This document shows positions 1-64,000 of a stretch of 64,000 nucleotides of DNA, one piece after another. The notes below the pieces were generated by a model. The model saw only the letters and a program-made list of their open reading frames with translations. It made no database searches and was not told the origin of the DNA. Positions within the stretch are counted from its first letter, which is position 1. Every line of letters starts with the position of its first letter. The position numbers were made by a program, and so were the translations under genes. Source of the stretch: Candidatus Sulfurimonas baltica (lineage in GTDB: Bacteria > Campylobacterota > Campylobacteria > Campylobacterales > Sulfurimonadaceae); assembly GCF_015265455.1 (NCBI RefSeq), contig NZ_CP054492.1, positions 682,001-746,000 of the forward strand, given 5' to 3'.

Positions 1-153
1 TTTTGCACCTATATGATAAGCGAAGTAAATATATTTGGAGACGTAAATGAGAAAGTTTTAAACTTCATAGATTATAACCGTGTATGGGATAGTTTATTGA
101 GATTTGAATACAGCGAAATTCCAAAAGTAGGATATGTATATACCTCAATATAG
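1..153 (+). CDS. C-terminal end of an unidentified element protein (partial)
   Basis: The frame is open from the first base to the TAG at 151-153 and gives about 50 residues. There is an internal ATG at 13-15, but the frame is also open upstream of it, so the true start is probably outside the window. The stop overlaps the next gene by 20 bp, which suggests an operon. The peptide has no motif I recognise. Confidence 0.5.
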   Translation, partial: FCTYMISEVNIFGDVNEKVLNFIDYNRVWDSLLRFEYSEIPKVGYVYTSI

Positions 154-457
154 GGTATATCTATTAAGAAAAGGAATGAGAAACTTATTATTAAAACAAT
201 TAAATCACATACACAATATTCTAAGAAATAATGGAATTATGAAAGGATATTTTTTTGAATGTGATTATAAAGAATTAGAACATAAAATACTTGAATATCA
301 AATTTTAAGCAGTAAATTAATTATAGAAATTGAGAATTTTTTTATTAATTCACTTGAAAAAGAAATCAAGTTCTGGTCCAGTGAAGATATATTAAATACA
401 CATAGTGAATATATTGAATATTTAAAAGATTGTAAAAATAATTTTATGATTATATAA
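134..457 (+). CDS. Hypothetical protein of the integrative element, 107 aa
   Basis: Small charged protein, rich in Ile, Asn, Lys and Glu, with no predicted signal peptide or membrane segment and no recognisable domain. It begins inside the end of the preceding gene and ends 11 bp before the next, which has a clear AAGGAAA ribosome site. The position suggests it is part of the same leftward-beginning operon as the HTH and FtsK-like genes. Function is unknown. Confidence 0.45.
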   Translation: MYIPQYRVYLLRKGMRNLLLKQLNHIHNILRNNGIMKGYFFECDYKELEHKILEYQILSSKLIIEIENFFINSLEKEIKFWSSEDILNTHSEYIEYLKDCKNNFMII

Positions 458-468
458 AGGAAAAAATA

Positions 469-801
469 ATGTCAGCGATAATAGATAGATATATAATAAA
501 TAATGTTGAATATGACAGAAGAGTTAAATTGACAGTAGAAGACAAAAAAGAGATTAAAACAGTTTATAAAGAGGGTATATTCTCTCAAAGAGAATTAGCA
601 GAAATTTATAATGTAAGCAGAAGAAGTATTCAATTTGCGATTTCCACTGATAAATTAAAAGCAAATAAACAAAGACGTGCAGAAAGAGGCGGAAGTAAGC
701 AATATTATAATAAAGAACAAAATTCTCAAACTCAAAGAGAACATAGAAAATATAAGAAAGAACTCTTAGCTTGTGGTATTGAACTAACAAGAGTTGCTTA
801 A
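469..801 (+). CDS. Small helix-turn-helix DNA-binding protein
   Basis: 110-residue basic protein. Residues about 35-60 read as a helix-turn-helix: 'SQRELAEIYNVSRRSIQFAI' has the pattern of a sigma-70 region 4 or transposase-type HTH, in which a Ser-Gln-Arg-Glu helix is followed by a recognition helix. A lysine/arginine-rich tail follows (KANKQRRAERGG). A ribosome site (AAGGAAA) lies at about 457-463. It sits directly upstream of the FtsK-like gene, so a role as a regulator of the element or as an accessory DNA-binding factor is plausible. No family name can be given with confidence. Confidence 0.6.
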   Translation: MSAIIDRYIINNVEYDRRVKLTVEDKKEIKTVYKEGIFSQRELAEIYNVSRRSIQFAISTDKLKANKQRRAERGGSKQYYNKEQNSQTQREHRKYKKELLACGIELTRVA

Positions 802-821
802 ATCATATTAAAGGGTTTTTG

Positions 822-2942
822 ATGGCGAATAAAGAAGAAGAGTTTATAACAACGGACCGTTTATACGAGGCTGGATATTTCAATAAAAAAGGTTATTTAA
901 ACAAAAGTCTAATATCAAAAATTAGTTTTTTTTCAATTATAATCAGCTTTATTTTTTTTAATTATATTGGAATATCTGGATACTATCTATTCTTAAAAGA
1001 AATTACTTTTAATGAATTTATTAATTATAGTTTTCAAGAAGAATTTATTGCAAACTCTGCTGTATGGTGGTTTGAAAAAGCGAAAAATATTTTAGTGGAT
1101 AAAAACATAACATTTATATTTATTAATTTAATTTCTATAATGCTACCTATCATTTTTATATTTAAATGGATTAATAGTATTAGAAAAAAAGCAGAAGTTC
1201 AATCACGATTAGCCTCAAATAATTTAAACCAATATTTTTTATATAAGAATGATAAAAAAAACAACAGTTTTACTTTTAAATTAATAAAGGGAGAAACAGT
1301 AAATTTTGACGGCTTCAATAATATAAAAAATAAAGAAAATTTATGTCAATTTTTTGGATATTCAAGTATGGAAGCAAAAAGAGTAGAAGACAATAAAGTA
1401 ATAATCGTGTTTAGTAATAAATTCCCAGCAATTGATAATGAAGAGGTAAAGGAATTGAATAAAAATATAGAACAATACGCAATGGCAGGATATATGACAT
1501 TAGGTTATAGCAATATAAGCGATGAAGGTGCTATTGAAAAGAAAGTTGGAAATTTATTTATTAAATATTTACCATTAAGTGATTTAAACATTCATATAAA
1601 ATTGATTGGAGCGAGCGGGTTCGGAAAAAGTGTGAATTTTGCAACATTTTTACGAAACTTTATAAATTCATTTAATGAAATTGACACTTTATTTATACAC
1701 GATTTTAAAGGTATTGAAAGTTCAAGAATAGAAAAATTTATAGAACAATCAAGCCAAAAAGAAGAGCTTGAAAAAAGAATTATTTCTTCAACAACAATAG
1801 ATGAGTTAGAAGATATTTTAGTGAAATTGAAAGTAGTTTACGAATATAGAAGAGTAGTTATGAGTGAAAATAATTGGCTAAATTATAAAGGTGGAAAAAT
1901 TATTGTAATGATAGACGAATACAATATTGGTATGTCAGCATTAGAAAGCAAAAATAAATTTGAAAGGAAGAAAGGCGAACAAGTCGAAAGAATGATAAAA
2001 GACTTTTCAATGCTTTACAGAGCTATGAATATGTATTTAATCATAGTCGGACAATCAAATCAAGTCCAAGATAATTGGAGTTCAACATTAAATAAACAAA
2101 CTTCTATTGGTTTTTTATTAAAAACTTCAAGTTATGTAGCAAATAGTTTTTGTAGTGAAGCTTATGAAAAAGGAATTGATTGTTCAAATTTCAATAAAGG
2201 AGAAGTCTTGTATTACAATGCGAATAACTCTATATATTTTAAGTTTTTAGCGGCATATTTAAATGAAAACTTCTTGTTTGATATGGGGAGAATAAATATT
2301 ACTCAAAGAAAAGAGATTGATAATAATATGTTCAAGTTAGCAATACAATTAAAACAAAAATTAAAAAATGAAAACAAAGTATATTATGAAAAATTATTAA
2401 AAGCAGAAGAGATAAAAGAGGCAGATTATAAAAAACAAATAGACGACTTCAACGAAACTTTAACAAAAAATATTAATGAAATCAGTAATTATAAATTTTT
2501 AGTAAAAGAAAAAGATAATTTTAAATTTCTTAAAGAAGAAGAATTTGAAATTAATGAAGAAGAAGAGTATGAAACTGATAAACCAATCGAACAGCTCATT
2601 ACAGAAACAGTTGAAAAAGAAGAAATAGTTGTAAAAATAGATATTAATCCTGATTTGAGAAGCTTAATAAAATTACATAAACAAAAGAAAACTAATGAGA
2701 GCATTATAGAAGCACAAAAGATTGACAATAGTAAAATTGAAAGTGAATTTGAAGAATTTAGTTTAGAGAGTTTTGAAGAAAAAGAAAAACAAGAATTTGA
2801 AATACAAAAGCTTGAAGATATAAAAGAGAAAAAAGAAGATATGTTGTTTGAAGAATTGGAACAATTAATTAATAATAATAAAAATGAAGACGGAACTATT
2901 CATAAAATAGATGATATTACAAATCTATTAAATGACTTGTAG
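822..2942 (+). CDS. FtsK/HerA-superfamily membrane ATPase (TcpA/T4CP-like)
   Basis: A 706-residue protein. Two hydrophobic segments near residues 30-57 and 95-120 anchor the N-terminus in the membrane, as in type IV coupling proteins and TcpA/FtsK translocases. The motor domain has a Walker A GASGFGKS (263-270), a Walker-A-proximal 'HDFKG' resembling the FtsK/VirD4 'DPKG', a Walker B 'VMIDE' (about 362-366) and 'IIVGQSNQ', the sensor-like Gln motif. The C-terminal third is a long Glu/Lys coiled-coil-like tail, unlike FtsK gamma. ATG 822 is chosen because AAGGG lies 6 bp upstream; a TTG at 819 is also in frame. Within an integrated element it most likely pumps DNA during transfer; filamentous-phage Zot-type export is a less likely alternative. 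Confidence 0.75.
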   Translation: MANKEEEFITTDRLYEAGYFNKKGYLNKSLISKISFFSIIISFIFFNYIGISGYYLFLKEITFNEFINYSFQEEFIANSAVWWFEKAKNILVDKNITFIFINLISIMLPIIFIFKWINSIRKKAEVQSRLASNNLNQYFLYKNDKKNNSFTFKLIKGETVNFDGFNNIKNKENLCQFFGYSSMEAKRVEDNKVIIVFSNKFPAIDNEEVKELNKNIEQYAMAGYMTLGYSNISDEGAIEKKVGNLFIKYLPLSDLNIHIKLIGASGFGKSVNFATFLRNFINSFNEIDTLFIHDFKGIESSRIEKFIEQSSQKEELEKRIISSTTIDELEDILVKLKVVYEYRRVVMSENNWLNYKGGKIIVMIDEYNIGMSALESKNKFERKKGEQVERMIKDFSMLYRAMNMYLIIVGQSNQVQDNWSSTLNKQTSIGFLLKTSSYVANSFCSEAYEKGIDCSNFNKGEVLYYNANNSIYFKFLAAYLNENFLFDMGRINITQRKEIDNNMFKLAIQLKQKLKNENKVYYEKLLKAEEIKEADYKKQIDDFNETLTKNINEISNYKFLVKEKDNFKFLKEEEFEINEEEEYETDKPIEQLITETVEKEEIVVKIDINPDLRSLIKLHKQKKTNESIIEAQKIDNSKIESEFEEFSLESFEEKEKQEFEIQKLEDIKEKKEDMLFEELEQLINNNKNEDGTIHKIDDITNLLNDL

Positions 2943-2958
2943 AAAATGAAATTTATAT

Positions 2959-2988
2959 AAGAAATTAAGAAATTTTTTTTAATTTCTT
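2959..2988. other. A+T-only stem-loop between element genes
   Basis: AAGAAATTAA (2959-2968) is followed by TTAATTTCTT (2979-2988), a perfect 10-bp inverted repeat with a 10-nt T-rich loop. It is followed at once by TATACT (2989-2994), which could be the -10 box for the small genes starting at 3040. It may be a weak terminator for the FtsK-like gene or an operator; in such A+T-rich DNA chance is also possible. Confidence 0.3.
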
Positions 2989-3039
2989 TATACTAACTAT
3001 GCTTAATATAGAAATACTTTAAAAATCAAAGGAACAATT

Positions 3040-3300
3040 ATGAAAATTACTAATTTAATGCAATATACAAAAATAAATAAAAAAGAATTAAAGAGTATGG
3101 TGATTCAAAGACTAATGTGCAAAGACAATGAAAGTGAATATTATTTTGAACTATATCAAGAAGAGGTTCGACAAACAAATTTCGAGGATAATAAATTTGA
3201 AGAATGGCTGGAAGAAGCATATTATAATTTAGATTATCTTGAAAATTTTGAATTATTGATTTTAGAAAATATAGCAAGTAATTTGTATTATTTAGATTAA
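3040..3300 (+). CDS. Small acidic hypothetical protein, 86 aa
   Basis: The product is strongly acidic in its second half (many Glu/Asp and aromatic residues) and has no membrane segment. An AAAGGA ribosome site lies just upstream of ATG 3040. It ends 9 bp before the next gene and so probably starts a second element operon running to 9039. Small acidic proteins are common on mobile elements as DNA mimics or anti-restriction factors, but nothing here proves that role. Confidence 0.45.
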   Translation: MKITNLMQYTKINKKELKSMVIQRLMCKDNESEYYFELYQEEVRQTNFEDNKFEEWLEEAYYNLDYLENFELLILENIASNLYYLD

Positions 3301-3309
3301 GGAGAAAAT

Positions 3310-4293
3310 ATGGATAAGTATCAACAGCTTGAAAAAACAATTTTAGATTTAATACAAAACGATGATTTAGTTCAAGATCATTATGAAAAATTAAAAAATT
3401 TAGGTTTAAATATTATTAAGAATAATTTGCACTTGAAGATTGATTATAAAACTTTAAATAGCGAGTTATTAATTGATATTAAATTAGATAAAACAGCTAA
3501 ATTTATGAATTATTATGATTTAGAAGAGATTGATTATGAGATTAAAGATTTTGAATTTACTATTGAAAATATTAAAATAAACAATGAGCACAGTGGCAGA
3601 AATAATATTATTAAAAAACTCCCAGAGAGTATGAAAGAAAATTTTCAAGATAGTGATCATAAAAGTAGTAATAAAGTTATTAAAACGATTGAAGAGCAAG
3701 TTAATAGTATTTTAATAGATTTGGAAAATGAATATAAAAATGTAGGAAATAAAATTAATGAATTACTGGAAAATAATTTTAGTGATTTAAAAGACAACAG
3801 TGAAGCAGATATTAAAGAGAAACTAAAAAACTTTATTAAGAGTTATAAGACACGAAGAACAAAAAAGTTTGTTAAATACACTATTAAAAATTCTATTATA
3901 AGCAAGCAAAGAGAATACACAGATAAATATGATAAATTGAAATATAATCTTGTCAATAGATTTTTAGCCAATGGCAAAAGTGTATCATTTAGTGAATGGA
4001 GAGACTTTTTTGTTGCAAAGACATTATATAAAGAAAAGGATTTAGCTGTTAAAAAATTATTAAAAGATATTAGCAATTATGTTGAGGGAATTATAGATGA
4101 AGAGTTTATACAATTGGCAACAGAAAATTATGAATTACAAAAAGAGATGAATAAGAGATTTAATGCAGAAATAGACGACATTGTAGAAGTTGATAAGCGA
4201 AGATTGTTAAATGAAAGCTGGAAGCAATGCAAAATATTATTTAATCGTGCTGGGTTATCTCAAACAGAATTTCAAAAATTTCAAAATAAATAA
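3310..4293 (+). CDS. Hypothetical element protein, 327 aa, Lys/Glu-rich
   Basis: Soluble, highly charged and mostly helical by composition, with no motif I recognise. Residues about 130-200 look coiled-coil-like; a basic patch (KSYKTRRTKKFVK) lies near residue 180, which would suit nucleic-acid binding. A clear AAGGAG ribosome site sits upstream of ATG 3310. The gene is between two small orphans and the helicase-Rep gene, so a replication accessory role is conceivable but not shown. Confidence 0.5.
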   Translation: MDKYQQLEKTILDLIQNDDLVQDHYEKLKNLGLNIIKNNLHLKIDYKTLNSELLIDIKLDKTAKFMNYYDLEEIDYEIKDFEFTIENIKINNEHSGRNNIIKKLPESMKENFQDSDHKSSNKVIKTIEEQVNSILIDLENEYKNVGNKINELLENNFSDLKDNSEADIKEKLKNFIKSYKTRRTKKFVKYTIKNSIISKQREYTDKYDKLKYNLVNRFLANGKSVSFSEWRDFFVAKTLYKEKDLAVKKLLKDISNYVEGIIDEEFIQLATENYELQKEMNKRFNAEIDDIVEVDKRRLLNESWKQCKILFNRAGLSQTEFQKFQNK

Positions 4294-4310
4294 ATAAAAA
4301 AGAGTGAAAA

Positions 4311-4682
4311 ATGATTGCCAGGATTTATACATTGAATGAGTATTATAAAATATTTGAAGATATTTTTAATAATACAAATAATTATAAAAATAATGAATTC
4401 AGAAAATTAATTATAAGAATGTTTGAGATATTCAGAACTTATACTTATTTGGATAATGAATTAATAATTATAATCAATTCTGAAAAAGAGAAGATAAAAA
4501 TTAGCAAAAATTTATTTGAGAGTTTTAAATTCATAAGAGAATTTTTAATTGCAAAAGAGATAGTTGATAGCGAGTTTAATAATTTAAAATATTTTACTAA
4601 AAAATACCAAAATAATTTTTATAATTATTATGATTTATATGTTGTTAATAATATATTGAATGAAAAAATAGAAAGTGAATGA
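4311..4682 (+). CDS. Hypothetical element protein, 123 aa
   Basis: Soluble, Asn/Tyr/Ile-rich protein with no recognisable domain. Its TGA stop (4680-4682) overlaps the GTG start candidate of the helicase-Rep gene and lies 4 bp before that gene's ATG alternative. It is therefore probably translated together with the initiator. Many replication initiators have a small coupled upstream gene that sets their level, but that is only an analogy. Confidence 0.45.
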   Translation: MIARIYTLNEYYKIFEDIFNNTNNYKNNEFRKLIIRMFEIFRTYTYLDNELIIIINSEKEKIKISKNLFESFKFIREFLIAKEIVDSEFNNLKYFTKKYQNNFYNYYDLYVVNNILNEKIESE

Positions 4683-7600
4683 ATTAATGATTTATAAAAC
4701 TACAATTGAAGATATTGAATTTAATAGAATTGCTCTATTGGAGATACAATTATTTAAAGAGGGTAAATCATTCCAAGAGATTAACAGAGTTATAAAAGCC
4801 CAAAAAGCAGTTGAAATTATTAGTGATAAAGAATATATTATTAGTGATAAATTCAATGAGAAACAACTTGAAGCCATTCAATACAATAAGAAAAATAATT
4901 TAATTGTAAGTGCTGGTCCAGGTTCAGGAAAAACTTCCGTATTCGTTGAGAGAATTAAATATATAACTAAGAAACTCAATGTAAAGAGTAGAAATATATT
5001 AGGTTTAACATTTACAGAAAAAGCAAGTAATGAATTTAAAGAAAGAAGTGATTTAGAATTAGAATATTTGGGAACTTTTCATAGTGTGTTTTTTAAGTTG
5101 CTTCAAGAATACGGCAATTATTTTAACTTTAAAATAATGAATGAAGAGAAGAATGAATATTATCTAAAAAATAATATGAATTTACCCGAATTTGAGAAAA
5201 AAGAATTTACTACAAAAATTGGAACTGCAATTAAGTTAGATAAATTCATTAACGAGCATTTAGAGCTTGTATTAGAGTGTAATACGATTAATGAATACTA
5301 CGAGCTGTTAAATGATAAATTGACTGTTAAGACGAATTATACAGACACTAATATAATTAAAATATTTTTTGAGAAGAAAATAAAAAATAAGAAAATGAGT
5401 TTCAGCGATATTATCATATATACCTATCTTATGATTAAAAGCGATGCAGGGATACAAGAAAGATTAATTGAGCATTTTAATTATGTTCTTGTCGATGAAT
5501 ATCAAGATACTAATAATATTGTTTTAGAGATACTAAATTTAATAAGTCATAATAATTTATTTTTAGTTGGAGATATATATCAATCAATATACAGTTTCCA
5601 AGGTTCAAGTTTTGAAAAGTCGTTAACACTATTAGAAGATTTTGACGTGATCCAGTTGGATATAAATTACAGAAGCAGTAAAAATATAGTTGATTTTTCC
5701 AATAAATTTATTGATACAAATATGAAAGAGAAGTCGAATAAAATCAATGCAGTTAAAGAGAGCGGTTTAGTGGCGAATAAAAATATTAGTGTAATTGAGA
5801 ATATTAGTGATTTTACAATTCCAGAACTAATTTATAGGAGTGGCAGAGAACTTAATGAAATATGTGTTTTGGCAAGAAATAATAATCACATAAAAGAGAT
5901 TAAAGAGCAGTTCAATAAATGGAAAGTTCCATACAAATATAAGAATGAAAGAGAATTTGAATATTTTTTAGATGCAATCTTATTAATGTTTGCTGCTGGA
6001 TACGAATTAAACGATATATATTTTAATAGATTTAGACTTACTGGCGACTATACAGCTCATAATATATTGGATATTTTAAGAGTAATTGAAATGATTATGA
6101 ATAAAATGAATATAGTTGCTTATTTCTCAAATAGAGGACTTGAAGAAGATATGCAAGAGAAGTTTAAAAAGTGGAGCGATAAACAATTACAAGTTTTTAG
6201 TTCTGACAATAACTTAAATATTTATCTTGAAACACTTGAAAATAAGCTTGATTATTTTTTAGATAATGAATTATATATTGAAAAAAATGGTGTTAATATT
6301 ATGACAATACATAAGTCAAAAGGTTTAGAATGGAATACTGTTATTTTATATAATCAAGAAGATGGCATATTCCCAATCAATAGAGAAGTTGAAGAGGAAA
6401 AAAGACTTTATTATGTGGCAATAACACGAGCAAAAGAAAATCTTATAATCACAAGTAAGCATAAAATTAATAGTTTTACAAGTGCTTTAATCAATGCTGG
6501 TTATATAGATAAAATATTTATTACTAAGCAAAAAAAATATGAACTTGATTTTGCGAGTTCTCACAGTGATATAATAAAATTTACGAACCGTAATGATTTA
6601 AAAATAGATTTTATACATTTAGATTTTGCAGAGTATGAGAAAAATTATAAATCAACCAGAAGAGCTGATATTATTGAAGATACTATTAGAAGCTATAACG
6701 AACACAAGCAGAGAAATATTGTTGATAATATTAATGCTATCACGATTGAAGATTTAGAAATAATGCTTTTGGATTTAGACAGCTTCAAACAAGAACACGG
6801 GATTGATAATCTTGACCTTAAATATGCAGTCGAAAATATTGATACTGCAAGAAGTCTATTTTTTGAGAAAGGAAAAATAAACAGTGATTATATTAACAAT
6901 GACTTCACGGATATAGTTCATAAAATTATCAATTATCGCAATTGGGTGAGCGAAGAAAATATCAATGATATTTGGTTTGAAGAGAAACAAATTAAAATGT
7001 TTAAATCTATCGTAAAATTTGTAGTATCTAAAAAATATACTGATTTAACCAAGGATAGAGCTAAAAAATATATTCAAAAGAGAAGTGAGAATATTTATAA
7101 TAAAGCTAAAAATTCCAAGTTAAACAGCTATCAAGATTTTGTGAATGATATGCTTAATCAATATTATACTAAGTCAAACGAGCAAAAGAGCTTTTTTACC
7201 CATAATGTCTTAGGAATGCATAATATCAATACCAATCTTCCAATGATTGATTTAACCAATAATAGATACGATAAATTAAAAGGCTCTGTTCTTGAAGATT
7301 TTAGTATAGATGCCAATGGATATTCATACAATAGAGAGATTTTAAAAGGGAGCTTTTTAAATCAAAACAAAACTATACAAGCACAGAAAAGATGGGCGAA
7401 ATTAAAATATTTAGAATTTGCATATAGTGATAAAAGAGCTTTTTTCCTAACATTCACAAATAAAAGCATTTGGCATAAATGGAAAACTAAATATAAATCA
7501 TTGAAAGAAGATCGCAAATACGGAGACAGTTCTATTTTAAAAGATAATGAGAACTTTGTAATGCAAGGCAATAATCTTCAAGAACATTTTATTAACTCAG

Positions 7601-9039
7601 CAAAAGAGATCAATAAAATTTGGACTTATTTTTATCAAATACTAAAAGCTGATATACAAAACTATAAGAAAAAAAATAAGCTTGAAGAGGAATTTGAAGT
7701 TGGTTTTTTTAGACAATTAGAAGCACATAAGAACCTTACAAGCCACGGACATATACTATTATTTGTCGATGAAGCAGTTAAAGGTGTTGTTAAAAATTCT
7801 ATGTATAAAACTATTCAAGAATTTGGACTAAATGGTAAATTTCAAGATTTACAAGAGATTAAAAATCAAAGTGATGTTGAACCACTAAGTGAAGAAGAAA
7901 CCACTAAATTAATTGAAGAACTAATGATTTTAAACGGTAAATTAGAAACTCAAACTAATAAAAAAAATCTTAAAGGTATCAAGACAAAAATTAAAAATAT
8001 TAACAAAAGATTGAATAATAATTTTTCAATGCCATCAAGTTATATTGGGAAATATATGCTAAAAAATGCGTTTAAAAATGAGGAAGACGACCTATTGAAT
8101 AGTAAAACATTAGAGTTCTTCAATGCCTGGGAAAGTATGATTGGTAACAAAGTGAAAATTACTGGTATGAGTAATTATAAGCACACTACACAAAAACATA
8201 TTGATATTATGTATGGTTGGTTTCAAGAAAATGCACCAGAGGCGATTAGAGCAGTCAAGAGAACTGGAAAGCCTTTATACTATTGGTTGGAAAAACAAGA
8301 AATTAACGGTAATTTTACTTTTGGTTATGAAAGACAAATTAAAGAGAATTTTAAAAATTCTGATTTTATTAAAGACGTTGAATTAATTTTCAGTATGCTT
8401 AAAACTAACGAACTCACAATTAAAGAATTACAAAGTAGATTAGAGGAGAGTAATTTTAATATTAAAGATATTGAAAACGATATTTTACAAATGAAATTTC
8501 GAGAAATTATAAAAGACAGAACTGAAAATGAAAATTTTTTGTGGGAGTTGGCGACAAACTTTGTTTTAGGCAATCAAGAGAAGAGCAAATATATTAATAT
8601 TCATACAAATAAAAAACTAATTAATGCAATAGTAGCTGATAAATTAATTTGTAAATATGAAAAAACAGCTTATGTAAAAGGGATAGAAGCTTATAGAGAA
8701 AAAATGAATAATCCACATATATCTTTTGCTCCAAGAGAATGGAGTTTTAAATGGACCTCATTTAATGGAAAATGGAATTTAAAAAGTGAAGTTTATTTTA
8801 ATACACCAAATAGAAAGAGTTTAATATATGTAGAAGATATGTATATTAAAGGTTGGATTACGGCAAATGAGATTGTATCTAACAGCGAATTTGATACATA
8901 CAGCTTTTTAAAAAATAGAATGGATAAGATAAAACACTATGATAATTATGCTCCAAATGTTGATGAGGCTATGAATAATTCTTTTAAAGAAGAGATTGAT
9001 ATATTTGAATTAATGCGTGAAAATAGGTTAATAGCCTAA
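4675..9039 (+). CDS. Fusion of UvrD-type helicase with a two-tyrosine HUH replication initiator
   Basis: The N-terminal part (to about residue 620) is a full SF1A helicase: Q-motif near 61-70, Walker A GPGSGKT (81-87), Walker B DEYQD (274-278), 'GDIYQSIYSFQG', 'NYRS', 'TIHKSKGLEW' (about 545) and 'YYVAITRAKE' (about 580-590). After an unassigned middle comes a rolling-circle initiator of the phiX174/P2 GpA kind: motif I FLTFT (about 924-928), motif II HGHILLF with metal ligands H1024 and H1026, and motif III YIGKY with candidate catalytic Y1123 and Y1127. It should nick the origin and unwind with the same polypeptide. Start is GTG 4675, overlapping the previous gene, or ATG 4687; ribosome site weak. 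No stop or frameshift interrupts it, so the fusion appears genuine. Confidence 0.85.
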   Translation: MNELMIYKTTIEDIEFNRIALLEIQLFKEGKSFQEINRVIKAQKAVEIISDKEYIISDKFNEKQLEAIQYNKKNNLIVSAGPGSGKTSVFVERIKYITKKLNVKSRNILGLTFTEKASNEFKERSDLELEYLGTFHSVFFKLLQEYGNYFNFKIMNEEKNEYYLKNNMNLPEFEKKEFTTKIGTAIKLDKFINEHLELVLECNTINEYYELLNDKLTVKTNYTDTNIIKIFFEKKIKNKKMSFSDIIIYTYLMIKSDAGIQERLIEHFNYVLVDEYQDTNNIVLEILNLISHNNLFLVGDIYQSIYSFQGSSFEKSLTLLEDFDVIQLDINYRSSKNIVDFSNKFIDTNMKEKSNKINAVKESGLVANKNISVIENISDFTIPELIYRSGRELNEICVLARNNNHIKEIKEQFNKWKVPYKYKNEREFEYFLDAILLMFAAGYELNDIYFNRFRLTGDYTAHNILDILRVIEMIMNKMNIVAYFSNRGLEEDMQEKFKKWSDKQLQVFSSDNNLNIYLETLENKLDYFLDNELYIEKNGVNIMTIHKSKGLEWNTVILYNQEDGIFPINREVEEEKRLYYVAITRAKENLIITSKHKINSFTSALINAGYIDKIFITKQKKYELDFASSHSDIIKFTNRNDLKIDFIHLDFAEYEKNYKSTRRADIIEDTIRSYNEHKQRNIVDNINAITIEDLEIMLLDLDSFKQEHGIDNLDLKYAVENIDTARSLFFEKGKINSDYINNDFTDIVHKIINYRNWVSEENINDIWFEEKQIKMFKSIVKFVVSKKYTDLTKDRAKKYIQKRSENIYNKAKNSKLNSYQDFVNDMLNQYYTKSNEQKSFFTHNVLGMHNINTNLPMIDLTNNRYDKLKGSVLEDFSIDANGYSYNREILKGSFLNQNKTIQAQKRWAKLKYLEFAYSDKRAFFLTFTNKSIWHKWKTKYKSLKEDRKYGDSSILKDNENFVMQGNNLQEHFINSAKEINKIWTYFYQILKADIQNYKKKNKLEEEFEVGFFRQLEAHKNLTSHGHILLFVDEAVKGVVKNSMYKTIQEFGLNGKFQDLQEIKNQSDVEPLSEEETTKLIEELMILNGKLETQTNKKNLKGIKTKIKNINKRLNNNFSMPSSYIGKYMLKNAFKNEEDDLLNSKTLEFFNAWESMIGNKVKITGMSNYKHTTQKHIDIMYGWFQENAPEAIRAVKRTGKPLYYWLEKQEINGNFTFGYERQIKENFKNSDFIKDVELIFSMLKTNELTIKELQSRLEESNFNIKDIENDILQMKFREIIKDRTENENFLWELATNFVLGNQEKSKYINIHTNKKLINAIVADKLICKYEKTAYVKGIEAYREKMNNPHISFAPREWSFKWTSFNGKWNLKSEVYFNTPNRKSLIYVEDMYIKGWITANEIVSNSEFDTYSFLKNRMDKIKHYDNYAPNVDEAMNNSFKEEIDIFELMRENRLIA

Positions 9040-9354
9040 AAATTTCCAAACTCAATTGCGGATAGATCTATCTACACTATAAAAATTCTTATAAATTAAT
9101 TGTTATTGCCAAGTATGTCCTAATAATCTAAAATATTGCAGTGAATTTTATAGATATTTCTGCATATTTTTCGTGTTTATTTTAATATTTATTGATACAT
9201 TGTTATTGGTTTGTGAAAATATAAGGGTTGGTTAATAAGGTATTCAAGGGGCTTCGCCCTCTTTGTGCCAATACCACAACTGACGGGGAATTGGTTTATT
9301 GCTTCGCAAAAACCAACCCCACCAGATTACGGATTGTCAAACACAACCCATTCA
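9040..9354. other. Non-coding gap after the Rep gene; candidate replication origin region
   Basis: About 315 bp with no convincing gene. It contains a perfect 12-bp palindrome GATAGATCTATC (9061-9072), a repeated TTGTTATTG (near 9098 and 9199), an A+T-rich middle, and a sharply G+C-richer block of hairpins at 9225-9320. Placement beside the initiator gene and the abrupt change in composition fit an origin; a terminator between converging genes (4675 plus, 9355 minus) is the other likely role. Confidence 0.4.
9225..9320. other. Nested hairpins, candidate rolling-circle origin
   Basis: Outer arms GGGTTGGTT (9225-9233) and AACCAACCC (9311-9319) are a perfect 9-bp inverted repeat. Inside, GGTATT (9239-9244) pairs with AATACC (9270-9275) around a small GGGGC-TTC-GCCCT hairpin (about 9248-9260). 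A second hairpin runs 9285-9320: GGGG, TTGGTTT and TTGC pair with GCAA, AAACCAA and CCCC around a TTC loop, with small bulges. The right arm can pair with either partner, so two exclusive folds exist. Such structures are typical of HUH-Rep origins, where the nick site lies in or beside a hairpin. Confidence 0.4.
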
Positions 9355-9741
9355 TTATTGATTGGTTTGCTCTTTTAATTCAAGTTCTTTATTAATTTTA
9401 CTCAAATATTCAAATAAATCTTTATCATTAGTATCAAGATATATATTCAAAATTCCGTTTAGTATCCGCTCATTATCAGCATATTTTTTATGCAAGTATC
9501 TTTGTCTTTTTGCATTTTTACTTATTGAAAAATCTATTGTTTTAACAATTTCTTTTTTAACTTCAATAATCGGTTTAGGTTCTTCTTGTTTTAATTTTTC
9601 AGCTTCACTTTTTTCTGTAATCAAAGTTTTATATTTATTAAATAATGAGAAGAATTTTTCTTCTAATGCGTCTCGATCAAAATTTTTAATTTGAAGTTTT
9701 AATTTTTCGTCTTCTGTTAGTTCTTTATTTGTTCCAAACAT
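9355..9741 (-). CDS. Hypothetical coiled-coil-like protein, 128 aa
   Basis: Charged, soluble, helical protein; residues about 8-55 and 100-128 are Lys/Glu/Leu-rich with heptad-like spacing. It faces the helicase-Rep gene across the structured gap and is divergent from the small gene at 9838. An AGGAAAAAA ribosome site precedes ATG 9741. No domain was recognised. Its mirror-strand frame is shorter and lacks a ribosome site. Confidence 0.5.
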   Translation of the reverse strand: MFGTNKELTEDEKLKLQIKNFDRDALEEKFFSLFNKYKTLITEKSEAEKLKQEEPKPIIEVKKEIVKTIDFSISKNAKRQRYLHKKYADNERILNGILNIYLDTNDKDLFEYLSKINKELELKEQTNQ

Positions 9742-9837
9742 TTTTTTCCTTTCATAGTATTTGCCTATATAATTGATTATACGAAGATTTTTAAATTTTT
9801 TGTGTTAGAATAATAAATATAAATAAAAGGATATATG

Positions 9838-10020
9838 ATGTCAGACAAAATCACAGTTCAATTAACAGAAGCAGAGCATAAAGTTTTTTTGAAATTTCAA
9901 GCGGAAGAAGCTCGAAAAGAAAATGAAAAAGAGATTGCTAAATCTGAAAAAAAGATTGAAAGTCTTGAAGCTAAACTTGCCGACGAGAAAGCAAATTTAA
10001 AAGCTTTAAAGGCTAAATAA
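9838..10020 (+). CDS. Small coiled-coil protein, 60 aa
   Basis: Begins 'MSDKITVQLTEAEHKVF' and continues as an uninterrupted Glu/Lys/Leu/Ala helix with heptad spacing to the end, so it is probably a dimeric coiled coil. Start 9838 gives a 7-bp spacing from AAAGG (9826-9830); ATG 9835 is also in frame. The first residues resemble the beta-strand/helix entry of small ribbon-helix-helix or phage regulatory proteins, but the similarity is weak. It lies between the coiled-coil gene at 9355 and the integrase. Confidence 0.5.
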   Translation: MSDKITVQLTEAEHKVFLKFQAEEARKENEKEIAKSEKKIESLEAKLADEKANLKALKAK

Positions 10021-10091
10021 AATAAATTAGATACACAAATTTAATATAGCTTAGAAGTTATAAAATATAATTATAAAATAATAGATTTTTT

Positions 10092-11435
10092 CTAATATGG
10101 TATAACAGAATTTGCATTCCCAAAATTATTAAATATATTACTGTTTAATGTATTTGTATCATTAGCAAGATTTTTATTTGAGAGATTAAGATAATCTTGC
10201 GTTTGTTTAACACTACTATGATTTAATAAAACCATAATATTGTATATTGATGCTCCTTGTTCAGCTAATGAAGTTGCTATTGACCTACGGATTGAATGAA
10301 AGTTGATAACTAAATCCCTATCTTGATTATTCTGCTTGTTTAAGTTTTTATTAAATAATTTATCCATTATAGTATAGACAGTTTTAGGAACTACCGTTAG
10401 TGGTTGTGGAGGGGTTCTCCTTCTCCTTGGATCAATAGGTCGAATTAAATATTCATCATTTTCATAATTTACTAAAACCTTGGTTTCTAACCAATTTACA
10501 GCCTCGTCATTTAATGCTATTCTATATCTTTTTGAATTTGTTTTGAAATTATTTAGAGTAATTTCTTTTTTATCTATGTCAATATCTTTTTTTCTAATGT
10601 TTAATATAGTGTTAGAACGACCAGCAGTTAATACAGCGAGATATACTGATAGATAAACATTGGGATTTTTTGTGTGTGCTTTACAAGTTTCTAATAATAA
10701 TTTAATTTCTTCTATTGAGAGTGAATTTTCTCTGACTTTTTTTGGATTTTTAAAAATAGTATTTTGAAATGGGTTTTTAATATCTATGATTTGATTTCTT
10801 ATAGCATAGTTGATTATACTTTTTATTTTAGTTATAAGGTCATAAGTAGATTTTTCAGCTAAGTTCTTAGTAGGTAAATAGCTCTTAGTATATTTTAATA
10901 TATCTGATTTTAATATCTTATTCACAGGAATTGAAGCTAACTCACTGTCTCTTATATTTTTGTTATATTTTAATACTTCTTTATGTAAATTATACAACTT
11001 AGTTTGAACTACTCTATTTTCTTGAAATTCTTTTTCTTTTTTTAAATAATTGTATTTTTGTTTCAACATTATAGTCATATCTGTTTTTTTACTTTCAAAG
11101 AATAAGGCGGCTAATTCATTTAATGTTAAGTAATTTGTAGTTAAATCGTTTTCAATTGTATTTGAAGAATTATCTATAATAATTTCTTTTTCTTCTTTTT
11201 CTATTGGTATATTTACACCGTGTAAGCTTGATTTAAACTTATCCATTAAAACAAGAGCCTCTGTAATGTGCTTATTTATATGCTTATCTTTTGTCATTAA
11301 AACTTTTCGTTTAGCTTTACTGTTATTATCACGATAAGTAGCTGAATAAGAAAACTTTCCAGTATTTAATTTTTTAATAGATATTCCTTGTCCAACCGAA
11401 GTTATAGCCCCAATTTGCAATGTGTTAAAATCCAT
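10092..11435 (-). CDS. int: Tyrosine-family site-specific integrase
   Basis: 447 residues. The catalytic set is visible: R273 in 'TAGRSNT', H380-x-x-R383 in 'FHSIRRS', H406 in 'LLNHSS', and nucleophile Y415 in 'QTQDYLNL'; K299 is the likely beta-hairpin lysine. The N-terminal part holds an arm-binding-like region (about 1-60) and a SAM-like core-binding region (about 100-230). The gene points away from the tRNA fragment, with its start about 125 bp from it, as is usual for elements that enter tRNA genes. It should catalyse insertion and excision of the element between the tRNA 3' end and its copy. Confidence 0.92.
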   Translation of the reverse strand: MDFNTLQIGAITSVGQGISIKKLNTGKFSYSATYRDNNSKAKRKVLMTKDKHINKHITEALVLMDKFKSSLHGVNIPIEKEEKEIIIDNSSNTIENDLTTNYLTLNELAALFFESKKTDMTIMLKQKYNYLKKEKEFQENRVVQTKLYNLHKEVLKYNKNIRDSELASIPVNKILKSDILKYTKSYLPTKNLAEKSTYDLITKIKSIINYAIRNQIIDIKNPFQNTIFKNPKKVRENSLSIEEIKLLLETCKAHTKNPNVYLSVYLAVLTAGRSNTILNIRKKDIDIDKKEITLNNFKTNSKRYRIALNDEAVNWLETKVLVNYENDEYLIRPIDPRRRRTPPQPLTVVPKTVYTIMDKLFNKNLNKQNNQDRDLVINFHSIRRSIATSLAEQGASIYNIMVLLNHSSVKQTQDYLNLSNKNLANDTNTLNSNIFNNFGNANSVIPY

Positions 11436-11561
11436 TTACAATCCTTTAAATTAATTAGATTGATTATAGCATAAAAGACGACAAAAAGACGACAAAAAAA
11501 TGAAAAAAAAGCTATAATTGAGGAATTTATATTATTAAAGCACTTATTATATAGATATGTA

Positions 11562-11589
11562 GAGAGTTCGAACCTCTCCTCGTCCACCA
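11562..11589 (+). other. tRNA 3' fragment, probable right attachment site
   Basis: GAGAG-TTCGAAC-CTCTC forms a perfect T-arm, followed by the acceptor half CTCGTCC, discriminator A and encoded CCA. The matching 5' acceptor strand (GGACGAG), D-arm and anticodon arm are absent upstream, where the sequence is A+T-rich. This is the footprint left at one end by an element that integrated into the 3' end of a tRNA gene. The isotype cannot be told from this piece. Confidence 0.8.
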
Positions 11590-11644
11590 CTGAAGAAACT
11601 TTATTTTTTACTACACTCCCCTTAAAACAATTTTTATTCCGCAC

Positions 11645-11660
11645 TTGTACTTGAGTACAA
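11645..11660. promoter_or_regulatory. Perfect dyad upstream of the adhesin gene, candidate LuxR-type operator
   Basis: TTGTACT-TG-AGTACAA is a 7-2-7 inverted repeat, 62 bp before the chosen adhesin start. A possible -10 box (TACTAT) lies about 25 bp downstream. Its size fits a LuxR/CsgD-family dimer site, and such a regulator is encoded at the end of the convergent export operon. Binding is inferred. Confidence 0.45.
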
Positions 11661-11721
11661 TATACAATTTTTTAAAATTATCATACTATATACACAATAA
11701 ACTATATTTATGGAGTGTTAC

Positions 11722-14700
11722 ATGTCTAATATAATAGGAAAAATCATAAGCCTTGATGGTACTTTTTATGCAAAAGGAACAGATGGTTCTCTTCAAGAAG
11801 TTTCAAAAGGTTATGAAATTTTAGAAGGTCAAACTGTTTTTGGTGATAAAAGTAATGCTTCTATTAATAGTGCTATAGTTTCAATGACTGATGGCAGCGA
11901 TATGGTTATATTAGGTCATGACAAACAGTTGTTTGATGCATCTCTTACTCAGCAGGAGTTTGCAGTAGAAGAAACTGTCACAAGTAAAGACTCAATTGCG
12001 GCTATGCTAGAAGAAAATGGTGATGTTGACGATGCAGATGATATAGAAACTGCAGCTGGTGAAGGCGCTTCAGCTGAGTCTACAGAAGGTGGAGAAGCAG
12101 ACTTTGCAGATGTTAATAATGCAAGCACTGATGTAAATGCAGATCTTCGTGAGCGTGCTTTTGGAGATGATGAAGTAAAATTAGAAGAAGGTCTTGGTGA
12201 AGAAGTTCGCCGCTCAGCGTCTACAACAACTCCACCGCCTGAGACAGATGCAGAAGCAGTTACAATCTCAATCGTAGCGACAGATGCAGATGGTAATATA
12301 TTAGCTGACTCAACAGTTGCAGAGGGTGATACAGCTTACTATAAACTAGTTGCAAAAGACCCAGCTGGTAATATTATCGATGGAGCAACAGGTACAGCAG
12401 ATGTAGCATTTACAGATGGAACTGCTACTAATGCAGATTACTCAGCTGCAAATATCACAGCTAAAGCATTAAATACAGTATTTAGTGCAAACGCATTAGA
12501 TGATTACTTAGCAGATAACGGTGAGAATTTCAATGTAACAATCTCAAATCCTGTAGCAGCTGCATATGAGACAGTAGCACTAGGTACTTCTTCAGTAGTT
12601 ACAACAATTACAGATAATTCAACTACAACAACTCCACCGCCTGAGACAGATGCAGAAGCAGTTACAATCTCAATCGTAGCGACAGATGCAGATGGTAATA
12701 TATTAGCTGACTCAACAGTTGCAGAGGGTGATACAGCTTACTATAAACTAGTTGCAAAAGACCCAGCTGGTAATATTATCGATGGAGCAACAGGTACAGC
12801 AGATGTAGCATTTACAGATGGAACTGCTACTAATGCAGATTACTCAGCTGCAAATATCACAGCTAAAGCATTAAATACAGTATTTAGTGCAAACGCATTA
12901 GATGATTACTTAGCAGATAACGGTGAGAATTTCAATGTAACAATCTCAAATCCTGTAGCAGCTGCATATGAGACAGTAGCACTAGGTACTTCTTCAGTAG
13001 TTACAACAATTACAGATAATTCAACTACAACAACTCCACCGCCTGAGACAGATGCAGAAGCAGTTACAATCTCAATCGTAGCGACAGATGCAGATGGTAA
13101 TATATTAGCTGACTCAACAGTTGCAGAGGGTGATACAGCTTACTATAAACTAGTTGCAAAAGACCCAGCTGGTAATATTATCGATGGAGCAACAGGTACA
13201 GCAGATGTAGCATTTACAGATGGAACTGCTACTAATGCAGATTACTCAGCTGCAAATATCACAGCTAAAGCATTAAATACAGTATTTAGTGCAAACGCAT
13301 TAGATGATTACTTAGCAGATAATGGTGAAAACTTTAATGTAACTATCTCAAACCCAGTAGCTTCTGCATATGAGACAGTAGCACTAGGTACTTCTTCAGT
13401 AGTTACAACAATTACAGATAATGATGTACTTCCTGAAGCTAAAAATGATACATTCACAGCAACTGAAAATGGAACAGAGTCTGTTTCATCTGAAGATAGT
13501 GTTGATACAATTAAGGCTAAAGATGATGGACAACAAGCATCTGGAAATATTTTAGCAAATGACACAACAAATAACGATTTAGCTAAAGTAACTAGTGTTA
13601 CGGTTGATGGTACCCTCCATACTTTACCAACAGATGGAACAGATACTTCTGTTATAGGTGATTATGGTACTTTAACTATTAACAATACAGGTGCATTTAC
13701 TTTTGCTGTTAATGAAACAAATTCAACTGTGGATGCACTTAATGGTAATGTTAATGTAGTGCAAACTTTAGATATAGATATTGGATACACAATCAGCGAT
13801 GGTGTTAATGATCCCAGTTCTGCTACTTTAACTGTAAATATAGAGGGAAGAGATGACGCACCAGTTATAAACTCTATTATTGCAAACAATCAGCCTTTAC
13901 ATGTAGTATCTGGATTGTTAGATGTTGATGGTAATGATATTGTAGATACTTTAAGTGCAGCTGATTTAACTGTTCAGGATAAAGGTATTATTTTCAATGC
14001 AGAAAATGGCAATCTAAACATAGATATGGGGACAGGTGGTTCTAGTATGTCTGTTGAATATAATGGCGGTCAAGCTGGTTACAATAATGCTATAGGATAT
14101 TATACTACGGGTGAAAACTCTCAAGCTGGAATTATATATGCGGAACAAGGCAATACGAAAGGAACACAATCTATTAGTGCTGGTACATTAAATGGATTAG
14201 AAGGTAATGTTGTTTTCTTTGTTATTCCTAACGGAAAAACTAATGGCGTAACAACTGATAGTACAATCACTGTTAATGATGATGGTTTTATATCTGTAGA
14301 TGGTAAACCAACTACAGCATACTATAGTGATAATAGTTTAAATGCAGGTGGATATGACCATGTAGTAGCTGGAATGGCCCCTGATGGGAAAGGGTTAGTT
14401 TTAGGATTTGAAGATCTTCCTTCTCTGGGCGATAGAGATTATGATGATGTTGTTATTACTATCAATACTTGTAATACTTTAGGAACAGGTGAAGCTTACT
14501 TTGTTGATTTAGGTAACATTTCTGATTCTAATCAACAGTACGCTTGGACTGTAGATGGCGACAACAGTAATAAAGCAACTTGGAACAACGTAGACAGTAA
14601 TGGAAATGGTATAAATATTTATGCGCTAAATTTTGACGGATCTACAGGTTCGGTACTTAATGATGGAAATTATCAACTTGGTGTTGAAGGGAGTAGAAGT

Positions 14701-17067
14701 ACTGGAAATCAAGTTCCTAATCAATTACACTATGATGAAGTTACTGATCAGTCACAAGCTATTGTTATAGAACTTGAAGGTAACTTAAATCATGCAGAAT
14801 TCCAATTTACAAGACTTATAGATAGTGAAAATGAACAAGGTCATTATACTACTTACAAAAATGGAGTGCTTGTTAGTGAAGGTGATTTAAATGGAAGTGG
14901 ATTGGGCAATAATCCTACATTTACAATTGATACTGGTGATAATGTTTTTGATAAAATTGTGTTTACGGCTGTTCAGTATGATACTGGGGCTAATAGCAAT
15001 TCAGATACATCAGATTATTACTTACAATCATTTAAAGGGAGTGGACCAGCGTCAGCAAATGGTGCAAATACAATTCTCAAAGACATAAACCTTAGTGATG
15101 TAGATGATGCGAACTTAGAAAGTGCAACTGTAACTCTTACCAACTTTAAAGCTGGCGATGTAATAAGCGCAGATGATTTACCAAATGGTATTACTGCTAC
15201 TGTTGCTGATGGAGTTGTAGAATTAACAGGAGCTGCGAGAGTAGCTGATTATGAAGCAGCACTTGAGTCATTAACATTTGAAAGCAACAGTACAGACAGA
15301 GAGGTTAGAAATTTTGAATTTACTGTAAATGATGGCGATAAAACTAGCAATACAATGGTTGTTAAAGTAGATATTGGTGGATGTAGTTTAAATATAGGAG
15401 ATTACAACAGCACACCAACATCTACAGATGATAGTATTTCAACTCCTGAAGATACGTATTTAATCATTGCGTTAAGTGACTTTGGAACATATCAAGATGC
15501 AAATTTGGACACTTTTAGCGATGTGAAAATTACAACATTGCCAACAAATGGAACATTAACACTTAATGGAGTTGATGTTACTTCTGGGCAAGAGATTTCT
15601 GTTAGTGATATTGAAGCAAGTAAATTGATATTTACTCCTTCTCATAATACAGATGCAGACGGTTCGTTTGACTTTAAAGTAAGTGATGGAACTAATTGGA
15701 GTGATACTCATACTACTACTATAGAAGTTATCGCCGTGTCGGATGCTCCAACTCTTTCAGTTGTAGTTGGTGAAGCAGTTCTAGAATCAGCTAGTAGCTT
15801 TACTGCTCATGCATATGAAGGAAATGGATTTAATAGTTGGGAGAGCAATGGTAATACTACAAGTTCTCAAGCACAAGTTTCTTATGAAGATGACCTTGGA
15901 TATGGAGTGAGTAACAAAAATACTAATCATGGTTCTCAAGATACAGCTTTAGAGAATAATGAATCACTGTTATTAGATTTTGGAAAATCTGAAGGTATCA
16001 CTGTTACACTGAATTCAGCAAATAATGGAACACAATTCTTTGGAAACTGGATTGCATATGATGAAAATAGATTAAAAGTAGCAAATGGTGAGTTTAATAC
16101 AACTGACGCTAGTTTAGATTTAGTTATTAATCCAGATGCAACATTTAGATATGTTGCTTTTGATGCGGGTAATGTAACTGGAACAGATAATAAGGATAGT
16201 AATTCTGGCTTTTATGTTGAACCTGTTGAAATAACTACAAGTACAGCAATTACAAATGACACTACATATACATACTCAGTGGCTATCAACGCAGCGCTTA
16301 CAGATACCGATGGAAGTGAGAGTTTAGGTTTTATTACAGTAGATAGATTGCCAGATGGTGCAACTTTAACTTCTGGAACTGGTATCGCTGATAATAACGA
16401 TGGAACTTATACTATAGATTTGGCTACTGTTACTAAAGATGCAGATGGTGTAGTACAATTATCAATGACATCGGGCAGCCCATTAGACCCATCAGCTATA
16501 AACGATATCACTGCAAGTGTAACATCAACAGAACGTGATGGTGAAGATAGCTCAACAACTGAAGCAACAGCTCATTTAGAAGTAAATGGTACTGATGGCT
16601 CAGATTATGATGATTATATTCATTCTGGGACAGGTGCTGACACTATAAACGCAGGTGCTGGAGAAGACATTGTAGTATTTGATGCACAAGATACTGTAGA
16701 TGGTGCAGACGGATATGATACCATTCTCATAACAGGTGAAGAAAATATAAATTTTAGTGGACTAAATGATAATATTCATAATATAGAAGCTATTGAGCTA
16801 GGCGATGGTAAACAAAATATTTCTATTTCTCTTGATGATGTGCTAATTATGACAGATACTGATAATATACTTCGTATAGATGGGGATGCACAAGATCATG
16901 TATCTTTAGATACGACAACTAGTGATGGATCAGGTGAATGGACTTTAGGAGAACATATTGTTGATTCTGAAACACACCAAGCATATAATCAATATACTGG
17001 AACAGGAGATGACGGTAGCTCTGTAGTTTTAGAGATAAGTACAAGTATTCAGGTAGATGAGAGCTAA
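11722..17067 (+). CDS. LapA-type giant adhesin, type I secreted, with retention module
   Basis: About 1,781 residues, no Sec signal. Residues 1-110 resemble the LapA retention module (starts 'IIGKIISLDGTFYAKG'), followed by TAAG at 110-113, the motif cut by the periplasmic protease LapG. Three Calx-beta-like domains of 134 residues (about 170-569) are near-identical. Then come a VCBS-type domain (about 570-715), a DUF4114-like domain (about 830-920, 'GFEDLPSLGDRDYDDVV'), cadherin-like modules, and a C-terminal RTX-like segment ('GTGADTINAGAGED', near 1635) with a type I secretion tail. It should be held in an outer-membrane TolC pore and mediate attachment. ATG 11722 is preferred over 11710 because GGAG lies at 11712-11715. 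The exporter genes face it downstream. Confidence 0.88.
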   Translation: MSNIIGKIISLDGTFYAKGTDGSLQEVSKGYEILEGQTVFGDKSNASINSAIVSMTDGSDMVILGHDKQLFDASLTQQEFAVEETVTSKDSIAAMLEENGDVDDADDIETAAGEGASAESTEGGEADFADVNNASTDVNADLRERAFGDDEVKLEEGLGEEVRRSASTTTPPPETDAEAVTISIVATDADGNILADSTVAEGDTAYYKLVAKDPAGNIIDGATGTADVAFTDGTATNADYSAANITAKALNTVFSANALDDYLADNGENFNVTISNPVAAAYETVALGTSSVVTTITDNSTTTTPPPETDAEAVTISIVATDADGNILADSTVAEGDTAYYKLVAKDPAGNIIDGATGTADVAFTDGTATNADYSAANITAKALNTVFSANALDDYLADNGENFNVTISNPVAAAYETVALGTSSVVTTITDNSTTTTPPPETDAEAVTISIVATDADGNILADSTVAEGDTAYYKLVAKDPAGNIIDGATGTADVAFTDGTATNADYSAANITAKALNTVFSANALDDYLADNGENFNVTISNPVASAYETVALGTSSVVTTITDNDVLPEAKNDTFTATENGTESVSSEDSVDTIKAKDDGQQASGNILANDTTNNDLAKVTSVTVDGTLHTLPTDGTDTSVIGDYGTLTINNTGAFTFAVNETNSTVDALNGNVNVVQTLDIDIGYTISDGVNDPSSATLTVNIEGRDDAPVINSIIANNQPLHVVSGLLDVDGNDIVDTLSAADLTVQDKGIIFNAENGNLNIDMGTGGSSMSVEYNGGQAGYNNAIGYYTTGENSQAGIIYAEQGNTKGTQSISAGTLNGLEGNVVFFVIPNGKTNGVTTDSTITVNDDGFISVDGKPTTAYYSDNSLNAGGYDHVVAGMAPDGKGLVLGFEDLPSLGDRDYDDVVITINTCNTLGTGEAYFVDLGNISDSNQQYAWTVDGDNSNKATWNNVDSNGNGINIYALNFDGSTGSVLNDGNYQLGVEGSRSTGNQVPNQLHYDEVTDQSQAIVIELEGNLNHAEFQFTRLIDSENEQGHYTTYKNGVLVSEGDLNGSGLGNNPTFTIDTGDNVFDKIVFTAVQYDTGANSNSDTSDYYLQSFKGSGPASANGANTILKDINLSDVDDANLESATVTLTNFKAGDVISADDLPNGITATVADGVVELTGAARVADYEAALESLTFESNSTDREVRNFEFTVNDGDKTSNTMVVKVDIGGCSLNIGDYNSTPTSTDDSISTPEDTYLIIALSDFGTYQDANLDTFSDVKITTLPTNGTLTLNGVDVTSGQEISVSDIEASKLIFTPSHNTDADGSFDFKVSDGTNWSDTHTTTIEVIAVSDAPTLSVVVGEAVLESASSFTAHAYEGNGFNSWESNGNTTSSQAQVSYEDDLGYGVSNKNTNHGSQDTALENNESLLLDFGKSEGITVTLNSANNGTQFFGNWIAYDENRLKVANGEFNTTDASLDLVINPDATFRYVAFDAGNVTGTDNKDSNSGFYVEPVEITTSTAITNDTTYTYSVAINAALTDTDGSESLGFITVDRLPDGATLTSGTGIADNNDGTYTIDLATVTKDADGVVQLSMTSGSPLDPSAINDITASVTSTERDGEDSSTTEATAHLEVNGTDGSDYDDYIHSGTGADTINAGAGEDIVVFDAQDTVDGADGYDTILITGEENINFSGLNDNIHNIEAIELGDGKQNISISLDDVLIMTDTDNILRIDGDAQDHVSLDTTTSDGSGEWTLGEHIVDSETHQAYNQYTGTGDDGSSVVLEISTSIQVDES
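12231..13428 (+). repeat. Three tandem 402-bp repeats inside the adhesin gene
   Basis: Units begin at 12231, 12633 and 13035, each starting TCCACCGCCTGAG. Copies one and two appear identical; copy three diverges only from about 13323 by mostly silent changes. The unit encodes one 134-residue Calx-beta-like domain plus a TTTPPPET linker. The near identity points to recent duplication or ongoing gene conversion, and makes the copy number prone to change and to assembly error. Confidence 0.95.
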
Positions 17068-17087
17068 GGCAAATTAAGATATTTACA

Positions 17088-17106
17088 TGTAGATTTTAAA
17101 TCTACA
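17088..17106. terminator. Probable bidirectional terminator between converging genes
   Basis: TGTAGATTT-T-AAATCTACA is a 9-bp inverted repeat placed 21 bp after the adhesin stop and 8 bp after the end of the convergent LuxR gene. The loop and flanks are T/A-rich, but there is no long T-run, so termination may be modest. The same site contains a TACATGTA octamer (17084-17091). Confidence 0.45.
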
Positions 17107-17113
17107 AGTAAGA

Positions 17114-17719
17114 CTATTTAAGAAGAAGTATTAACGAAACTCTATCATTTACATGTAGCTTAGAAAAAATAGAACTTACATGTGCTTTGACAGTCCTTGT
17201 TGTTATGTTAATCGCTGAAGCTATTGCATCATTAGTTAGTCCATTAAGCATTAAGTAAATAACTTCTAGTTCTTTAGCTGATAGTCTATTTTCTACTAGT
17301 TGTAAAGCATCACTGTTTAGAGATTCTTTATTTGTTGTTTTAACCAATGCCGCTGTAAGTTCAGGGTATGTCCATATATTGCCATAAGTTACTGTTTCAA
17401 GCATCTGTTTGTAGTGCTGAGATAGCATTCTTGAATTACCATATGCTTTTATACCATGACGTATAAGCATTTTACCAGTTGCAATTTCAGGCACTCTTTC
17501 AAGTACTATTAAATTTTTAGGAAGAGAGTATGATGAAATTAAGTTGTTTATTTCAGATGCAACGCTATCGTAATCAGCAATTAGAATAATATTTTTATTA
17601 TCTTCTAGTTTATCAATTAAAGAGTCAGTATCTTGACATGTATCTGCGTGATGAATACCATGTCTTTTTACCCATTCATCAATAGTATCCATATTTGAGC
17701 TAAAAAGTATTATTTTCAT
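17114..17719 (-). CDS. CsgD-like LuxR-family regulator with degenerate receiver
   Basis: About 201 residues. The N-terminal half has a receiver-like fold pattern ('IILIADYDS', D49/D51) but the acidic pair normally near residue 8 is SSN, so phosphorylation is unlikely, as in CsgD. The C-terminal LuxR helix-turn-helix is typical ('RLSAKELEVIYLMLNGLTND...TVKAHVSSIFSKL'). ATG 17719 is chosen because it starts one base after the HlyD stop and follows AGAGAGAT; a frame-compatible ATG at 17740 lies within hlyD. As the last gene of the export operon it could link exporter expression to adhesin transcription through the dyad at 11645. Confidence 0.8.
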   Translation of the reverse strand: MKIILFSSNMDTIDEWVKRHGIHHADTCQDTDSLIDKLEDNKNIILIADYDSVASEINNLISSYSLPKNLIVLERVPEIATGKMLIRHGIKAYGNSRMLSQHYKQMLETVTYGNIWTYPELTAALVKTTNKESLNSDALQLVENRLSAKELEVIYLMLNGLTNDAIASAINITTRTVKAHVSSIFSKLHVNDRVSLILLLK

Positions 17720-17720
17720 A

Positions 17721-19061
17721 TTATCTCTCTGAAAAAACATATTGTTTTGATTTTAGAATAGGTTTTAAAATATATTGCATGACTGTTTTTTGTCCAGTTA
17801 TTATATCAACACTTGCAGTCATTCCAGGTATAATCATCAGTGGATGATTCTCTGTTCCCAAGTAGTTTTTCTCGGTTACTACATGTATAATATAAAAAGT
17901 ATTTTCTTTGCTGTCTGTTATGGTATCTGGAGATATATTTACAACTTTACCAATTAGTCCACCATGTATTGCAAAGTCATACGCTGATACTTTTACTCTT
18001 GCTTGAGCTCCTGGGTGCAAAAATGCAATATCGCTTGGTTTTATCTTAATCTCTAAGTATAGCTTTTTGTTTGTTGGGACTATTTCAACTAAGTCAGCAC
18101 CAGGTTGAATTACTCCACCAACTGTATTTATAAATAATTTTTGAACGATTCCATCAACAGGTGACTTTACCATTGTTCTTTCAACTTGATCACTGTATGC
18201 AACTTGCTGAGTTTTAAGTCTGGAAATTTCAGCTGTGACCTCATTTAACTCTTTTTTTGCATCGTTTATAAATACCTGCTTTGATTCTTCTCTTTTGTTT
18301 ATAACTTCTTCAATCGCAGAGGAGAGTCTTGGAAGAGAAAGTTTTGCTGCTTCTATGTCATTTTCTATACCGTTTGCTTCTCTTTTAAGCTTTAAAAAAT
18401 CGACCTTTGATTTAACACCCTCTTTTACCATTGGTGCTGTCATTTCAATCTCTTCTGTCACAAACTCCAGCGATTTTTCAAGAGAGTAAACTCTGGCACT
18501 TGCTTCTTTATAGGCCTGTTTTTTTTGTTCTATTTGGTTGACAAATGAGCTGTCTTTTGCAATAAACTCTTTTTTATTTGAGTTGTATAAATTTTGGGAG
18601 AGTTTTATTTGCTTTTGAAATTCCGGGTCTTCTACCACAGGTGAAACAAATTCAAGTTGATTAGCTTGAGCGTAGAGTCTTATTTTTTTAGCCTCTAATT
18701 CGTAGTAGTTCATCTCGTTTGTGCGAGATGTAGACGTTGACTTGGCATTGTTTATTTTTAAAATAACTTCGCCGGCTTTAACTATTTGACCCTCTTGAAC
18801 TAAAATAGATTCAACTATTCCCCCTTCAAGATTTTGAATTATTTTATTTTGTCCATAAGGAATGACATCGCCGTCCCCTCTTGTAATCTCATCTATTTCT
18901 GCCAGAGATGCCCAAGTTAAAAATGCGATAACAGTTAAAAGCCATATCTTTACTACTCTACTCATTTTAGAAGGTGTCTGTTCTAGAACAGCAGCACTAA
19001 GGCTGTTCATGAAGCTGTAGTCATTTTTTGTGTATTCTATAGGTTTATTATTTTTGCTCAA
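17721..19061 (-). CDS. HlyD/LapC-family periplasmic adaptor of the type I exporter
   Basis: 446 residues with one inner-membrane helix near residues 38-55 ('VVKIWLLTVIAFLTWASLAEI'). A biotinyl-lipoyl-like 'GGIVESILVQEGQIVKAGE' half lies at about 80-105 and the matching half after a long alpha-helical hairpin (about 120-290). A beta-barrel C-terminus includes 'VKSPVDGIVQKLFINTVGG'. It joins the ABC exporter to the TolC-type pore. Its start overlaps the end of the ABC gene by 14 bp, indicating translational coupling. Confidence 0.92.
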   Translation of the reverse strand: MSKNNKPIEYTKNDYSFMNSLSAAVLEQTPSKMSRVVKIWLLTVIAFLTWASLAEIDEITRGDGDVIPYGQNKIIQNLEGGIVESILVQEGQIVKAGEVILKINNAKSTSTSRTNEMNYYELEAKKIRLYAQANQLEFVSPVVEDPEFQKQIKLSQNLYNSNKKEFIAKDSSFVNQIEQKKQAYKEASARVYSLEKSLEFVTEEIEMTAPMVKEGVKSKVDFLKLKREANGIENDIEAAKLSLPRLSSAIEEVINKREESKQVFINDAKKELNEVTAEISRLKTQQVAYSDQVERTMVKSPVDGIVQKLFINTVGGVIQPGADLVEIVPTNKKLYLEIKIKPSDIAFLHPGAQARVKVSAYDFAIHGGLIGKVVNISPDTITDSKENTFYIIHVVTEKNYLGTENHPLMIIPGMTASVDIITGQKTVMQYILKPILKSKQYVFSER

Positions 19062-21237
19062 TATTTTTCCCTTCGTCAGTATCTTTCTTTTTTGTTTGTA
19101 GTTGTTTTAGAGCTTCATCTTTTGGAGCGTCTATATATATCTTCCCTTCATTAATCACTATTACTCTATCTACTATTTTTAGTAGAGTCATTTTTTGAGT
19201 TACATATAATGATGTTTTATTTATTGTATTTTTAGATAGATTGTCCAATAGTTTTGCCTCAGTAATTTGATCCATAGCGTTGCTCGGTTCATCCATTAAC
19301 ATAATAGGAGACTCAATTAAAAATGCACGGGCGATTCCAATACTTTGTCTTTGACCACCCGAAAGACCTTGCCCTCTCTCACCAATTGGCATTTCATAAC
19401 CTTTAGGGTGTTTTCTAATAAATTCTGAAGTACCACTGATGTTTGCCGCTCTAATCATGTCGGAATCACTAGCGTGTGTAGCACGATATGTAATGTTGTC
19501 TTTTACTGTTCCACGAAATAGCATTATGTCTTGAGAAACATAGCCAATGTTTTTTCGTAAATCTGCAGGGTCTACTTGTTTAATATCTATGCCATCTATA
19601 AGTATTTGACCAGAACTAGGTTCGTAAAGACCAAGTATTAGTTTTTGAATTGTACTTTTTCCTGAACCGATACGACCAATAATTGCAACATGTTCACCAG
19701 GATTTATTACAAATGAGATATTTTTAAGCGCAGGAATGTCGGTTCCTGGATATGCAAATGTAACATCTACAAACTCTATATGACCTGTAAATTCAGGTCT
19801 TTCAAGAAATTTTTTACCTTTTGGTCTTTCACTTGGTTGAGAAATTATTTCATTTAATGTTTCATAAGATGTTTTTGTATCTTCATAATTTGTTAAAAGT
19901 GCTGCAACTTGCCCCATTGGAGCTAATGTTCTTGATGTAAGAATAACTATGGCGATAAGTCCACCCATTGATAACTCAAATGCTTGTATGAGGTAAACAC
20001 CATACACTATAATCATTACGGTATTTAGTTGAATAAAAAGTTGAGTAATAGTTGGAATAGAAGCTGATAATAAACGAGATTTTAGACTTTTTTCTGCAAT
20101 CTCCCCCGTTGACTCTTCCCACTTCCATTGAACTTGATTTACTGTACCAAGAGTTTTTAGTGTTTCTATATTATTTAGAGTTTCTATGAGTATAGAACTC
20201 TTTTTGGCACTAGCTGCATGAGTGCTTTCAATACTATCGCGAAGTGGTTTTTTAATAAAAAAAGCATAACTTAGAATAAGTAACATTGTAACAATAGGAA
20301 CAAAAACAATTCCACCGCCGATATACCAGATAACTATTAAAAATATTACAGCAAAAGGTAAATCAATTATAGCTGCCATAGTGGCATTTGTTAAAAAGCT
20401 TCTAATGCTGTCAAAATCTTTTATGTTGCTGGCAAATGAGCCAACGGAAGATGGATGATTTTCCATCTTAAGGTCTAAAACTTTCTCAAACACAATTGAG
20501 GACATAATAATATCACTCTTTTTTGCAGCACTCTCAAGAAGATATGTCCTGGTAAATTTTAAAAATGTATCAAGGATATATATAATACTTACACCAATTG
20601 CAAATACCCACAGCGTTTCAATAGCGTTGTTTGGAACTACTCTGTCGTAGACATTCATGGTAAACAGAGGTGAAGCCAATACAAAAAGATTTATAAGCAG
20701 TGAAGCATATAAAACATCTTTGTATGTTTTTGCAGATAATTTTATTGTGCTCCAAAACCAATGCTTTTGATTTAGATGGAGTGTTTTAAGTGGATCATCA
20801 CTGTATTCAAAAGCTTTTTTTATCATAAATCCAAAGCCAATATATTCATCCTGAAGTACATCGGTATCAACCCACTGCTCAATTGCCTCTTCGGCTGGCA
20901 TTATTATTTTAACTTGAGTTTTATCTTCATTAAATCTGTCTAAAATGCAGGCACCCTGATTTGAGAGTAATATAATCATAGGAAGTTGCAGAGGAGATAT
21001 CTGAGAGAGTGGTCTCCTAATCAGAGATGATTTAAGCCCAGCTCTCTCAGCTGCACGTGAAAAAAGCCCTTTTGCGTTATTTATTGAAAAGAGTTCTGGA
21101 GCATCTCTTCCTACTTCTATGGGCAAGCCGGCAGTCAGAGCTTCTGCTGAAAATGGCTTATGGTAAAGTTTTGTAAATAGAACCAAGCATTCAAGCAAGG
21201 AGTCCATTCTTAAATTTTCACTGCTTGTTAAAAGCAT
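19048..21237 (-). CDS. LapB-type ABC exporter with inactive C39-like domain
   Basis: 729 residues. Residues 1-135 are a C39-like domain ('DSLLECLVLFTKLYHKPFSAEALTAG') in which the peptidase cysteine position is occupied by Ser, as in RTX and LapA exporters that do not cut their cargo. A six-helix transmembrane domain follows (about 160-440), then an ATPase with Walker A 'IGRIGSGKST', signature LSGGQ and Walker B 'IMLMDEPSNAMD'. It powers secretion of the adhesin through the HlyD and TolC partners. It lies 17 bp after the tolC-like gene and overlaps hlyD. Confidence 0.93.
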   Translation of the reverse strand: MLLTSSENLRMDSLLECLVLFTKLYHKPFSAEALTAGLPIEVGRDAPELFSINNAKGLFSRAAERAGLKSSLIRRPLSQISPLQLPMIILLSNQGACILDRFNEDKTQVKIIMPAEEAIEQWVDTDVLQDEYIGFGFMIKKAFEYSDDPLKTLHLNQKHWFWSTIKLSAKTYKDVLYASLLINLFVLASPLFTMNVYDRVVPNNAIETLWVFAIGVSIIYILDTFLKFTRTYLLESAAKKSDIIMSSIVFEKVLDLKMENHPSSVGSFASNIKDFDSIRSFLTNATMAAIIDLPFAVIFLIVIWYIGGGIVFVPIVTMLLILSYAFFIKKPLRDSIESTHAASAKKSSILIETLNNIETLKTLGTVNQVQWKWEESTGEIAEKSLKSRLLSASIPTITQLFIQLNTVMIIVYGVYLIQAFELSMGGLIAIVILTSRTLAPMGQVAALLTNYEDTKTSYETLNEIISQPSERPKGKKFLERPEFTGHIEFVDVTFAYPGTDIPALKNISFVINPGEHVAIIGRIGSGKSTIQKLILGLYEPSSGQILIDGIDIKQVDPADLRKNIGYVSQDIMLFRGTVKDNITYRATHASDSDMIRAANISGTSEFIRKHPKGYEMPIGERGQGLSGGQRQSIGIARAFLIESPIMLMDEPSNAMDQITEAKLLDNLSKNTINKTSLYVTQKMTLLKIVDRVIVINEGKIYIDAPKDEALKQLQTKKKDTDEGKNIEQK

Positions 21238-21254
21238 TTAACACCTTTTTAATT

Positions 21255-23093
21255 CTATCTGTTTAGTTTAAGTTTTTTAACTATGATATCTGTGCGGTTG
21301 TTTAACGCTACTGATTCACTCTCTTCATCGCTATACATAGGGTTTTTATCTGAATTTGCATGTAGAGTAATATTGTCTTCAAATGCACCAGCTTCTACCA
21401 GTTTATCTTTAACTACTTGAGCTCTTCTTTGTGATAAAGCAAGTAAGTCCTCTTTTGACATATTAATATTTTCAACATTACCAAGCAAGTCAAATTTTAG
21501 ATTTTCCCAACCATAAGGCTCAATTTGTTTTATTAAGCTGTTTAGCCTATCTTCCGCATCTTGCGTAAGTTCTGAACTTTCACCGCTAAATAGGAAACCG
21601 CTATATCTTTCTATGCGTTTTATATCTTCAAACGTCTCTTCGCATCCATAAAGACTTTTCATAGGTTTAGGCAATGAGTTATTACAAATATCAACTTCAT
21701 CAACAATTAAATCTCTGTCAACATCATATAATATAGGAAGCATATCTTTATAAGTATCGTTTAATTCAGGGACGACAACACTGTTTTTATGTATTTTACT
21801 TTTAAAACCTACATTTGAATAGCTAACATCACTATCTTCCATAACGGTTGATACAAGCGTACCCATAGCATCTAAGATTCTGTATTTTGAAAAAAGCATA
21901 CTGTATTCTGTGTTAATTATTTGAGCTTTTGAAGCAATATAATCATTTTGGGAAGATAATAGGTCTAGCAGTGAACGGCGACCCAAATCATACTCTTTGG
22001 AGTATAGTGACAAAGTCTTTTGTGAAAATTTTCTGTAATTTTGCAGATGTCCCAACTGATCTGTTAGTTTTTCATACGCAGCCCAAGATAGACTAAGCCC
22101 CTCAATTACTTCACGTCTAAGAGTGTTTTTTACCTGCACCTCTTTATGGATGTTGCTTACGCTTTTTTGCAGCGTTGCTTTATCCGCAAACCCATTAAAG
22201 AAATTATATTTTAAATATGCCATAGCTCTCAGGTTCTCATACTTACCCTCAACTCCGCTAAGGTTTTTAGTCATATTTTGAGAAATTTCAATGTCTAATG
22301 ATGGGTAAAAAGGGGCTTTACTTTTATGGTATGTAGCTTGCGCAAGCTTTACATTGTATTTACTTACCAAAAGAGATGGGTTGTTCTCCATTGCAACAAG
22401 AGTTGCATCCTCTATATTCTTAGGAAGAATCACAACAAGCTGAGGTCGGCTCATATCTTCATGGTTAATATTACGTCCAAGAACTCTCTGTAGTTGAAAT
22501 TTAACATCCAATAGTGTGTTTTCTTGTACAGAGTAGTTACTTTTAGCAAGGGCGAGTGATGACTCTATCTTGTTTACCTCAGATAGAGTTGTTAAGCCTG
22601 AATCATAAAGTTTTTGTACTTTATTTAATATCTCAGTATTTATATCTATATTTGCCTGTGCATTGTCTAAGAGTTCCTTGTTTCTCATTACCTGCAAATA
22701 GCTATCTACCATTTTAAAAGAGGTGTCATTAACTTTTTCTATGTAGCTGTAAGCTGCCGATATTGTTCTGTTTTCATGCTCTTGCACCTGATAGGTAGTT
22801 TCAAAACCTTGAAAAAGGTTTTGGGTGTATGAAAGAGAATTCTGATAAACACTGAAGTCAAAGTCGGTGCCGCCAGCTCTTTCACCCTTTTCTTTTCCGA
22901 CACCGATTGATAAATCAAGTTTTGGATAATACCCCGATTCGGCAATCGTTACATCCTCTTTTGTTGCATTGTAGTTTTTAAGCCTCTCTAAAATAACCGG
23001 ATTTGTACTTAAGACTTCACTCACTGACATTTTTAGGCTTTGAGCACTTAACAGCGTTGAAGCTATTAAGAGTGATATTGCTAATGTTTTCAT
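21255..23093 (-). CDS. TolC-family outer-membrane channel fused to an OmpA-like domain
   Basis: About 612 residues. A signal peptide 'MKTLAISLLIASTLLSAQS' starts at 23093 behind GAGGG; an upstream ATG at 23117 overlaps the ompA stop and would spoil the signal peptide. Residues about 20-420 are the two-repeat TolC barrel/helix region ('YTQNLFQGFET', 'YKYNFFNGFADKA' type motifs and 'YDLGRRSLLDLLSSQND'). After a linker with a calcium-site-like 'DVDRDLIVDEVD' comes an OmpA_C-like domain (about 480-612) with 'LSQRRAQVVKDKLVEAG' and 'NNRTDIIV'. The added domain should hold the pore, and thus the adhesin, to peptidoglycan. No frameshift separates the two parts. Confidence 0.87.
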   Translation of the reverse strand: MKTLAISLLIASTLLSAQSLKMSVSEVLSTNPVILERLKNYNATKEDVTIAESGYYPKLDLSIGVGKEKGERAGGTDFDFSVYQNSLSYTQNLFQGFETTYQVQEHENRTISAAYSYIEKVNDTSFKMVDSYLQVMRNKELLDNAQANIDINTEILNKVQKLYDSGLTTLSEVNKIESSLALAKSNYSVQENTLLDVKFQLQRVLGRNINHEDMSRPQLVVILPKNIEDATLVAMENNPSLLVSKYNVKLAQATYHKSKAPFYPSLDIEISQNMTKNLSGVEGKYENLRAMAYLKYNFFNGFADKATLQKSVSNIHKEVQVKNTLRREVIEGLSLSWAAYEKLTDQLGHLQNYRKFSQKTLSLYSKEYDLGRRSLLDLLSSQNDYIASKAQIINTEYSMLFSKYRILDAMGTLVSTVMEDSDVSYSNVGFKSKIHKNSVVVPELNDTYKDMLPILYDVDRDLIVDEVDICNNSLPKPMKSLYGCEETFEDIKRIERYSGFLFSGESSELTQDAEDRLNSLIKQIEPYGWENLKFDLLGNVENINMSKEDLLALSQRRAQVVKDKLVEAGAFEDNITLHANSDKNPMYSDEESESVALNNRTDIIVKKLKLNR

Positions 23094-23113
23094 TTTGCCC
23101 TCGTATAATTTAA

Positions 23114-23950
23114 TCATTTTATTAGCTCAACTTCTATTCTGCGATTTTGAGCACGTCCCTCTTTTGTACCGTTATCACTAATAGGGTTTGTTTCACCTTT
23201 GCCTATTGTCGTAAATCTGGAGGCATCAATTCCATACAGAGTCAGTGCCTCTTTAACAGCTTCTGCACGATTTTTAGAGAGTATTCTATTTGAATTGCTG
23301 TCGCCAACCGAGTCAGTAAATCCATATATGACAACTTTATACCCCTTGTTCTCTTGTAAAAAGAGTGAAAATTTCTGTAAATTTTTAACCAGCCTATCGT
23401 CTACATTATATTTTGCAGTTTCAAAATTTACATTGAGCGTCGCTGTTTGAGGGCAACCGTAACCATCTACTCTAAAATCTTTACTTGTATCCGGACACTG
23501 GTCTTGAGAGTCTACAACACCATCATCATCGCTGTCTATTTCACACCCTCTGTAGTCAACTTTTATACCCTCTAATGTGCCGGGACATTTGTCATCCTCA
23601 TCGGCAACTCCATCGTTATCTGAATCATTGACAATTTTACAACCCTTGAAATCCACTTTAGTATTTGGCGGAGTATTTGGGCACTCATCTTTTGAATTAA
23701 CAACTCCATCGTTATCGCTGTCAAATTCACACCCTTTGGAATCTACTCTGGTATTTGGAGGAGTAGCAGGACATTTGTCGTCTTTGTCGGCAATTCCATC
23801 ATTGTCACTATCTAGTACCGGTGCTACCGGCACCTCCTCGACTGATATTGGCTGAATATATGCAAACTCGTTTGTCGCTTCATTTTCTTGCGTTACTTCA
23901 TTTGCACTCAATGTAAAAAGAACTGAAATCAGTAGTAGTATATCTTTCAT
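23114..23950 (-). CDS. OmpA-family lipoprotein-like porin partner with thrombospondin type 3 repeats
   Basis: 278 residues with an N-terminal signal peptide ('MKDILLLISVLFTLSANEV'). Four TSP3-like calcium repeats of the form DSDNDGxxDxxDxCPxTPxxxxVDxxGC cover about 45-165. The C-terminal OmpA domain (about 170-278) has 'YGFTDSVGDSNSNRILSKNRAEAVKEAL' and 'AQNRRIEVELIK', the peptidoglycan-binding signature. It is first in the export operon, and its stop overlaps the ATG upstream of the tolC-like gene. Role: a calcium-dependent envelope anchor near the adhesin pore, inferred from context. Confidence 0.88.
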   Translation of the reverse strand: MKDILLLISVLFTLSANEVTQENEATNEFAYIQPISVEEVPVAPVLDSDNDGIADKDDKCPATPPNTRVDSKGCEFDSDNDGVVNSKDECPNTPPNTKVDFKGCKIVNDSDNDGVADEDDKCPGTLEGIKVDYRGCEIDSDDDGVVDSQDQCPDTSKDFRVDGYGCPQTATLNVNFETAKYNVDDRLVKNLQKFSLFLQENKGYKVVIYGFTDSVGDSNSNRILSKNRAEAVKEALTLYGIDASRFTTIGKGETNPISDNGTKEGRAQNRRIEVELIK

Positions 23951-23980
23951 TATTTCCTCTTGTTCAAACTAATCTGTACT

Positions 23981-23986
23981 ATTATA
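23981..23986 (-). promoter_or_regulatory. -10 box of the adhesin export operon
   Basis: On the minus strand a consensus TATAAT lies 30 bp before the ompA-like start. No recognisable -35 hexamer is seen at 16-18 bp, which fits activator-dependent transcription from the direct repeats just upstream (24015-24041). Confidence 0.5.
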
Positions 23987-24014
23987 TCTTGCAGAAGTGA
24001 TAAAGTAGTGAGTA

Positions 24015-24041
24015 TTGTCAAATATTGTCACTAATTTGTCA
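24015..24041 (-). promoter_or_regulatory. Three phased direct repeats, candidate OmpR-type response regulator site
   Basis: TTGTCA occurs at 24015-24020, 24025-24030 and 24036-24041 (TGACAA on the minus strand), with start spacings of 10 and 11 bp. Direct repeats one helical turn apart are the classic site shape for OmpR/PhoB proteins. They sit just upstream of the -35 zone of the export operon and right after the gene of an OmpR-family regulator, which probably binds here. Confidence 0.5.
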
Positions 24042-24046
24042 TTAAC

Positions 24047-24736
24047 TTATATTTTAAGTCTGTAGCCAACACCAAAGTCGTTTCCAATTGTCTCTTTTGG
24101 CAGTTTTTTTCTTAGGTTTTTTATAATTGTCTTGAGTGCATCAAGCTTGTCATCGCTGTAGTCATACCAAACTTCGTATATAATCTCATAATAGTCACAT
24201 GTTTTATTGATATTTAAAAAAAGAATAGTAAGTATTTTTCTCTCTTTATTTGTTAGTGGCACAGGTTTATTTTCACACAGCAACTCTTTTAAATCATAAT
24301 CCCAAGAAAAGCAATCTTTGAGTATCAGAAGTTTTTTTGGTGAAACGGTAAATTTTGACAACTCTTGCAGCACAAGATTAAGCGCATTCTTTAACTCATC
24401 TCTAGTAATGGGTTTTATTAAATATTTTGTTAGCATGAGTTCAGTTGCTTCAAGCAAGTAGTGTGTTTCAGAGTGGGCTGTTAGCATAATAACTTTTATA
24501 CTATGATCATTTTCTCTGATTTTTTTAAGTAGATTAATCCCGCTTAGTTTTGGAATATTAATATCAACAATTAATATATGAGGCTTTTTATCTTTATAAA
24601 TCTTATACGCTTCCTCTCCATCGCAAGCTTCATAAACATTTTCATAATATTTTTTCAAAAAACGGACATAATTCTCTCTTGTGGCATCTTCATCTTCGAC
24701 AAATAAAATATTATATGGAAATTTATTCTCACTCAT
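24047..24736 (-). CDS. OmpR-family response regulator
   Basis: About 229 residues. The receiver has the acidic 'VEDED' (13-17), phosphoacceptor D58 in 'ILIVDINIP', 'MLTAH' and 'LIKPI'. The C-terminal half is a winged-helix DNA-binding domain of OmpR type ('PLTNKERKILTILFLN', 'DKLDALKTIIKNLRKKL'). Start choice: GTG 24742, ATG 24739 and ATG 24736 are all in frame; AAAGGG fits 24736 best. The start overlaps the end of the kinase gene, so the two are co-translated. It probably acts on the export operon immediately downstream. Confidence 0.9.
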   Translation of the reverse strand: MSENKFPYNILFVEDEDATRENYVRFLKKYYENVYEACDGEEAYKIYKDKKPHILIVDINIPKLSGINLLKKIRENDHSIKVIMLTAHSETHYLLEATELMLTKYLIKPITRDELKNALNLVLQELSKFTVSPKKLLILKDCFSWDYDLKELLCENKPVPLTNKERKILTILFLNINKTCDYYEIIYEVWYDYSDDKLDALKTIIKNLRKKLPKETIGNDFGVGYRLKI

Positions 24737-25667
24737 CATCACCCTTTAATATTATTTCAAAACAGGCACCGCCATTACTGTTTTTTACGCTTAGTTTTCC
24801 ACCCATACTCTCTTCAATCATCATTTTTGATATGTAAAGACCCAACCCTGTCCCTTGAGACTTATGCTTGGTGGTAAAGTACGGTTCAAAGATTTTAGAG
24901 ATTATCTCCTTATCAATGCCACCTGCATTATCACAAATTGTTATTGAAAAATTATCATCTACCTTTTCAGCGCGAATAGTGATTTTTGGCTTAAATATAT
25001 TTCTATGAATAAACATAAACTTTGCATTATTTAATATAGTTATAATTGCCTGTTGCAGTTCATTTCTGTAACTATTGCATAGTAACTTCTCATTAAAATA
25101 TGTTTTAACCTCTATATTGTTTGATTTTAGAGTCCCTTTTACAATATATACAGAGTGTTCTATTAACTCATTCAATGAAAATTTCTCTCTCTTTTTGTTT
25201 TTGTTAAAAAAATCTTTAAAATCATCAATTGTTTTTGACATGTATTTTGTTAAAGACTCTATTTCCAACAATTTTTCTTCAATTACAGAGTCATTGATTT
25301 TCTTTTCATACAAAATATCATCAATAACCAAAACAGCGGAATTGATCTGCGACAGAGGCTGCCTCCACTGATGAGCAATGTTTTCCATCATCTCTCCCAT
25401 AGATGCAAGCTTGCTTTGAGTAAAGATTATTTTATCTCTCTCTTTAGATTTTCTCAGCTCTTCTTCTACGGTCTTTTTTAACTCTTCATCTACTCTTTTA
25501 TTATTATAATATCTGTACATTAGAAAGATGACGATAGCTGCAAAAAACGTTAAAATTGCAAAATACGGTGTATAAACAGAAAATGTGTCGCTTAAATGTT
25601 TTGTTGTCTCATTTGAGTATAAATTTGTTATAAATAGTATTGAAAATATTTTTATTACAGTCTGCAT
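24729..25667 (-). CDS. Membrane sensor histidine kinase
   Basis: 312 residues. An N-terminal hydrophobic/signal segment (1-18) and a membrane helix (about 33-52) enclose only a very short periplasmic stretch, so sensing is probably within or under the membrane. H-box 'NIAHQWRQPLSQI' carries H99; N-box 'ILNNAKFMF', G1 'DNAGGIDKEI' and G2 'GTGLGLYISK' complete the kinase domain. This H-box form is common in Campylobacterota kinases. It is divergent from mutS7 and coupled to the response regulator. The ribosome site at ATG 25667 is weak. Confidence 0.9.
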   Translation of the reverse strand: MQTVIKIFSILFITNLYSNETTKHLSDTFSVYTPYFAILTFFAAIVIFLMYRYYNNKRVDEELKKTVEEELRKSKERDKIIFTQSKLASMGEMMENIAHQWRQPLSQINSAVLVIDDILYEKKINDSVIEEKLLEIESLTKYMSKTIDDFKDFFNKNKKREKFSLNELIEHSVYIVKGTLKSNNIEVKTYFNEKLLCNSYRNELQQAIITILNNAKFMFIHRNIFKPKITIRAEKVDDNFSITICDNAGGIDKEIISKIFEPYFTTKHKSQGTGLGLYISKMMIEESMGGKLSVKNSNGGACFEIILKGDDE

Positions 25668-25746
25668 GGGCGCATTTTATCACATAAATATTGATAATTT
25701 CAATTATGATATAATCACAACTTAAAATAATTATGAAAAGTGATAA

Positions 25747-28700
25747 ATGCGTTCATCAGATGTAAGTTCAATTTTAGATAATAAAGATAAATTATTAACT
25801 CAAACATATTTCGATTTACAGAGATTTTTTGAAGAGAAATACGGAAGTGATACAGTCGTATTTATGGAGATAGGCACTTTTTTTGAGGTCTATGAAGTAA
25901 ACAATGATGATGAACAGATTGGTAAAGCAAAAGAGATAGCAGAACTTTTAAATATTCAGCTAACTAAAAAAAATAAAAATATTATAGAAAACTCTGATAA
26001 AAATCCGCTGTTGGCTGGTGTTCCAGCTGTCTCATTTGAGCGCTACTTAAACCGTGTAATATCGGAGCAAAAATATACCGTTATTGTTGTAAAGCAAAAA
26101 GGTAACCCGCCAAAAATCAGCAGATATATCTCTCAAATCGTCTCTCCAGGAACTAATTTTGACCATATTGTAGATAATGACGACAACTATATAGTCTCAA
26201 TTTTACTTGATAAATACAAAGATATATACACAGTAGGGTACAGTGCTATAGATGTTACAACCGGAAAGACTTGGCTTTATGAGTCTCATGGGACAAGTGA
26301 AGATCCATCTTACGCACTTGATGAAGTTTTTAATCTTTTAAATGTTTACCGCACATCAGAGGTTGTTGTTACATTCTTAGATGGCATTGCAGACCAGCGA
26401 CATGTTATGCAGTATCTTGAGATTCCAGACCATTATCACTACAGCGTAAACAATGAGAGACCTAAAATAGAGTTTCAAAACAGGCTGTTTAAAGAGGTTT
26501 ACCAGATACGTTCACTTCTCTCACCGATTGAGCATTTGGACTTAGAGAGAAGCCCTATGATTACAGAGTCATTGGCAATTTTAATCCACTTTGTTATTGA
26601 ACATGATATACATATAGTCCAAAAACTTGACCTTCCAAATATAATAGATAATCGCCGCTTTATGTATCTAGGCAACAGCGCGCTAGAGCAGATGGGTGTT
26701 GTCTCTAAAGATAAAAAAGAGTTTACACTTCTTAAGATGATGGATAGAAGTGCGACTGCCATCGGAAAAAGACTTTTAAAAGAGAGACTTTTAAACCCTA
26801 TAATGGAAAAAGAGGAACTTGAGAGAAGATATAATCTAATAGAGCGTGTCTCATCTCACACAAGGTATCTGGATGAGACTATGCGCGGAGTTTATGATTT
26901 GCAGAGACTATCTCGCCGACTTGATTTAGGGAGACTTCACCCTTTTGAGATGAACCATGTTTACGAATCTATACTCAGCGTAAAAGATCTGATGCTCTAT
27001 GTTAAAAAGCATAAAATTCAAAAAACCCCTTTTCATGAGAGTGAACTTGATGAGTTTTTAAGAGATATCAGCAAAAGTATAGACCTTGATGTCTCGCGCC
27101 GCTTTACAAATGCGACTGTTGATGAGAACTTTTTAATGAGCGGTGTTGATGAGTCTGTTGATACCTTGGTTAAAGAAAACTCTACTATGCTTATAGCTTT
27201 TGAAGATATCATAAGCAAAATAGAGAAATTATTGGATAGTTCAAACGCAGGAAGCACAAGTCGCTTAGTAACACTTGGTCTTTTGGAAAAAGATGGTTAT
27301 TACATCTCTTTGAGTAAAAACAGATTTTCCATGATTGAAGATGAGTTTAAAAAAGATGAAGATTTTAAAGAGTTCAGTGTTAAAAAACTTACAAACAGTG
27401 TAAAAATAACATCTGCTTTTACAGATAATCTTTCAGACCTTATTATGAAAAACCGCCGTAAGATAGTCTCTTTGGTAAAAGATAGGTTTATTCAGCTTCA
27501 AGGGGTTTACGAGAAAAGATACTCACTTCTTTTTGACCGTGTTATAAGTTATGTAGCCGATTTAGATGTAGGGGTAAGCTCATCAAAAGTTGCCGAGATG
27601 TACAAGCACTCCAGACCAATGATTGTTGATGTAAACAAAGATGAAAATTTTATGCAGATTATGCAACTTCGTCATCCCTTAATAGAGATTCAAGAGCTAA
27701 GCGGAATATATGTGCCAAATGACATAGTTATGGGAAATCGCAGCTATATGGATTTGCCACATCCTAAAAGTGTTATGTTGGAAGTTGGCGTGCATGACGG
27801 ACATGATATAAATGGTGTTTTACTATATGGTATAAACTCCAGCGGAAAATCATCGCTTATGAAGAGTATTGGAATAGCGACTTTAATGGCTCAGTCAGGC
27901 TTTTTTGTAAGTGCTGCTGTTATGAAGTTTTCTCTTTTTGATTCACTATTTACCCGCATAGTTTCAAAAGACAACCTCTCAAAGGGGTTGTCGACTTTTG
28001 CTGTTGAGATGCTTGAACTTAAAAATATTTTCAATCGTGCGACAGTAGGCTCACTTATTTTAGGTGATGAAATAAGCCACGGAACAGAGACACTCTCTGG
28101 TGTGGCAATTGTCTCTAGTGCTATAATCAAGTTGGCAAAACTTCGCTCACTTTTTCTGTTTGCGACACACCTGCACCAACTCTCAACCATGAAAGAGATT
28201 ACATCCCTTGATAATGTAGTAGATTTGCACCTAAGTGTCGAGTACGATGAAGCCCAAGATACTCTGCTTTTTAATAGAGTTCTTCAAGCTGGAAGCGGAA
28301 GTAGTATTTACGGTCTGGAGTTTGCAAAATCACTTCATATGGATAGTGAGTTTTTAGATACGGCAAATAAAATCCGTAAACGCCTGGCAAAAGATTTTGA
28401 TGAGTTAGAGTTGCTTGTAAAGAAAAAAACCAGTAAGTACAACAAAGAGTTGTATGTGACAAAATGTGTTATTTGCGGAGCAATGGCTGAGGATGTTCAC
28501 CATATAAACCATAAATCATTAGCAGACGGAGCAGGGTTTATAGGACACTTCCATAAAGATTCCAAACATAACCTCGTTCCACTGTGCAAAGAGCATCATA
28601 AAGAGATACATGAGGGTAAGATTAAAATAGGCGGATTTGTTATGACATCAAATGGCCTGGAACTAACTTATGAAGAGCAGATGAGCAAACCTAAAGAGAT

Positions 28701-28779
28701 AAAAGTGCAAGAGCCTGAGATAAATATGAAAAAAGAGGATGGTGAGCCTGAAGGTTTTGTTTTAGATGACTGGGATTAA
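25747..28779 (+). CDS. MutS7-type mismatch protein with C-terminal HNH nuclease
   Basis: 1,010 residues, longer than MutS1 (about 850). Domain I has the mismatch-binding motif 'GTFFEVYE' (F46-E47 as the Phe-x-Glu equivalent). Connector, lever/clamp and ATPase domains follow, with Walker A 'GINSSGKSS' (about 695-702) and 'GDEISHGTET' as Walker B. The C-terminus adds an HNH domain: 'CVICG' (about 907), 'VHHINHKS' (about 917) and 'PLCKEHHKEIHEG' (about 948). MutS with HNH is the MutS7 group known from Campylobacterota, giant viruses and octocoral mitochondria; the nuclease may replace MutL/MutH. It stands alone, divergent from the kinase gene. Confidence 0.9.
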   Translation: MRSSDVSSILDNKDKLLTQTYFDLQRFFEEKYGSDTVVFMEIGTFFEVYEVNNDDEQIGKAKEIAELLNIQLTKKNKNIIENSDKNPLLAGVPAVSFERYLNRVISEQKYTVIVVKQKGNPPKISRYISQIVSPGTNFDHIVDNDDNYIVSILLDKYKDIYTVGYSAIDVTTGKTWLYESHGTSEDPSYALDEVFNLLNVYRTSEVVVTFLDGIADQRHVMQYLEIPDHYHYSVNNERPKIEFQNRLFKEVYQIRSLLSPIEHLDLERSPMITESLAILIHFVIEHDIHIVQKLDLPNIIDNRRFMYLGNSALEQMGVVSKDKKEFTLLKMMDRSATAIGKRLLKERLLNPIMEKEELERRYNLIERVSSHTRYLDETMRGVYDLQRLSRRLDLGRLHPFEMNHVYESILSVKDLMLYVKKHKIQKTPFHESELDEFLRDISKSIDLDVSRRFTNATVDENFLMSGVDESVDTLVKENSTMLIAFEDIISKIEKLLDSSNAGSTSRLVTLGLLEKDGYYISLSKNRFSMIEDEFKKDEDFKEFSVKKLTNSVKITSAFTDNLSDLIMKNRRKIVSLVKDRFIQLQGVYEKRYSLLFDRVISYVADLDVGVSSSKVAEMYKHSRPMIVDVNKDENFMQIMQLRHPLIEIQELSGIYVPNDIVMGNRSYMDLPHPKSVMLEVGVHDGHDINGVLLYGINSSGKSSLMKSIGIATLMAQSGFFVSAAVMKFSLFDSLFTRIVSKDNLSKGLSTFAVEMLELKNIFNRATVGSLILGDEISHGTETLSGVAIVSSAIIKLAKLRSLFLFATHLHQLSTMKEITSLDNVVDLHLSVEYDEAQDTLLFNRVLQAGSGSSIYGLEFAKSLHMDSEFLDTANKIRKRLAKDFDELELLVKKKTSKYNKELYVTKCVICGAMAEDVHHINHKSLADGAGFIGHFHKDSKHNLVPLCKEHHKEIHEGKIKIGGFVMTSNGLELTYEEQMSKPKEIKVQEPEINMKKEDGEPEGFVLDDWD

Positions 28780-28818
28780 AGAAATTGTAACTAAAAAAAT
28801 AGTGGTGGGGGAAAAGTA

Positions 28819-29916
28819 GTGAATATAATTGAACTTTTTAAATATATGATATCTTGTAAAAGTGAGACACCAGATGATGGTGGACTTTTGGACTTTATAG
28901 AGAGTTATCTGCCGGACTTTAAAGCTGTTCGCATAGATGTAGAGGATGTTAAAAATCTTTTTATATATAAAAAATTTGGAGATGGTGAACACCTGTGTTT
29001 TGCCGGACATGTAGATGTTGTCCCTGCCGGAAAAGGTTGGGATACAAACCCGTATGAAGCTGTAGAAAAAGACGGATTTATTTATGGTCGCGGGACACAA
29101 GATATGAAAAGCGGAGTTGCAGCATTTACTCAGGCAGTAAAAGAAGCACGAGACTTTAAAGGGACTCTATCTCTTTTGCTTACATCAGATGAAGAGGGTG
29201 ATGCAACTTATGGAACGGTTGAGGTTTTAAAGTATCTTAAAGAGCACAATATGCTTCCGGATGCGGCAGTCGTGGCAGAGCCTACATGTGAAGATAATTT
29301 TGGAGATGCAATTAAAGTTGGAAGACGAGGCTCTATAAATGGGTATATAACTCTAAAGGGGAAGCAAGGACATGCTGCATATCCCCAAAAGGCTATAAAT
29401 CCTATACATAATATAGCGCCAATTTTACAAAATATGGCAGGGGTTAATCTTGATAATGGTGACGAGTTTTTTAGTCCTAGTAAATTTGTAATCACAGATA
29501 TTCGTTCAGGAATGCAAGTGACAAATGTAACTCCAAATGAGTTGAAAATGATGTTTAATGTAAGAAATACAACTCTTACAACTCAAAAAGAAGTTGAAGG
29601 GTTTGTAGCAAAAAACATGGACGGACTTGATTATGAGCTAAAACTCACTCAAGGCTCATATCCGTTTAAAACAGATACAGATACCAAGCTTGTTAAAAAA
29701 ATAGATGAAGCCATAAAAAGTGTAACGGGTATAAAACCAAAACACTCTACTGCCGGAGGAACTTCAGATGCAAGATTTTTAGCACCTTTGGGAATTGATG
29801 TAGTAGAGTTTGGTGTAAAAAATGACACAATACATAGTGTCAATGAGAGAACAACTCTTAAAGAGGTTGAAGATCTCTACAATGTATTTAAAAATTTAAT
29901 TAAGATGTGGGGATAG
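28819..29916 (+). CDS. dapE: Succinyl-diaminopimelate desuccinylase
   Basis: 365 residues, M20 metallopeptidase family. It removes succinate from N-succinyl-L,L-diaminopimelate in lysine and peptidoglycan synthesis. Metal and active-site motifs are present: 'FAGHVDVVPAG', 'GRGTQDMKSG', 'LLTSDEEGDA', 'VVAEPTC' and 'GGTSDARF'. GTG 28819 is the start, behind GGGGG at about 28806-28811. It lies 39 bp after mutS7 and 3 bp before the next gene. Confidence 0.93.
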   Translation: MNIIELFKYMISCKSETPDDGGLLDFIESYLPDFKAVRIDVEDVKNLFIYKKFGDGEHLCFAGHVDVVPAGKGWDTNPYEAVEKDGFIYGRGTQDMKSGVAAFTQAVKEARDFKGTLSLLLTSDEEGDATYGTVEVLKYLKEHNMLPDAAVVAEPTCEDNFGDAIKVGRRGSINGYITLKGKQGHAAYPQKAINPIHNIAPILQNMAGVNLDNGDEFFSPSKFVITDIRSGMQVTNVTPNELKMMFNVRNTTLTTQKEVEGFVAKNMDGLDYELKLTQGSYPFKTDTDTKLVKKIDEAIKSVTGIKPKHSTAGGTSDARFLAPLGIDVVEFGVKNDTIHSVNERTTLKEVEDLYNVFKNLIKMWG

Positions 29917-29919
29917 ATT

Positions 29920-30306
29920 ATGAGATATTTAATTTTAGTAATTGCACTTATTTCAACTTTAAGCGCATTTGAGTGGCCAAGTGATTATGAAGAGGCTATG
30001 ATTCAGGCCAAAAAAGAGAAGAAAGATATTTATTTATTGATTGGCTCGGAATATTGCAGTTTTTGCACAAAGCTTAAAAATAATGTTTTAGCCAAAGATG
30101 AAGTAGTGAAGAGATTGAAAAAAGACTACGTGCTTCTTTATCTTTCAACTGTTATGGATGAGATTCCAAGTCAGTTTGATACGAAAAGCATACCAAGGCA
30201 CTATTTCCTAAAAGAGGATGGAAAAATCATTTATACAACAGTCGGTTATAGAGGTGTTGATGGTTTTTACGAGATGCTAGAAGAGGTTGAAATGTTCAAA
30301 GAGTAG
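29920..30306 (+). CDS. Periplasmic thioredoxin-fold protein
   Basis: 128 residues with a cleavable signal peptide ('MRYLILVIALISTLSAFEW'). A thioredoxin-like active site 'SEYCSFCTKL' (CxxC at about 47-50) and the cis-Pro region 'SIPRHYFL' are visible, as in SoxW/DUF255-type thioredoxin-fold proteins. It would reduce or shuffle periplasmic disulfides; the substrate is unknown. It follows dapE by 3 bp and is probably co-transcribed. Convergent with the small gene at 30316. Confidence 0.8.
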   Translation: MRYLILVIALISTLSAFEWPSDYEEAMIQAKKEKKDIYLLIGSEYCSFCTKLKNNVLAKDEVVKRLKKDYVLLYLSTVMDEIPSQFDTKSIPRHYFLKEDGKIIYTTVGYRGVDGFYEMLEEVEMFKE

Positions 30307-30315
30307 TAGAAATTT

Positions 30316-30552
30316 TTATTTTTTATGGTAGATGTCTTGTCTTTGTATAACTATTTTTCTTCGTATTAGAAAGTAAAATACAAAACCTATGGCAATAAAA
30401 CAAGATATCAATATAATGGGAAAGGCAAGATCAAATAGTTTAACCAATTGGATAACAAGCGATAAAATTAATAACACACCAATTACTTGAAGTGAAAAAT
30501 ATATATTTGGCAGAAGAGTACCAGAAGAGTGTCTTTTTTCATTACGACGCAT
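30316..30552 (-). CDS. Small membrane protein with two transmembrane helices
   Basis: 78 residues, hydrophobic at about 15-38 and 43-63, with basic ends (MRRNEKRH and RRKIVIQRQ). A GGGAG ribosome site lies upstream of ATG 30552. No family was recognised. It is convergent with the thioredoxin-fold gene and divergent from ridA; the 150-bp gap to ridA holds an ATCTCA/TGAGAT inverted repeat near 30635-30657. Confidence 0.6.
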   Translation of the reverse strand: MRRNEKRHSSGTLLPNIYFSLQVIGVLLILSLVIQLVKLFDLAFPIILISCFIAIGFVFYFLIRRKIVIQRQDIYHKK

Positions 30553-30705
30553 AGCATCTCCCTTAAATTATTGCGAGATTATAGCATACAAGAGGAGTAT
30601 TCTATTTGCAAAAAATAAAAATATTTATCTACATCTCATTTTGATATATTGAGATTTATAAGTTAAAACAAAGTAAAATCTCAAAACAAAAGTTAAAGGA
30701 AATAT

Positions 30706-31083
30706 ATGAAATTTGTACAAACAAGTAAAGCTCCCTCAGCAATAGGACCATACTCTCAAGCAGTTGTAGCAAATGGTATGGTATATACATCGGGCCAAAT
30801 TGCACTAACGCCAGAAGGTGTAATGCTAGAAAACGATGTAGTGATTCAAACAAAGCAGGTTCTTCAAAATTTAAAAGCTGTTTTAGAAGAGGCAGGCAGT
30901 TCTATGGATATGGTTGTTAAAACAACAATATTTATAGACTCTATGGATGATTTTGCAGTTATAAATGAAATATATGAAGAGGCTTTTGGCTCTCATAAAC
31001 CGGCACGTGCAACTGTGGCTGTAAAAACTTTACCTAAAAATGCTCTAGTTGAGATAGACGCGGTGGCACTACTTAACGCATAG
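30706..31083 (+). CDS. ridA: RidA family reactive enamine/imine deaminase
   Basis: 125 residues, the usual length. It hydrolyses 2-aminoacrylate and related enamines from PLP enzymes. Family motifs are 'APSAIGPYSQAV', 'YTSGQIAL', 'KPARATVAV' with the conserved Arg, and 'VEIDAVAL' with the conserved Glu. An AAAGGAAA ribosome site precedes ATG 30706. It is monocistronic, upstream of the hydrogenase locus. Confidence 0.93.
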   Translation: MKFVQTSKAPSAIGPYSQAVVANGMVYTSGQIALTPEGVMLENDVVIQTKQVLQNLKAVLEEAGSSMDMVVKTTIFIDSMDDFAVINEIYEEAFGSHKPARATVAVKTLPKNALVEIDAVALLNA

Positions 31084-31142
31084 ATATAAGTATTGAAATA
31101 TCTTTATAGTATAATTTGCCTAGAATTTAAGGAGAATATATT

Positions 31143-31733
31143 TTGTTAGATAAAAAACAGTTAAAAAAAGAGCAGATAATGCAATCTGCTCTGGAACTTT
31201 TTGCCTCAAAAGGGTTTTACAATACTACTATTCCAGATATTGCTACATCTTTAAAAATGAGTGTAGGCAATATGTACAACTACTTTAAATCAAAAGATAT
31301 TTTAGCAAAAGAAATTATAAAATATATCTCCATATATCTTGGCAAACAGTTAAGAGAGATTAACGAACAAGATATATCCACTAAAGAAAAAACAAGAAAA
31401 ATAATTGAAGCATATTTTAAAACTGCATCAATTAAACCTGAGATGATAGACTATTTTCTCCGAATTTATCTCTCTACTCGTGAAGTTTTTAAAGATGGCT
31501 GCGAGGGGATGATCTGCGTAAATGAATTTGTTATGGAGATAATGATTTATTTTGAAGAGGGTGTTAAATGCGGAGATTTGAGAGATCAAGACTTTTTCAG
31601 TGCATTTGGTCTTTTTATGGGTTATCTAGGTGGAATGGTCTTTTTAAAAGGTGAAAATATTTTACCTAAAGATTTGGATGAGTATATAGATGATATAAGC
31701 TTTAATATTTACAAAGCTCTGAGCGTGGAATAA
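31143..31733 (+). CDS. TetR-family repressor of the hydrogenase locus (inferred target)
   Basis: 196 residues. The N-terminal TetR helix-turn-helix is clear: 'SALELFASKGFYNTTIPDIATSLKMSVGNMYNYFKSKDIL'. The C-terminal ligand domain has no family I can name. Start is TTG 31143, 8 bp after GGAG (31131-31134); a TATAAT lies at 31110-31115. It is followed after 3 bp by the hupU-like gene, so it is co-transcribed with the sensory-type hydrogenase. A TetR-type operator (33997-34014) stands before hydA, which suggests it controls the energy-conserving hydrogenase. Confidence 0.85.
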   Translation: MLDKKQLKKEQIMQSALELFASKGFYNTTIPDIATSLKMSVGNMYNYFKSKDILAKEIIKYISIYLGKQLREINEQDISTKEKTRKIIEAYFKTASIKPEMIDYFLRIYLSTREVFKDGCEGMICVNEFVMEIMIYFEEGVKCGDLRDQDFFSAFGLFMGYLGGMVFLKGENILPKDLDEYIDDISFNIYKALSVE

Positions 31734-31736
31734 ATT

Positions 31737-32507
31737 ATGAAAATGAGAGTTCTGTGGCTCAGCGCAATTGCTTGCAACGGTAATGCTCACTCATTTTTAA
31801 ACTATCCATATATAGAACAATTTTTAAACGATTTTGAATTTATATACCATCCTATTATAGACTCTGCTTATTCACTTGAAGATATAGTCTCAAACCAGAT
31901 ACCTTGTGATATTTTACTTATAGAAGGGGCAATCTCAAAACAGTTTCAAAGAGCAGATATCTCTGTAGTAAATATAATAAAAAACTACTCTAAAATAGTT
32001 CAAAAAATAGTTACAGTCGGTACATGTGCAACTTTTGGAGGAATTTTTAGAGAGAGTGATTATGAGAATACTTCAGGTCTGCACTTTAATCAAGAACAAT
32101 TATTAGAAGATTTTCAAGAGATATTTGAAAAAACTATCTCTCTTTCTGGATGTCCTGTTCATCCGGAAATTTTAGTTAACACTCTATACTCAATTAAAAA
32201 AAGTGCTAATTTAAAATTAGATAATTTTCTGCGTCCAAAAGAGTTTTATGCATATACGGTTCACAATGGTTGTACCAGAAATGAGTATTTTGAGTATAAA
32301 ATTGATAATCATAAGTTTGGCGAATTAGAGGGGTGCATGTACTATGACCACGGCTGTCAAGCACCATACACGCATGCAAGCTGTAATAAAATACTTTGGA
32401 ATGAAGTTAACTCAAAGACAAGAGCAGGTCTGACATGCATGGGGTGTACCGAGCCTACATTTCCAAAACAAAATCTTTTTGAGACGAAAAAATATGGGCA
32501 TTCCTGA
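31737..32507 (+). CDS. hupU: Soluble [NiFe] hydrogenase small subunit (HupU-like), frameshifted near the 3' end
   Basis: 256 residues in this frame, with no Tat signal, unlike HydA. It carries iron-sulfur ligands: 'ACNGNAHSF' (the usual CxGC has Asn at the second Cys), 'VGTCATFGG', 'SGCPVHPE', 'HNGCTRNE', 'EGCMYYDHGCQAPYTHASC' and 'TCMGCTEP'. The frame ends at TGA 32505-32507 soon after an A6 run (32487-32492). A +1 frame from 32494 encodes 'MGIPENLPFGVGKR' and further residues that look like the normal C-terminus of these subunits. So the gene is broken, slips at A6, or has a sequencing error. Partner is hupV. Confidence 0.8.
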   Translation: MKMRVLWLSAIACNGNAHSFLNYPYIEQFLNDFEFIYHPIIDSAYSLEDIVSNQIPCDILLIEGAISKQFQRADISVVNIIKNYSKIVQKIVTVGTCATFGGIFRESDYENTSGLHFNQEQLLEDFQEIFEKTISLSGCPVHPEILVNTLYSIKKSANLKLDNFLRPKEFYAYTVHNGCTRNEYFEYKIDNHKFGELEGCMYYDHGCQAPYTHASCNKILWNEVNSKTRAGLTCMGCTEPTFPKQNLFETKKYGHS

Positions 32508-32610
32508 GAATCTCCCTTTTGGAGTAGGAAAAAGAACATACCTAACACTTGCCGGTATAACAAAAGCATTTAATATACAAAGATTACAAAAGAAGTTATT
32601 TGATGATTAA
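32494..32610 (+). pseudogene. Displaced C-terminal part of the HupU-like small subunit
   Basis: The 38 residues in the +1 frame relative to hupU begin 'MGIPENLPFGVGKRTYLTLA' and resemble the tail of group 2 hydrogenase small subunits. With five instead of six A residues at 32487-32492 the two frames would join as 'LFETKNMGIPENLPFG'. The stop (32608-32610) overlaps the hupV ATG by 8 bp, as expected for the true end of the upstream cistron. Confidence 0.7.
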
Positions 32611-33862
32611 ACTAATAGAAAAGATTGAAGGCGAAGCAAAGTTAAATTTTAATTTTAAAGATGAGAAGATTGAGTTCGTAGATATAGAGTTTATGTCAAC
32701 AAGAAATATAGAAAATATTTTAAAGGGCAAGCCTGCTTTTGACGCACTTGTCATAAATCCAAGAGTTTGCGGTATATGTGGTCATGCTCATCTTATTGCA
32801 ACGGTTAAGGCTCTTGAGAGTTGTTATGAAAATTTGCAAATTTCAAATAAAGCGAAAAGTTTAAGAGAATTAACACTCAATTTTGAACTTATACAAAACC
32901 ATTTTAAGTGGTTTTATTTAACAATGATGCCTCTGTTTGGACACAAGCAAGAGGTGCTAAAAGCTACATACCCCTCGCAACTAATGGGCAAGGCAATCGC
33001 ACTTTTTGGAGGTCAGTATCCACACACCTCTTATGCAGTTGTAGGTGGAGTGGTCTGTGATATTACAGAGATGGATATAATAAAGCTACAGCACTATATA
33101 GATAAAACAGTTCAATTTGTGGAAGAAAATCTCCTTAAGATGGATAGCAAAAGCTTCTCTACATGTAAGAGTGTAGAGAGTGTTTTAAAGTACGAAGGTG
33201 ATTTGCCTGACATACTCAGACAGATAAACGCAGAAGAGTTGCTAGAGCACGGAAAAAGCTATGACAGATTTATCTCTTTTGGAGAGAGTAGTTACTTTAA
33301 AAAAGGTAAATCTATAAAAACAAGAGTAAACAACAACATCTCCATAGACAATGTCAAAGAGTCTGAAATGGCTACATCATTTGCTAAAAATGTAAGCTAT
33401 AAAGATAAATACTATGAAGTCGGTCCATTGGCAAGGGCAATGGTAAATAAAAATCAACTTATTTTGGATGCCCATAAAAAATACGGCGATAGCATATTTA
33501 GCAGAATAATAGCTCGCGTCTGTGAAATCTCACAACTTTTATTACACTCAACAAAGTTAATCAAAGAGTTAGATTTAAATGAACCGTCATATATTGAACC
33601 CTCAATAAATATAAAACAACTAAATGCAAGTGGTTACTCTGCGGTAGAGGCTGCACGCGGAACACTTATACATAAGGTTGAGATAGAAAATGGTATTATT
33701 AAAAACTATGAGATAATAACCCCGACTCAATGGAACCTGAGCGGTGGCACAAGAGAGAAGATGGGAGTATCACAAAAGGCTATGATTGGTCTGTGTGATG
33801 TTAAAACTGCTGAACTTGTTTTTAAAACATTTGATGTATGCTCGGTCTGCACTACTCATTAA
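32603..33862 (+). CDS. hupV: Soluble [NiFe] hydrogenase large subunit (HupV-like)
   Basis: 419 residues. The nickel-binding L1 motif 'RVCGICGHAH' (about 54-63) and L2 motif 'DVCSVCTTH' are present, with L2 at the very C-terminus. There is no extension to be cut off, so no maturation endopeptidase is needed, as in sensory and some group 2 enzymes. The usual Pro of DPC is Val. It pairs with HupU to bind hydrogen in the cytoplasm; a sensory role is likely, a catalytic group 2 role possible. ATG 32603 overlaps the end of the displaced hupU tail; a TTG at 32600 is also in frame. Confidence 0.87.
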   Translation: MIKLIEKIEGEAKLNFNFKDEKIEFVDIEFMSTRNIENILKGKPAFDALVINPRVCGICGHAHLIATVKALESCYENLQISNKAKSLRELTLNFELIQNHFKWFYLTMMPLFGHKQEVLKATYPSQLMGKAIALFGGQYPHTSYAVVGGVVCDITEMDIIKLQHYIDKTVQFVEENLLKMDSKSFSTCKSVESVLKYEGDLPDILRQINAEELLEHGKSYDRFISFGESSYFKKGKSIKTRVNNNISIDNVKESEMATSFAKNVSYKDKYYEVGPLARAMVNKNQLILDAHKKYGDSIFSRIIARVCEISQLLLHSTKLIKELDLNEPSYIEPSINIKQLNASGYSAVEAARGTLIHKVEIENGIIKNYEIITPTQWNLSGGTREKMGVSQKAMIGLCDVKTAELVFKTFDVCSVCTTH

Positions 33863-33996
33863 CAAAAAACCTTTTTTAATTACTTCCAACAGATAAATTT
33901 AGATATACTTTTAACTACTGATAATAAAATTAACTTATTATAAAAAATTATATATATTCATTTTATTTTAAGTTTGATTCTTATATCATATTGATA

Positions 33997-34014
33997 AATG
34001 AATACTCATTCATT
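33997..34014. promoter_or_regulatory. TetR-type operator upstream of hydA
   Basis: AATGAAT-ACTC-ATTCATT is a perfect 7-4-7 inverted repeat, 32 bp before the hydA ATG. TGAAT-N4-ATTCA is a common core of TetR-family operators. The 180-bp gap after hupV is otherwise A+T-rich, with possible -10 elements (TATCAT near 33983). The TetR gene at 31143 is the obvious candidate to bind it. Confidence 0.55.
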
Positions 34015-34046
34015 ATATGTGCTTTACAATTACAAGGGAGAATGTT

Positions 34047-35201
34047 ATGGAAAATAAGGCTTTGTTTGAAAAGTTATCTTCTAGACTTGACGAATTATCC
34101 AATTTACCAAAGCTGGATGATAATAAGTCGATATCTAGCTTGATAGAAGAGAAGGGTTTCTCTAGAAGAGAGTTTATGGGCTGGGCAGGCGCTATGACAT
34201 CAATGCTTATGCTGCCGGCAAGTTTTACTCCACTGGTGGCAAAAGCAGCTGAGATGGCTGATAGACTCCCATTGGTTTGGCTGCATATGGCTGAGTGTAC
34301 AGGGTGTAGTGAATCCTTACTAAGAACAGCGACACCGAGTATAGATAGTTTGATATTTGATTATATCTCATTGGAATATCATGAAACAATTATGTCGGCT
34401 GCCGGCTGGCAAGCTGAACATAACTTAGAGTCAGCCATGAAAAAATATAAGGGAAAATATATTTTAATGGTTGAGGGTGGCATTCCACACGGTGAAAGTG
34501 ACTTTTACTTAACTATTGGAGCACATGGAAAAACAGGAGAAAAAATAGCTAGAGATGCTTCTGAAAATGCAGCTGCTATTTTTGCGATTGGTACATGTTC
34601 ATCTTTTGGCGGTGTTCAAGCCGCATATCCAAACCCAACAAATGCTACAGCGCTAAGCAATATAACAGATAAACCAGTTATCAATGTTCCTGGGTGTCCA
34701 CCTAGTGAGAGCAATATTGTCGGAACACTACTGCATTTTATCCTTTATGGAACTCTTCCCGCACTTGATGCTTACAATAGACCAAAATGGGCTTATGGAC
34801 TTAGAATTCATGATGCATGTGAGAGAAGAGGTAGATTTGATGCTGGTGAATTTGTACAGCAGTTTGGTGATGAAGGTGCAAAAGATGGATACTGTCTTTA
34901 TAAAGTAGGTTGCAAAGGACCATATACATTTAACAACTGTTCAAAGCAGAGGTTCAATCAAGGTACATCTTGGCCTGTTCAAGCCGGACACGGTTGTATG
35001 GGTTGTAGCGAACCAGATTTCTGGGATAAAATGGGAATTGTACACGAACCACTAGGCAATAGACTTTATCACACGGTATTTGGCGGATTAGGTTCAGATG
35101 CCACAGCAGATAAAATTGGAGTAGGAATACTTACAGTTACAGCAGTTGGTATAGCAGCACACGCAGCAATATCCCTAGTTAAAAAACCTAAAGAATGGTA
35201 A
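34047..35201 (+). CDS. hydA: Membrane [NiFe] hydrogenase small subunit with Tat signal
   Basis: 384 residues. The Tat signal 'FSRREFMGWAG' (about 40-50) leads to export of the folded HydAB pair. Cluster ligands include 'ECTGCSESLL', 'GTCSSFGGV', 'GCPPSESN', 'HDACERRGRFD', 'GCKGPYTFNNC' and 'HGCMGCSEPDF'. A C-terminal membrane helix ('GVGILTVTAVGIAAHAAISLV') anchors it. It passes electrons from hydrogen oxidised in HydB to cytochrome HydC. ATG 34047 follows AAGGGAGAAT; an earlier in-frame GTG (34017) lies next to the operator and has no ribosome site. Confidence 0.95.
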   Translation: MENKALFEKLSSRLDELSNLPKLDDNKSISSLIEEKGFSRREFMGWAGAMTSMLMLPASFTPLVAKAAEMADRLPLVWLHMAECTGCSESLLRTATPSIDSLIFDYISLEYHETIMSAAGWQAEHNLESAMKKYKGKYILMVEGGIPHGESDFYLTIGAHGKTGEKIARDASENAAAIFAIGTCSSFGGVQAAYPNPTNATALSNITDKPVINVPGCPPSESNIVGTLLHFILYGTLPALDAYNRPKWAYGLRIHDACERRGRFDAGEFVQQFGDEGAKDGYCLYKVGCKGPYTFNNCSKQRFNQGTSWPVQAGHGCMGCSEPDFWDKMGIVHEPLGNRLYHTVFGGLGSDATADKIGVGILTVTAVGIAAHAAISLVKKPKEW

Positions 35202-35211
35202 GGAAAACGAT

Positions 35212-36945
35212 ATGTCAAAAAGAGTAATAGTAGACCCAATAACAAGAATTGAAGGACATTTAAGAGCTGAAGTTATCGTTGGCGATGATGGAGTAGTTCA
35301 GGACGCATTTGTCTCTTCAACTTTATGGAGAGGTCTTGAAGTTATAGCAAAAGGTCGTGATCCAAGAAATATACCATTAATGATGCAGAGAATTTGTGGT
35401 GTATGTACTTATTCACATTACTTAAAAAGTACTATGGCTGTTGAAGATGCATTAGGCATTACAATTCCATATAATGCAGAACTTGTAAGAACACTTATGA
35501 ATGCGGCACTATTTATACATGATCATCCAGTTCACTTTTACCATTTACATGGTGTTGATTGGGTTGATATTGTATCAGCACTTAGTGCAGACCCTGCAAA
35601 AGCAAGTAAGTTAGCGTTTAAATATACAGACAATCCTATTGGTACTGGAGAGAATGAGCTAAAAAAAGTACAAGAAAAAGTGGCAAAATTTGCTAAAAAT
35701 CCTCAAGGACTTGGGCCATTTGCAAATGCATATTGGGGACATGGGACATATAGATTTACTCCAGAACAAAATCTAATAGCACTTTCTCACTACTTAAAAG
35801 CTTTAGAGATGCAAAGAACAGCTGCTCAACTTATGGCTATTTTTGGAGCTAAGCAACCACATCCTCAAAGTTTAGTTGTTGGTGGTGTTACATGTGTAAT
35901 GGATATTTTAAATCCAGCAAAAATGGGTGAATACTTAGTTAAGTTCCAAGAGTTAGCAGATTTTATAAACAATGCATACTATGCTGATATTGTAATGGCA
36001 GCAGAGATGTATAAAACAGAGCCGTCTGTCATGAAACCAATGGGTGTAAAGAACTTTATGGCAAGTAAAGAATTTATGGTTGGAAGAAATGATTACCTAT
36101 TTAATAGTGGTATTATCATGAATGGAGACTTAAGTAAAGTTCTTGAGATTGATGAAGATATGATTACTGAAGAGGCTACTCACTCATGGTATTCAGACAA
36201 TGACCCTCAACACCCTTACAATGGAACAACAAAACCAAATTATACTGGATTTGTAGATGGAGATAGTGTTGGACCTGACGGCAAAATGGTTCACTCTAAA
36301 ATGATTAATGAAAAAGAAAAATACAGCTGGATTAAGTCACCAAGATATAACGGTGAACCTATGGAAGTTGGTCCATTAGCAAGTATCTTAGTTGGATATG
36401 CAAGTGGTAACAAAAAAGTAGTAAAAGTTGTAGGTGACTTCTTAGGAAAAACTGGTGTTCCAGCAGCAGCACTTTTTTCAACTTTAGGAAGAACAGCTGG
36501 GCGAATGTTGCAAGCAAAACTTGTAGCAGATAACGCTCTTATTGCTTTTAATAATCTAATTGAGAATCTTAAAGTTGACCAAGAGACTTGTGCTACATAT
36601 ACTATTGATAAAGATAAAGAGTATAAAGGCAGAGGTATTGGTGAAGTTCCAAGAGGGACGTTAAGTCACTGGATTAGAATTAAAAATGGTGTTGTAGAAA
36701 ATTATCAAGCAGTTGTTCCATCTACATGGAATGCAGGACCAATGGACTCAAAAGGTGCAAAAGGACCTTATGAAGCTGATTTAATTGGTCTTAAAATCAA
36801 AGATTTAACACAACCATTAGAGATTATTAGAATTATTCACTCTTACGACCCTTGTATAGCATGTGCGGTACATGTAATGGATACAAAAGGTAAAACATTG
36901 AGTGAATACAAGTTAGACCCACTTTACGGTGCGTGCAGCGTATAG
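35212..36945 (+). CDS. hydB: Membrane [NiFe] hydrogenase large subunit
   Basis: 577 residues, group 1 type. The active-site cysteines are in L1 'RICGVCTYSH' (about 62-71) and L2 'DPCIACAVH' near the C-terminus. L2 is followed by a 21-residue tail starting 'VMDTKGK' that the HydD protease should remove after nickel insertion. It oxidises hydrogen in the periplasm. Starts 10 bp after hydA with AAGGAAAA as ribosome site. Confidence 0.96.
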   Translation: MSKRVIVDPITRIEGHLRAEVIVGDDGVVQDAFVSSTLWRGLEVIAKGRDPRNIPLMMQRICGVCTYSHYLKSTMAVEDALGITIPYNAELVRTLMNAALFIHDHPVHFYHLHGVDWVDIVSALSADPAKASKLAFKYTDNPIGTGENELKKVQEKVAKFAKNPQGLGPFANAYWGHGTYRFTPEQNLIALSHYLKALEMQRTAAQLMAIFGAKQPHPQSLVVGGVTCVMDILNPAKMGEYLVKFQELADFINNAYYADIVMAAEMYKTEPSVMKPMGVKNFMASKEFMVGRNDYLFNSGIIMNGDLSKVLEIDEDMITEEATHSWYSDNDPQHPYNGTTKPNYTGFVDGDSVGPDGKMVHSKMINEKEKYSWIKSPRYNGEPMEVGPLASILVGYASGNKKVVKVVGDFLGKTGVPAAALFSTLGRTAGRMLQAKLVADNALIAFNNLIENLKVDQETCATYTIDKDKEYKGRGIGEVPRGTLSHWIRIKNGVVENYQAVVPSTWNAGPMDSKGAKGPYEADLIGLKIKDLTQPLEIIRIIHSYDPCIACAVHVMDTKGKTLSEYKLDPLYGACSV

Positions 36946-36957
36946 AAAGGAGGAATT

Positions 36958-37677
36958 ATGCAAACTACTACTAAAGCAGAAGAGTCTCATAAGGAGACAG
37001 AAACAGAGATAGAAAGAGAACTGGAGTTTACTGCCTTTTATAGATGGCATCACTGGATTCGAGTTTTTAGTATAATAGCTTTAACATATACGGGATTTTA
37101 TCTTTCATCTCCTTTTCTTGTTCCGGTTGTAAGTGCTGAGCCGACTACTTTTACTAATGCTATTTATAGAACTATTCATGAAGTTTTCGGCTTTATTATG
37201 ATCTCTATGTTTATAGGTAAGACTTACTACTTCTTTTTCTCTGTAAGAGATAGAATAGAGATAAACTCTTTTAAAGATGTTATGAGTTTAAAAAACTGGA
37301 TGAGTCAGATAGGGTACTATCTTCTTTTATCAAAGCATCCAAAAGTTACCGGTGCATATAATGTTATTCAGCTTTTGGCTTATGTCGTTTTTTATATCGC
37401 GATAAGTGGTTTAATTATCACAGGGCTTGTCCTATATGTTCATAGCTACCATGAATTTATTGGTGGTATCTTGTACGATCCAATGAGATATATAGAAGTT
37501 ATGATTGGCGGTCTTGCTGCTGTAAGAGAGTTACACCATCTATTAATGTGGGGTGTTATTTTATTTGTAGTTGGACATGTATATATGGTTGTGTTTAATG
37601 CTGTTCACGGTAGAGAAGGTACGGTTGATTCTATTTTTAGCGGATATAGATGGCTAGAAAAAAATAAACACAAATAG
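36958..37677 (+). CDS. hydC: Hydrogenase cytochrome b subunit
   Basis: 239 residues. Several membrane helices with haem-ligand histidines: 'FYRWHHWIRVF' (helix I), 'YRTIHEVFGF' and 'LHHLLMWGVILFVVGHVYMV' in the last helix. It anchors HydAB to the membrane and reduces menaquinone. An AAAGGAGG ribosome site precedes ATG 36958, the strongest in the operon. Confidence 0.94.
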   Translation: MQTTTKAEESHKETETEIERELEFTAFYRWHHWIRVFSIIALTYTGFYLSSPFLVPVVSAEPTTFTNAIYRTIHEVFGFIMISMFIGKTYYFFFSVRDRIEINSFKDVMSLKNWMSQIGYYLLLSKHPKVTGAYNVIQLLAYVVFYIAISGLIITGLVLYVHSYHEFIGGILYDPMRYIEVMIGGLAAVRELHHLLMWGVILFVVGHVYMVVFNAVHGREGTVDSIFSGYRWLEKNKHK

Positions 37678-37692
37678 TGCAGGGACTTTAAT

Positions 37693-38238
37693 TTGAAAAT
37701 ATTAATTCTTGGCATTGGTAATATTTTATTTGGAGATGAGGGCATTGGTCCTCATCTAGCAAATTTAATTGATGAAAAATACGAATTTGAGTCAAATGAG
37801 CATAGTGTAGATATCCTAGATGGCGGAACACTCGCTCAAAGATTAATCCCAATTATTACTGATTATGACAATGTTTTACTTATAGATTGTGTTAGTGCAA
37901 TTGATGGCGAAATAGGTGATGTATTTAGTTTTGATTTTAATGACGTTCCAGAGTTTATACAATGGAATGGTAGTGCTCATGAAGTTGAAATGCTTCAGAC
38001 TCTTCAAATGATAGAGATGTTAGGAGACCTTCCACCAACAAAAATTGTAGGTGTTGTTCCTTATGTAATTGGAGAAAATAGTACATTTACTATGACTCCA
38101 GAGGTCTTAAAAGCTGGACTTACAATGGAAAATGCAATAATAAAATATATAAAAGATTTTGGCGTTAAAACTTCAATAAAAAGAGAGATAACTTTAGCGG
38201 AAGTTGCTCCAAACACATATTTAAAAGGTGCTTCATGA
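37693..38238 (+). CDS. hydD: Hydrogenase maturation endopeptidase
   Basis: 181 residues of the HyaD/HybD/HoxM family. Nickel-sensing acidic residues are in 'GIGNILFGDEGIGPHLA' (Glu near 16) and 'LLIDCVSA' (Asp near 68); a conserved His is in 'NGSAHEVEM'. It cuts the HydB C-terminal tail after NiFe cofactor insertion. Start is TTG 37693 after GGGAC. Its stop overlaps hydE by four bases (ATGA). Confidence 0.94.
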   Translation: MKILILGIGNILFGDEGIGPHLANLIDEKYEFESNEHSVDILDGGTLAQRLIPIITDYDNVLLIDCVSAIDGEIGDVFSFDFNDVPEFIQWNGSAHEVEMLQTLQMIEMLGDLPPTKIVGVVPYVIGENSTFTMTPEVLKAGLTMENAIIKYIKDFGVKTSIKREITLAEVAPNTYLKGAS

Positions 38239-39902
38239 TTTTAGAACTTTCTTTTAGTTACTCATCTTCATCTTTAGTTTACGAAAAAATAATGTTAAAC
38301 ACATTAAAACTTTTTTCTATAGAAGGTAAACTAGTAAAAAATAGTGAAGAACTCTTTTTATACGTTGAGTCTGAAGATAGTGATGAACTTGAAAATTTTG
38401 CAAATAAACTCTCTCAAGAGTTACCCCACTCTATATTCTTACGTGAAACAGGCGCTAAAGTCGTAGATGAAATGCCCAATGAGAGTTTTACTCTGCCTAA
38501 ATCACCAAAGATAGAAATGCCATTTTGTCCAAAATGTTTGAATGAAGTTATAAATGACTCAAGTAAAAATTATTACAATATCTTTACAGAGTGTAATGTC
38601 TGTGGATATGGTGTAGATTCTAAAATCAAGAGTGACAAAGAGACTTTTGTAAAAATTGCCAAATCAATAAACGATGGATTAGTAGTTGAAGTGGATACAT
38701 TTTATGGAAAATATTATGTTGGCAAACTAGATCAAAAATGTAATGGTGTTGATTTTGATGTTGTTTGTTATGATTTATCTACAGTACAGAACTATACAAA
38801 TGCTACAAACAGCGAAATAGTAGCTTTGGGAGCGATAGAAAAACCTCTTATAAGAGTAAAAACTAACCTTTTATTTAAAACAGATTTTGAAGATATACAA
38901 AATGAACTTATTCGCTTTAAGCTCGCCGATGATTTTGTTTTGCACCTTTTAATGAGTGAGTTGCATATACTTGGAGTCAACCTAGTTTTTATTACAAAAG
39001 ATAAAATGCCCTCAGAAGTTAAGTTGGACTTGGTTAAAAGTGTAAAAGAGTTCGAACCGATTGAAGTTGTTGTAAGTGATAAGCATATTGCTATACTAAA
39101 AGGTGACAAAGGTTTACCGTACAAAGAGCTGGGAGACAAGGTTCTTATTCCTCATATCGGTGCTTTTTTCTCAGTTATAAAAGAGCACTCATTACTTGAA
39201 AAAACAGTAATAGGCGTAAATTTAAGTAAAGATTATCATAATGATATTTTAATCTATTCAAAAAAATTTGGAACAATTGAATATCTATCTTTTAAATTTG
39301 GCTTTGGCTCAATCCAAGAGGTGCTTGATGCTATTTCAGAGACCAATGAAACCGGTGAGAAGTTGGTAAATAATTATAAAAATAAATTTAGTGAACATTA
39401 TAAAGATATATCTAAAATAGTGTTTGATGAAAAAGATTTTAACGTTTACAAACTATGGGGAGTTGTTTCTATAATTTTAGGCTTTTCAAAAGATAGCGAC
39501 CTTATTAAATCAGCGCAAATACTTGAAAATTTTGCAGTTTCATTTATGGGAGATAAAGGTCCTAGAATAGACTATAAGTTAAACAGAATTGACTCAAAAG
39601 TTTTTATAGATTCTCTTATGACGATTAGAACTGCTATGAGTTTCAAACTTGCCGAACTTGACCAGCTGTCTCTTAGTTATGGCGTTATTGAGAGTTTTGC
39701 CGAGTTTATATCTGCTCAATTGGATGAGATAAAAGCTGAAATGAAAAGTGATGTAGTTGTTATAACTGGTTCATTACTGCACAATAGACATTTTTTCAGT
39801 AAACTTAGCAAAGAGGTGTCGGTAAACCATAATCTCTGTTTTAATAAAGAGTTGCCCGTAGATGGTAGAAATATTCAATATGGTGGAAATGAACTGTTTT
39901 GA
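38235..39902 (+). CDS. hydE: HydE, hydrogenase accessory protein resembling a reduced HypF
   Basis: 555 residues. A zinc-finger-like segment 'FCPKCLNEV...CNVCGYG' (about 96-130) matches the HypF finger layout. The C-terminal region ends with 'VVITGSLLHNRHFF' and 'DGRNIQYGGNEL', close in form to the Kae1/HypF-type ATP-binding core ('LSGGVFQN...' in HypF). The acylphosphatase domain is absent. Genes at this place in Wolinella and Helicobacter are called hydE and affect hydrogenase maturation; this is not the radical-SAM HydE of [FeFe] enzymes. Overlaps hydD and hypF by four bases each. Confidence 0.75.
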   Translation: MILELSFSYSSSSLVYEKIMLNTLKLFSIEGKLVKNSEELFLYVESEDSDELENFANKLSQELPHSIFLRETGAKVVDEMPNESFTLPKSPKIEMPFCPKCLNEVINDSSKNYYNIFTECNVCGYGVDSKIKSDKETFVKIAKSINDGLVVEVDTFYGKYYVGKLDQKCNGVDFDVVCYDLSTVQNYTNATNSEIVALGAIEKPLIRVKTNLLFKTDFEDIQNELIRFKLADDFVLHLLMSELHILGVNLVFITKDKMPSEVKLDLVKSVKEFEPIEVVVSDKHIAILKGDKGLPYKELGDKVLIPHIGAFFSVIKEHSLLEKTVIGVNLSKDYHNDILIYSKKFGTIEYLSFKFGFGSIQEVLDAISETNETGEKLVNNYKNKFSEHYKDISKIVFDEKDFNVYKLWGVVSIILGFSKDSDLIKSAQILENFAVSFMGDKGPRIDYKLNRIDSKVFIDSLMTIRTAMSFKLAELDQLSLSYGVIESFAEFISAQLDEIKAEMKSDVVVITGSLLHNRHFFSKLSKEVSVNHNLCFNKELPVDGRNIQYGGNELF

Positions 39903-42061
39903 TTAGACATAAATATTTAATAAATGGGCTAGTACAAGGTGTTGGATTTAGACCATTTATATATAAGCTGGCATTAGAGTTAAAACTTTTTGGGTTTGTG
40001 AAAAATTCAACTAATGGTGTAGAATTAGAGCTCGAAGGTTTCTCTGAGACTATAGAAAAATTTGAAAAAAAACTCTATTCAACTTTGCCTCCGCTAGCAA
40101 GAATTGATGAGATTAAAACATCAGAGATAGAACTTCTACATGTAAGAAGTTTTGAGATTAAACAAAGCTCTAAAGAGTCAGTAAAAGCTGCTTTAGTCTC
40201 TCCGGATATCGCTACATGTAAAGAGTGCTTAGATGACATTGTACATGTAGAAAAATATAAAGGGTACTTCGCCACAAACTGCACAAATTGCGGACCACGA
40301 TACTCCATAGTAAAAACAGTTCCTTATGATAGGGTAAACACATCTATGCAAAAGTTTAAGATGTGTAAAGAGTGTGAGGATGAGTATTATAACCCGTTAA
40401 ACAGAAGATACCACGCACAGCCGATATCTTGCAACAGTTGCGGACCAAGTTTGTCTGCAACTATTTTAACATGTGCACAAAAGATTATAGAAGGAAAGAT
40501 AGTTGCCATAAAAGGAATAGGTGGATTTCATATCGTCTGTGATGCAACAAATGATGAGGTAGTTACAAAATTAAGAGAGTTTAAAAACAGACCCGCTAAA
40601 CCTTTTGCAGTAATGTGCAAAGATGTACAGCAGATAAAATCTTTGGCACAAGTAGATGAAAAAGAGGAAGAGCTTTTAATATCAAAAGAGGCTCCTATCG
40701 TTATTTTGAAAAAAGGTGCAGATGTAGATATTAAACTATCCACAAAAATAGCTCCACATATAGGTAGAATAGGGTGCTTTTTGCCATACACAGCACTTCA
40801 TCATATTTTGTTTCTACATGTAAAGAATCCAATAGTCGCAACAAGTGCAAATTTGGGCAGTGAACCAATCATAACAAATGTGGAAGAAATCTATAAAAAA
40901 CTCCCATTTGTAGAGTTTGTTTTAGATTTTGACAGAGATATAATAAACGCAGTTGATGACTCTTTGGTTCAAGTAGTATCCGGTAAAACTCAGGTTTTAA
41001 GACTCTCACGCGGCTATGCCCCAAAGGTTATAAAACTACCATTTAAAAGCAAAAAGAAAATCTTGGCTGTTGGAGCAAATGCAAAGAACTCAATTGCTTT
41101 GGTCATAGATGACAATATTATTTTATCTCCTCATATCGGCGATTTGGACTCTTTAGAGGCTTTTGGCTTTTTTCTTAGAACACTAGAGAGTTTTAAAAAT
41201 TTTTATGATTTTGAGCCTGATATTATAGTTCATGATAAACACCCTAGATATGAAACAACAAAATGGGCAAAAATACAAAATAAAGAACTTGTAGATGTTC
41301 AACACCATCTAGCCCATATTTACGCTTGTAAGGCTGAGTTTGGATTAAGTGGAGACTATTTGGGGTTTAGTTTTGACGGAACAGGTTATGGAGATGATGG
41401 CTCACTATGGGGCGGCGAAGTTTTTCTCGGCGACAAGAGAAAGTACCACTTCAAGCCCATAAAACTTCTTGGCGGTGAAAAAGCAATCAAAGAACCACGA
41501 CGAGTTGCTCTTAGTATGCTTTTTGATAAGTACTCGTTAGAAGATGTCTTAGCTCTGGACTTGCATGTAGTAAAATCATTCTCATTGACAGAGATAAAAA
41601 CACTTCATCAAAGTTATGAAAAAAACCTAAATGCACCGCAAAGCAGTTCAGTAGGTCGTCTTTTTGACGGTGTGGCAAGTCTTGCAAACCTGCTACATGT
41701 ACAAACATACGAGGGCGAAACAGGACTTATGTGCGAACAAAACTATAATCTACATGTAGAGAAAAGTTTTGAGTATAAAATTATCGATGGAGTGATAGAT
41801 ATAGAGTTTGATTTTTTTGATAAAAATATTGTTACAAAGTTTATAAACACTTTAATAGAGATAGTAGTAGGGATTTCAAAAGTTGAAAAACTAGAAGTGA
41901 TTTTAAGCGGTGGAGTGTTCCAAAATAAGACACTTTTAGAGCTTACATGTATAAAATTAGAACAAGCGAAAATCAAGTATTATCATCAACAAGAAACAGC
42001 TATAAATGATGGTGGAATTGCTTTAGGGCAACTTTATTATGCTTTGAAAAATATTATTTAA
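39899..42061 (+). CDS. hypF: Carbamoyltransferase HypF for CN ligand synthesis
   Basis: 720 residues. Order: acylphosphatase (1-90, 'GLVQGVGFRPFIYKLA'), two zinc fingers (about 105-185, 'CKECLDDI', 'CTNCGPRYS', 'CKECEDEYYNP', 'CNSCGPS'), YrdC-like domain (about 200-370), and Kae1-like domain (about 390-720, with 'VQHHLAHIYACKAE', 'SFDGTGYGDDGSLWGGE', 'LSGGVFQN'). It transfers carbamoyl to HypE. TTG 39899 overlaps the hydE stop (TTGA). The gene holds seven TACATGTA octamers, an unusual density. Confidence 0.94.
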   Translation: MIRHKYLINGLVQGVGFRPFIYKLALELKLFGFVKNSTNGVELELEGFSETIEKFEKKLYSTLPPLARIDEIKTSEIELLHVRSFEIKQSSKESVKAALVSPDIATCKECLDDIVHVEKYKGYFATNCTNCGPRYSIVKTVPYDRVNTSMQKFKMCKECEDEYYNPLNRRYHAQPISCNSCGPSLSATILTCAQKIIEGKIVAIKGIGGFHIVCDATNDEVVTKLREFKNRPAKPFAVMCKDVQQIKSLAQVDEKEEELLISKEAPIVILKKGADVDIKLSTKIAPHIGRIGCFLPYTALHHILFLHVKNPIVATSANLGSEPIITNVEEIYKKLPFVEFVLDFDRDIINAVDDSLVQVVSGKTQVLRLSRGYAPKVIKLPFKSKKKILAVGANAKNSIALVIDDNIILSPHIGDLDSLEAFGFFLRTLESFKNFYDFEPDIIVHDKHPRYETTKWAKIQNKELVDVQHHLAHIYACKAEFGLSGDYLGFSFDGTGYGDDGSLWGGEVFLGDKRKYHFKPIKLLGGEKAIKEPRRVALSMLFDKYSLEDVLALDLHVVKSFSLTEIKTLHQSYEKNLNAPQSSSVGRLFDGVASLANLLHVQTYEGETGLMCEQNYNLHVEKSFEYKIIDGVIDIEFDFFDKNIVTKFINTLIEIVVGISKVEKLEVILSGGVFQNKTLLELTCIKLEQAKIKYYHQQETAINDGGIALGQLYYALKNII

Positions 42062-42099
42062 TTTTCTATATACTTACAAAAAAATATTAGGATTACAAT

Positions 42100-42402
42100 A
42101 TGAAATACATTTTACAAGTAGATTTTCCACATGATGGTCTTTTCAATGAAGAGTTTTCAGCAGCATTTGTTGACTTGGCCAAAGAGATAGCACAAGAACA
42201 AGGATTGGTTTGGAAACTGTGGACAGAAAATGAAGAGAGCAAAGAAGCTGGAGGCATCTACTTGTTTGATAATATTGATGATGCAAATAGATATTTAGAT
42301 ATGCATACGCAAAGACTAGAATCTTTTGGCTACTCTAACATAAGAGCTAAGGTCTTTAAAGTAAACGAACCTCTAAGTCTTATTACAAAAGCACCTCTTT
42401 AA
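42100..42402 (+). CDS. YdhR-family small monooxygenase-like protein
   Basis: 100 residues with an alpha-beta dimeric-barrel pattern. The opening 'YILQVDFPHDGLF', 'GLVWKLWTENEESKEAGGIYLFDN' and 'ARYLD/NRYLDMH'-like segment match the YdhR family, whose function is uncertain. It lies 38 bp after hypF and ends 4 bp inside the converging gene at 42399. No link to hydrogenase is known. Confidence 0.75.
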   Translation: MKYILQVDFPHDGLFNEEFSAAFVDLAKEIAQEQGLVWKLWTENEESKEAGGIYLFDNIDDANRYLDMHTQRLESFGYSNIRAKVFKVNEPLSLITKAPL

Positions 42403-43082
42403 GTATTAAGAGGTAAATATAAATCAATTAAAATCTCTATTTGTTCCTCAAACTCATAATTAAACTTAAACTCAATCTCTTTTAAATAATAAAAAAAGTT
42501 CTCATCTTTAATACCTTTGTACTTTAAAATTGAGTCTTCAAAAAAAAGCCAAAACTTAGTGATAATGTTTTCTCTTTTTTGTGTTTTAGAAATTTTGTTA
42601 TACATCATAAACTTTGAGAACTCTTTAAAGTAGGCATCTCCAACTCCATCATCCAAAAACTGATTTTTATGTATGTTTAGTTTTGTCATAAGAAGGTTAT
42701 AGACTTTATCCTCATAATGAAAGGTTAAAAAGTTTTGTGCATCAAAGATATTCTCTTTTATCTTTTTTTTGCTTTTTGGCAGATATATATACTCATCGTA
42801 CTCTATAACGGTTTTATCTCTGTAACTCTCTTCTAGGTGGTTAGCTATAAGCCGTCTAAAAAGCTCATATCTGTTTTTTACACTCACATAGTTTATCGAG
42901 AGTTTTTTACTTGTTTGGTTGATACTGAGATTTTCACAAAAGGACTCAATTATGCTCAAATCTTTTTCTACTCTTTTTGGAGAAAACTTTTTTTTGCACT
43001 TTGAGCATTTAAATTGGGCTGATTTTAGTTTATATAACTTTTCATTATTGCAATAAATACATTTCATAGGCGATTTTAACAT
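42399..43082 (-). CDS. Zinc-ribbon/HTH protein, perhaps a domesticated transposase-type regulator
   Basis: 227 residues. An N-terminal zinc ribbon 'CIYCNNEKLYKLKSAQFKCSKC' and basic 'KKKFSPKR' resemble the InsA/IS1595 transposase ribbon. A helix-turn-helix-like stretch follows ('NLSINQTSKKLSINYVSVKNRY', about 52-75). No DDE catalytic domain is evident; the remainder is a charged helical region. It is divergent from the nickel permease by 67 bp, so it may regulate that gene. ATG 43082 is used; ATG 43067 is an alternative. Confidence 0.6.
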   Translation of the reverse strand: MLKSPMKCIYCNNEKLYKLKSAQFKCSKCKKKFSPKRVEKDLSIIESFCENLSINQTSKKLSINYVSVKNRYELFRRLIANHLEESYRDKTVIEYDEYIYLPKSKKKIKENIFDAQNFLTFHYEDKVYNLLMTKLNIHKNQFLDDGVGDAYFKEFSKFMMYNKISKTQKRENIITKFWLFFEDSILKYKGIKDENFFYYLKEIEFKFNYEFEEQIEILIDLYLPLNT

Positions 43083-43149
43083 ATTTTAGTCCCAAAACAA
43101 TATAAGAAAGTGTAAAATTAATGTTACTTTTACATTAAATATATAAAAT

Positions 43150-43818
43150 ATGAACACATATTCACTACGAGGATTAGATGTGGAAAATTTAGGATTGCTT
43201 TTTGTTTTTTGGTATGGTATTTTGCATGCATTCGGACCTGATCATTTAACTGCTATTGCAGATTTTTCAATTGGTAAAAATAAAAAGAAAACAATGATAA
43301 TTACGGTTTTATTTGCTGTTGGTCATGGTCTAACACTTTTTATATTTGCAAAAATTTTAGAGAGTTACCATATCAGTGAAAATATTCTGGGTTTCGGAGA
43401 TGTCATATCGTCATCTGTTATTTTGGCAATGGGTGTTTATCTGCTCTATATGGTTTACAGCGACCAAATCCAGCTTAAAAAACATGTTCACAATGGAAAA
43501 GAACATTTGCATATCTGGTTTGGAAAAGAACATAGCCATGGCAACGGTGACAAAGCTTCAGCATTTACTGTTGGAGCCTTAATGGGAATAGGCGGAGTCA
43601 GAGGGATGCTTGTGACTCTTGGACTTATAGAGGGAAACAGCCTTGATTTAGTGATGGTTTTAGTGTTTGGTTTGGGTGTTATGACTGTATTTGTAAGTTT
43701 TGGTACAGTAATATTGTATATAAATAAAAATTTATTAAATTCAAAACAAAATTTAAGAAGAGTATTTACAACAGCAGGTTTAATCTCTGTAGTTGTAGGC
43801 TCTAGTATGTTAGTTTAG
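43150..43818 (+). CDS. NicO/UreH-like nickel permease
   Basis: 222 residues and about six membrane helices. Metal-transport motifs are 'HAFGPDHLTAIADFSIG' in helix I and 'GHGLTLF' in helix II; a His-rich loop (KKHVHNGKEHLHIW, EHSHGNG) near 115-140 would bind nickel or cobalt. 'GALMGIGGVRGML' follows. In this hydrogenase cluster nickel supply is the likely role. It lies between the zinc-ribbon gene and hypB. Confidence 0.82.
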   Translation: MNTYSLRGLDVENLGLLFVFWYGILHAFGPDHLTAIADFSIGKNKKKTMIITVLFAVGHGLTLFIFAKILESYHISENILGFGDVISSSVILAMGVYLLYMVYSDQIQLKKHVHNGKEHLHIWFGKEHSHGNGDKASAFTVGALMGIGGVRGMLVTLGLIEGNSLDLVMVLVFGLGVMTVFVSFGTVILYINKNLLNSKQNLRRVFTTAGLISVVVGSSMLV

Positions 43819-43836
43819 CTCTGTGAACAATTAAGC

Positions 43837-43904
43837 AACTAGATTCTGGATCAAGTCCAGAATGACGATGTTCAGTCATTCCAAGCTTGACTTGGAATCT
43901 AGTT
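43837..43904. repeat. Composite palindromic repeat (REP/MITE-like) before hypB
   Basis: Outer arms AACTAGATTC (43837-43846) and GAATCTAGTT (43895-43904) are a perfect 10-bp inverted repeat. Each half forms its own hairpin: TCTGGA-TCAAG-TCCAGA and TTCCAAG-CTTGA-CTTGGAA. Base changes in the halves are matched within each hairpin, so structure is conserved rather than sequence. Such elements are usually dispersed in genomes; only one copy is in this window. Confidence 0.7.
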
Positions 43905-43930
43905 TATAAAATAAAATTAAGGAAAATAAT

Positions 43931-44710
43931 ATGTGTAAAGATTGCGGTTGCAGTATAACAGATTCAAAGGCTCACACACATGAGCATAGTCACTCTCACA
44001 AAAATTCAAGTGACCACCAAGGTGCGCACCAACACCTACATGACAATCCACAGCTAAATGATCCAAAGACGATATCAATTATCACTAAAATTTTAGATAA
44101 AAATGACCATGAAGCAGGGCACAACAGAGAGCATTTTAACTCTAAGGACGTGTTGTGTATAAATCTTATGAGTTCTCCAGGGAGCGGAAAGACAGCTCTT
44201 CTTGAGTCTCTCTCAGATATAGCTGAATTTAAATTTGGTGTAGTAGAGGGTGATTTAGAGACTTCTCGTGATGCAGACAGACTTAAAGCAAAAGGGATAG
44301 AAGCTCACCAGATTCAAACAGGCTCTGCATGTCATCTTGATGCTTTTATGGTTCACAAAGCTCTTCATCATATGGATTTGGACAATATGGACGTATGCTT
44401 TATAGAAAATGTCGGAAACCTCGTGTGTCCAGCCTCTTATGATGTCGGAAGTCACCTAAACATAGTTTTGGTAAGCATTCCTGAGGGTGAGGATAAAATA
44501 GCCAAATACCCGGTTATGTTTAGAACTGCCGACTTGATTCTTTTTACTAAAACAGATTTGCTTCCATACTTTGAGTATGACATGCAAAAAGAAAAAGAGA
44601 TGGCAAGAAAACTAAAACCGAGTGTAGATATTATGGAAGTAAGCACTAAAGACGAAGAGAGTATTAAAAAAGTCGCTTCTTGGATTAAGTTTAAAATGGA
44701 GATGAGATAA
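43931..44710 (+). CDS. hypB: Nickel-handling GTPase HypB
   Basis: 259 residues. The N-terminal metal site 'CKDCGC' and a His-rich stretch (about 17-40) precede the SIMIBI GTPase domain: P-loop 'SSPGSGKTA', 'VEGDLETSRDADR', 'NVGNLVCP' and 'TKTDLLP'. It delivers nickel to the large subunits with HypA. A TAAGGAAAATA ribosome site precedes ATG 43931. The stop overlaps hypC (TAATG). Confidence 0.96.
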   Translation: MCKDCGCSITDSKAHTHEHSHSHKNSSDHQGAHQHLHDNPQLNDPKTISIITKILDKNDHEAGHNREHFNSKDVLCINLMSSPGSGKTALLESLSDIAEFKFGVVEGDLETSRDADRLKAKGIEAHQIQTGSACHLDAFMVHKALHHMDLDNMDVCFIENVGNLVCPASYDVGSHLNIVLVSIPEGEDKIAKYPVMFRTADLILFTKTDLLPYFEYDMQKEKEMARKLKPSVDIMEVSTKDEESIKKVASWIKFKMEMR

Positions 44711-45000
44711 TGTGCCTTTCAATACCCTCAAAAGTAGTTAAAATAGACAAAGAAAATGGTGTTGCAACAGTTGACACTATGGGTGTACAAAGAGCTGCTA
44801 GTTTAGACTTAGTTAGTGAAGAAGATATAAAAATAGGTGATTATGTACTTTTGCACATCGGCTTTGTAATGAATAAGATTGATGAAGCAGATGCTTTGGA
44901 TAGCTTGGAACTTTATAAAGAGATAATTGCCGCCATGAATGAAGAAGATAGGCAAATGGCAATTTTAGAAGACGATGAGTGTCCAAACAGAGGCGAGTAA
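44710..45000 (+). CDS. hypC: Hydrogenase maturation chaperone HypC
   Basis: 96 residues. The N-terminal 'MCLSIPSKV' holds Cys2, which binds the Fe(CN)2CO unit and the large-subunit precursor. The remainder is the OB-fold-like family core ('GDYVLLHIGFVMNKID') plus an acidic tail. Overlaps hypB by one base; followed immediately by hypD. One hypC serves both hydrogenases here. Confidence 0.96.
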   Translation: MCLSIPSKVVKIDKENGVATVDTMGVQRAASLDLVSEEDIKIGDYVLLHIGFVMNKIDEADALDSLELYKEIIAAMNEEDRQMAILEDDECPNRGE

Positions 45001-45001
45001 T

Positions 45002-46123
45002 ATGAGTTTAGAGCTTAAAAATCTATATGATAATTTTAGAGATGCAGACACTATAAAGGCTTATGCAAAAATTATTAAAGAAGATGCTAAAAAACTAAAG
45101 AGGTCTATAAATATTATGGAAGTTTGCGGCGGACATACCCATACTATAATGAAGTACGGAATTCTTCAACTTTTACCTGAGAATATAAAGTTTATTCATG
45201 GTCCGGGTTGTCCTGTTTGTATAATGCCAAAAGAGAGAATCGACCATGCTTATGTACTAAGTATGCAAGAGGATGTGATACTTGTAACACTAGGCGATAT
45301 GATAAAAGTACCAGGAAGTAATGGAAGCCTTCAAGATGCCAGAAGTAAAGGAGCTGATGTTCGTTTTGTTTACTCTCCGCTAGATTGTCTCAAAATTGCC
45401 CAAGAGAACCCAGCAAAAACAGTAATCTTTTTTGCTATAGGTTTTGAGACAACAACTCCAATGACAGCTGCTCTTCTTAATACAGTAATAAAAAAGGGTA
45501 TAAAAAACATTCTTTTTCATATAAACCATGTAACAATTCCAGAAGCTATGTCTGCTCTACTTGCCGATAAAGACAACAAGATAGACGCTTTTTTAGGACC
45601 CTCACATGTAAGCGTAATTAGCGGGAGCAAAATATATGAAGAGTTCCCAAGAGATTACAATAAACCTGTAGTGGTTTCAGGTTTTGAGCCAGTTGATGTT
45701 ATGCAGTCAATAAGTATGATAGTAAAACAGTTTATAGAAGATAGATGCGAGCTAGAAGTTGAGTATAAAAGAGCAGTCACTTATGATGGAAACATAAAGG
45801 CGCAAGAACTCATAAACAAGTACTTTGAAAAAGTTGAGCATTTTAGATGGAGAGGCTTAGGTGATATTCCTAAAAGCGGGTTGAAGCTAAGAGATGAGTA
45901 TAAAGAGTATAATGCAGAAGAAATTTATAGTGAGATTTTGCCGAGCCAAAAGATAGACGACCATAAACTATGCATATGCGGCGATATACTAAGAGGTCTT
46001 GCAAATCCTGTTGAGTGTAGTATATTTGGTACAGCATGTAAGCCATCTTCACCTGTAGGAAGCTGCATGGTAAGCAGTGAAGGTGCTTGTGCTGCGTACT
46101 ATAAGTATGGGAATTTGATTTAG
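45002..46123 (+). CDS. hypD: Fe(CN)2CO scaffold protein HypD
   Basis: 373 residues. Conserved parts are 'EVCGGHTHTIMKYG', 'HGPGCPVCIMPKERID', 'FAIGFETTTP', and C-terminal [4Fe-4S] cysteines ('CICGDILRGLANPVECSIFGTAC'). With HypC it builds the iron-cyanide-carbonyl unit. ATG 45002 is preferred, as the family starts 'MSLELKNLYDNFRD'; an upstream ATG (44975) lies inside hypC. Confidence 0.96.
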   Translation: MSLELKNLYDNFRDADTIKAYAKIIKEDAKKLKRSINIMEVCGGHTHTIMKYGILQLLPENIKFIHGPGCPVCIMPKERIDHAYVLSMQEDVILVTLGDMIKVPGSNGSLQDARSKGADVRFVYSPLDCLKIAQENPAKTVIFFAIGFETTTPMTAALLNTVIKKGIKNILFHINHVTIPEAMSALLADKDNKIDAFLGPSHVSVISGSKIYEEFPRDYNKPVVVSGFEPVDVMQSISMIVKQFIEDRCELEVEYKRAVTYDGNIKAQELINKYFEKVEHFRWRGLGDIPKSGLKLRDEYKEYNAEEIYSEILPSQKIDDHKLCICGDILRGLANPVECSIFGTACKPSSPVGSCMVSSEGACAAYYKYGNLI

Positions 46124-46153
46124 TATAAATATATAAAATTTAAGGCTTTAAGT

Positions 46154-47113
46154 ATGAGTTATAAACCACCTTTTACTATAACATCTAAGATGCTAAATCT
46201 TGTGAGTGATATAACTGAAGCTTTAGCGAAAATAGAGAGCACTCAAAATAATATAATAACTCCTTATTTGAGAAAAACAAATCGAATAAAAACATTAGCT
46301 GGAACTTTAGAAATAGAGGGAAACCTTTTAGGTGAAGAAAAAATAACAGCTATTTTAGATGGCAAAAGAGTTCTAGGAACTATGCGTGAACTTGCAGAAG
46401 TAGATGGAGCAATAAAAGCTTACGAGAAGTTTGAAGAGTATCAGTATGATTCACTAGATGATTTACTTCAAGCACATAAAATTTTAATGACTGATATTTT
46501 AACTACAGCAGGAACTTTTAGAAGAGTTAATGTCGGGGTTGGAAGTGAGAGTGGAGTAAGTCATGTAGCACCACGACATGAGAGAGTTCCTGAGTTGATG
46601 ATTGATTTATTTGAGTGGTTACAAAACTCAGATGACCATCCTCTAATAAAAAGTAGTGTTTTTCACTATGAATTTGAATTTATTCATCCTTTTAGTGATG
46701 GCAATGGTCGCATAGGGAGACTTTGGCAAAGTGTGATTTTGTATCACTATAAAAGTATATTCTCTTCAATAGCTACTGAGAGTATAGTGAGAGATTATCA
46801 AGACAAGTACTATAAAGCCTTAGACTCAGGAGAACTCGGTGAAAGTACACCTTTTATAGAGTTTATGCTAGGAGTAATTTTAGAGGCTATAGAAAATGTC
46901 CCTAATAATGTCCCTAATAATGTCCCTAAAGAAAGAGAACTCTCAATAATTAGTTTAATAACAGAAAATTCAAAAGTAACAGTAAAAGAACTAGCTATTA
47001 GGTTCTCAGTAAATGATAAAACAATTAAGAGAGATTTAGAGAAGCTAAAACAAGAAAATAAAATCAAGAGAGTAGGTAGTACTAGAAGCGGATATTGGGA
47101 AGTTTTAGTTTAG
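46154..47113 (+). CDS. Fic-domain AMP/nucleotide transferase with C-terminal HTH
   Basis: 319 residues. The Fic core 'HPFSDGNGRIGRLW' (about 176-189) has the catalytic His and phosphate-binding loop. An N-terminal 'TLEIEGN' (about 55-61) fits the (S/T)xxxE(G/N) inhibitory helix of class II Fic proteins, so it is probably self-restrained. A winged-helix/HTH tail (about 265-319) suggests binding to DNA, perhaps self-regulation. A short 12-bp repeat lies between the domains. It opens a five-gene insertion in the hyp operon, 30 bp after hypD. Confidence 0.88.
   Translation: MSYKPPFTITSKMLNLVSDITEALAKIESTQNNIITPYLRKTNRIKTLAGTLEIEGNLLGEEKITAILDGKRVLGTMRELAEVDGAIKAYEKFEEYQYDSLDDLLQAHKILMTDILTTAGTFRRVNVGVGSESGVSHVAPRHERVPELMIDLFEWLQNSDDHPLIKSSVFHYEFEFIHPFSDGNGRIGRLWQSVILYHYKSIFSSIATESIVRDYQDKYYKALDSGELGESTPFIEFMLGVILEAIENVPNNVPNNVPKERELSIISLITENSKVTVKELAIRFSVNDKTIKRDLEKLKQENKIKRVGSTRSGYWEVLV
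46895..46930 (+). repeat. Three 12-bp tandem repeats in the Fic gene
   Basis: AATGTCCCTAAT is repeated three times, the last with a terminal A. It encodes NVPN-NVPN-NVPK in the linker between the Fic core and the HTH. The unit is a multiple of three, so copy changes alter linker length without breaking the frame. Confidence 0.9.
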
Positions 47114-47114
47114 T

Positions 47115-48257
47115 ATGAAAAATATTATTTATGAATATAGAGAAGTTGAACACAAAGCTTTAAAAGAACACATTGTTAATACTTCCGCTTTACATAAATA
47201 TTTTAAAGAAGATTGGGGAAAAGTAAAAACTAGGCAGTATTGTGGAATACTCAATTTTCAAGATAAAGATTTTTACATACTTCCTAAAATTAGCGATACA
47301 AATGAAGAAGAAAATTTAGATATTTTTATCTACATGTTGATGTATGCTTATGACGTAAAACTTGAAAATGAAGATATAGCTTCTTGCAAAAATGAAAAAC
47401 ATAACATCTTAGAAGTTTTTATACAACTTTTTGCACAAAGGTTGTTTAAAGAGTTCAAACGAGGCATTTACAAAGAATATATAACCGAGCAGGATAATCT
47501 CACGACCCTTAGAGGCAAATATCTTATAAATGAAAATCTCAAATATAATCATATAAAAAATAAAATCTACTGCGAATATGATGAATTCAGCGAAAACAAT
47601 GAGCTAAATCAGTTTTTTTTGTTTGCTGTAAAAACTCTACTAAAATACACAAAAAACAAAAAACTTTTAAAACATTGTGAGCTTGTACTAGATGAGGTAG
47701 AGTATAGAACTTTTGATATAAATAACCTACATGTACATTTTAACAGACTAAACAACAGGTTCAAAGATAGTTTTGAATTTGCACTTTTGCTTTTAAACAA
47801 ATCAATTCCGCTCTTTGCAAAAGATAAAAAAAGTTTTGCGTTCTTGTTTGACATGAATGTTCTTTTTGAGAGGTTTGTCGGCAAGATGGTAAAAGAGCTT
47901 GAACCCGCAACACTGCTTCAAAGCTGCGACACATACGGAGATCTGATTTTAAAACCTGATATCATTGTAAAAGATTTGATAATTGACACTAAATATAAAA
48001 AGCTTGGTGCAAAAAATGATATAAAAAGAGATGATAAGTTTCAGATGTTCGTTTATGGAAAAAACTATCACATAACAAATACAATGCTTCTCTATCCGAA
48101 ACATCTGGAGCATTTTGACTATGATTTGGTTTTAGGGGAAAAGGGCGAGGAAGTAAAAATGAAAGTAAAGAGTTTGGATTTGTGGTTTGACGGGTGCGGT
48201 GGTTATAGTGAGTTTATTGAGGAAGTTAAAATTAAAGTTAAGGAACTGTCATGTTAG
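47115..48257 (+). CDS. mcrC: McrC-family restriction endonuclease subunit
   Basis: 380 residues. The N-terminal 'LPKISD' region and 'YITEQDNLTTLRGKYL' are typical of McrC (5-methylcytosine restriction component). The PD-(D/E)xK site is 'LKPDIIVKDLIIDTKYKK' (about 287-304). It cuts DNA when driven by the McrB motor. It follows the Fic gene with 1 bp between and overlaps mcrB by 7 bp. The order C before B is the reverse of E. coli mcrBC. Confidence 0.88.
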   Translation: MKNIIYEYREVEHKALKEHIVNTSALHKYFKEDWGKVKTRQYCGILNFQDKDFYILPKISDTNEEENLDIFIYMLMYAYDVKLENEDIASCKNEKHNILEVFIQLFAQRLFKEFKRGIYKEYITEQDNLTTLRGKYLINENLKYNHIKNKIYCEYDEFSENNELNQFFLFAVKTLLKYTKNKKLLKHCELVLDEVEYRTFDINNLHVHFNRLNNRFKDSFEFALLLLNKSIPLFAKDKKSFAFLFDMNVLFERFVGKMVKELEPATLLQSCDTYGDLILKPDIIVKDLIIDTKYKKLGAKNDIKRDDKFQMFVYGKNYHITNTMLLYPKHLEHFDYDLVLGEKGEEVKMKVKSLDLWFDGCGGYSEFIEEVKIKVKELSC

Positions 48258-49723
48258 ATTTAGAAAATTTTAGAAGATATTTAGAAGATATTGGATTTGG
48301 TGCTATACAAAATTACATTGCATATTTAAACTCGTTAATTAATATATTAAATCAAATTGATGAATATCAAGCATTAAATGACCAAGATAAAGTAGTTAAA
48401 TTTGCTAATGCAAATAATGAATTCAAAAATGAATTTGATCAACACCATAAATACGCTAATAATAACACATTTAATGATTTTAGAAGTGGCGCTAGAAAAT
48501 ATGTAGAGTTTTTAAATAACAGCACAATTGAAGAAGAAAGTCAAAATATGATAAACATCAAAAATATAATCCTCTACGGTGCTCCAGGAGTTGGAAAAAC
48601 TCATAATTACAAAAATATAATCTCGATGATAGAAGATGGTAAAAGCCAAAATGAGATTTTTGATGTCGTTTCAAAAAATCAACATGTAGATTTAAAAAAT
48701 GATGCTTTTGAGAGCATAAAAAAAGAGAAAAGAGTGGAGTTTGTGACCTTCCATCAAAGCTACTCTTATGAAGATTTTATAGAGGGCTTTAGACCAAATG
48801 AGAGCGGCAATATTGAACTTGAAGATGGGATATTTAAAAGGCTTTCACTTAATGCACTTAATAAAATTAGAGAGTCAGAATTGAAACATATCTCTTTTGA
48901 TGAAGCTTATGATATCTTAAGAGGTATGTATTTTAACAATGAGCTTGAGCCTTTGTATTCTGTTAGTGATATAGAAATAGTTATCAATGATTTTAAAGAA
49001 AAATCACTAAAAGTCCAATCTAAAAGTGCAAAAGATGAACAATATGTTAAGAAAAATGATTTAGAAGTAGTAGTAAATGCTATTCTTAAAAATCTTGTAG
49101 GCAAGCCATCAGATATAAGACGATTAGAAGTAAAAAAAGATACTTTTTCTCTTTCAGGATATTATTTTCCAATAGGAAATAAAATAGTTGAAATAATTAA
49201 AAATAATAAAATTGATGTAGAAAAAGAGAAAAACTTCTACATAGTCATAGACGAAATAAACAGAGGAAATATCTCTAAAATCTTTGGAGAACTAATTACA
49301 CTAATAGAAGAAGATAAAAGAGATGTTTATGAAGTGACGCTTCCATATTCAAAAGAGAAGTTCAAAGTTCCCTCAAATCTTTATATAATTGCTACGATGA
49401 ATTCTACCGATAAATCTATCGCAACTATAGATATAGCTCTTAGAAGAAGATTTACATTTTTAAAGATGAAGCCGAATGAAGATTTGATTCTACATGTAAA
49501 GGCAAAAAAGCTGTTTAATAGCCTAAATAAATTTATAAAAGATAATCTAAATGAAGACTACATGTTAGGGCATAGTTATTTTATGAAAATACAAACTACA
49601 GAAGATTTGGAGTTTGTCAAAGAGTATAAAATCAAACCTCTTTTGGAAGAGTATTTTTATGCTGATGATGAAAATCATGATAATGCTATGAAAATTTTAA
49701 ACAAAGAAGATAGTGATGAATAA
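48251..49723 (+). CDS. mcrB: McrB-family AAA+ GTPase
   Basis: 490 residues. Walker A 'LYGAPGVGKTHNY' (about 113-125), an inserted region, Walker B 'FYIVIDEINRGNISKIFGEL' (about 326-345), and the McrB signature 'ATMNSTDKSIATIDIALRRRF' (about 377-397) are present. The N-terminal 100 residues, presumably the target-recognition domain, match no family I know, so the modified base recognised is unknown. It should translocate DNA and activate McrC. Overlaps both neighbours. Confidence 0.9.
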   Translation: MLDLENFRRYLEDIGFGAIQNYIAYLNSLINILNQIDEYQALNDQDKVVKFANANNEFKNEFDQHHKYANNNTFNDFRSGARKYVEFLNNSTIEEESQNMINIKNIILYGAPGVGKTHNYKNIISMIEDGKSQNEIFDVVSKNQHVDLKNDAFESIKKEKRVEFVTFHQSYSYEDFIEGFRPNESGNIELEDGIFKRLSLNALNKIRESELKHISFDEAYDILRGMYFNNELEPLYSVSDIEIVINDFKEKSLKVQSKSAKDEQYVKKNDLEVVVNAILKNLVGKPSDIRRLEVKKDTFSLSGYYFPIGNKIVEIIKNNKIDVEKEKNFYIVIDEINRGNISKIFGELITLIEEDKRDVYEVTLPYSKEKFKVPSNLYIIATMNSTDKSIATIDIALRRRFTFLKMKPNEDLILHVKAKKLFNSLNKFIKDNLNEDYMLGHSYFMKIQTTEDLEFVKEYKIKPLLEEYFYADDENHDNAMKILNKEDSDE

Positions 49724-50792
49724 GGTAGAAAACCAACAGGACTATAGCACCTTTTTATTTGAAATAAAACAGCAGATACACACCTCACAAATAAGAGCTA
49801 TAAATAGCGTAAACAAAGAGATGATAATGCTCTATTTTGATATAGGCAAAGCCATATTTTATAAACAGCAAAAACTTGGCTGGGGTGCAAAAGTAATAGA
49901 TAAACTAAGTAGTGATATAAAGAGTGAATTTCCAGATATAGGTGGTTTTTCTACAAGAAATATAAAGCTGATGGTGCAGTTTTATAAAGAATATGAAAAT
50001 ATTGGAATTGGGCAACTGCCAGTTGCACAAATTAATAGTAAAGAAAAAGGGCAACTATTGGTTGCACAAATTCCTTGGGCACATAATATAGTCTTAATAC
50101 AAAAGCTAAAAGATATAGAATTACGATATTGGTATATTCAAAGAACTTTTGAGAATGGTTGGAGTAGAGACACTTTGGCTTTGATGATTAAAAGTGAATT
50201 TCATAAAAGGGAAGGAAAATTAGTATCAAATTTTAAAAATATACTGGCTCCACAAGATAGTGATTTAGTGCAACAGTCATTTAAGGACCCTTATATATTT
50301 GATTTTTTAACTATTGCAGAGCCTTTTAGAGAAAGAGAACTTGAATCAAATTTAACTAAACACATGGAAAAGTTTCTTATAGAGCTAGGAAGTGGTTTTG
50401 CGTTTGTAGGTAAGCAGTATAAGTTAGAAGTTGGAGATGATGATTTTTATATAGATTTGCTTTTTTATCATTTAAAGCTTCGATGTTATATAGTGATTGA
50501 ACTTAAAAAAGGTAAATTTAAGCCAGAATATTCTGGACAAGTTAATTTTTATTGTTCTGCTATAGATGAAAAATTGGCTCATAAAGAAGATAATCCAACA
50601 ATAGGACTTATATTATGCCAAGAAAAGAATGAGATAGTTGCAGAGTACTCACTAAAAAACATGTCACAACCTATAGGCATATCAGAATATGAACTAACAG
50701 AGGTTTTGCCAAAAGAGTTTGAATCAAGTTTACCAACAATTGAGATGATAGAGAATGAATTAAAATACAGTTTGAAAGATGATGAAAAATGA
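49716..50792 (+). CDS. DUF1016 (YhcG-type) PD-(D/E)xK nuclease
   Basis: 358 residues. The N-terminal DUF1016 domain ('[28 protein letters not shown]') is followed by a C-terminal nuclease fold with '[24 protein letters not shown]' (about 245-268), where D and ExK match the active site. A repeated '[16 protein letters not shown]' sits near residues 92-110. The family is common in defence islands and beside restriction systems. ATG 49716 lies inside the end of mcrB; GTG 49713 is an alternative. Ends with a 4-bp overlap with the next gene. Confidence 0.85.
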
Positions 50793-51040
50793 GTGAGCAA
50801 GAAAAAAACAAAAACAATCCATTACACGGTGTAAAACTACAAGATATTTTAGAGTCGCTTGTTAAACATTACGGGTGGAAGAAGTTAGGGCAATTGATAG
50901 ACATTCGATGTTTTTTATTTGACCAAACTATAAACTCAAGCCTGAAGTTTTTAAGAAAGACACCATGGGCTAGAAAAAAAGTTGAAGATTTGTATCTCAA
51001 CACTAAAAACCTCTCAAAAAAAGAAGATTCTCATGAATAA
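50789..51040 (+). CDS. VF530-family small DNA-binding protein
   Basis: 83 residues. '[33 protein letters not shown]' and '[20 protein letters not shown]' match the VF530 (DUF2132) family, a small helical fold considered to bind DNA. ATGA overlap with the nuclease gene and 8-bp overlap with hypE tie the cassette to the hydrogenase operon. It may belong with the cassette or be an older neighbour of hypE. Confidence 0.85.
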
Positions 51041-52031
51041 AACAATCACTCTTGCTCAGGGAAACGGTGGAGAAGAGAACAACGAGCTTATATCAAAAGT
51101 ATTTTATAAAGCATTTAAAAACGATATATTGGAAAAAAGTGAGGATGCTGCGATTATACATAATGGAGAGTTAGCATTTTCAACTGATAGCTTTACAGTT
51201 AGTCCACTTTTCTTTGCTGGAGCCGACATAGGCAAGCTAGCGGTTTGTGGTACATGTAACGATTTAGCGATGATGGGCGCAAAGCCAAAATACCTTACAT
51301 GTAGCGTTATAATAGAAGAGGGCTTCTCAACTTCTGAGCTTGAAATTATAGTAAGCAGTATGAAAAAGGAACTTGAGGTAAACGGTGCTATTGTAGTAAG
51401 CGGCGATACAAAGGTTGTACCTCGTGGAAGTGTTGATAAGATTTTTATAAACACTACCGGCATTGGTGAGGTTATAAAAAAAGGTATTAGCTCGAACAAC
51501 ATCACTCAGGATGATTTAATTATAGTAAACCGTGATATCGGTTGTCACGGTGCAACTATTTTTTCAGCTCGTGAAGGTATTGAGATGAGCAGCTCTTTAA
51601 AAAGCGATTGTGAATCATTGTTTGCTCAAGTAAAAGCCCTAATAGATGCAAATATAAATATTACTGCCATGAGAGATGCAACCAGAGGTGGAGTGAGTGC
51701 TGTTTTAAACGAGTGGTCTAAGCAGTCAAACATTTGTATAGAAGTACAAGAAGATAAAATCCCTGTAAGTGATGAGGTAGTAGGTATTTGCGAGATGCTT
51801 GGCTTTGAGGCAACTGCTTTGGCAAATGAGGGAACTTTCGTACTTGCTATAAACAAAGAGGATGCACAAAAAGCGGTAGAGATTTTAAAAACATTTCAAA
51901 ACTGCTCAAACGCTACTATTATAGGTAAGGTGACAGATAGACATTTAAAAAGGGTAATCTTAAATAGCAGTTTTGGAACTTCAAGATTTTTAGAGACGCC
52001 TAGCGGTGAGCTGCTTCCAAGAATTTGCTAA
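51033..52031 (+). CDS. hypE: Carbamoyl dehydratase HypE
   Basis: 332 residues. PurM-like ATP-binding fold with '[14 protein letters not shown]', '[13 protein letters not shown]', '[14 protein letters not shown]' and '[16 protein letters not shown]'. The C-terminus ends 'GELLPRIC', the conserved Cys that carries the thiocarbamate turned into cyanide. ATG 51033 is chosen, since the family begins '[13 protein letters not shown]' and it overlaps the VF530 stop. It is split from hypD by about 4.9 kb of other genes. Confidence 0.96.
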
Positions 52032-52044
52032 AAGGATATTGTGA

Positions 52045-52386
52045 ATGCATGAATATAGTATAGTTCAATCTCTTTTAGACTCATGTGATGAGAATGCAAA
52101 AGCTAACAATGCTACAAAGGTGATTAAGGTTGTTATAAAGATAGGTGTAATGAGCGGAGTAGAGCCAGAGCTTTTAAAAACTGCCTTTGATACATTTAAA
52201 GAACAAACCATATGTGAAGATGCAGAATTTATTATAAATATCCAAAGTGTTATTGTAAAATGTAACAGTTGTTTAATCGAATCGACACTTAAAAAACTAG
52301 AGTATACTTGCCCAAAATGCAAGAGTACAGAATTATCAATACTTGATGGTGAAGATATGTACTTGATGCAGTTAGAACTAGAATAA
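52045..52386 (+). CDS. hypA: Nickel metallochaperone HypA
   Basis: 113 residues. The nickel site is the N-terminal 'MHEYS' (His2, Glu3); the zinc site is 'CNSC' and 'CPKC' (about 72-93). It works with HypB to insert nickel. ATG 52045 follows AAAGGATATTGTG. It is the last gene of the hydrogenase cluster; a new promoter for rplU follows. Confidence 0.95.
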
Positions 52387-52440
52387 ATACTTTGTTTGAA
52401 TATTGGTAAAGGATTAAATAAAACTTAAAGCTTATTTGGA

Positions 52441-52446
52441 TATAAT
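52441..52446 (+). promoter_or_regulatory. -10 box for rplU-rpmA
   Basis: TATAAT lies 35 bp before the rplU start and 55 bp after hypA, preceded by A/T-rich DNA without a clear -35 hexamer, as is usual in Campylobacterota. It separates the hydrogenase operon from the ribosomal genes. Confidence 0.5.
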
Positions 52447-52480
52447 TCCGGACTTTTTAGATATATTTAAGGAATTGTAT

Positions 52481-52789
52481 ATGTACGCAATTATCAAAAA
52501 TGGTGGTAAGCAATATAAAGTTCAAGAGGGTGATGTTTTATTATTAGATAAAATGTCTCTTGAGCCTAAAGCTATCATCGAAATTAATGAAGTTCTAGCT
52601 GTTAACGCAGGTGAACTTAAAATGGGAGCTCCTTATGTTGATGGAGCTGTTGTAACTGCTGAAGTGATCAATGAAGGTCGTGACAGAAAAGTAGTTATTT
52701 TCAAAAAACGTCGTCGTAAAGACAGTAAAGTTAAAAGAGGTTTCAGAAGAGACTTCACTCGTGTTCGTATCACGAAAATAGCTGCATAA
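52481..52789 (+). CDS. rplU: 50S ribosomal protein L21
   Basis: 102 residues. '[18 protein letters not shown]' and '[28 protein letters not shown]' are family hallmarks. ATG 52481 follows TAAGGAATTG; an in-frame start further upstream overlaps the -10 box and is not used. Followed by rpmA in the standard pair. Confidence 0.97.
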
Positions 52790-52822
52790 TAGCAAGCTTC
52801 ATAATTAAGTAGGAGATTTCAT

Positions 52823-53080
52823 ATGGCACATAAGAAAGGTCAGGGAAGTACACAGAATAATCGTGACTCAGCTGGTAGAAGACTTGGAGTTAAAAAGTAT
52901 GGTGGTGAGGTAGTAATACCTGGTAACATCATTATTCGCCAAAGAGGAACGAAAGTTCATCCAGGTAAAAATGTTGGTATGGGTAAAGATCATACTTTAT
53001 TCGCACTAGTTGAAGGTGTTGTTACTTTTGAGAGAAAAGACAAAAAACGTCAACAAGTTTCAGTAATACCTGCTGCATAA
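52823..53080 (+). CDS. rpmA: 50S ribosomal protein L27
   Basis: 85 residues, starting '[28 protein letters not shown]'. The N-terminus needs no pre-peptide cleavage, unlike in Firmicutes. TAGGAGA ribosome site. A hairpin follows at 53090. Confidence 0.97.
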
Positions 53081-53089
53081 TTCTACAAT

Positions 53090-53108
53090 ATTTGGGCTTG
53101 TCCCAAAT
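53090..53108 (+). terminator. Probable terminator after rpmA
   Basis: ATTTGGG-CTTGT-CCCAAAT is a 7-bp stem 9 bp after the rpmA stop, followed by GTTTTCC. The T-run is short, so termination may be partial. The rest of the gap to obgE (53109-53289) is A+T-rich and shows nothing else clear. Confidence 0.5.
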
Positions 53109-53289
53109 GTTTTCCGCTTCACAATGGGTTTTACACCTAAACAATATAAAAAAATTTAATAATTTACTATTTTAAAATCAAGTGAATTTTTAAGTTTTTA
53201 AATATTAAGTTTAATATCGATTTCTAAAGTTTACTTAGAAATTTTACACGGATAGTTACTAGCTAAAAGAAAAATCAGAAGGAGAGCAC

Positions 53290-54399
53290 TTGTTTACAGA
53301 TAGTGTCGAATTAACAGTTTCATCGGGAAAAGGTGGACAAGGGTGTGTAGCATTTCGTCGTGAAAAGTTTGTTCTAAATGGCGGACCAAATGGTGGAGAT
53401 GGCGGAAAAGGTGGAGATATCTGGTTTAAATGTGATAACAATACCCATACTCTCTCACATTTTCAGAAAAAAATGCACATTAAAGCAGAAGGTGGAGTTC
53501 CTGGCGCAGGTTCACTTATGGCAGGAAAATCTGGTCTTAAAAAAGTTATTATAGTTCCACCAGGGACGCAAATTTTAGATATGGAAACAGGTGATGTACT
53601 TTTTGATATGCTTGAGCATGGTAAAGAGGTGTTGTTTGTGGAGGGTGGAAAAGGCGGACTTGGTAATGTTCACTTTAAGAGTTCAACTAACCAAAGACCA
53701 ACTTATGCACAACCTGGTGAAAAGGGTGAAACAAGAAGAATCAAATTAGATTTAAAGCTTATTGCAGATGTTGGTTTAGTCGGCTTTCCAAATGTTGGAA
53801 AATCTACTCTTATATCTACTGTTTCAAATGCTCGTCCAGAGATTGCAAACTATGAGTTTACTACACTTACGCCAAAACTTGGTCAAGTCAATATTGGTGA
53901 TTTTGAATCATTCGTTATGGCTGATATTCCTGGTATTATCGGTGGAGCTCACGAGGGTAAAGGTCTTGGAATTCAGTTTTTAAGACATATAGAGAGAACA
54001 AAAACACTTTTATATATGGTTGATTTAGCTTCTTATAGAGACTTAAAAGAGCAAATTGAAACTCTAAAAGATGAAATATCATCATTTTCTGAAATATTAG
54101 GCACAAATCAGTATGCTATCGCACTTACAAGACTAGATGTTGTTCCTGCGGATGAATTAAACGATTTAGTAAATGGTTTTTTAGAACTTCTTGGAGTTAA
54201 AGCAAATAAAAACAGTGAATTTGATTTTGATGATTCAATTCCTTACTTTATTCAAGATAGTGCAGATGAAACTTTAGGATATGATAAAACTCTTCCATAT
54301 TTTGTTGCACCAATATCTTCTGCTATTAATAAAAACATTGAAGCACTTAAATACTCTCTGTTTAATTTAGTACATACAAATAGAAGAGACATTCAATAG
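53290..54399 (+). CDS. obgE: Obg-family GTPase
   Basis: 369 residues. The glycine-rich Obg fold ('SSGKGGQGCVAFRREKF', 'GGDGGKGGDIWF', 'GGKGGLGNVHF') covers 1-155, and the G domain has 'GFPNVGKSTLIS', 'DIPGIIGGAHEGKGLG' and 'TRLD' as its base-specificity motif (NKxD equivalent). It acts in ribosome maturation. TTG 53290 follows AGAAGGAGAG. Its stop abuts proB. Confidence 0.95.
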   Translation: MFTDSVELTVSSGKGGQGCVAFRREKFVLNGGPNGGDGGKGGDIWFKCDNNTHTLSHFQKKMHIKAEGGVPGAGSLMAGKSGLKKVIIVPPGTQILDMETGDVLFDMLEHGKEVLFVEGGKGGLGNVHFKSSTNQRPTYAQPGEKGETRRIKLDLKLIADVGLVGFPNVGKSTLISTVSNARPEIANYEFTTLTPKLGQVNIGDFESFVMADIPGIIGGAHEGKGLGIQFLRHIERTKTLLYMVDLASYRDLKEQIETLKDEISSFSEILGTNQYAIALTRLDVVPADELNDLVNGFLELLGVKANKNSEFDFDDSIPYFIQDSADETLGYDKTLPYFVAPISSAINKNIEALKYSLFNLVHTNRRDIQ

Positions 54400-55170
54400 A
54401 TGAAACGAATTGTTGTTAAAGTTGGTAGTGCTGTTTTAACACAAAATGATTCAATTGCTCTTGAGCGGATGAAAGCATTGGTGGATTTTTTAGCAGAGCT
54501 GAAAAAGAGTTATGAAGTTATACTCGTTTCATCGGGGGCAGTTGCAGCCGGATATACGGCACTGAAGTTAGATAGAAGCGTATTGCAAAACAAACAAGCC
54601 TTAGCATCCATAGGTCAACCTATACTAATGGATAAATATGGTAAAAAATTTGCAATACACAATATTCTTACTGCTCAAGTGCTGGTTACTGCTGCAAACT
54701 TACAAAGAGAAGATGAGATTCAAAGAATTAAAGATACAGTAGATACTCTTATCTCCAACGGTGTTATTCCAATTATCAATGAAAATGACGCAACATCTAC
54801 AAAAGAGCTTGTTGTTGGAGACAACGACCAGCTATCAGCTTATATAACAAAACATACCGATTCGAGTTTGCTTATAATACTTTCCGATATAGATGGTTAC
54901 TACGACAGTGATCCAAGAGAAAATAAAGATGCAAAAGTACTGAAAATTGTAAATTCTATTGATAAAAATGAGCTTCAAAAAGATGCAACACCTCATGGCG
55001 CTTTTGCAACAGGCGGAATTTTAACTAAATTAAAAGCTGCTGATTACCTTTTAACCAATTCGATAGATATGTTCTTGTCTAGTGGGTTTGATTTGAGTGA
55101 TATTAAAAGCTACATGTTAGATAAAAAATATACCGGCGGAACACTTTTTACAAAAGGCAAAGATAATTGA
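54400..55170 (+). CDS. proB: Glutamate 5-kinase without PUA domain
   Basis: 256 residues, the short amino-acid-kinase-only form, about 110 residues shorter than the E. coli enzyme. 'VVKVGSAVLTQND', 'VSSGAVAAGY', 'NENDATSTKELVVGDND' and 'GTGGILTKL'-like 'FATGGILTKLKAAD' mark the family. First step of proline synthesis. Starts directly after the obgE stop and overlaps fmt by four bases. Confidence 0.94.
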   Translation: MKRIVVKVGSAVLTQNDSIALERMKALVDFLAELKKSYEVILVSSGAVAAGYTALKLDRSVLQNKQALASIGQPILMDKYGKKFAIHNILTAQVLVTAANLQREDEIQRIKDTVDTLISNGVIPIINENDATSTKELVVGDNDQLSAYITKHTDSSLLIILSDIDGYYDSDPRENKDAKVLKIVNSIDKNELQKDATPHGAFATGGILTKLKAADYLLTNSIDMFLSSGFDLSDIKSYMLDKKYTGGTLFTKGKDN

Positions 55171-56075
55171 AAATAATTTTTATGGGTACGCCAGATTATG
55201 CAAAGGCTATACTGCAAAAAATTATTAATACAAATGATATGGAAGTGGTTGCAGTTTACACTCAGCCAGATAAACCTGTCGGCAGAAAAAAAGTTATGAC
55301 ACCGCCAGAAGTAAAAACTCTTTCATTGGAAAATGACATTGACGTTTTTCAGCCAAATAGACTTCGTGATGAGAGTGTTGTAAAAGAGCTTCTTAAAATA
55401 GAGTGTGATTTTATAGTTGTTGCTGCGTATGGTCAAATATTGCCACTTGAGATTTTACAGCACGCCCCGTGCATAAATCTACATGCGTCTATATTACCAA
55501 CATATAGAGGGGCAAGTCCAATTCAGCAAACTCTTCTAAATGGCGACAAAAAAACTGGTGTCACAGCAATGTTGATGGATGTTGGTTTGGATACCGGTGA
55601 CATTATCAAAATAAAAGAGATAGATGTAAGTGATAGTGAAATGTCAGATTCTCTTTTTGATAGACTTACAGAGGTTGCAAGTGATTTAACAATAGATGTC
55701 TTGCAAAACTTTAGCAAATACCCGCATGTTAAACAAAATGACTCTCTATTTTCGCATTGCAGTAAAATTACAAAAGAAGATGGTGAAGTTGAGTTTAAAG
55801 ACGCTACCACACTTTACAATAAATATCGTGCATTTACACCTTGGCCAGGGGTTTATTTAAATAACGGACTCAAACTTAAAGAAATAGAATTAATAGAAGC
55901 GAAGAGTAACAATGAGGCTGGAAAAATTCTACATGTAGATAAAAACAGTATTGTAGTTGGATGTGAAAATGGAACTATTAGAATTGTAAGAGTTCAGCCA
56001 CAATCAAAAAAAGATATGGATGTTCTCTCGTATATTAATGGCAAAAGATTAACCGTTGCAGATACTCTCTCTTGA
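55167..56075 (+). CDS. fmt: Methionyl-tRNA formyltransferase
   Basis: 302 residues. 'KIIFMGTPDYAKAIL', catalytic 'NLHASILPTYRGASPIQ' and 'MDVGLDTGDI' are present; the C-terminal tRNA-binding domain has 'FTPWPGVYL'. It formylates initiator Met-tRNA. TTG 55167 overlaps the proB stop (TTGA). Confidence 0.95.
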   Translation: MKIIFMGTPDYAKAILQKIINTNDMEVVAVYTQPDKPVGRKKVMTPPEVKTLSLENDIDVFQPNRLRDESVVKELLKIECDFIVVAAYGQILPLEILQHAPCINLHASILPTYRGASPIQQTLLNGDKKTGVTAMLMDVGLDTGDIIKIKEIDVSDSEMSDSLFDRLTEVASDLTIDVLQNFSKYPHVKQNDSLFSHCSKITKEDGEVEFKDATTLYNKYRAFTPWPGVYLNNGLKLKEIELIEAKSNNEAGKILHVDKNSIVVGCENGTIRIVRVQPQSKKDMDVLSYINGKRLTVADTLS

Positions 56076-56691
56076 TAGTGTAGATTCTACTCAAAATTAT
56101 TTAAAAGAGTTAGTAAAACAAAACAAAGTAACTCCTCCTTTGGCTGTTGTAGCCAAAACTCAAACAAATGGTATTGGTAGTAGAGAAAATACTTGGAGCG
56201 GTATGGATGGAAATCTTTTTCTCTCTTTTGCCATTCCATTAAGCAATCTGCCAAAAGATTTAAAACTTGAATCGGCTTCTATTTATTTTGCTTATTTATT
56301 AAAAGATAGCTTGTCTGAATCGAATTCTAAAGTTTGGCTAAAATGGCCAAATGATTTTTATATCGGAAATAAAAAAATTGGCGGGATGATTACACATGTG
56401 GTTGAAAAAACCCTTGTCTGCGGGGTTGGTTTAAATATAGAAAATTCTCCAGAAAATTTTGCAAAATTAGATATAAAAATAAGTATAGATGAACTATTAA
56501 ATAAGTATTTTGAAAGTGTTGAAAAAAATGTTTTATGGAAGCAAGTTTTTAGTAAGTATGAGTTAGAATTCCATAAGAATAAAAACTTTTTTACACATAA
56601 AAATAATTTAAAAATTTCCTTAAAAGATGTTGTCCTGCAAAGCGATGGCTCTATAATAAGTGATGGCGAGAGGATATACAGTCTAAGATGA
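56056..56691 (+). CDS. birA: Biotin-protein ligase, catalytic domain only
   Basis: 211 residues. It lacks the N-terminal HTH repressor domain of E. coli BirA. 'LDSVDSTQNYLKE', 'TNGIGSRENTWSG' (biotin loop), 'KWPNDFYIGNKKIGGMI' are conserved. It attaches biotin to carboxylase carrier protein. TTG 56056 overlaps fmt by 20 bp; the stop overlaps parA by four. Confidence 0.92.
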   Translation: MQILSLDSVDSTQNYLKELVKQNKVTPPLAVVAKTQTNGIGSRENTWSGMDGNLFLSFAIPLSNLPKDLKLESASIYFAYLLKDSLSESNSKVWLKWPNDFYIGNKKIGGMITHVVEKTLVCGVGLNIENSPENFAKLDIKISIDELLNKYFESVEKNVLWKQVFSKYELEFHKNKNFFTHKNNLKISLKDVVLQSDGSIISDGERIYSLR

Positions 56692-57473
56692 GCGAAGTAA
56701 TAGTAATAGCAAATCAAAAAGGTGGTGTTGGTAAAACGACTACTGCCGTAAATTTAGCTGCCTCTCTTGCTGTTGCAGAAAAAAAAGTACTCTTAATAGA
56801 CTCTGACCCACAGGCAAATGCCACTACATCTTTGGGCTTTCATAGAAATGATTATGAGTTTAATATTTATCATGTGTTAATCGGAACAAAAAAACTAAAA
56901 GATATTATCTTAAAGTCTGAGTTGCCAACTCTTCATTTAGCTCCATCAAATATTGGATTGGTTGGAATTGAAAAAGAGTATTATGATGCAGACAAGGCAG
57001 CAGGGCGTGAATTAGTACTTAAAAAAGCTATTTCCAATGTATTAAAAGATTACGACTATATTATTATAGATTCTCCTCCGGCACTTGGACCCATGACTAT
57101 CAATGCCCTTTCGGCTTCAAATTCTGTAATAATACCAATACAGTGTGAGTTTTTTGCACTTGAAGGTCTTGCGCAACTTTTAAACACTATAAAACTTGTA
57201 AGAAAGTCTATAAATCCAAAACTTAAAGTAAGAGGTTTTCTCCCAACAATGTTTAGTTCTCAAAATAATCTCTCTAAGCAAGTTTTTGCTGATTTAAAAC
57301 AACATTTCAAAAGTAAGCTTTTTCAAACAAAAAGTGGCAAGATAATTGTTGTCCCAAGAAATGTTAAGTTGGCGGAATCTCCATCATTTGGTAAACCGGC
57401 AATTTTATATGATGTGAAGTCAAGTGGCTCGATTTCATACCAAAATTTAGCACAAGCGATAATAGAACAATGA
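56688..57473 (+). CDS. parA: Chromosome partition ATPase ParA/Soj
   Basis: 261 residues. Deviant Walker A 'NQKGGVGKTTTAVNLA' (about 9-24) and 'YIIIDSPPALGPMTINAL' are standard. With ParB it segregates the chromosome origin. parAB beside the atp genes is the usual Campylobacterota arrangement, not a plasmid remnant. Confidence 0.96.
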   Translation: MSEVIVIANQKGGVGKTTTAVNLAASLAVAEKKVLLIDSDPQANATTSLGFHRNDYEFNIYHVLIGTKKLKDIILKSELPTLHLAPSNIGLVGIEKEYYDADKAAGRELVLKKAISNVLKDYDYIIIDSPPALGPMTINALSASNSVIIPIQCEFFALEGLAQLLNTIKLVRKSINPKLKVRGFLPTMFSSQNNLSKQVFADLKQHFKSKLFQTKSGKIIVVPRNVKLAESPSFGKPAILYDVKSSGSISYQNLAQAIIEQ

Positions 57474-58309
57474 AATCACAAAAATTAGGCCGTGGATTAG
57501 ATGCTCTTTTAGGAGAAATGGGAGAAGCTTATGAAAATGAAGGCTCATCAAGAGACTCTATTATAGAAGTTTTAGTTAAAGATGTAAGACCAAACCCTTT
57601 TCAGCCAAGAAAACATTTTGAGGAGAGTTCTCTTTATGAGTTAAGCGAATCAATAAAAAACGACGGTCTTCTTCAGCCAATAGTAGTAACTGAAGATATT
57701 GACGGGTATGTCTTGATTGCGGGAGAAAGAAGACTCCGCGCATCAAAATTGGCAAAACTAAAAACTATTCGTGCCATTATACAAAATAGCGATGAGCATA
57801 AGATGAGACAATTCGCTTTGATAGAGAATATACAAAGAGATGAATTGAACTCAATTGAACTTGCATACGCTTATGCTGAGTTGATAAAACTTCATGATTT
57901 GACCCAAGAAGAGCTCTCTTTAAAAATACATAAAAGCAGAACTCATATTACAAATGCTATTAGGCTTTTACAACTCTCAGTAAAAACACAAAGATCTCTT
58001 ATAGAGAGAAAAATTTCAACAGGACATGCAAAGGTCTTAGTTGGGCTAGATGAAAAGCAGCAGCAGTTGATTGTAAACTCCATTATTGGACAAAAGCTAA
58101 GTGTAAGAGAAGTTGAAGCTATGGTCAAAAATATTAAAAGCATAAAATCTAAACCTGCTGATGAACAACCAGTTGTATCATACGATTTTACAGATATTAA
58201 AAATAAACTCTCCCATCTTGGTTTTAAAATCAAGACATCAAATAAAAATTTAACTATAGAGTTTGGCAGCGAAACTCAAATTAGTAGTTTTTTATCGCAT
58301 CTTAAGTAA
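57470..58309 (+). CDS. parB: Chromosome partition protein ParB/Spo0J
   Basis: 279 residues. CTPase motifs 'NPFQPRKHFEESSL' and 'IAGERRLRASKLA' (GERRxRA box), then HTH 'TQEELSLKIHKSRTHITNAIRLL', and a C-terminal dimer domain. It binds parS sites; no perfect parS-like 16-mer was noticed nearby. Overlaps parA by four bases. Confidence 0.96.
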   Translation: MKSQKLGRGLDALLGEMGEAYENEGSSRDSIIEVLVKDVRPNPFQPRKHFEESSLYELSESIKNDGLLQPIVVTEDIDGYVLIAGERRLRASKLAKLKTIRAIIQNSDEHKMRQFALIENIQRDELNSIELAYAYAELIKLHDLTQEELSLKIHKSRTHITNAIRLLQLSVKTQRSLIERKISTGHAKVLVGLDEKQQQLIVNSIIGQKLSVREVEAMVKNIKSIKSKPADEQPVVSYDFTDIKNKLSHLGFKIKTSNKNLTIEFGSETQISSFLSHLK

Positions 58310-58369
58310 TAATACTCAAAAAAGTGTAAATATTAAAATTTATTCTTCCTTTAACAATTCTTTCAATTT

Positions 58370-58383
58370 TATAATAGTATAAT
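58370..58383 (+). promoter_or_regulatory. Promoter of the atp operon
   Basis: Two overlapping TATAAT hexamers (58370-58375 and 58378-58383) lie 23-36 bp before atpF', behind an A/T-rich stretch and followed by TTAGGAGG, a near-perfect ribosome site. The 96-bp gap after parB is otherwise featureless. Confidence 0.55.
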
Positions 58384-58405
58384 CACGCAACTTTTAGGAG
58401 GTGCT

Positions 58406-58828
58406 ATGTTAGATATAAATCCGATACTACTTGTAGCTACATTTATTGTGTTTCTTGCACTTATTATCACTCTTAACAGTTGGCTTTACAATCCATTATT
58501 TGCTTACATGAATAAAAGAGATGAAGACATTAAAAAAGACTTGAATAAAGTCGGTTCTAATGATGATGAAATCAATGAACTTCATGCAAAAGCACAATCA
58601 ATAATTGATAATGCTAAACTGGAGGCTGCGGCTCTGAGAGAGAAAGTTATTGCAGATGCTAAAGAGTTGGCAGATAGTAAGATAGAGGCAAAGCGTGCTG
58701 AATTAGCTAGTCAGTATTTAGAGTTTGAGCGGTCACTTGCTCAATCTCGTGAACAATTAACAAGTGATCTAAAGTCACAAGTTCCATTGTTTCAAGAAGC
58801 TGTTAAAGCTAAATTTAGTCAAATATAA
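58406..58828 (+). CDS. atpF': ATP synthase F0 subunit b' (second stalk subunit)
   Basis: 140 residues: an N-terminal membrane helix (about 7-25) followed by a long charged coiled coil. Two different b-type genes in tandem are typical of Campylobacterota, cyanobacteria and alphaproteobacteria, giving a heterodimeric peripheral stalk. Subunits a and c are not in this window. Confidence 0.9.
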   Translation: MLDINPILLVATFIVFLALIITLNSWLYNPLFAYMNKRDEDIKKDLNKVGSNDDEINELHAKAQSIIDNAKLEAAALREKVIADAKELADSKIEAKRAELASQYLEFERSLAQSREQLTSDLKSQVPLFQEAVKAKFSQI

Positions 58829-58837
58829 GGATGTAAT

Positions 58838-59350
58838 GTGAGTAGAATTATAGTATTAATGATTATGATATCAACAATAGCGTTAGCATCTAATGCAGAG
58901 CATGCAGGAACTGATATAGTTCAAAGAACAGTAAACTTTTTATTGTTTGCTGGACTTATTTGGTACCTTGTTGCAGAACCAGCAAAAAACTATTTTGCGT
59001 CAAGAAGTCAAGGAATTGCTGACGAGATGCAAAAGGTTCAAGATAAGTTAAAAGAGTCTATTTCTTTAAAAAAAGATGCACTTGTAAAAATAACTGATGC
59101 AGAGAAATTTGCAACAGAGTTACTTGTTTCTTCTAAAAAAGAGAATAAGATTATAAATGACAATATTATGAATCAGTGCGATGTTGATTTGGAAATAATA
59201 GTAAAACAACAAACAACTTTGATGGACTTTGAGCAAAGAAAAATGGTTCGTAAAGTTGTTGAAGATACACTTGAAGATGTACTTAAACAAAGTAGTGATA
59301 GTTTTGATAGAGAAGCTATGGCTAATGTTATCTTGAAGAAGGTGGCATAA
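58838..59350 (+). CDS. atpF: ATP synthase F0 subunit b
   Basis: 170 residues. A signal-like hydrophobic start (MSRIIVLMIMISTIALASNA), then a membrane helix (about 28-45, 'TVNFLLFAGLIWYLVAEPAKNYF') and a coiled coil. The N-terminal signal before the anchor helix is a known trait of these b subunits. GTG 58838 follows AAGGATGTAAT. Ends one base before atpH. Confidence 0.92.
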   Translation: MSRIIVLMIMISTIALASNAEHAGTDIVQRTVNFLLFAGLIWYLVAEPAKNYFASRSQGIADEMQKVQDKLKESISLKKDALVKITDAEKFATELLVSSKKENKIINDNIMNQCDVDLEIIVKQQTTLMDFEQRKMVRKVVEDTLEDVLKQSSDSFDREAMANVILKKVA

Positions 59351-59884
59351 ATGGAAGAGTTAATCGCAAAAAGATATATTAAAGCTATTAAGAAAAGCTC
59401 TGATATGGATTCAATGCTGAACATGGCTTTGATTTTTTCTGCTATAGCTGAGTCTTTTAATGATCCGAAGTTTCTTCAGATTATTAATAACCCAAATGTT
59501 AGCAGAGATCAAAAATCAGAGATTCTTTTGGCAGCAGTTAAATCTGCTAATTCTAAAGATGTTGAGAATTTAGTTAAATTACTTGCTGAACATAATCGTA
59601 TCAATATTATTCCTACTTTAGCGGAAGTGTTGAGAAAAGATATTGCAACTACAAGTAAAAACTATAGTGGTGTTATATACAGCGACAGCAGTATTGACGC
59701 AAAAACTATAGAAGATTTAGGTAGTGGCTTAGGTAAAAAATTTGATTCTACTATATCATTAGAGTTGGTGAAAAGTGACTTTAACGGTATAAAAGTAGAT
59801 GTACAAGATCTTGGTATAGAGATAAGTTTCTCTAAATCTAGAATTAATAATCAAATGATAGAACATATTATAAAAGCAATTTAA
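59351..59884 (+). CDS. atpH: ATP synthase F1 subunit delta
   Basis: 177 residues. 'LIAKRYIKAIKKSS' and 'NPNVSRDQKSEILLAAV' fit the N-terminal domain; the C-terminal 'KFDSTISLELVKSDFNGIKVDVQDLGIEIS' fits the stalk-binding part. It links F1 to the peripheral stalk. Confidence 0.94.
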   Translation: MEELIAKRYIKAIKKSSDMDSMLNMALIFSAIAESFNDPKFLQIINNPNVSRDQKSEILLAAVKSANSKDVENLVKLLAEHNRINIIPTLAEVLRKDIATTSKNYSGVIYSDSSIDAKTIEDLGSGLGKKFDSTISLELVKSDFNGIKVDVQDLGIEISFSKSRINNQMIEHIIKAI

Positions 59885-59905
59885 CTTCAAGAGAGGAGAA
59901 ATATA

Positions 59906-61423
59906 GTGGTAGCAAAAATTCAAGCTGATGAAATCAGCTCAATAATTAAAGAGCGTATCGATAACTTTGAACTAAGTGTTGATATTAATGAAACTGGTAA
60001 AATAGTTTCTTATGCTGATGGGGTTGCACAGGTTTACGGACTTAGCAATGTTATGGCTGGAGAAATGGTAGAGTTTGACGAGGGTACTCAAGGTTTAGTA
60101 ATGAATCTTGAAGAGAGCAGAGTAGGTGTTGTTATTCTTGGCGGAGGTTCACAACTAAGAGAAGGTATGTCTGTTAAAAGACTTGGTAAGCTTCTTAAAG
60201 TTCCTGTTGGTGATGCACTACTTGGTCGTGTTGTAAACGCACTTGGAGAGCCAATTGATGGTAAAGGTCCTATTGAGACAACTGAAACTCGTTTCGTTGA
60301 AGAAAAAGCACCTGGTATCATGCAGAGAAAATCTGTTCACGAGCCGTTAGCAACTGGTATTAAAGCAATTGATGCATTAGTTCCAATTGGTCGTGGTCAA
60401 AGAGAACTTATTATTGGTGATAGACAAACTGGTAAAACAACAGTAGCACTAGACGCTATTATTAATCAAAAAGGTAATGGCGTTGTTTGTATCTATGTTG
60501 CAGTAGGTCAAAAAGAGTCAACAGTAGCTCAAATAGTTCGTCGTTTAGAGGAGCATGGTGCATTAGAATATACAATTATTGTATCTTCTACAGCTGCTGA
60601 AGCTGCTGCACTTCAATTTTTAGCTCCATACACTGGTGTTACTATGGGTGAATACTTCCGTGATAACGCTAGACATGGCCTAATTGTATATGATGATTTA
60701 TCAAAGCATGCAGTTGCATACCGTGAAATGTCACTTATTCTTCGTCGTCCTCCGGGCCGTGAAGCTTATCCTGGAGATGTTTTTTACATTCACTCTCGTC
60801 TTCTTGAGAGAGCTGCAAAGCTTTCAGATGAAAAAGGTGCTGGTTCACTAACAGCACTCCCAATTATTGAGACTCAAGCGGGTGATGTTGCGGCATATAT
60901 TCCTACTAATGTTATCTCTATTACTGATGGTCAGATTTTCCTTGAAACTGAACTATTCAACTCGGGTGTTCGTCCAGCAATTAATGTTGGTCTTTCAGTT
61001 TCTCGCGTTGGTGGTGCTGCTCAGATTAAAGCTACTAAGCAAGTTGCTGGTACTTTAAGACTTGACCTAGCTCAGTATCGTGAGCTTCAAGCATTTGCAC
61101 AATTTGCATCTGACCTTGATGAAACATCTCGTAATCAGCTAGAGCGTGGACAAAGAATGGTAGAAGTTCTAAAACAAGGACCATTTTCTCCTCTTTCTGC
61201 TGAAAAGCAAGTTGCTATTATCTTCGCTGGAAATGAAGGTTTCCTAGATGATATGGATCCGTCAAATGTTGTTCGTTTTGAGGCTGAAATGTATCCATTT
61301 ATTGAAGCATCGTATCCTCAAATTTTTGAGAATATTAGAAGTACTTCTAAAGTAGATGATGATACTACAACATTATTGAAAAAAGCACTTGAAGAGTTCA
61401 AATCTAGCTTTGTAGCTAAGTAA
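59906..61423 (+). CDS. atpA: ATP synthase F1 subunit alpha
   Basis: 505 residues. P-loop '[13 protein letters not shown]', '[28 protein letters not shown]' and '[13 protein letters not shown]' are invariant features. Non-catalytic nucleotide-binding subunit. GTG 59906 follows AGAGGAGAAAT. Confidence 0.97.
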
Positions 61424-61433
61424 GGAAAACTTT

Positions 61434-63724
<2,291 letters not shown>

Positions 63725-63740
63725 TTCATAAAGGATCCAA

Positions 63741-64000
63741 ATGAGTATGTTAAAACTTGAAATTCTAACTCCTAATGGTGAAATCTATAATGGTGAAGCT
63801 ATTAGTGTAACTCTTCCAGGTGAAGAGGGTGAGTTTGGTGTTCTTGCAGAACACGCTTCGCTAACAACACTGTTAGAAGCTGGCGTTATAGATATAGAAA
63901 AAGAAGACAAGTCAGTTGAGTCAATTTTAATCAACTGGGGTGTTGTTCATGTTGATGAAGAGAAAGTTATTGTTCTAGTTGAAGGTGCTGTAGCTATTCG
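63741..64000 (+). CDS. atpC: ATP synthase F1 subunit epsilon (partial, cut by window end)
   Basis: The first 86 residues are visible: 'MLKLEILTPNGEIYNGEAIS' and 'LPGEEGEFGVLAEHASL' are the epsilon beta-sandwich. Follows atpD by 16 bp behind AAAGGATCC. The C-terminal helices lie outside the window. Confidence 0.95.
   Translation, partial: MSMLKLEILTPNGEIYNGEAISVTLPGEEGEFGVLAEHASLTTLLEAGVIDIEKEDKSVESILINWGVVHVDEEKVIVLVEGAVAI

Follow-up and report, generated by a model that had tools for sequence, protein, structure and literature searches.

An integrated element of Candidatus Sulfurimonas baltica encodes a UvrD-type helicase joined to a GpA-type HUH initiator, a probable replication enzyme

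An element integrated at tRNA-Ser(GCT)

We analyzed a stretch of 64,000 nucleotides from contig NZ_CP054492.1 of Candidatus Sulfurimonas baltica (positions 682,001 to 746,000, hereafter the window). The left end of the window lies within a 24.9-kb element that is integrated at a tRNA-Ser(GCT) gene and bounded by a 30-bp repeat. The genome has exactly two copies of this repeat (C1:668716-668745 and C1:693562-693591, with 24.8 kb between them). The right copy, attR, is in the window, and attL is found at tRNA-Ser(GCT), 24.8 kb to the left of attR and outside the window. A single gene of this element encodes a helicase followed by a nicking domain (hereafter the fusion gene), and a homologous element was found in another genome of the same genus, G012. 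The following features were annotated (coordinates of the window):

469..801, + strand: small HTH protein, excisionase- or regulator-like (weak phrog excisionase match, E 3e-4)
819..2942, + strand: FtsK/HerA-like membrane ATPase of 707 aa with two N-terminal hydrophobic stretches (G012 homolog; profile matches to related ATPases)
3310..4293, + strand: ORF of 327 aa upstream of the fusion gene, role unassigned (no confident Pfam or PHROG family)
4311..4682, + strand: ORF of 123 aa that overlaps the fusion gene at its 5' end (no Pfam or PHROG family)
4675..9039, + strand: helicase-Rep fusion gene, 1454 aa (single open frame; full-length homolog in G012)
4855..6468, + strand: SF1A UvrD/PcrA-type helicase domain, residues ~61-598 (Pfam and PHROG matches)
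7315..8319, + strand: GpA-type HUH endonuclease domain, residues ~881-1215, catalytic H1024, H1026, Y1123 and Y1127 (invariant columns; profile-profile comparison; PF05840/PF23343 matches of relatives; fold matches)
9220..9248, + strand: noncoding block TATAAGGGTTGGTTAATAAGGTATTCAAG, candidate nick site or double-strand origin (18 bp identical in G012)
9285..9320, + strand: hairpin GGGGAATTGGTTTATTGCTTCGCAAAAACCAACCCC, candidate origin stem-loop (kept in G012)
9355..9741, - strand: ORF of 128 aa adjoining the candidate origin (41% identity over 110 aa to a 108-aa G012 protein)
10092..11435, - strand: tyrosine integrase of 447 aa adjoining the right end (Pfam Phage_integrase, E 3.4e-20; phrog_1, E 3e-36)
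11475..11494, + strand: pair of AAGACGACA repeats, probable arm sites of the integrase (matching pair near attL)
11562..11591, + strand: attR core, copy of the tRNA-Ser(GCT) 3' end (30-bp repeat, twice in the genome)

The repeat AAGACGACA has four copies in total in a 25.2-kb stretch, two at each end of the element, a distribution that suggests probable integrase arm sites. The combination of an integrase with att sites at a tRNA gene is that of AICE-like elements and IMEs, and the fusion gene is part of a tRNA-integrated element, not of a plain plasmid. Inovirus-like prophages of the sibling genomes G012, G431 and G150 (L029:11709-11799, L031:12053-12142 and L032:7186-7275) adjoin the same tRNA-Ser(GCT) next to pyrF. 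Since sibling prophages use it too, this site is a shared integration hotspot, at which the integrases have only distant kinship to that of the window element. Directly to the right of attR, a gene for a 1785-aa adhesin-like protein (11710-17067) contains three 402-bp tandem repeats that are 98% identical (12221-13422).

Six genes are common to the window element and that of G012: those of a 246-aa protein, ArdA (Pfam, E 4e-15), a 161-aa protein, the membrane ATPase, the fusion protein, and the 128-aa protein. The ATPase of the window shares 27% identity with its G012 homolog; the G012 copy matches FtsK_SpoIIIE (E 6e-5), a Pfam family that the window ATPase itself does not match. Two OB folds are predicted in the 246-aa protein (pLDDT 71), whose model resembles the single-stranded DNA-binding proteins (SSB) of Deinococcus and Thermus (Foldseek 8e-6; Z 8.0). 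Because these predicted tandem OB folds match SSB structures, an SSB-like role is likely for this protein, judging from its fold.

The left half of the element carries cargo, namely a type I restriction-modification system with a CBASS-like cyclase and a 2TM effector inside it, and a D12-class adenine methyltransferase. The HsdR, HsdS, and HsdM operon lies to the left of the window (L007:6974-15719; C1:668974-677719), and between HsdS and HsdM are inserted the CBASS-like cyclase, the 2TM effector, and PDC-S11/PDC-S05 proteins. The antirestriction protein ArdA is encoded by the same element as a type I restriction-modification operon.

A helicase and an HUH initiator in one frame

The frame 4675-9039 (+) comprises 1454 codons without interruption or internal stop, as a sequence-only reading of this DNA had stated. 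Both the GTG at 4675 and the ATG four codons downstream are possible start codons, and the N-terminal ~55 residues diverge in the G012 homolog. The 327-aa and 123-aa ORFs directly 5' of the gene (3310-4682) are absent from the genes common with G012. Since both domains are found elsewhere as separate proteins, the frame might be taken for an assembly or sequencing join of two genes, or for a decayed relic. The independent, single-contig genome G012 encodes the same fusion in one frame, with the same junction, a conserved linker, 48% identity from the helicase through the linker to the C-terminus, no internal stop, and all catalytic residues retained. Because an independent genome has the same fusion, it is not a sequencing join. 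This excludes the frameshift between two genes that the sequence-only reading had allowed for, and we give next to no credence to a join or a relic.

The N-terminal half is a helicase of the SF1A UvrD/PcrA class, displaying both the full UvrD motif set and the family profile matches. The motifs GPGSGKT (81-87), DEYQD (274-278), NYRSS (331-335), HKSKGLEW (546-553), and YVAITRAKE (580-588) can be read in the sequence, and the Pfam domains UvrD-helicase (PF00580, residues 61-323, E 6e-46) and UvrD_C (PF13361, residues 513-594, E 1.5e-32) were both matched, so that the complete set of SF1A motifs claimed earlier is confirmed by motif reading and by the profile search proposed for this part of the protein. 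In addition, residues 28-623 matched phrog_1967, a DNA helicase (E 1.4e-85), and the helicase half matched the PcrA structure 1pjr (E 3e-41).

The PADLOC models of GajB and of the DRT helicase match residues 57-610, and type I restriction-modification and CBASS-like genes are present in the same element, which would fit an anti-phage defence protein with a GajB-like helicase in a defence island. The PADLOC matches, however, lie in the core common to UvrD-type helicases and are less strong than that of phrog_1967, and the HUH half groups with replication initiators. Moreover, G012 keeps the gene together with the SSB-like protein, the ATPase, and the origin, while the defence cargo was not seen there. 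We consider a role in defence highly improbable.

In the C-terminal half, the three rolling-circle motifs follow one another in order at the very positions noted in the sequence-only reading: FLTFT (924-928), TSHGHILLF (1022-1030), and SYIGKY (1122-1127). An alignment with 16 relatives (17 sequences) displayed F924, T926, T928, H1024, H1026, Y1123, K1126, Y1127, and K1130 as invariant. A profile of the fusion clade matched an independent profile of standalone inovirus/GpA initiators with an E-value of 1.2e-18 (Prob 99). The invariance of these columns in 17 sequences and the profile-profile match indicate that the HUH motifs are not due to chance.

Direct scans of the HUH half alone gave no significant Pfam, PHROG, or NCBIfam match, and the window protein itself remained below the Pfam gathering scores of PF05840 and PF23343. 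The GpA/Rep profile check suggested by the earlier reading was thus negative by direct search and positive by profile-profile comparison, and the lack of a direct family match means that this domain is missed by single-sequence searches. Its relatives are matched more readily: within the 17-sequence alignment, REP_ORF2-G2P was matched by 16 members and Phage_GPA by 13 (best E 1e-24), and phrog_91 (nicking at origin of replication) by 14. Motif I, HxH, Y-x3-Y, and family homology all place the domain in the GpA type (PF05840/phrog_91); for the fused protein this homology rests on profile comparison, as no Pfam HUH family was scored by the protein itself. The likeness to the phiX174 and P2 GpA proteins proposed earlier from the YxxxY spacing holds as regards the GpA type, but not as regards phiX174 or P2 specifically, since inovirus initiators are the closest named relatives.

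For the HUH half, AlphaFold gave a model of modest quality (mean pLDDT 54.7, with values of 80-90 confined to the core). With that limit, it resembles 2x3g, the SIRV1 ORF119 (VIA-align Z 7.7, 115 aligned residues, rmsd 3.4), and the same low-pLDDT model aligns with AAV Rep and with the parvovirus protein MVM NS1 at Z ~6. Its best match among BFVD viral replication proteins had an E-value of 1e-5, whereas Foldseek found nothing in the PDB at E <= 0.001. An HUH fold around residues 924-1127, as foreseen in the sequence-only reading, is therefore favored by these resemblances and not by the Foldseek search. The PDB match 3lec (Z 8.0) was set aside as a 44-residue helix match.

This modest model also aligns partly with Helitron, and some relatives have weak Helitron_like_N matches, as might be expected of an IS91/Helitron-like transposase, in which an HUH domain is likewise combined with a helicase. 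Integration of the element is nevertheless accounted for by the tyrosine integrase and the exact tRNA att repeats, and both the helicase class and the domain order differ from those of such transposases, an identity that we regard as very unlikely.

A candidate origin downstream of the fusion gene

In the interval that separates the fusion-gene stop codon from the 128-aa ORF, both elements contain TATAAGGGTTGGTTAATA, with 18 bp identical; the best of 200 shuffles reached 12. In this two-sequence comparison, which defines the candidate origin, TATAAGGGTTGGTTAATA runs on to TATTCAAG and is followed, ~40-100 bp onward, by a GC-capped hairpin. In G012, a predicted hairpin includes the conserved block in its loop and arm. 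The block is the sole noncoding blastn match between the window element and the G012 element, is unique within the window, and occurs in no other locus compared. Its conservation together with the hairpins points to a likely nick site.

Distribution and origin of the fusion

Only two fused genes, those of the source genome and G012, were found in searches of four overlapping sets: 149 relatives and genomes from the phylum (397), the genus (135), and the order (399). The same searches yielded standalone relatives of the HUH half. PF05840 was matched in 92 of the 397 phylum genomes, and none of the 107 listed places displayed a helicase fusion, the longest frame being 599 aa. Scans of viral contigs and of genome contigs with the Rep query gave no relative. 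Full-length-alignment scans returned RecB and standalone UvrD proteins alone, without the HUH motif. Matches in phage records were to the helicase only, and plasmid records contained nothing for the C-terminal half. We found no description of an SF1A-HUH fusion in the literature searched, in which coverage of subscription journals was thin. The placement of an SF1A helicase before an HUH domain is real, rare, and, as far as could be found, undescribed.

In the five genomes examined, the standalone HUH relatives reside in integrated prophages with P-loop (Zot-like), secretin-like, and integrase genes, and Zot was confirmed by profile in G012. These neighboring genes indicate that the prophages are inovirus-like. 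In the tree of the Rep core, the two fusions group together (100/98), followed by the standalone Rep of G241 (99/96) and then by that of G080; the deeper branching order is uncertain because the branches are long. The 528-aa G241 protein (L028:1234-2820, G241:C17), nearest to the fusions, is followed by ORFs for a relative of the 246-aa OB protein and for small membrane proteins. No helicase remnant was detected near it by tblastn in 14 kb, on a contig that starts ~1.2 kb past the gene.

The G080 genome contains an element of ~9 kb between tRNA-Met and tRNA-Asn (L057:1644-10975, G080:C36), with an integrase, an FtsK-like ATPase, a candidate OB-like protein (hhalign probability 22%), and a standalone 532-aa Rep. 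The same tRNA pair also adjoins the fusion element of G012. The G080 element is probably a non-fused cousin, and G137 likewise combines a GpA Rep with an FtsK-like ATPase and an integrase. The existence of these related elements without a fused helicase, few as the sequences are, suggests that a pre-existing Int-ATPase-Rep element gained the helicase.

Proposed mode of replication

GpA-type enzymes remain attached to the 5' end after nicking DNA and employ two tyrosines alternately, and the PcrA, UvrD, and Rep helicases move 3'-5' along the intact strand. We consider it probable that the fusion protein, in which a UvrD/PcrA-class helicase is attached to the N-terminus of a GpA-type HUH initiator, is the replication enzyme of the integrative element. 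From its domains and their setting we infer the following order of nicking and unwinding. The integrase, with an excisionase, would first circularize the element. The HUH domain would then nick one strand at the conserved block 3' of its own gene and remain on the 5' end via one of its tyrosines, Y1123 or Y1127. Ahead of host DNA polymerase III, the duplex would be opened by the attached SF1A motor, whose expected direction is 3'-5' along the circular strand left uncut, and the displaced strand would be coated by the tandem-OB protein of the element. After one turn, the second tyrosine would cut and rejoin the strand, and the FtsK-like ATPase could then move the DNA, perhaps into another cell. 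Because the initiator would carry its own 3'-5' motor, the element is predicted, in keeping with the self-sufficiency suggested in the sequence-only reading, to have no need to borrow host UvrD or Rep, although host polymerase and further host factors must still be required.

The helicases of conjugative relaxases belong to SF1B and move 5'-3', and in MOBF relaxases such as TraI and TrwC the relaxase is N-terminal and the helicase follows. These also join an HUH nuclease and an SF1 helicase on one chain; in contrast, the fusion protein has its helicase first, and of the SF1A class, which bears out the difference in order and class drawn in the sequence-only reading. The expected SF1A polarity would suit replication of a circular template more than the TraI mode.

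The protein might instead act mainly as a relaxase for conjugative mobilization, with the nick site as oriT and the FtsK-like ATPase as the coupling protein to a helper system, a function that would be compatible with replication. Tn916 carries ArdA, and the co-conservation of the FtsK-like membrane ATPase and ArdA resembles the helP-conQ-nicK module of ICEBs1/Tn916. In that module, an OB helper, a coupling protein, and a relaxase that also initiates replication are adjacent (PMC3542172), much as an OB protein, an FtsK-type ATPase, and an HUH-type enzyme occur together here. ICEBs1, however, requires host PcrA plus the OB-type helper as processivity factor (PMC3542172), and the ICEBs1/Tn916 elements have no fused helicase and carry a T4SS. 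No VirB4-type gene (PF03135) was found above cut-off in the source genome or in G012, nor among the ORFs of the element, which sets it apart from T4SS-type ICEs, and an SF1A motor with 3'-5' polarity is suited to travel along the uncut strand as replication proceeds, unlike the motors of relaxases. We therefore regard a primary role as relaxase as unlikely, if clearly less so than the transposase and defence readings, and retain replication as the preferred function.

AICEs, which encode Int, Xis, Rep, and an FtsK-like translocase, resemble the window element in having an integrase, a rolling-circle-type Rep, and an FtsK-like ATPase without a T4SS (PMC3218068). The window element differs in its distinct, helicase-fused Rep, its SSB-like protein, and its non-actinobacterial host, and its transfer is putative. 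The FtsK-like ATPase may provide an AICE-like or helper-dependent transfer route.

Comparison with known initiators and implications

The fusion protein shares FxTFT, HxH, and Y-x3-Y with the GpA/inovirus initiators (PF05840, PF23343, phrog_91), besides the profile match (E 1e-18) and the standalone relatives in Zot-bearing prophages of the same genus. It differs from them in the complete UvrD-type helicase N-terminal to its HUH domain, and the source genome, unlike inoviruses, gave no match to Zot (PF05707). The filamentous phages CTXphi, VGJphi, and Pf depend on host UvrD to replicate by rolling circle (PMC4439123, PMC4863604); the helicase fused here is thus the one recruited by inovirus relatives. 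The helicase class and the expected unwinding from the nick are alike to those of the host UvrD, PcrA, or Rep used by CTXphi, Pf, and ICEBs1, whereas the helicase of the fusion is encoded by the element and covalently attached to the nicking enzyme.

Nicking and unwinding are also combined on one chain in the Reps of CRESS-DNA viruses and pCRESS plasmids. Their helicase, however, is of SF3 and C-terminal, while that of the fusion is N-terminal and of the SF1A UvrD class. According to a broad survey, no bacterial or archaeal single-stranded DNA virus isolated up to its date had a helicase-fused Rep, and the helicase-bearing bacterial Reps described there are HUH-SF3 (PMC6668415). A rolling-circle Rep with a helicase is a known kind, and it is this domain order and helicase class that we did not find described in our sequence and literature comparisons.

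We tentatively put forward a broader reading, which is plausible and still somewhat doubtful: that the fusion exemplifies a new class of rolling-circle replicase encoded by mobile elements. An SF1A motor permanently joined to a GpA-type nickase, together with an element-encoded tandem-OB SSB, would provide the initiator, helicase, and single-stranded DNA-binding parts of a phiX174-like reaction, needing neither host UvrD nor Rep, and would have arisen from non-fused Int-ATPase-OB-Rep elements within a Campylobacterota-like lineage.

Bacterial rolling-circle replicons, like filamentous phages, are described as recruiters of host SF1 helicases, a pattern from which the fusion departs. That the naturally and covalently fused helicase is of the class recruited by inoviruses, UvrD, supports the partnership between Rep and helicase, and the fusion offers a single-chain enzyme in which the coupling of nicking and unwinding can be studied. 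The fusion constitutes a second route to helicase-bearing Reps, beside HUH-SF3, and its predicted independence from the host helicase suggests a way in which such an element may broaden its host range.

Follow-up and report, generated by a model that had tools for sequence, protein, structure and literature searches.

A conserved hairpin-bearing DNA block as a putative origin of integrative elements in the genus Sulfurimonas

A DNA block of about 130 nt in Candidatus Sulfurimonas baltica recurs in integrated elements of two further genomes of the genus Sulfurimonas (G012 and G491), giving three copies in all. On balance, this block is probably the cis-acting DNA origin (dso/oriT-like) used by a group of related integrative elements, best read as a defence-carrying family together with one presumed satellite. 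This reading draws on the observed conservation of the block in three elements, its independence of gene context, the HUH motifs in the adjacent initiator, and the stability of its hairpins. The window, that is, the whole stretch of 64,000 nucleotides analyzed here, corresponds to G000:C1:682001-746000 of a 2.74-Mb genome. An earlier note on this DNA had proposed a possible origin beside the Rep gene; the conservation and the HUH-type neighbor favor that proposal, and its extent had to be revised, as the block is longer (about 9220-9352). The features discussed below are as follows, in window coordinates.

819-2942, + strand: FtsK/SpoIIIE-like ATPase with N-terminal hydrophobic stretches, 26% identity to a G012 protein
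4675-9039, + strand: rep, 1454 aa, UvrD-type helicase (N-terminal) and HUH-type Y-x-x-K-Y nickase (C-terminal)
9220-9352, + strand: whole conserved block, putative origin, conserved in G491 and G012
9220-9248, + strand: box A, TATAAGGGTTGGTTAATAAGGTATTCAAG, almost unchanged in G012 and G491 and a candidate region for Rep recognition and nicking
9225-9233, + strand: left arm of the long-range fold, GGGTTGGTT
9240-9275, + strand: middle stem-loop, with an inner hairpin at 9246-9263
9285-9320, + strand: right hairpin; 5' side GGGG (9285-9288), TTGGTTT (9291-9297), and TTGC (9299-9302), loop TTC, 3' side GCAA (9306-9309), AAACCAA (9310-9316), and CCCC (9317-9320); 3' arm common with the long-range fold
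9311-9319, + strand: shared arm, AACCAACCC, whose CCAACCC core is present in each of the three copies
9334-9352, + strand: box B, TTGTCAAACACAACCCATT, third AACCC, with ACAACCC kept in all three copies
9355-9741, - strand: small ORF convergent with rep, kept in G012 (41-46%)
10092-11435, - strand: tyrosine integrase (PF00589, E 3.4e-20)
11562-11596, + strand: att copy, the 3' end of tRNA-Ser(gct); the other copy is at G000:C1:668716-668751

The tRNA-Ser(gct) itself lies at G000 668654-668743, and the repeat of its 3' end, together with the tyrosine integrase, indicates an integrated element of about 24.8 kb. The FtsK/SpoIIIE-like product of this element had no Pfam match of its own, and its relative in G012 reached 23 bits with Pfam FtsK, just under the cut-off of 24. 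To the left, beyond the window (L005:4975-15109), the element has ORFs read as type I restriction-modification genes; the cargo there also includes a CBASS cyclase (NF041117, below the cut-off) together with a Dam methylase and a SLATT protein. Additionally, a conserved protein of 236-246 aa (46% identity; L005:15872-16612 and L015:5745-6455) is common to the window and G012 elements and weakly resembles an ORF that G201 has next to a stand-alone Rep; as a guess, it is possibly an ssDNA-binding protein. Near its integrase, the G012 element has an ORF (L008:1648-3372) that we take to be reverse-transcriptase-like with a Toprim-like C-terminus.

The gene preceding the block encodes the presumed initiator. 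Its helicase part matched Pfam UvrD (PF00580, E 6e-46), and its C-terminal part of about 600 aa contains, in order, an H-x-H motif and a tyrosine pair (TSHGHILL and YIGKYMLK). Two-tyrosine HUH nickases are characterized by an H-x-H motif with a Y-x-x-K-Y downstream. The HUH and YxxKY motifs were present in 20 of the 20 loci tested out of the 35 Rep loci returned, window and G012 included. The C-terminal part of the G012 relative (45% by tblastn) matched phrog_91, annotated as 'nicking at origin of replication' (E 1e-7), as well as Pfam GPA (0.0016) and ORF2-G2P (0.00068), each under the curated cut-off. The C-terminal part of the window protein had no GPA or ORF2-G2P match in Pfam, and the whole protein matched no nickase PHROG; the single-sequence structure model of the nickase had a mean pLDDT of 41.9, too poor to use.

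Relatives of this Rep were sought with a single-sequence query, which gave matches in 2 of 149 and 4 of 398 genomes (G000 itself counted) and none in viral contigs, phages, plasmids, or genome contigs. An alignment query (A2) matched 21 of the 135 genus genomes tried and 16 of 397 in the class, G000 and G012 counted, and none of the viral contigs. The remaining A2 matches, mostly open frames of 363-544 codons, are read as stand-alone Reps. Stand-alone HUH-type Reps of about 440-540 codons are numerous (L021-L035, L040, L048), in genomes both of this genus and of one further genus in the family; they bear motifs such as EPHKDGTPHxHxSL and YLMKYxLKT, are possibly of the filamentous-phage type, and had no block in the flanks covered.

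Alignment with related elements, which the earlier note had suggested as a check, showed the block to be conserved in both G012 and G491. The G012 layout is that of the window: rep, TATAAGGGTTGGTTAATA..TATTCAAG, a GCTTCGC hairpin, box B, and a convergent small ORF belonging to the family of the window's, with box A and the right hairpin kept though the Reps of the two elements are 45-52% identical. The G491 copy was first found via box A, so that its similarity in box A is partly selected. In a blastn comparison made without box A selection, of the whole G491 element against both parts of the window element, the block (window 9222-9355) was the top match (71% over 142 columns, E 4.7e-15); the second match (59% over 466, E 3.6e-8) is attributed to base composition, and no reversed control did better than 5e-6. 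The same comparison between G491 and G012 returned box A only (29 nt, 90%, E 0.003), which ranked second and fell short of significance. In a held-out test, a covariance model built from the window and G012 copies scored the G491 copy at 48.4 bits (E 7.5e-8), and the runner-up among 11 matches in all (8 loci, 113,035 bases) had 14.5 bits.

In the 228 genomes of the family, the box A pattern of G012 occurred at 12 places with up to 3 mismatches; the window is missing from these because it has one more base between its box A halves. CCAACCC and ACAACCC followed within 200 nt after box A in G012, in G491:C145:2628, and in the window, and at 0 of the 10 other pattern places. A conserved box was found beside potential hairpins and in association with a Rep gene, as is looked for in a dso/oriT.

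The arms GGGTTGGTT and AACCAACCC of the window form a perfect 9-nt inverted repeat. The second arm also belongs to the right hairpin, and the two folds are mutually exclusive because 9311-9319 is used by both; the arms and loops that the earlier note had described for them were all recovered. Its two GCTTCGC loops are likewise present (9251-9257 and 9301-9307), and this repetition is not conserved, as G012 has the loop in one hairpin and G491 has GCTATGC. Read on the - strand the loop is GCGAAGC, an unusually stable DNA mini-hairpin, which is absent from the G491 copy. The block was also correctly described as richer in G+C than its surroundings: 9225-9320 has 47.9% GC against 22.3% in the left flank, and 19 of the 11,454 windows of 96 nt in 1-11550 equalled or exceeded it, the first five and the last five of these positions all overlapping the block. 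In addition, a perfect 12-bp palindrome, GATAGATCTATC, lies directly past the rep stop codon (9061-9072).

Folding of the window + strand as DNA, another proposed check, gave near-equal energies with the long-range pairing forced and with box A unpaired (-17.5 and -17.9 kcal/mol); the corresponding values were -17.6 and -16.8 in G491 and -13.2 and -14.9 in G012. On the - strand, the hairpin fold was preferred in the window (-15.6 for the long-range fold and -18.1 with box A unpaired), in G491 (-16.6 and -20.6), and in G012 (-12.4 and -14.6). Since the hairpin fold is thus ahead by 2-4 kcal/mol on the - strand of all three copies, the near-balance of the folds is a property of the + strand.

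The right hairpin of G491 has the same shape as that of the window, with the inner stem CGGC/GCCG in place of TTGC/GCAA, and G012 has TTGGCT/AGCCAA for TTGGTTT/AAACCAA. These two-sided changes preserve pairing; they were read by eye and are uncounted, because alignment A5 sets the 3' arm of the G012 hairpin one column off. The middle stem-loop of G491 has GGAGGGCACACCCTCC, and in G012 an extra CACCAACCC pairs with box A in the free-energy optimum. GGGTTGG of box A and the CCAACCC core are invariant in the three copies, so their pairing is without covariation support.

Shuffle tests showed which of these folds are exceptional. As DNA, the 111 nt of 9215-9325 were more stable than all 200 shuffles on both strands (z -3.15 and -3.41). 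The right hairpin of the window (-10.7 kcal/mol on the + strand, -11.3 on the -) was matched by 0 of 200 shuffles on each strand, its counterparts by 0 and 1 of 200 in G012 and by 7 and 3 of 200 in G491. The middle hairpin alone was unexceptional in the window (equalled by 30 and 25 of 200 shuffles) and exceptional in G491 (0 of 200), and the + strand DNA fold of the whole G491 block was unexceptional (z -1.83, 7 of 200). Arm sharing, meaning that one arm has both a distant partner of 9 nt and a local partner of 6 nt, arose in 7 cases when the 96-nt block was shuffled 20,000 times and in 208 of 5,000 shuffles of the entire 315-nt gap, and it occurs at three places in the 64-kb window; under a stricter definition, with a 7-nt local partner inside the arm, the real sequence fails. 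From the window alone, the mutually exclusive folds are therefore modestly unusual and weak evidence, and the strong evidence is conservation.

The G491 element extends from about L065:110 to 7661 (~7.5 kb), with the att repeat GCATATGTGGGG, and is arranged as integrase, 345-aa ORF, block, and ABC-3C cargo; parts of an ABC-three-component system were identified at L065:2852-5583 (CTD12 above the cut-off, MC6 and MC8 below). The full helicase-Rep was not found in the G491 assembly, which is 80% complete. Neither the 23 window-element proteins tried against the G491 stretch, helicase-Rep included, nor 4 G491 proteins tried against the window and G012 elements gave a match (tblastn, E 0.01), and no neighboring ORF family common to all three elements was found. 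These results indicate that what is conserved is the DNA itself, or its single strand. The 345-aa ORF matched no Pfam or NCBIfam family and showed no H-x-H motif; it had weak PHROG matches of unknown function and, besides itself, two weak matches in the genus, one of them near restriction-modification-like ORFs. It could be an initiator of another kind. The ~7.5-kb element, with no recognizable Rep, is presumably a satellite, replicated or mobilized in trans.

Across the collections searched, the block was limited to three copies in one genus. A model of the block (R1) run over the 228 family genomes, with stricter filters at which weak matches are lost, found three strong copies (101-124 bits), the next match having 28.5 bits; 9 of the 228 genomes had matches at E <= 0.1, and six matches at 22.1-28.5 bits were judged from their alignments to be noise. 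Among 318 class genomes, the model matched two at E <= 0.001, both with known copies. In 23 of the 35 Rep loci together with L082 and L083, only the window and G012 copies exceeded 12.1 bits, and a motif scan of all 35 Rep loci found box A with the right hairpin only in these two. Exact DNA patterns of the block had 0 matches in viral contigs; a looser pattern had one, which at 13.1 bits scores as chance. Genome contigs contained three pattern matches, one being a Sulfurimonas MAG contig (JAMOPL010000145.1) taken as G491 C145 and the other two, at 17.5 and 11.8 bits, being no better than chance. The G491 copy as query found none in plasmids, and the window copy as query found in phages one 27-nt match (E 0.1), within a tail gene. 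No description of the family was found in the portion of the literature on Sulfurimonas elements and HUH-helicase fusions that was covered.

The main rival to the dso/oriT reading is a single-strand origin (sso), in which host RNA polymerase or primase would read the folded displaced strand and Rep would not act; we regard this as rather unlikely. It would account for several stem-loops with an invariant box, for the stable ssDNA folds, for a cognate Rep not being required in G491, and for a place directly after rep, comparable to that of sso1 after nicK in the sections on ICEBs1 cited here (PMC4595007). However, a Rep-less element moved by Rep would need a nick site as well, and box A is kept near letter for letter, beyond what a role in folding only needs. 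The block was also the sole DNA match between G491 and the window well clear of the reversed control. A lower probability attaches to a combined intergenic region of the filamentous-phage kind, which would hold the nick site together with a start for the second strand. A length of about 130 nt, one invariant box, and several hairpins would suit it, and the block has a likeness to the filamentous-phage intergenic region, but no coat-like genes were recognized among the ORFs looked at. Since the ICEBs1 sso directly follows a relaxase gene, both of these explanations keep some probability.

A bistable regulatory RNA (antisense or leader) alternating between the two folds is distinctly improbable. 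The energies of the two window + strand RNA folds are indeed alike (-31.9 kcal/mol with the long-range pairing forced, -30.3 with box A unpaired; -38.8 and -31.0 in G491, -32.4 and -29.6 in G012), but there were 0 Rfam matches in the window at the gathering score, the RNA fold over 141 nt was unexceptional (11 and 8 of 200 shuffles as stable), and the block follows rep in two elements and lies upstream of ORFs in the third. Least credible of all is a bidirectional transcription terminator between convergent genes, a role that the earlier note had named as contrary to an origin: the ORF ends are convergent in the window and G012, but the ORF starts on either side of the G491 block diverge (2438 on the minus strand, 2852 on the plus), the block has no T-run, 0 terminator-like sites were found in 8800-10200 (a weak point, as shuffles give 0.2), and a letter-for-letter box A would be unneeded. 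Convergence in two elements and divergence in the third make a terminator less likely and favor a DNA site acting in cis.

Taken together, the UvrD-nickase fusion, the invariant box, the inverted copies of its core, and the hairpins favor a dso/oriT-like origin. In the sections cited, an initiator of such a kind requires one site for binding and one for nicking (PMC5714925), and the block would hold the latter, as had been suggested. For Rep binding, nicking, excision, the strand used, and mobilization in trans, we infer the following course. The integrase would excise the element as a circle, and the HUH domain of the helicase-nickase would recognize box A and its inverted copies and nick within or beside box A. 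The attached UvrD-type helicase would unwind the circular DNA, so that rolling-circle replication or transfer of a single strand could proceed, and the hairpins would present the nick site or re-close it. A small element without a recognizable Rep would keep the site alone and be served in trans.

The mutual exclusion of the folds may be a switch. In a fuller version, which we consider doubtful, a bistable origin would license nicking: CCAACCC would either hide the nick site in box A or fold on itself and free box A, the UvrD-HUH fusion would read this state, and Rep-less defence islands (ABC-3C, G491) would share the origin, as natural satellites of the helicase-nickase elements. As an origin, the block would define the cis site of a defence-carrying integrative family with a UvrD-type helicase-nickase initiator, and its sequence could be used to look for dependent satellites without a replication gene. 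It is also a short DNA suited to a direct cleavage test.

Several known systems resemble parts of this arrangement. Helitrons have Rep first and then the helicase, and the nickase of ICEBs1 presumably belongs to a family different from that of the window. The ori(+) of CTXphi, in the sections cited (PMC4439123), is 167 bp long with several inverted repeats, its HUH nickase cuts in a hairpin loop, and UvrD is needed. The RstA system of CTXphi is thus like the present one in its HUH nickase, an origin of comparable length, and a UvrD-type helicase, but there the helicase is a separate host protein, whereas here it is fused to the nickase, and CTXphi is a phage, whereas no phage coat genes were recognized in the window element. 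Pf phage too requires UvrD, according to the portion cited (PMC4863604). The oriT/nicK/sso1 region of ICEBs1, as far as the cited sections describe it (PMC4595007), shares with the window an integrative element, a presumed rolling-circle step, and stem-loops (three in its sso) right after the nickase gene; sso1, however, is a second-strand start, and no full conjugation machinery was recognized in the window element.

The pCRESS1-9 elements are also site-specifically integrated, with an HUH nuclease and helicase Rep and no known viral structural genes, in the part of the source cited (PMC6668415), but their Reps join the nuclease to a superfamily 3 helicase in the organization of CRESS-DNA viruses, whereas the helicase here is of UvrD type (superfamily 1) and comes first. 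The same portion describes nine bacterial Rep groups with a nuclease-helicase organization, most on integrated elements, and states as of 2019 that a helicase-fused Rep is absent from all isolated prokaryotic ssDNA viruses (PMC6668415). Helitron RepHel, in the sections cited (PMC6213432), has an HUH nickase fused to a superfamily 1 helicase as here, but Helitrons are eukaryotic transposons, whereas the window holds a bacterial integrative element with the helicase first. Finally, helper-dependent islands and satellites such as SGI1 and PICI, in the parts of the sources covered, resemble the G491 element, which is likewise small and may use the proteins of another element.
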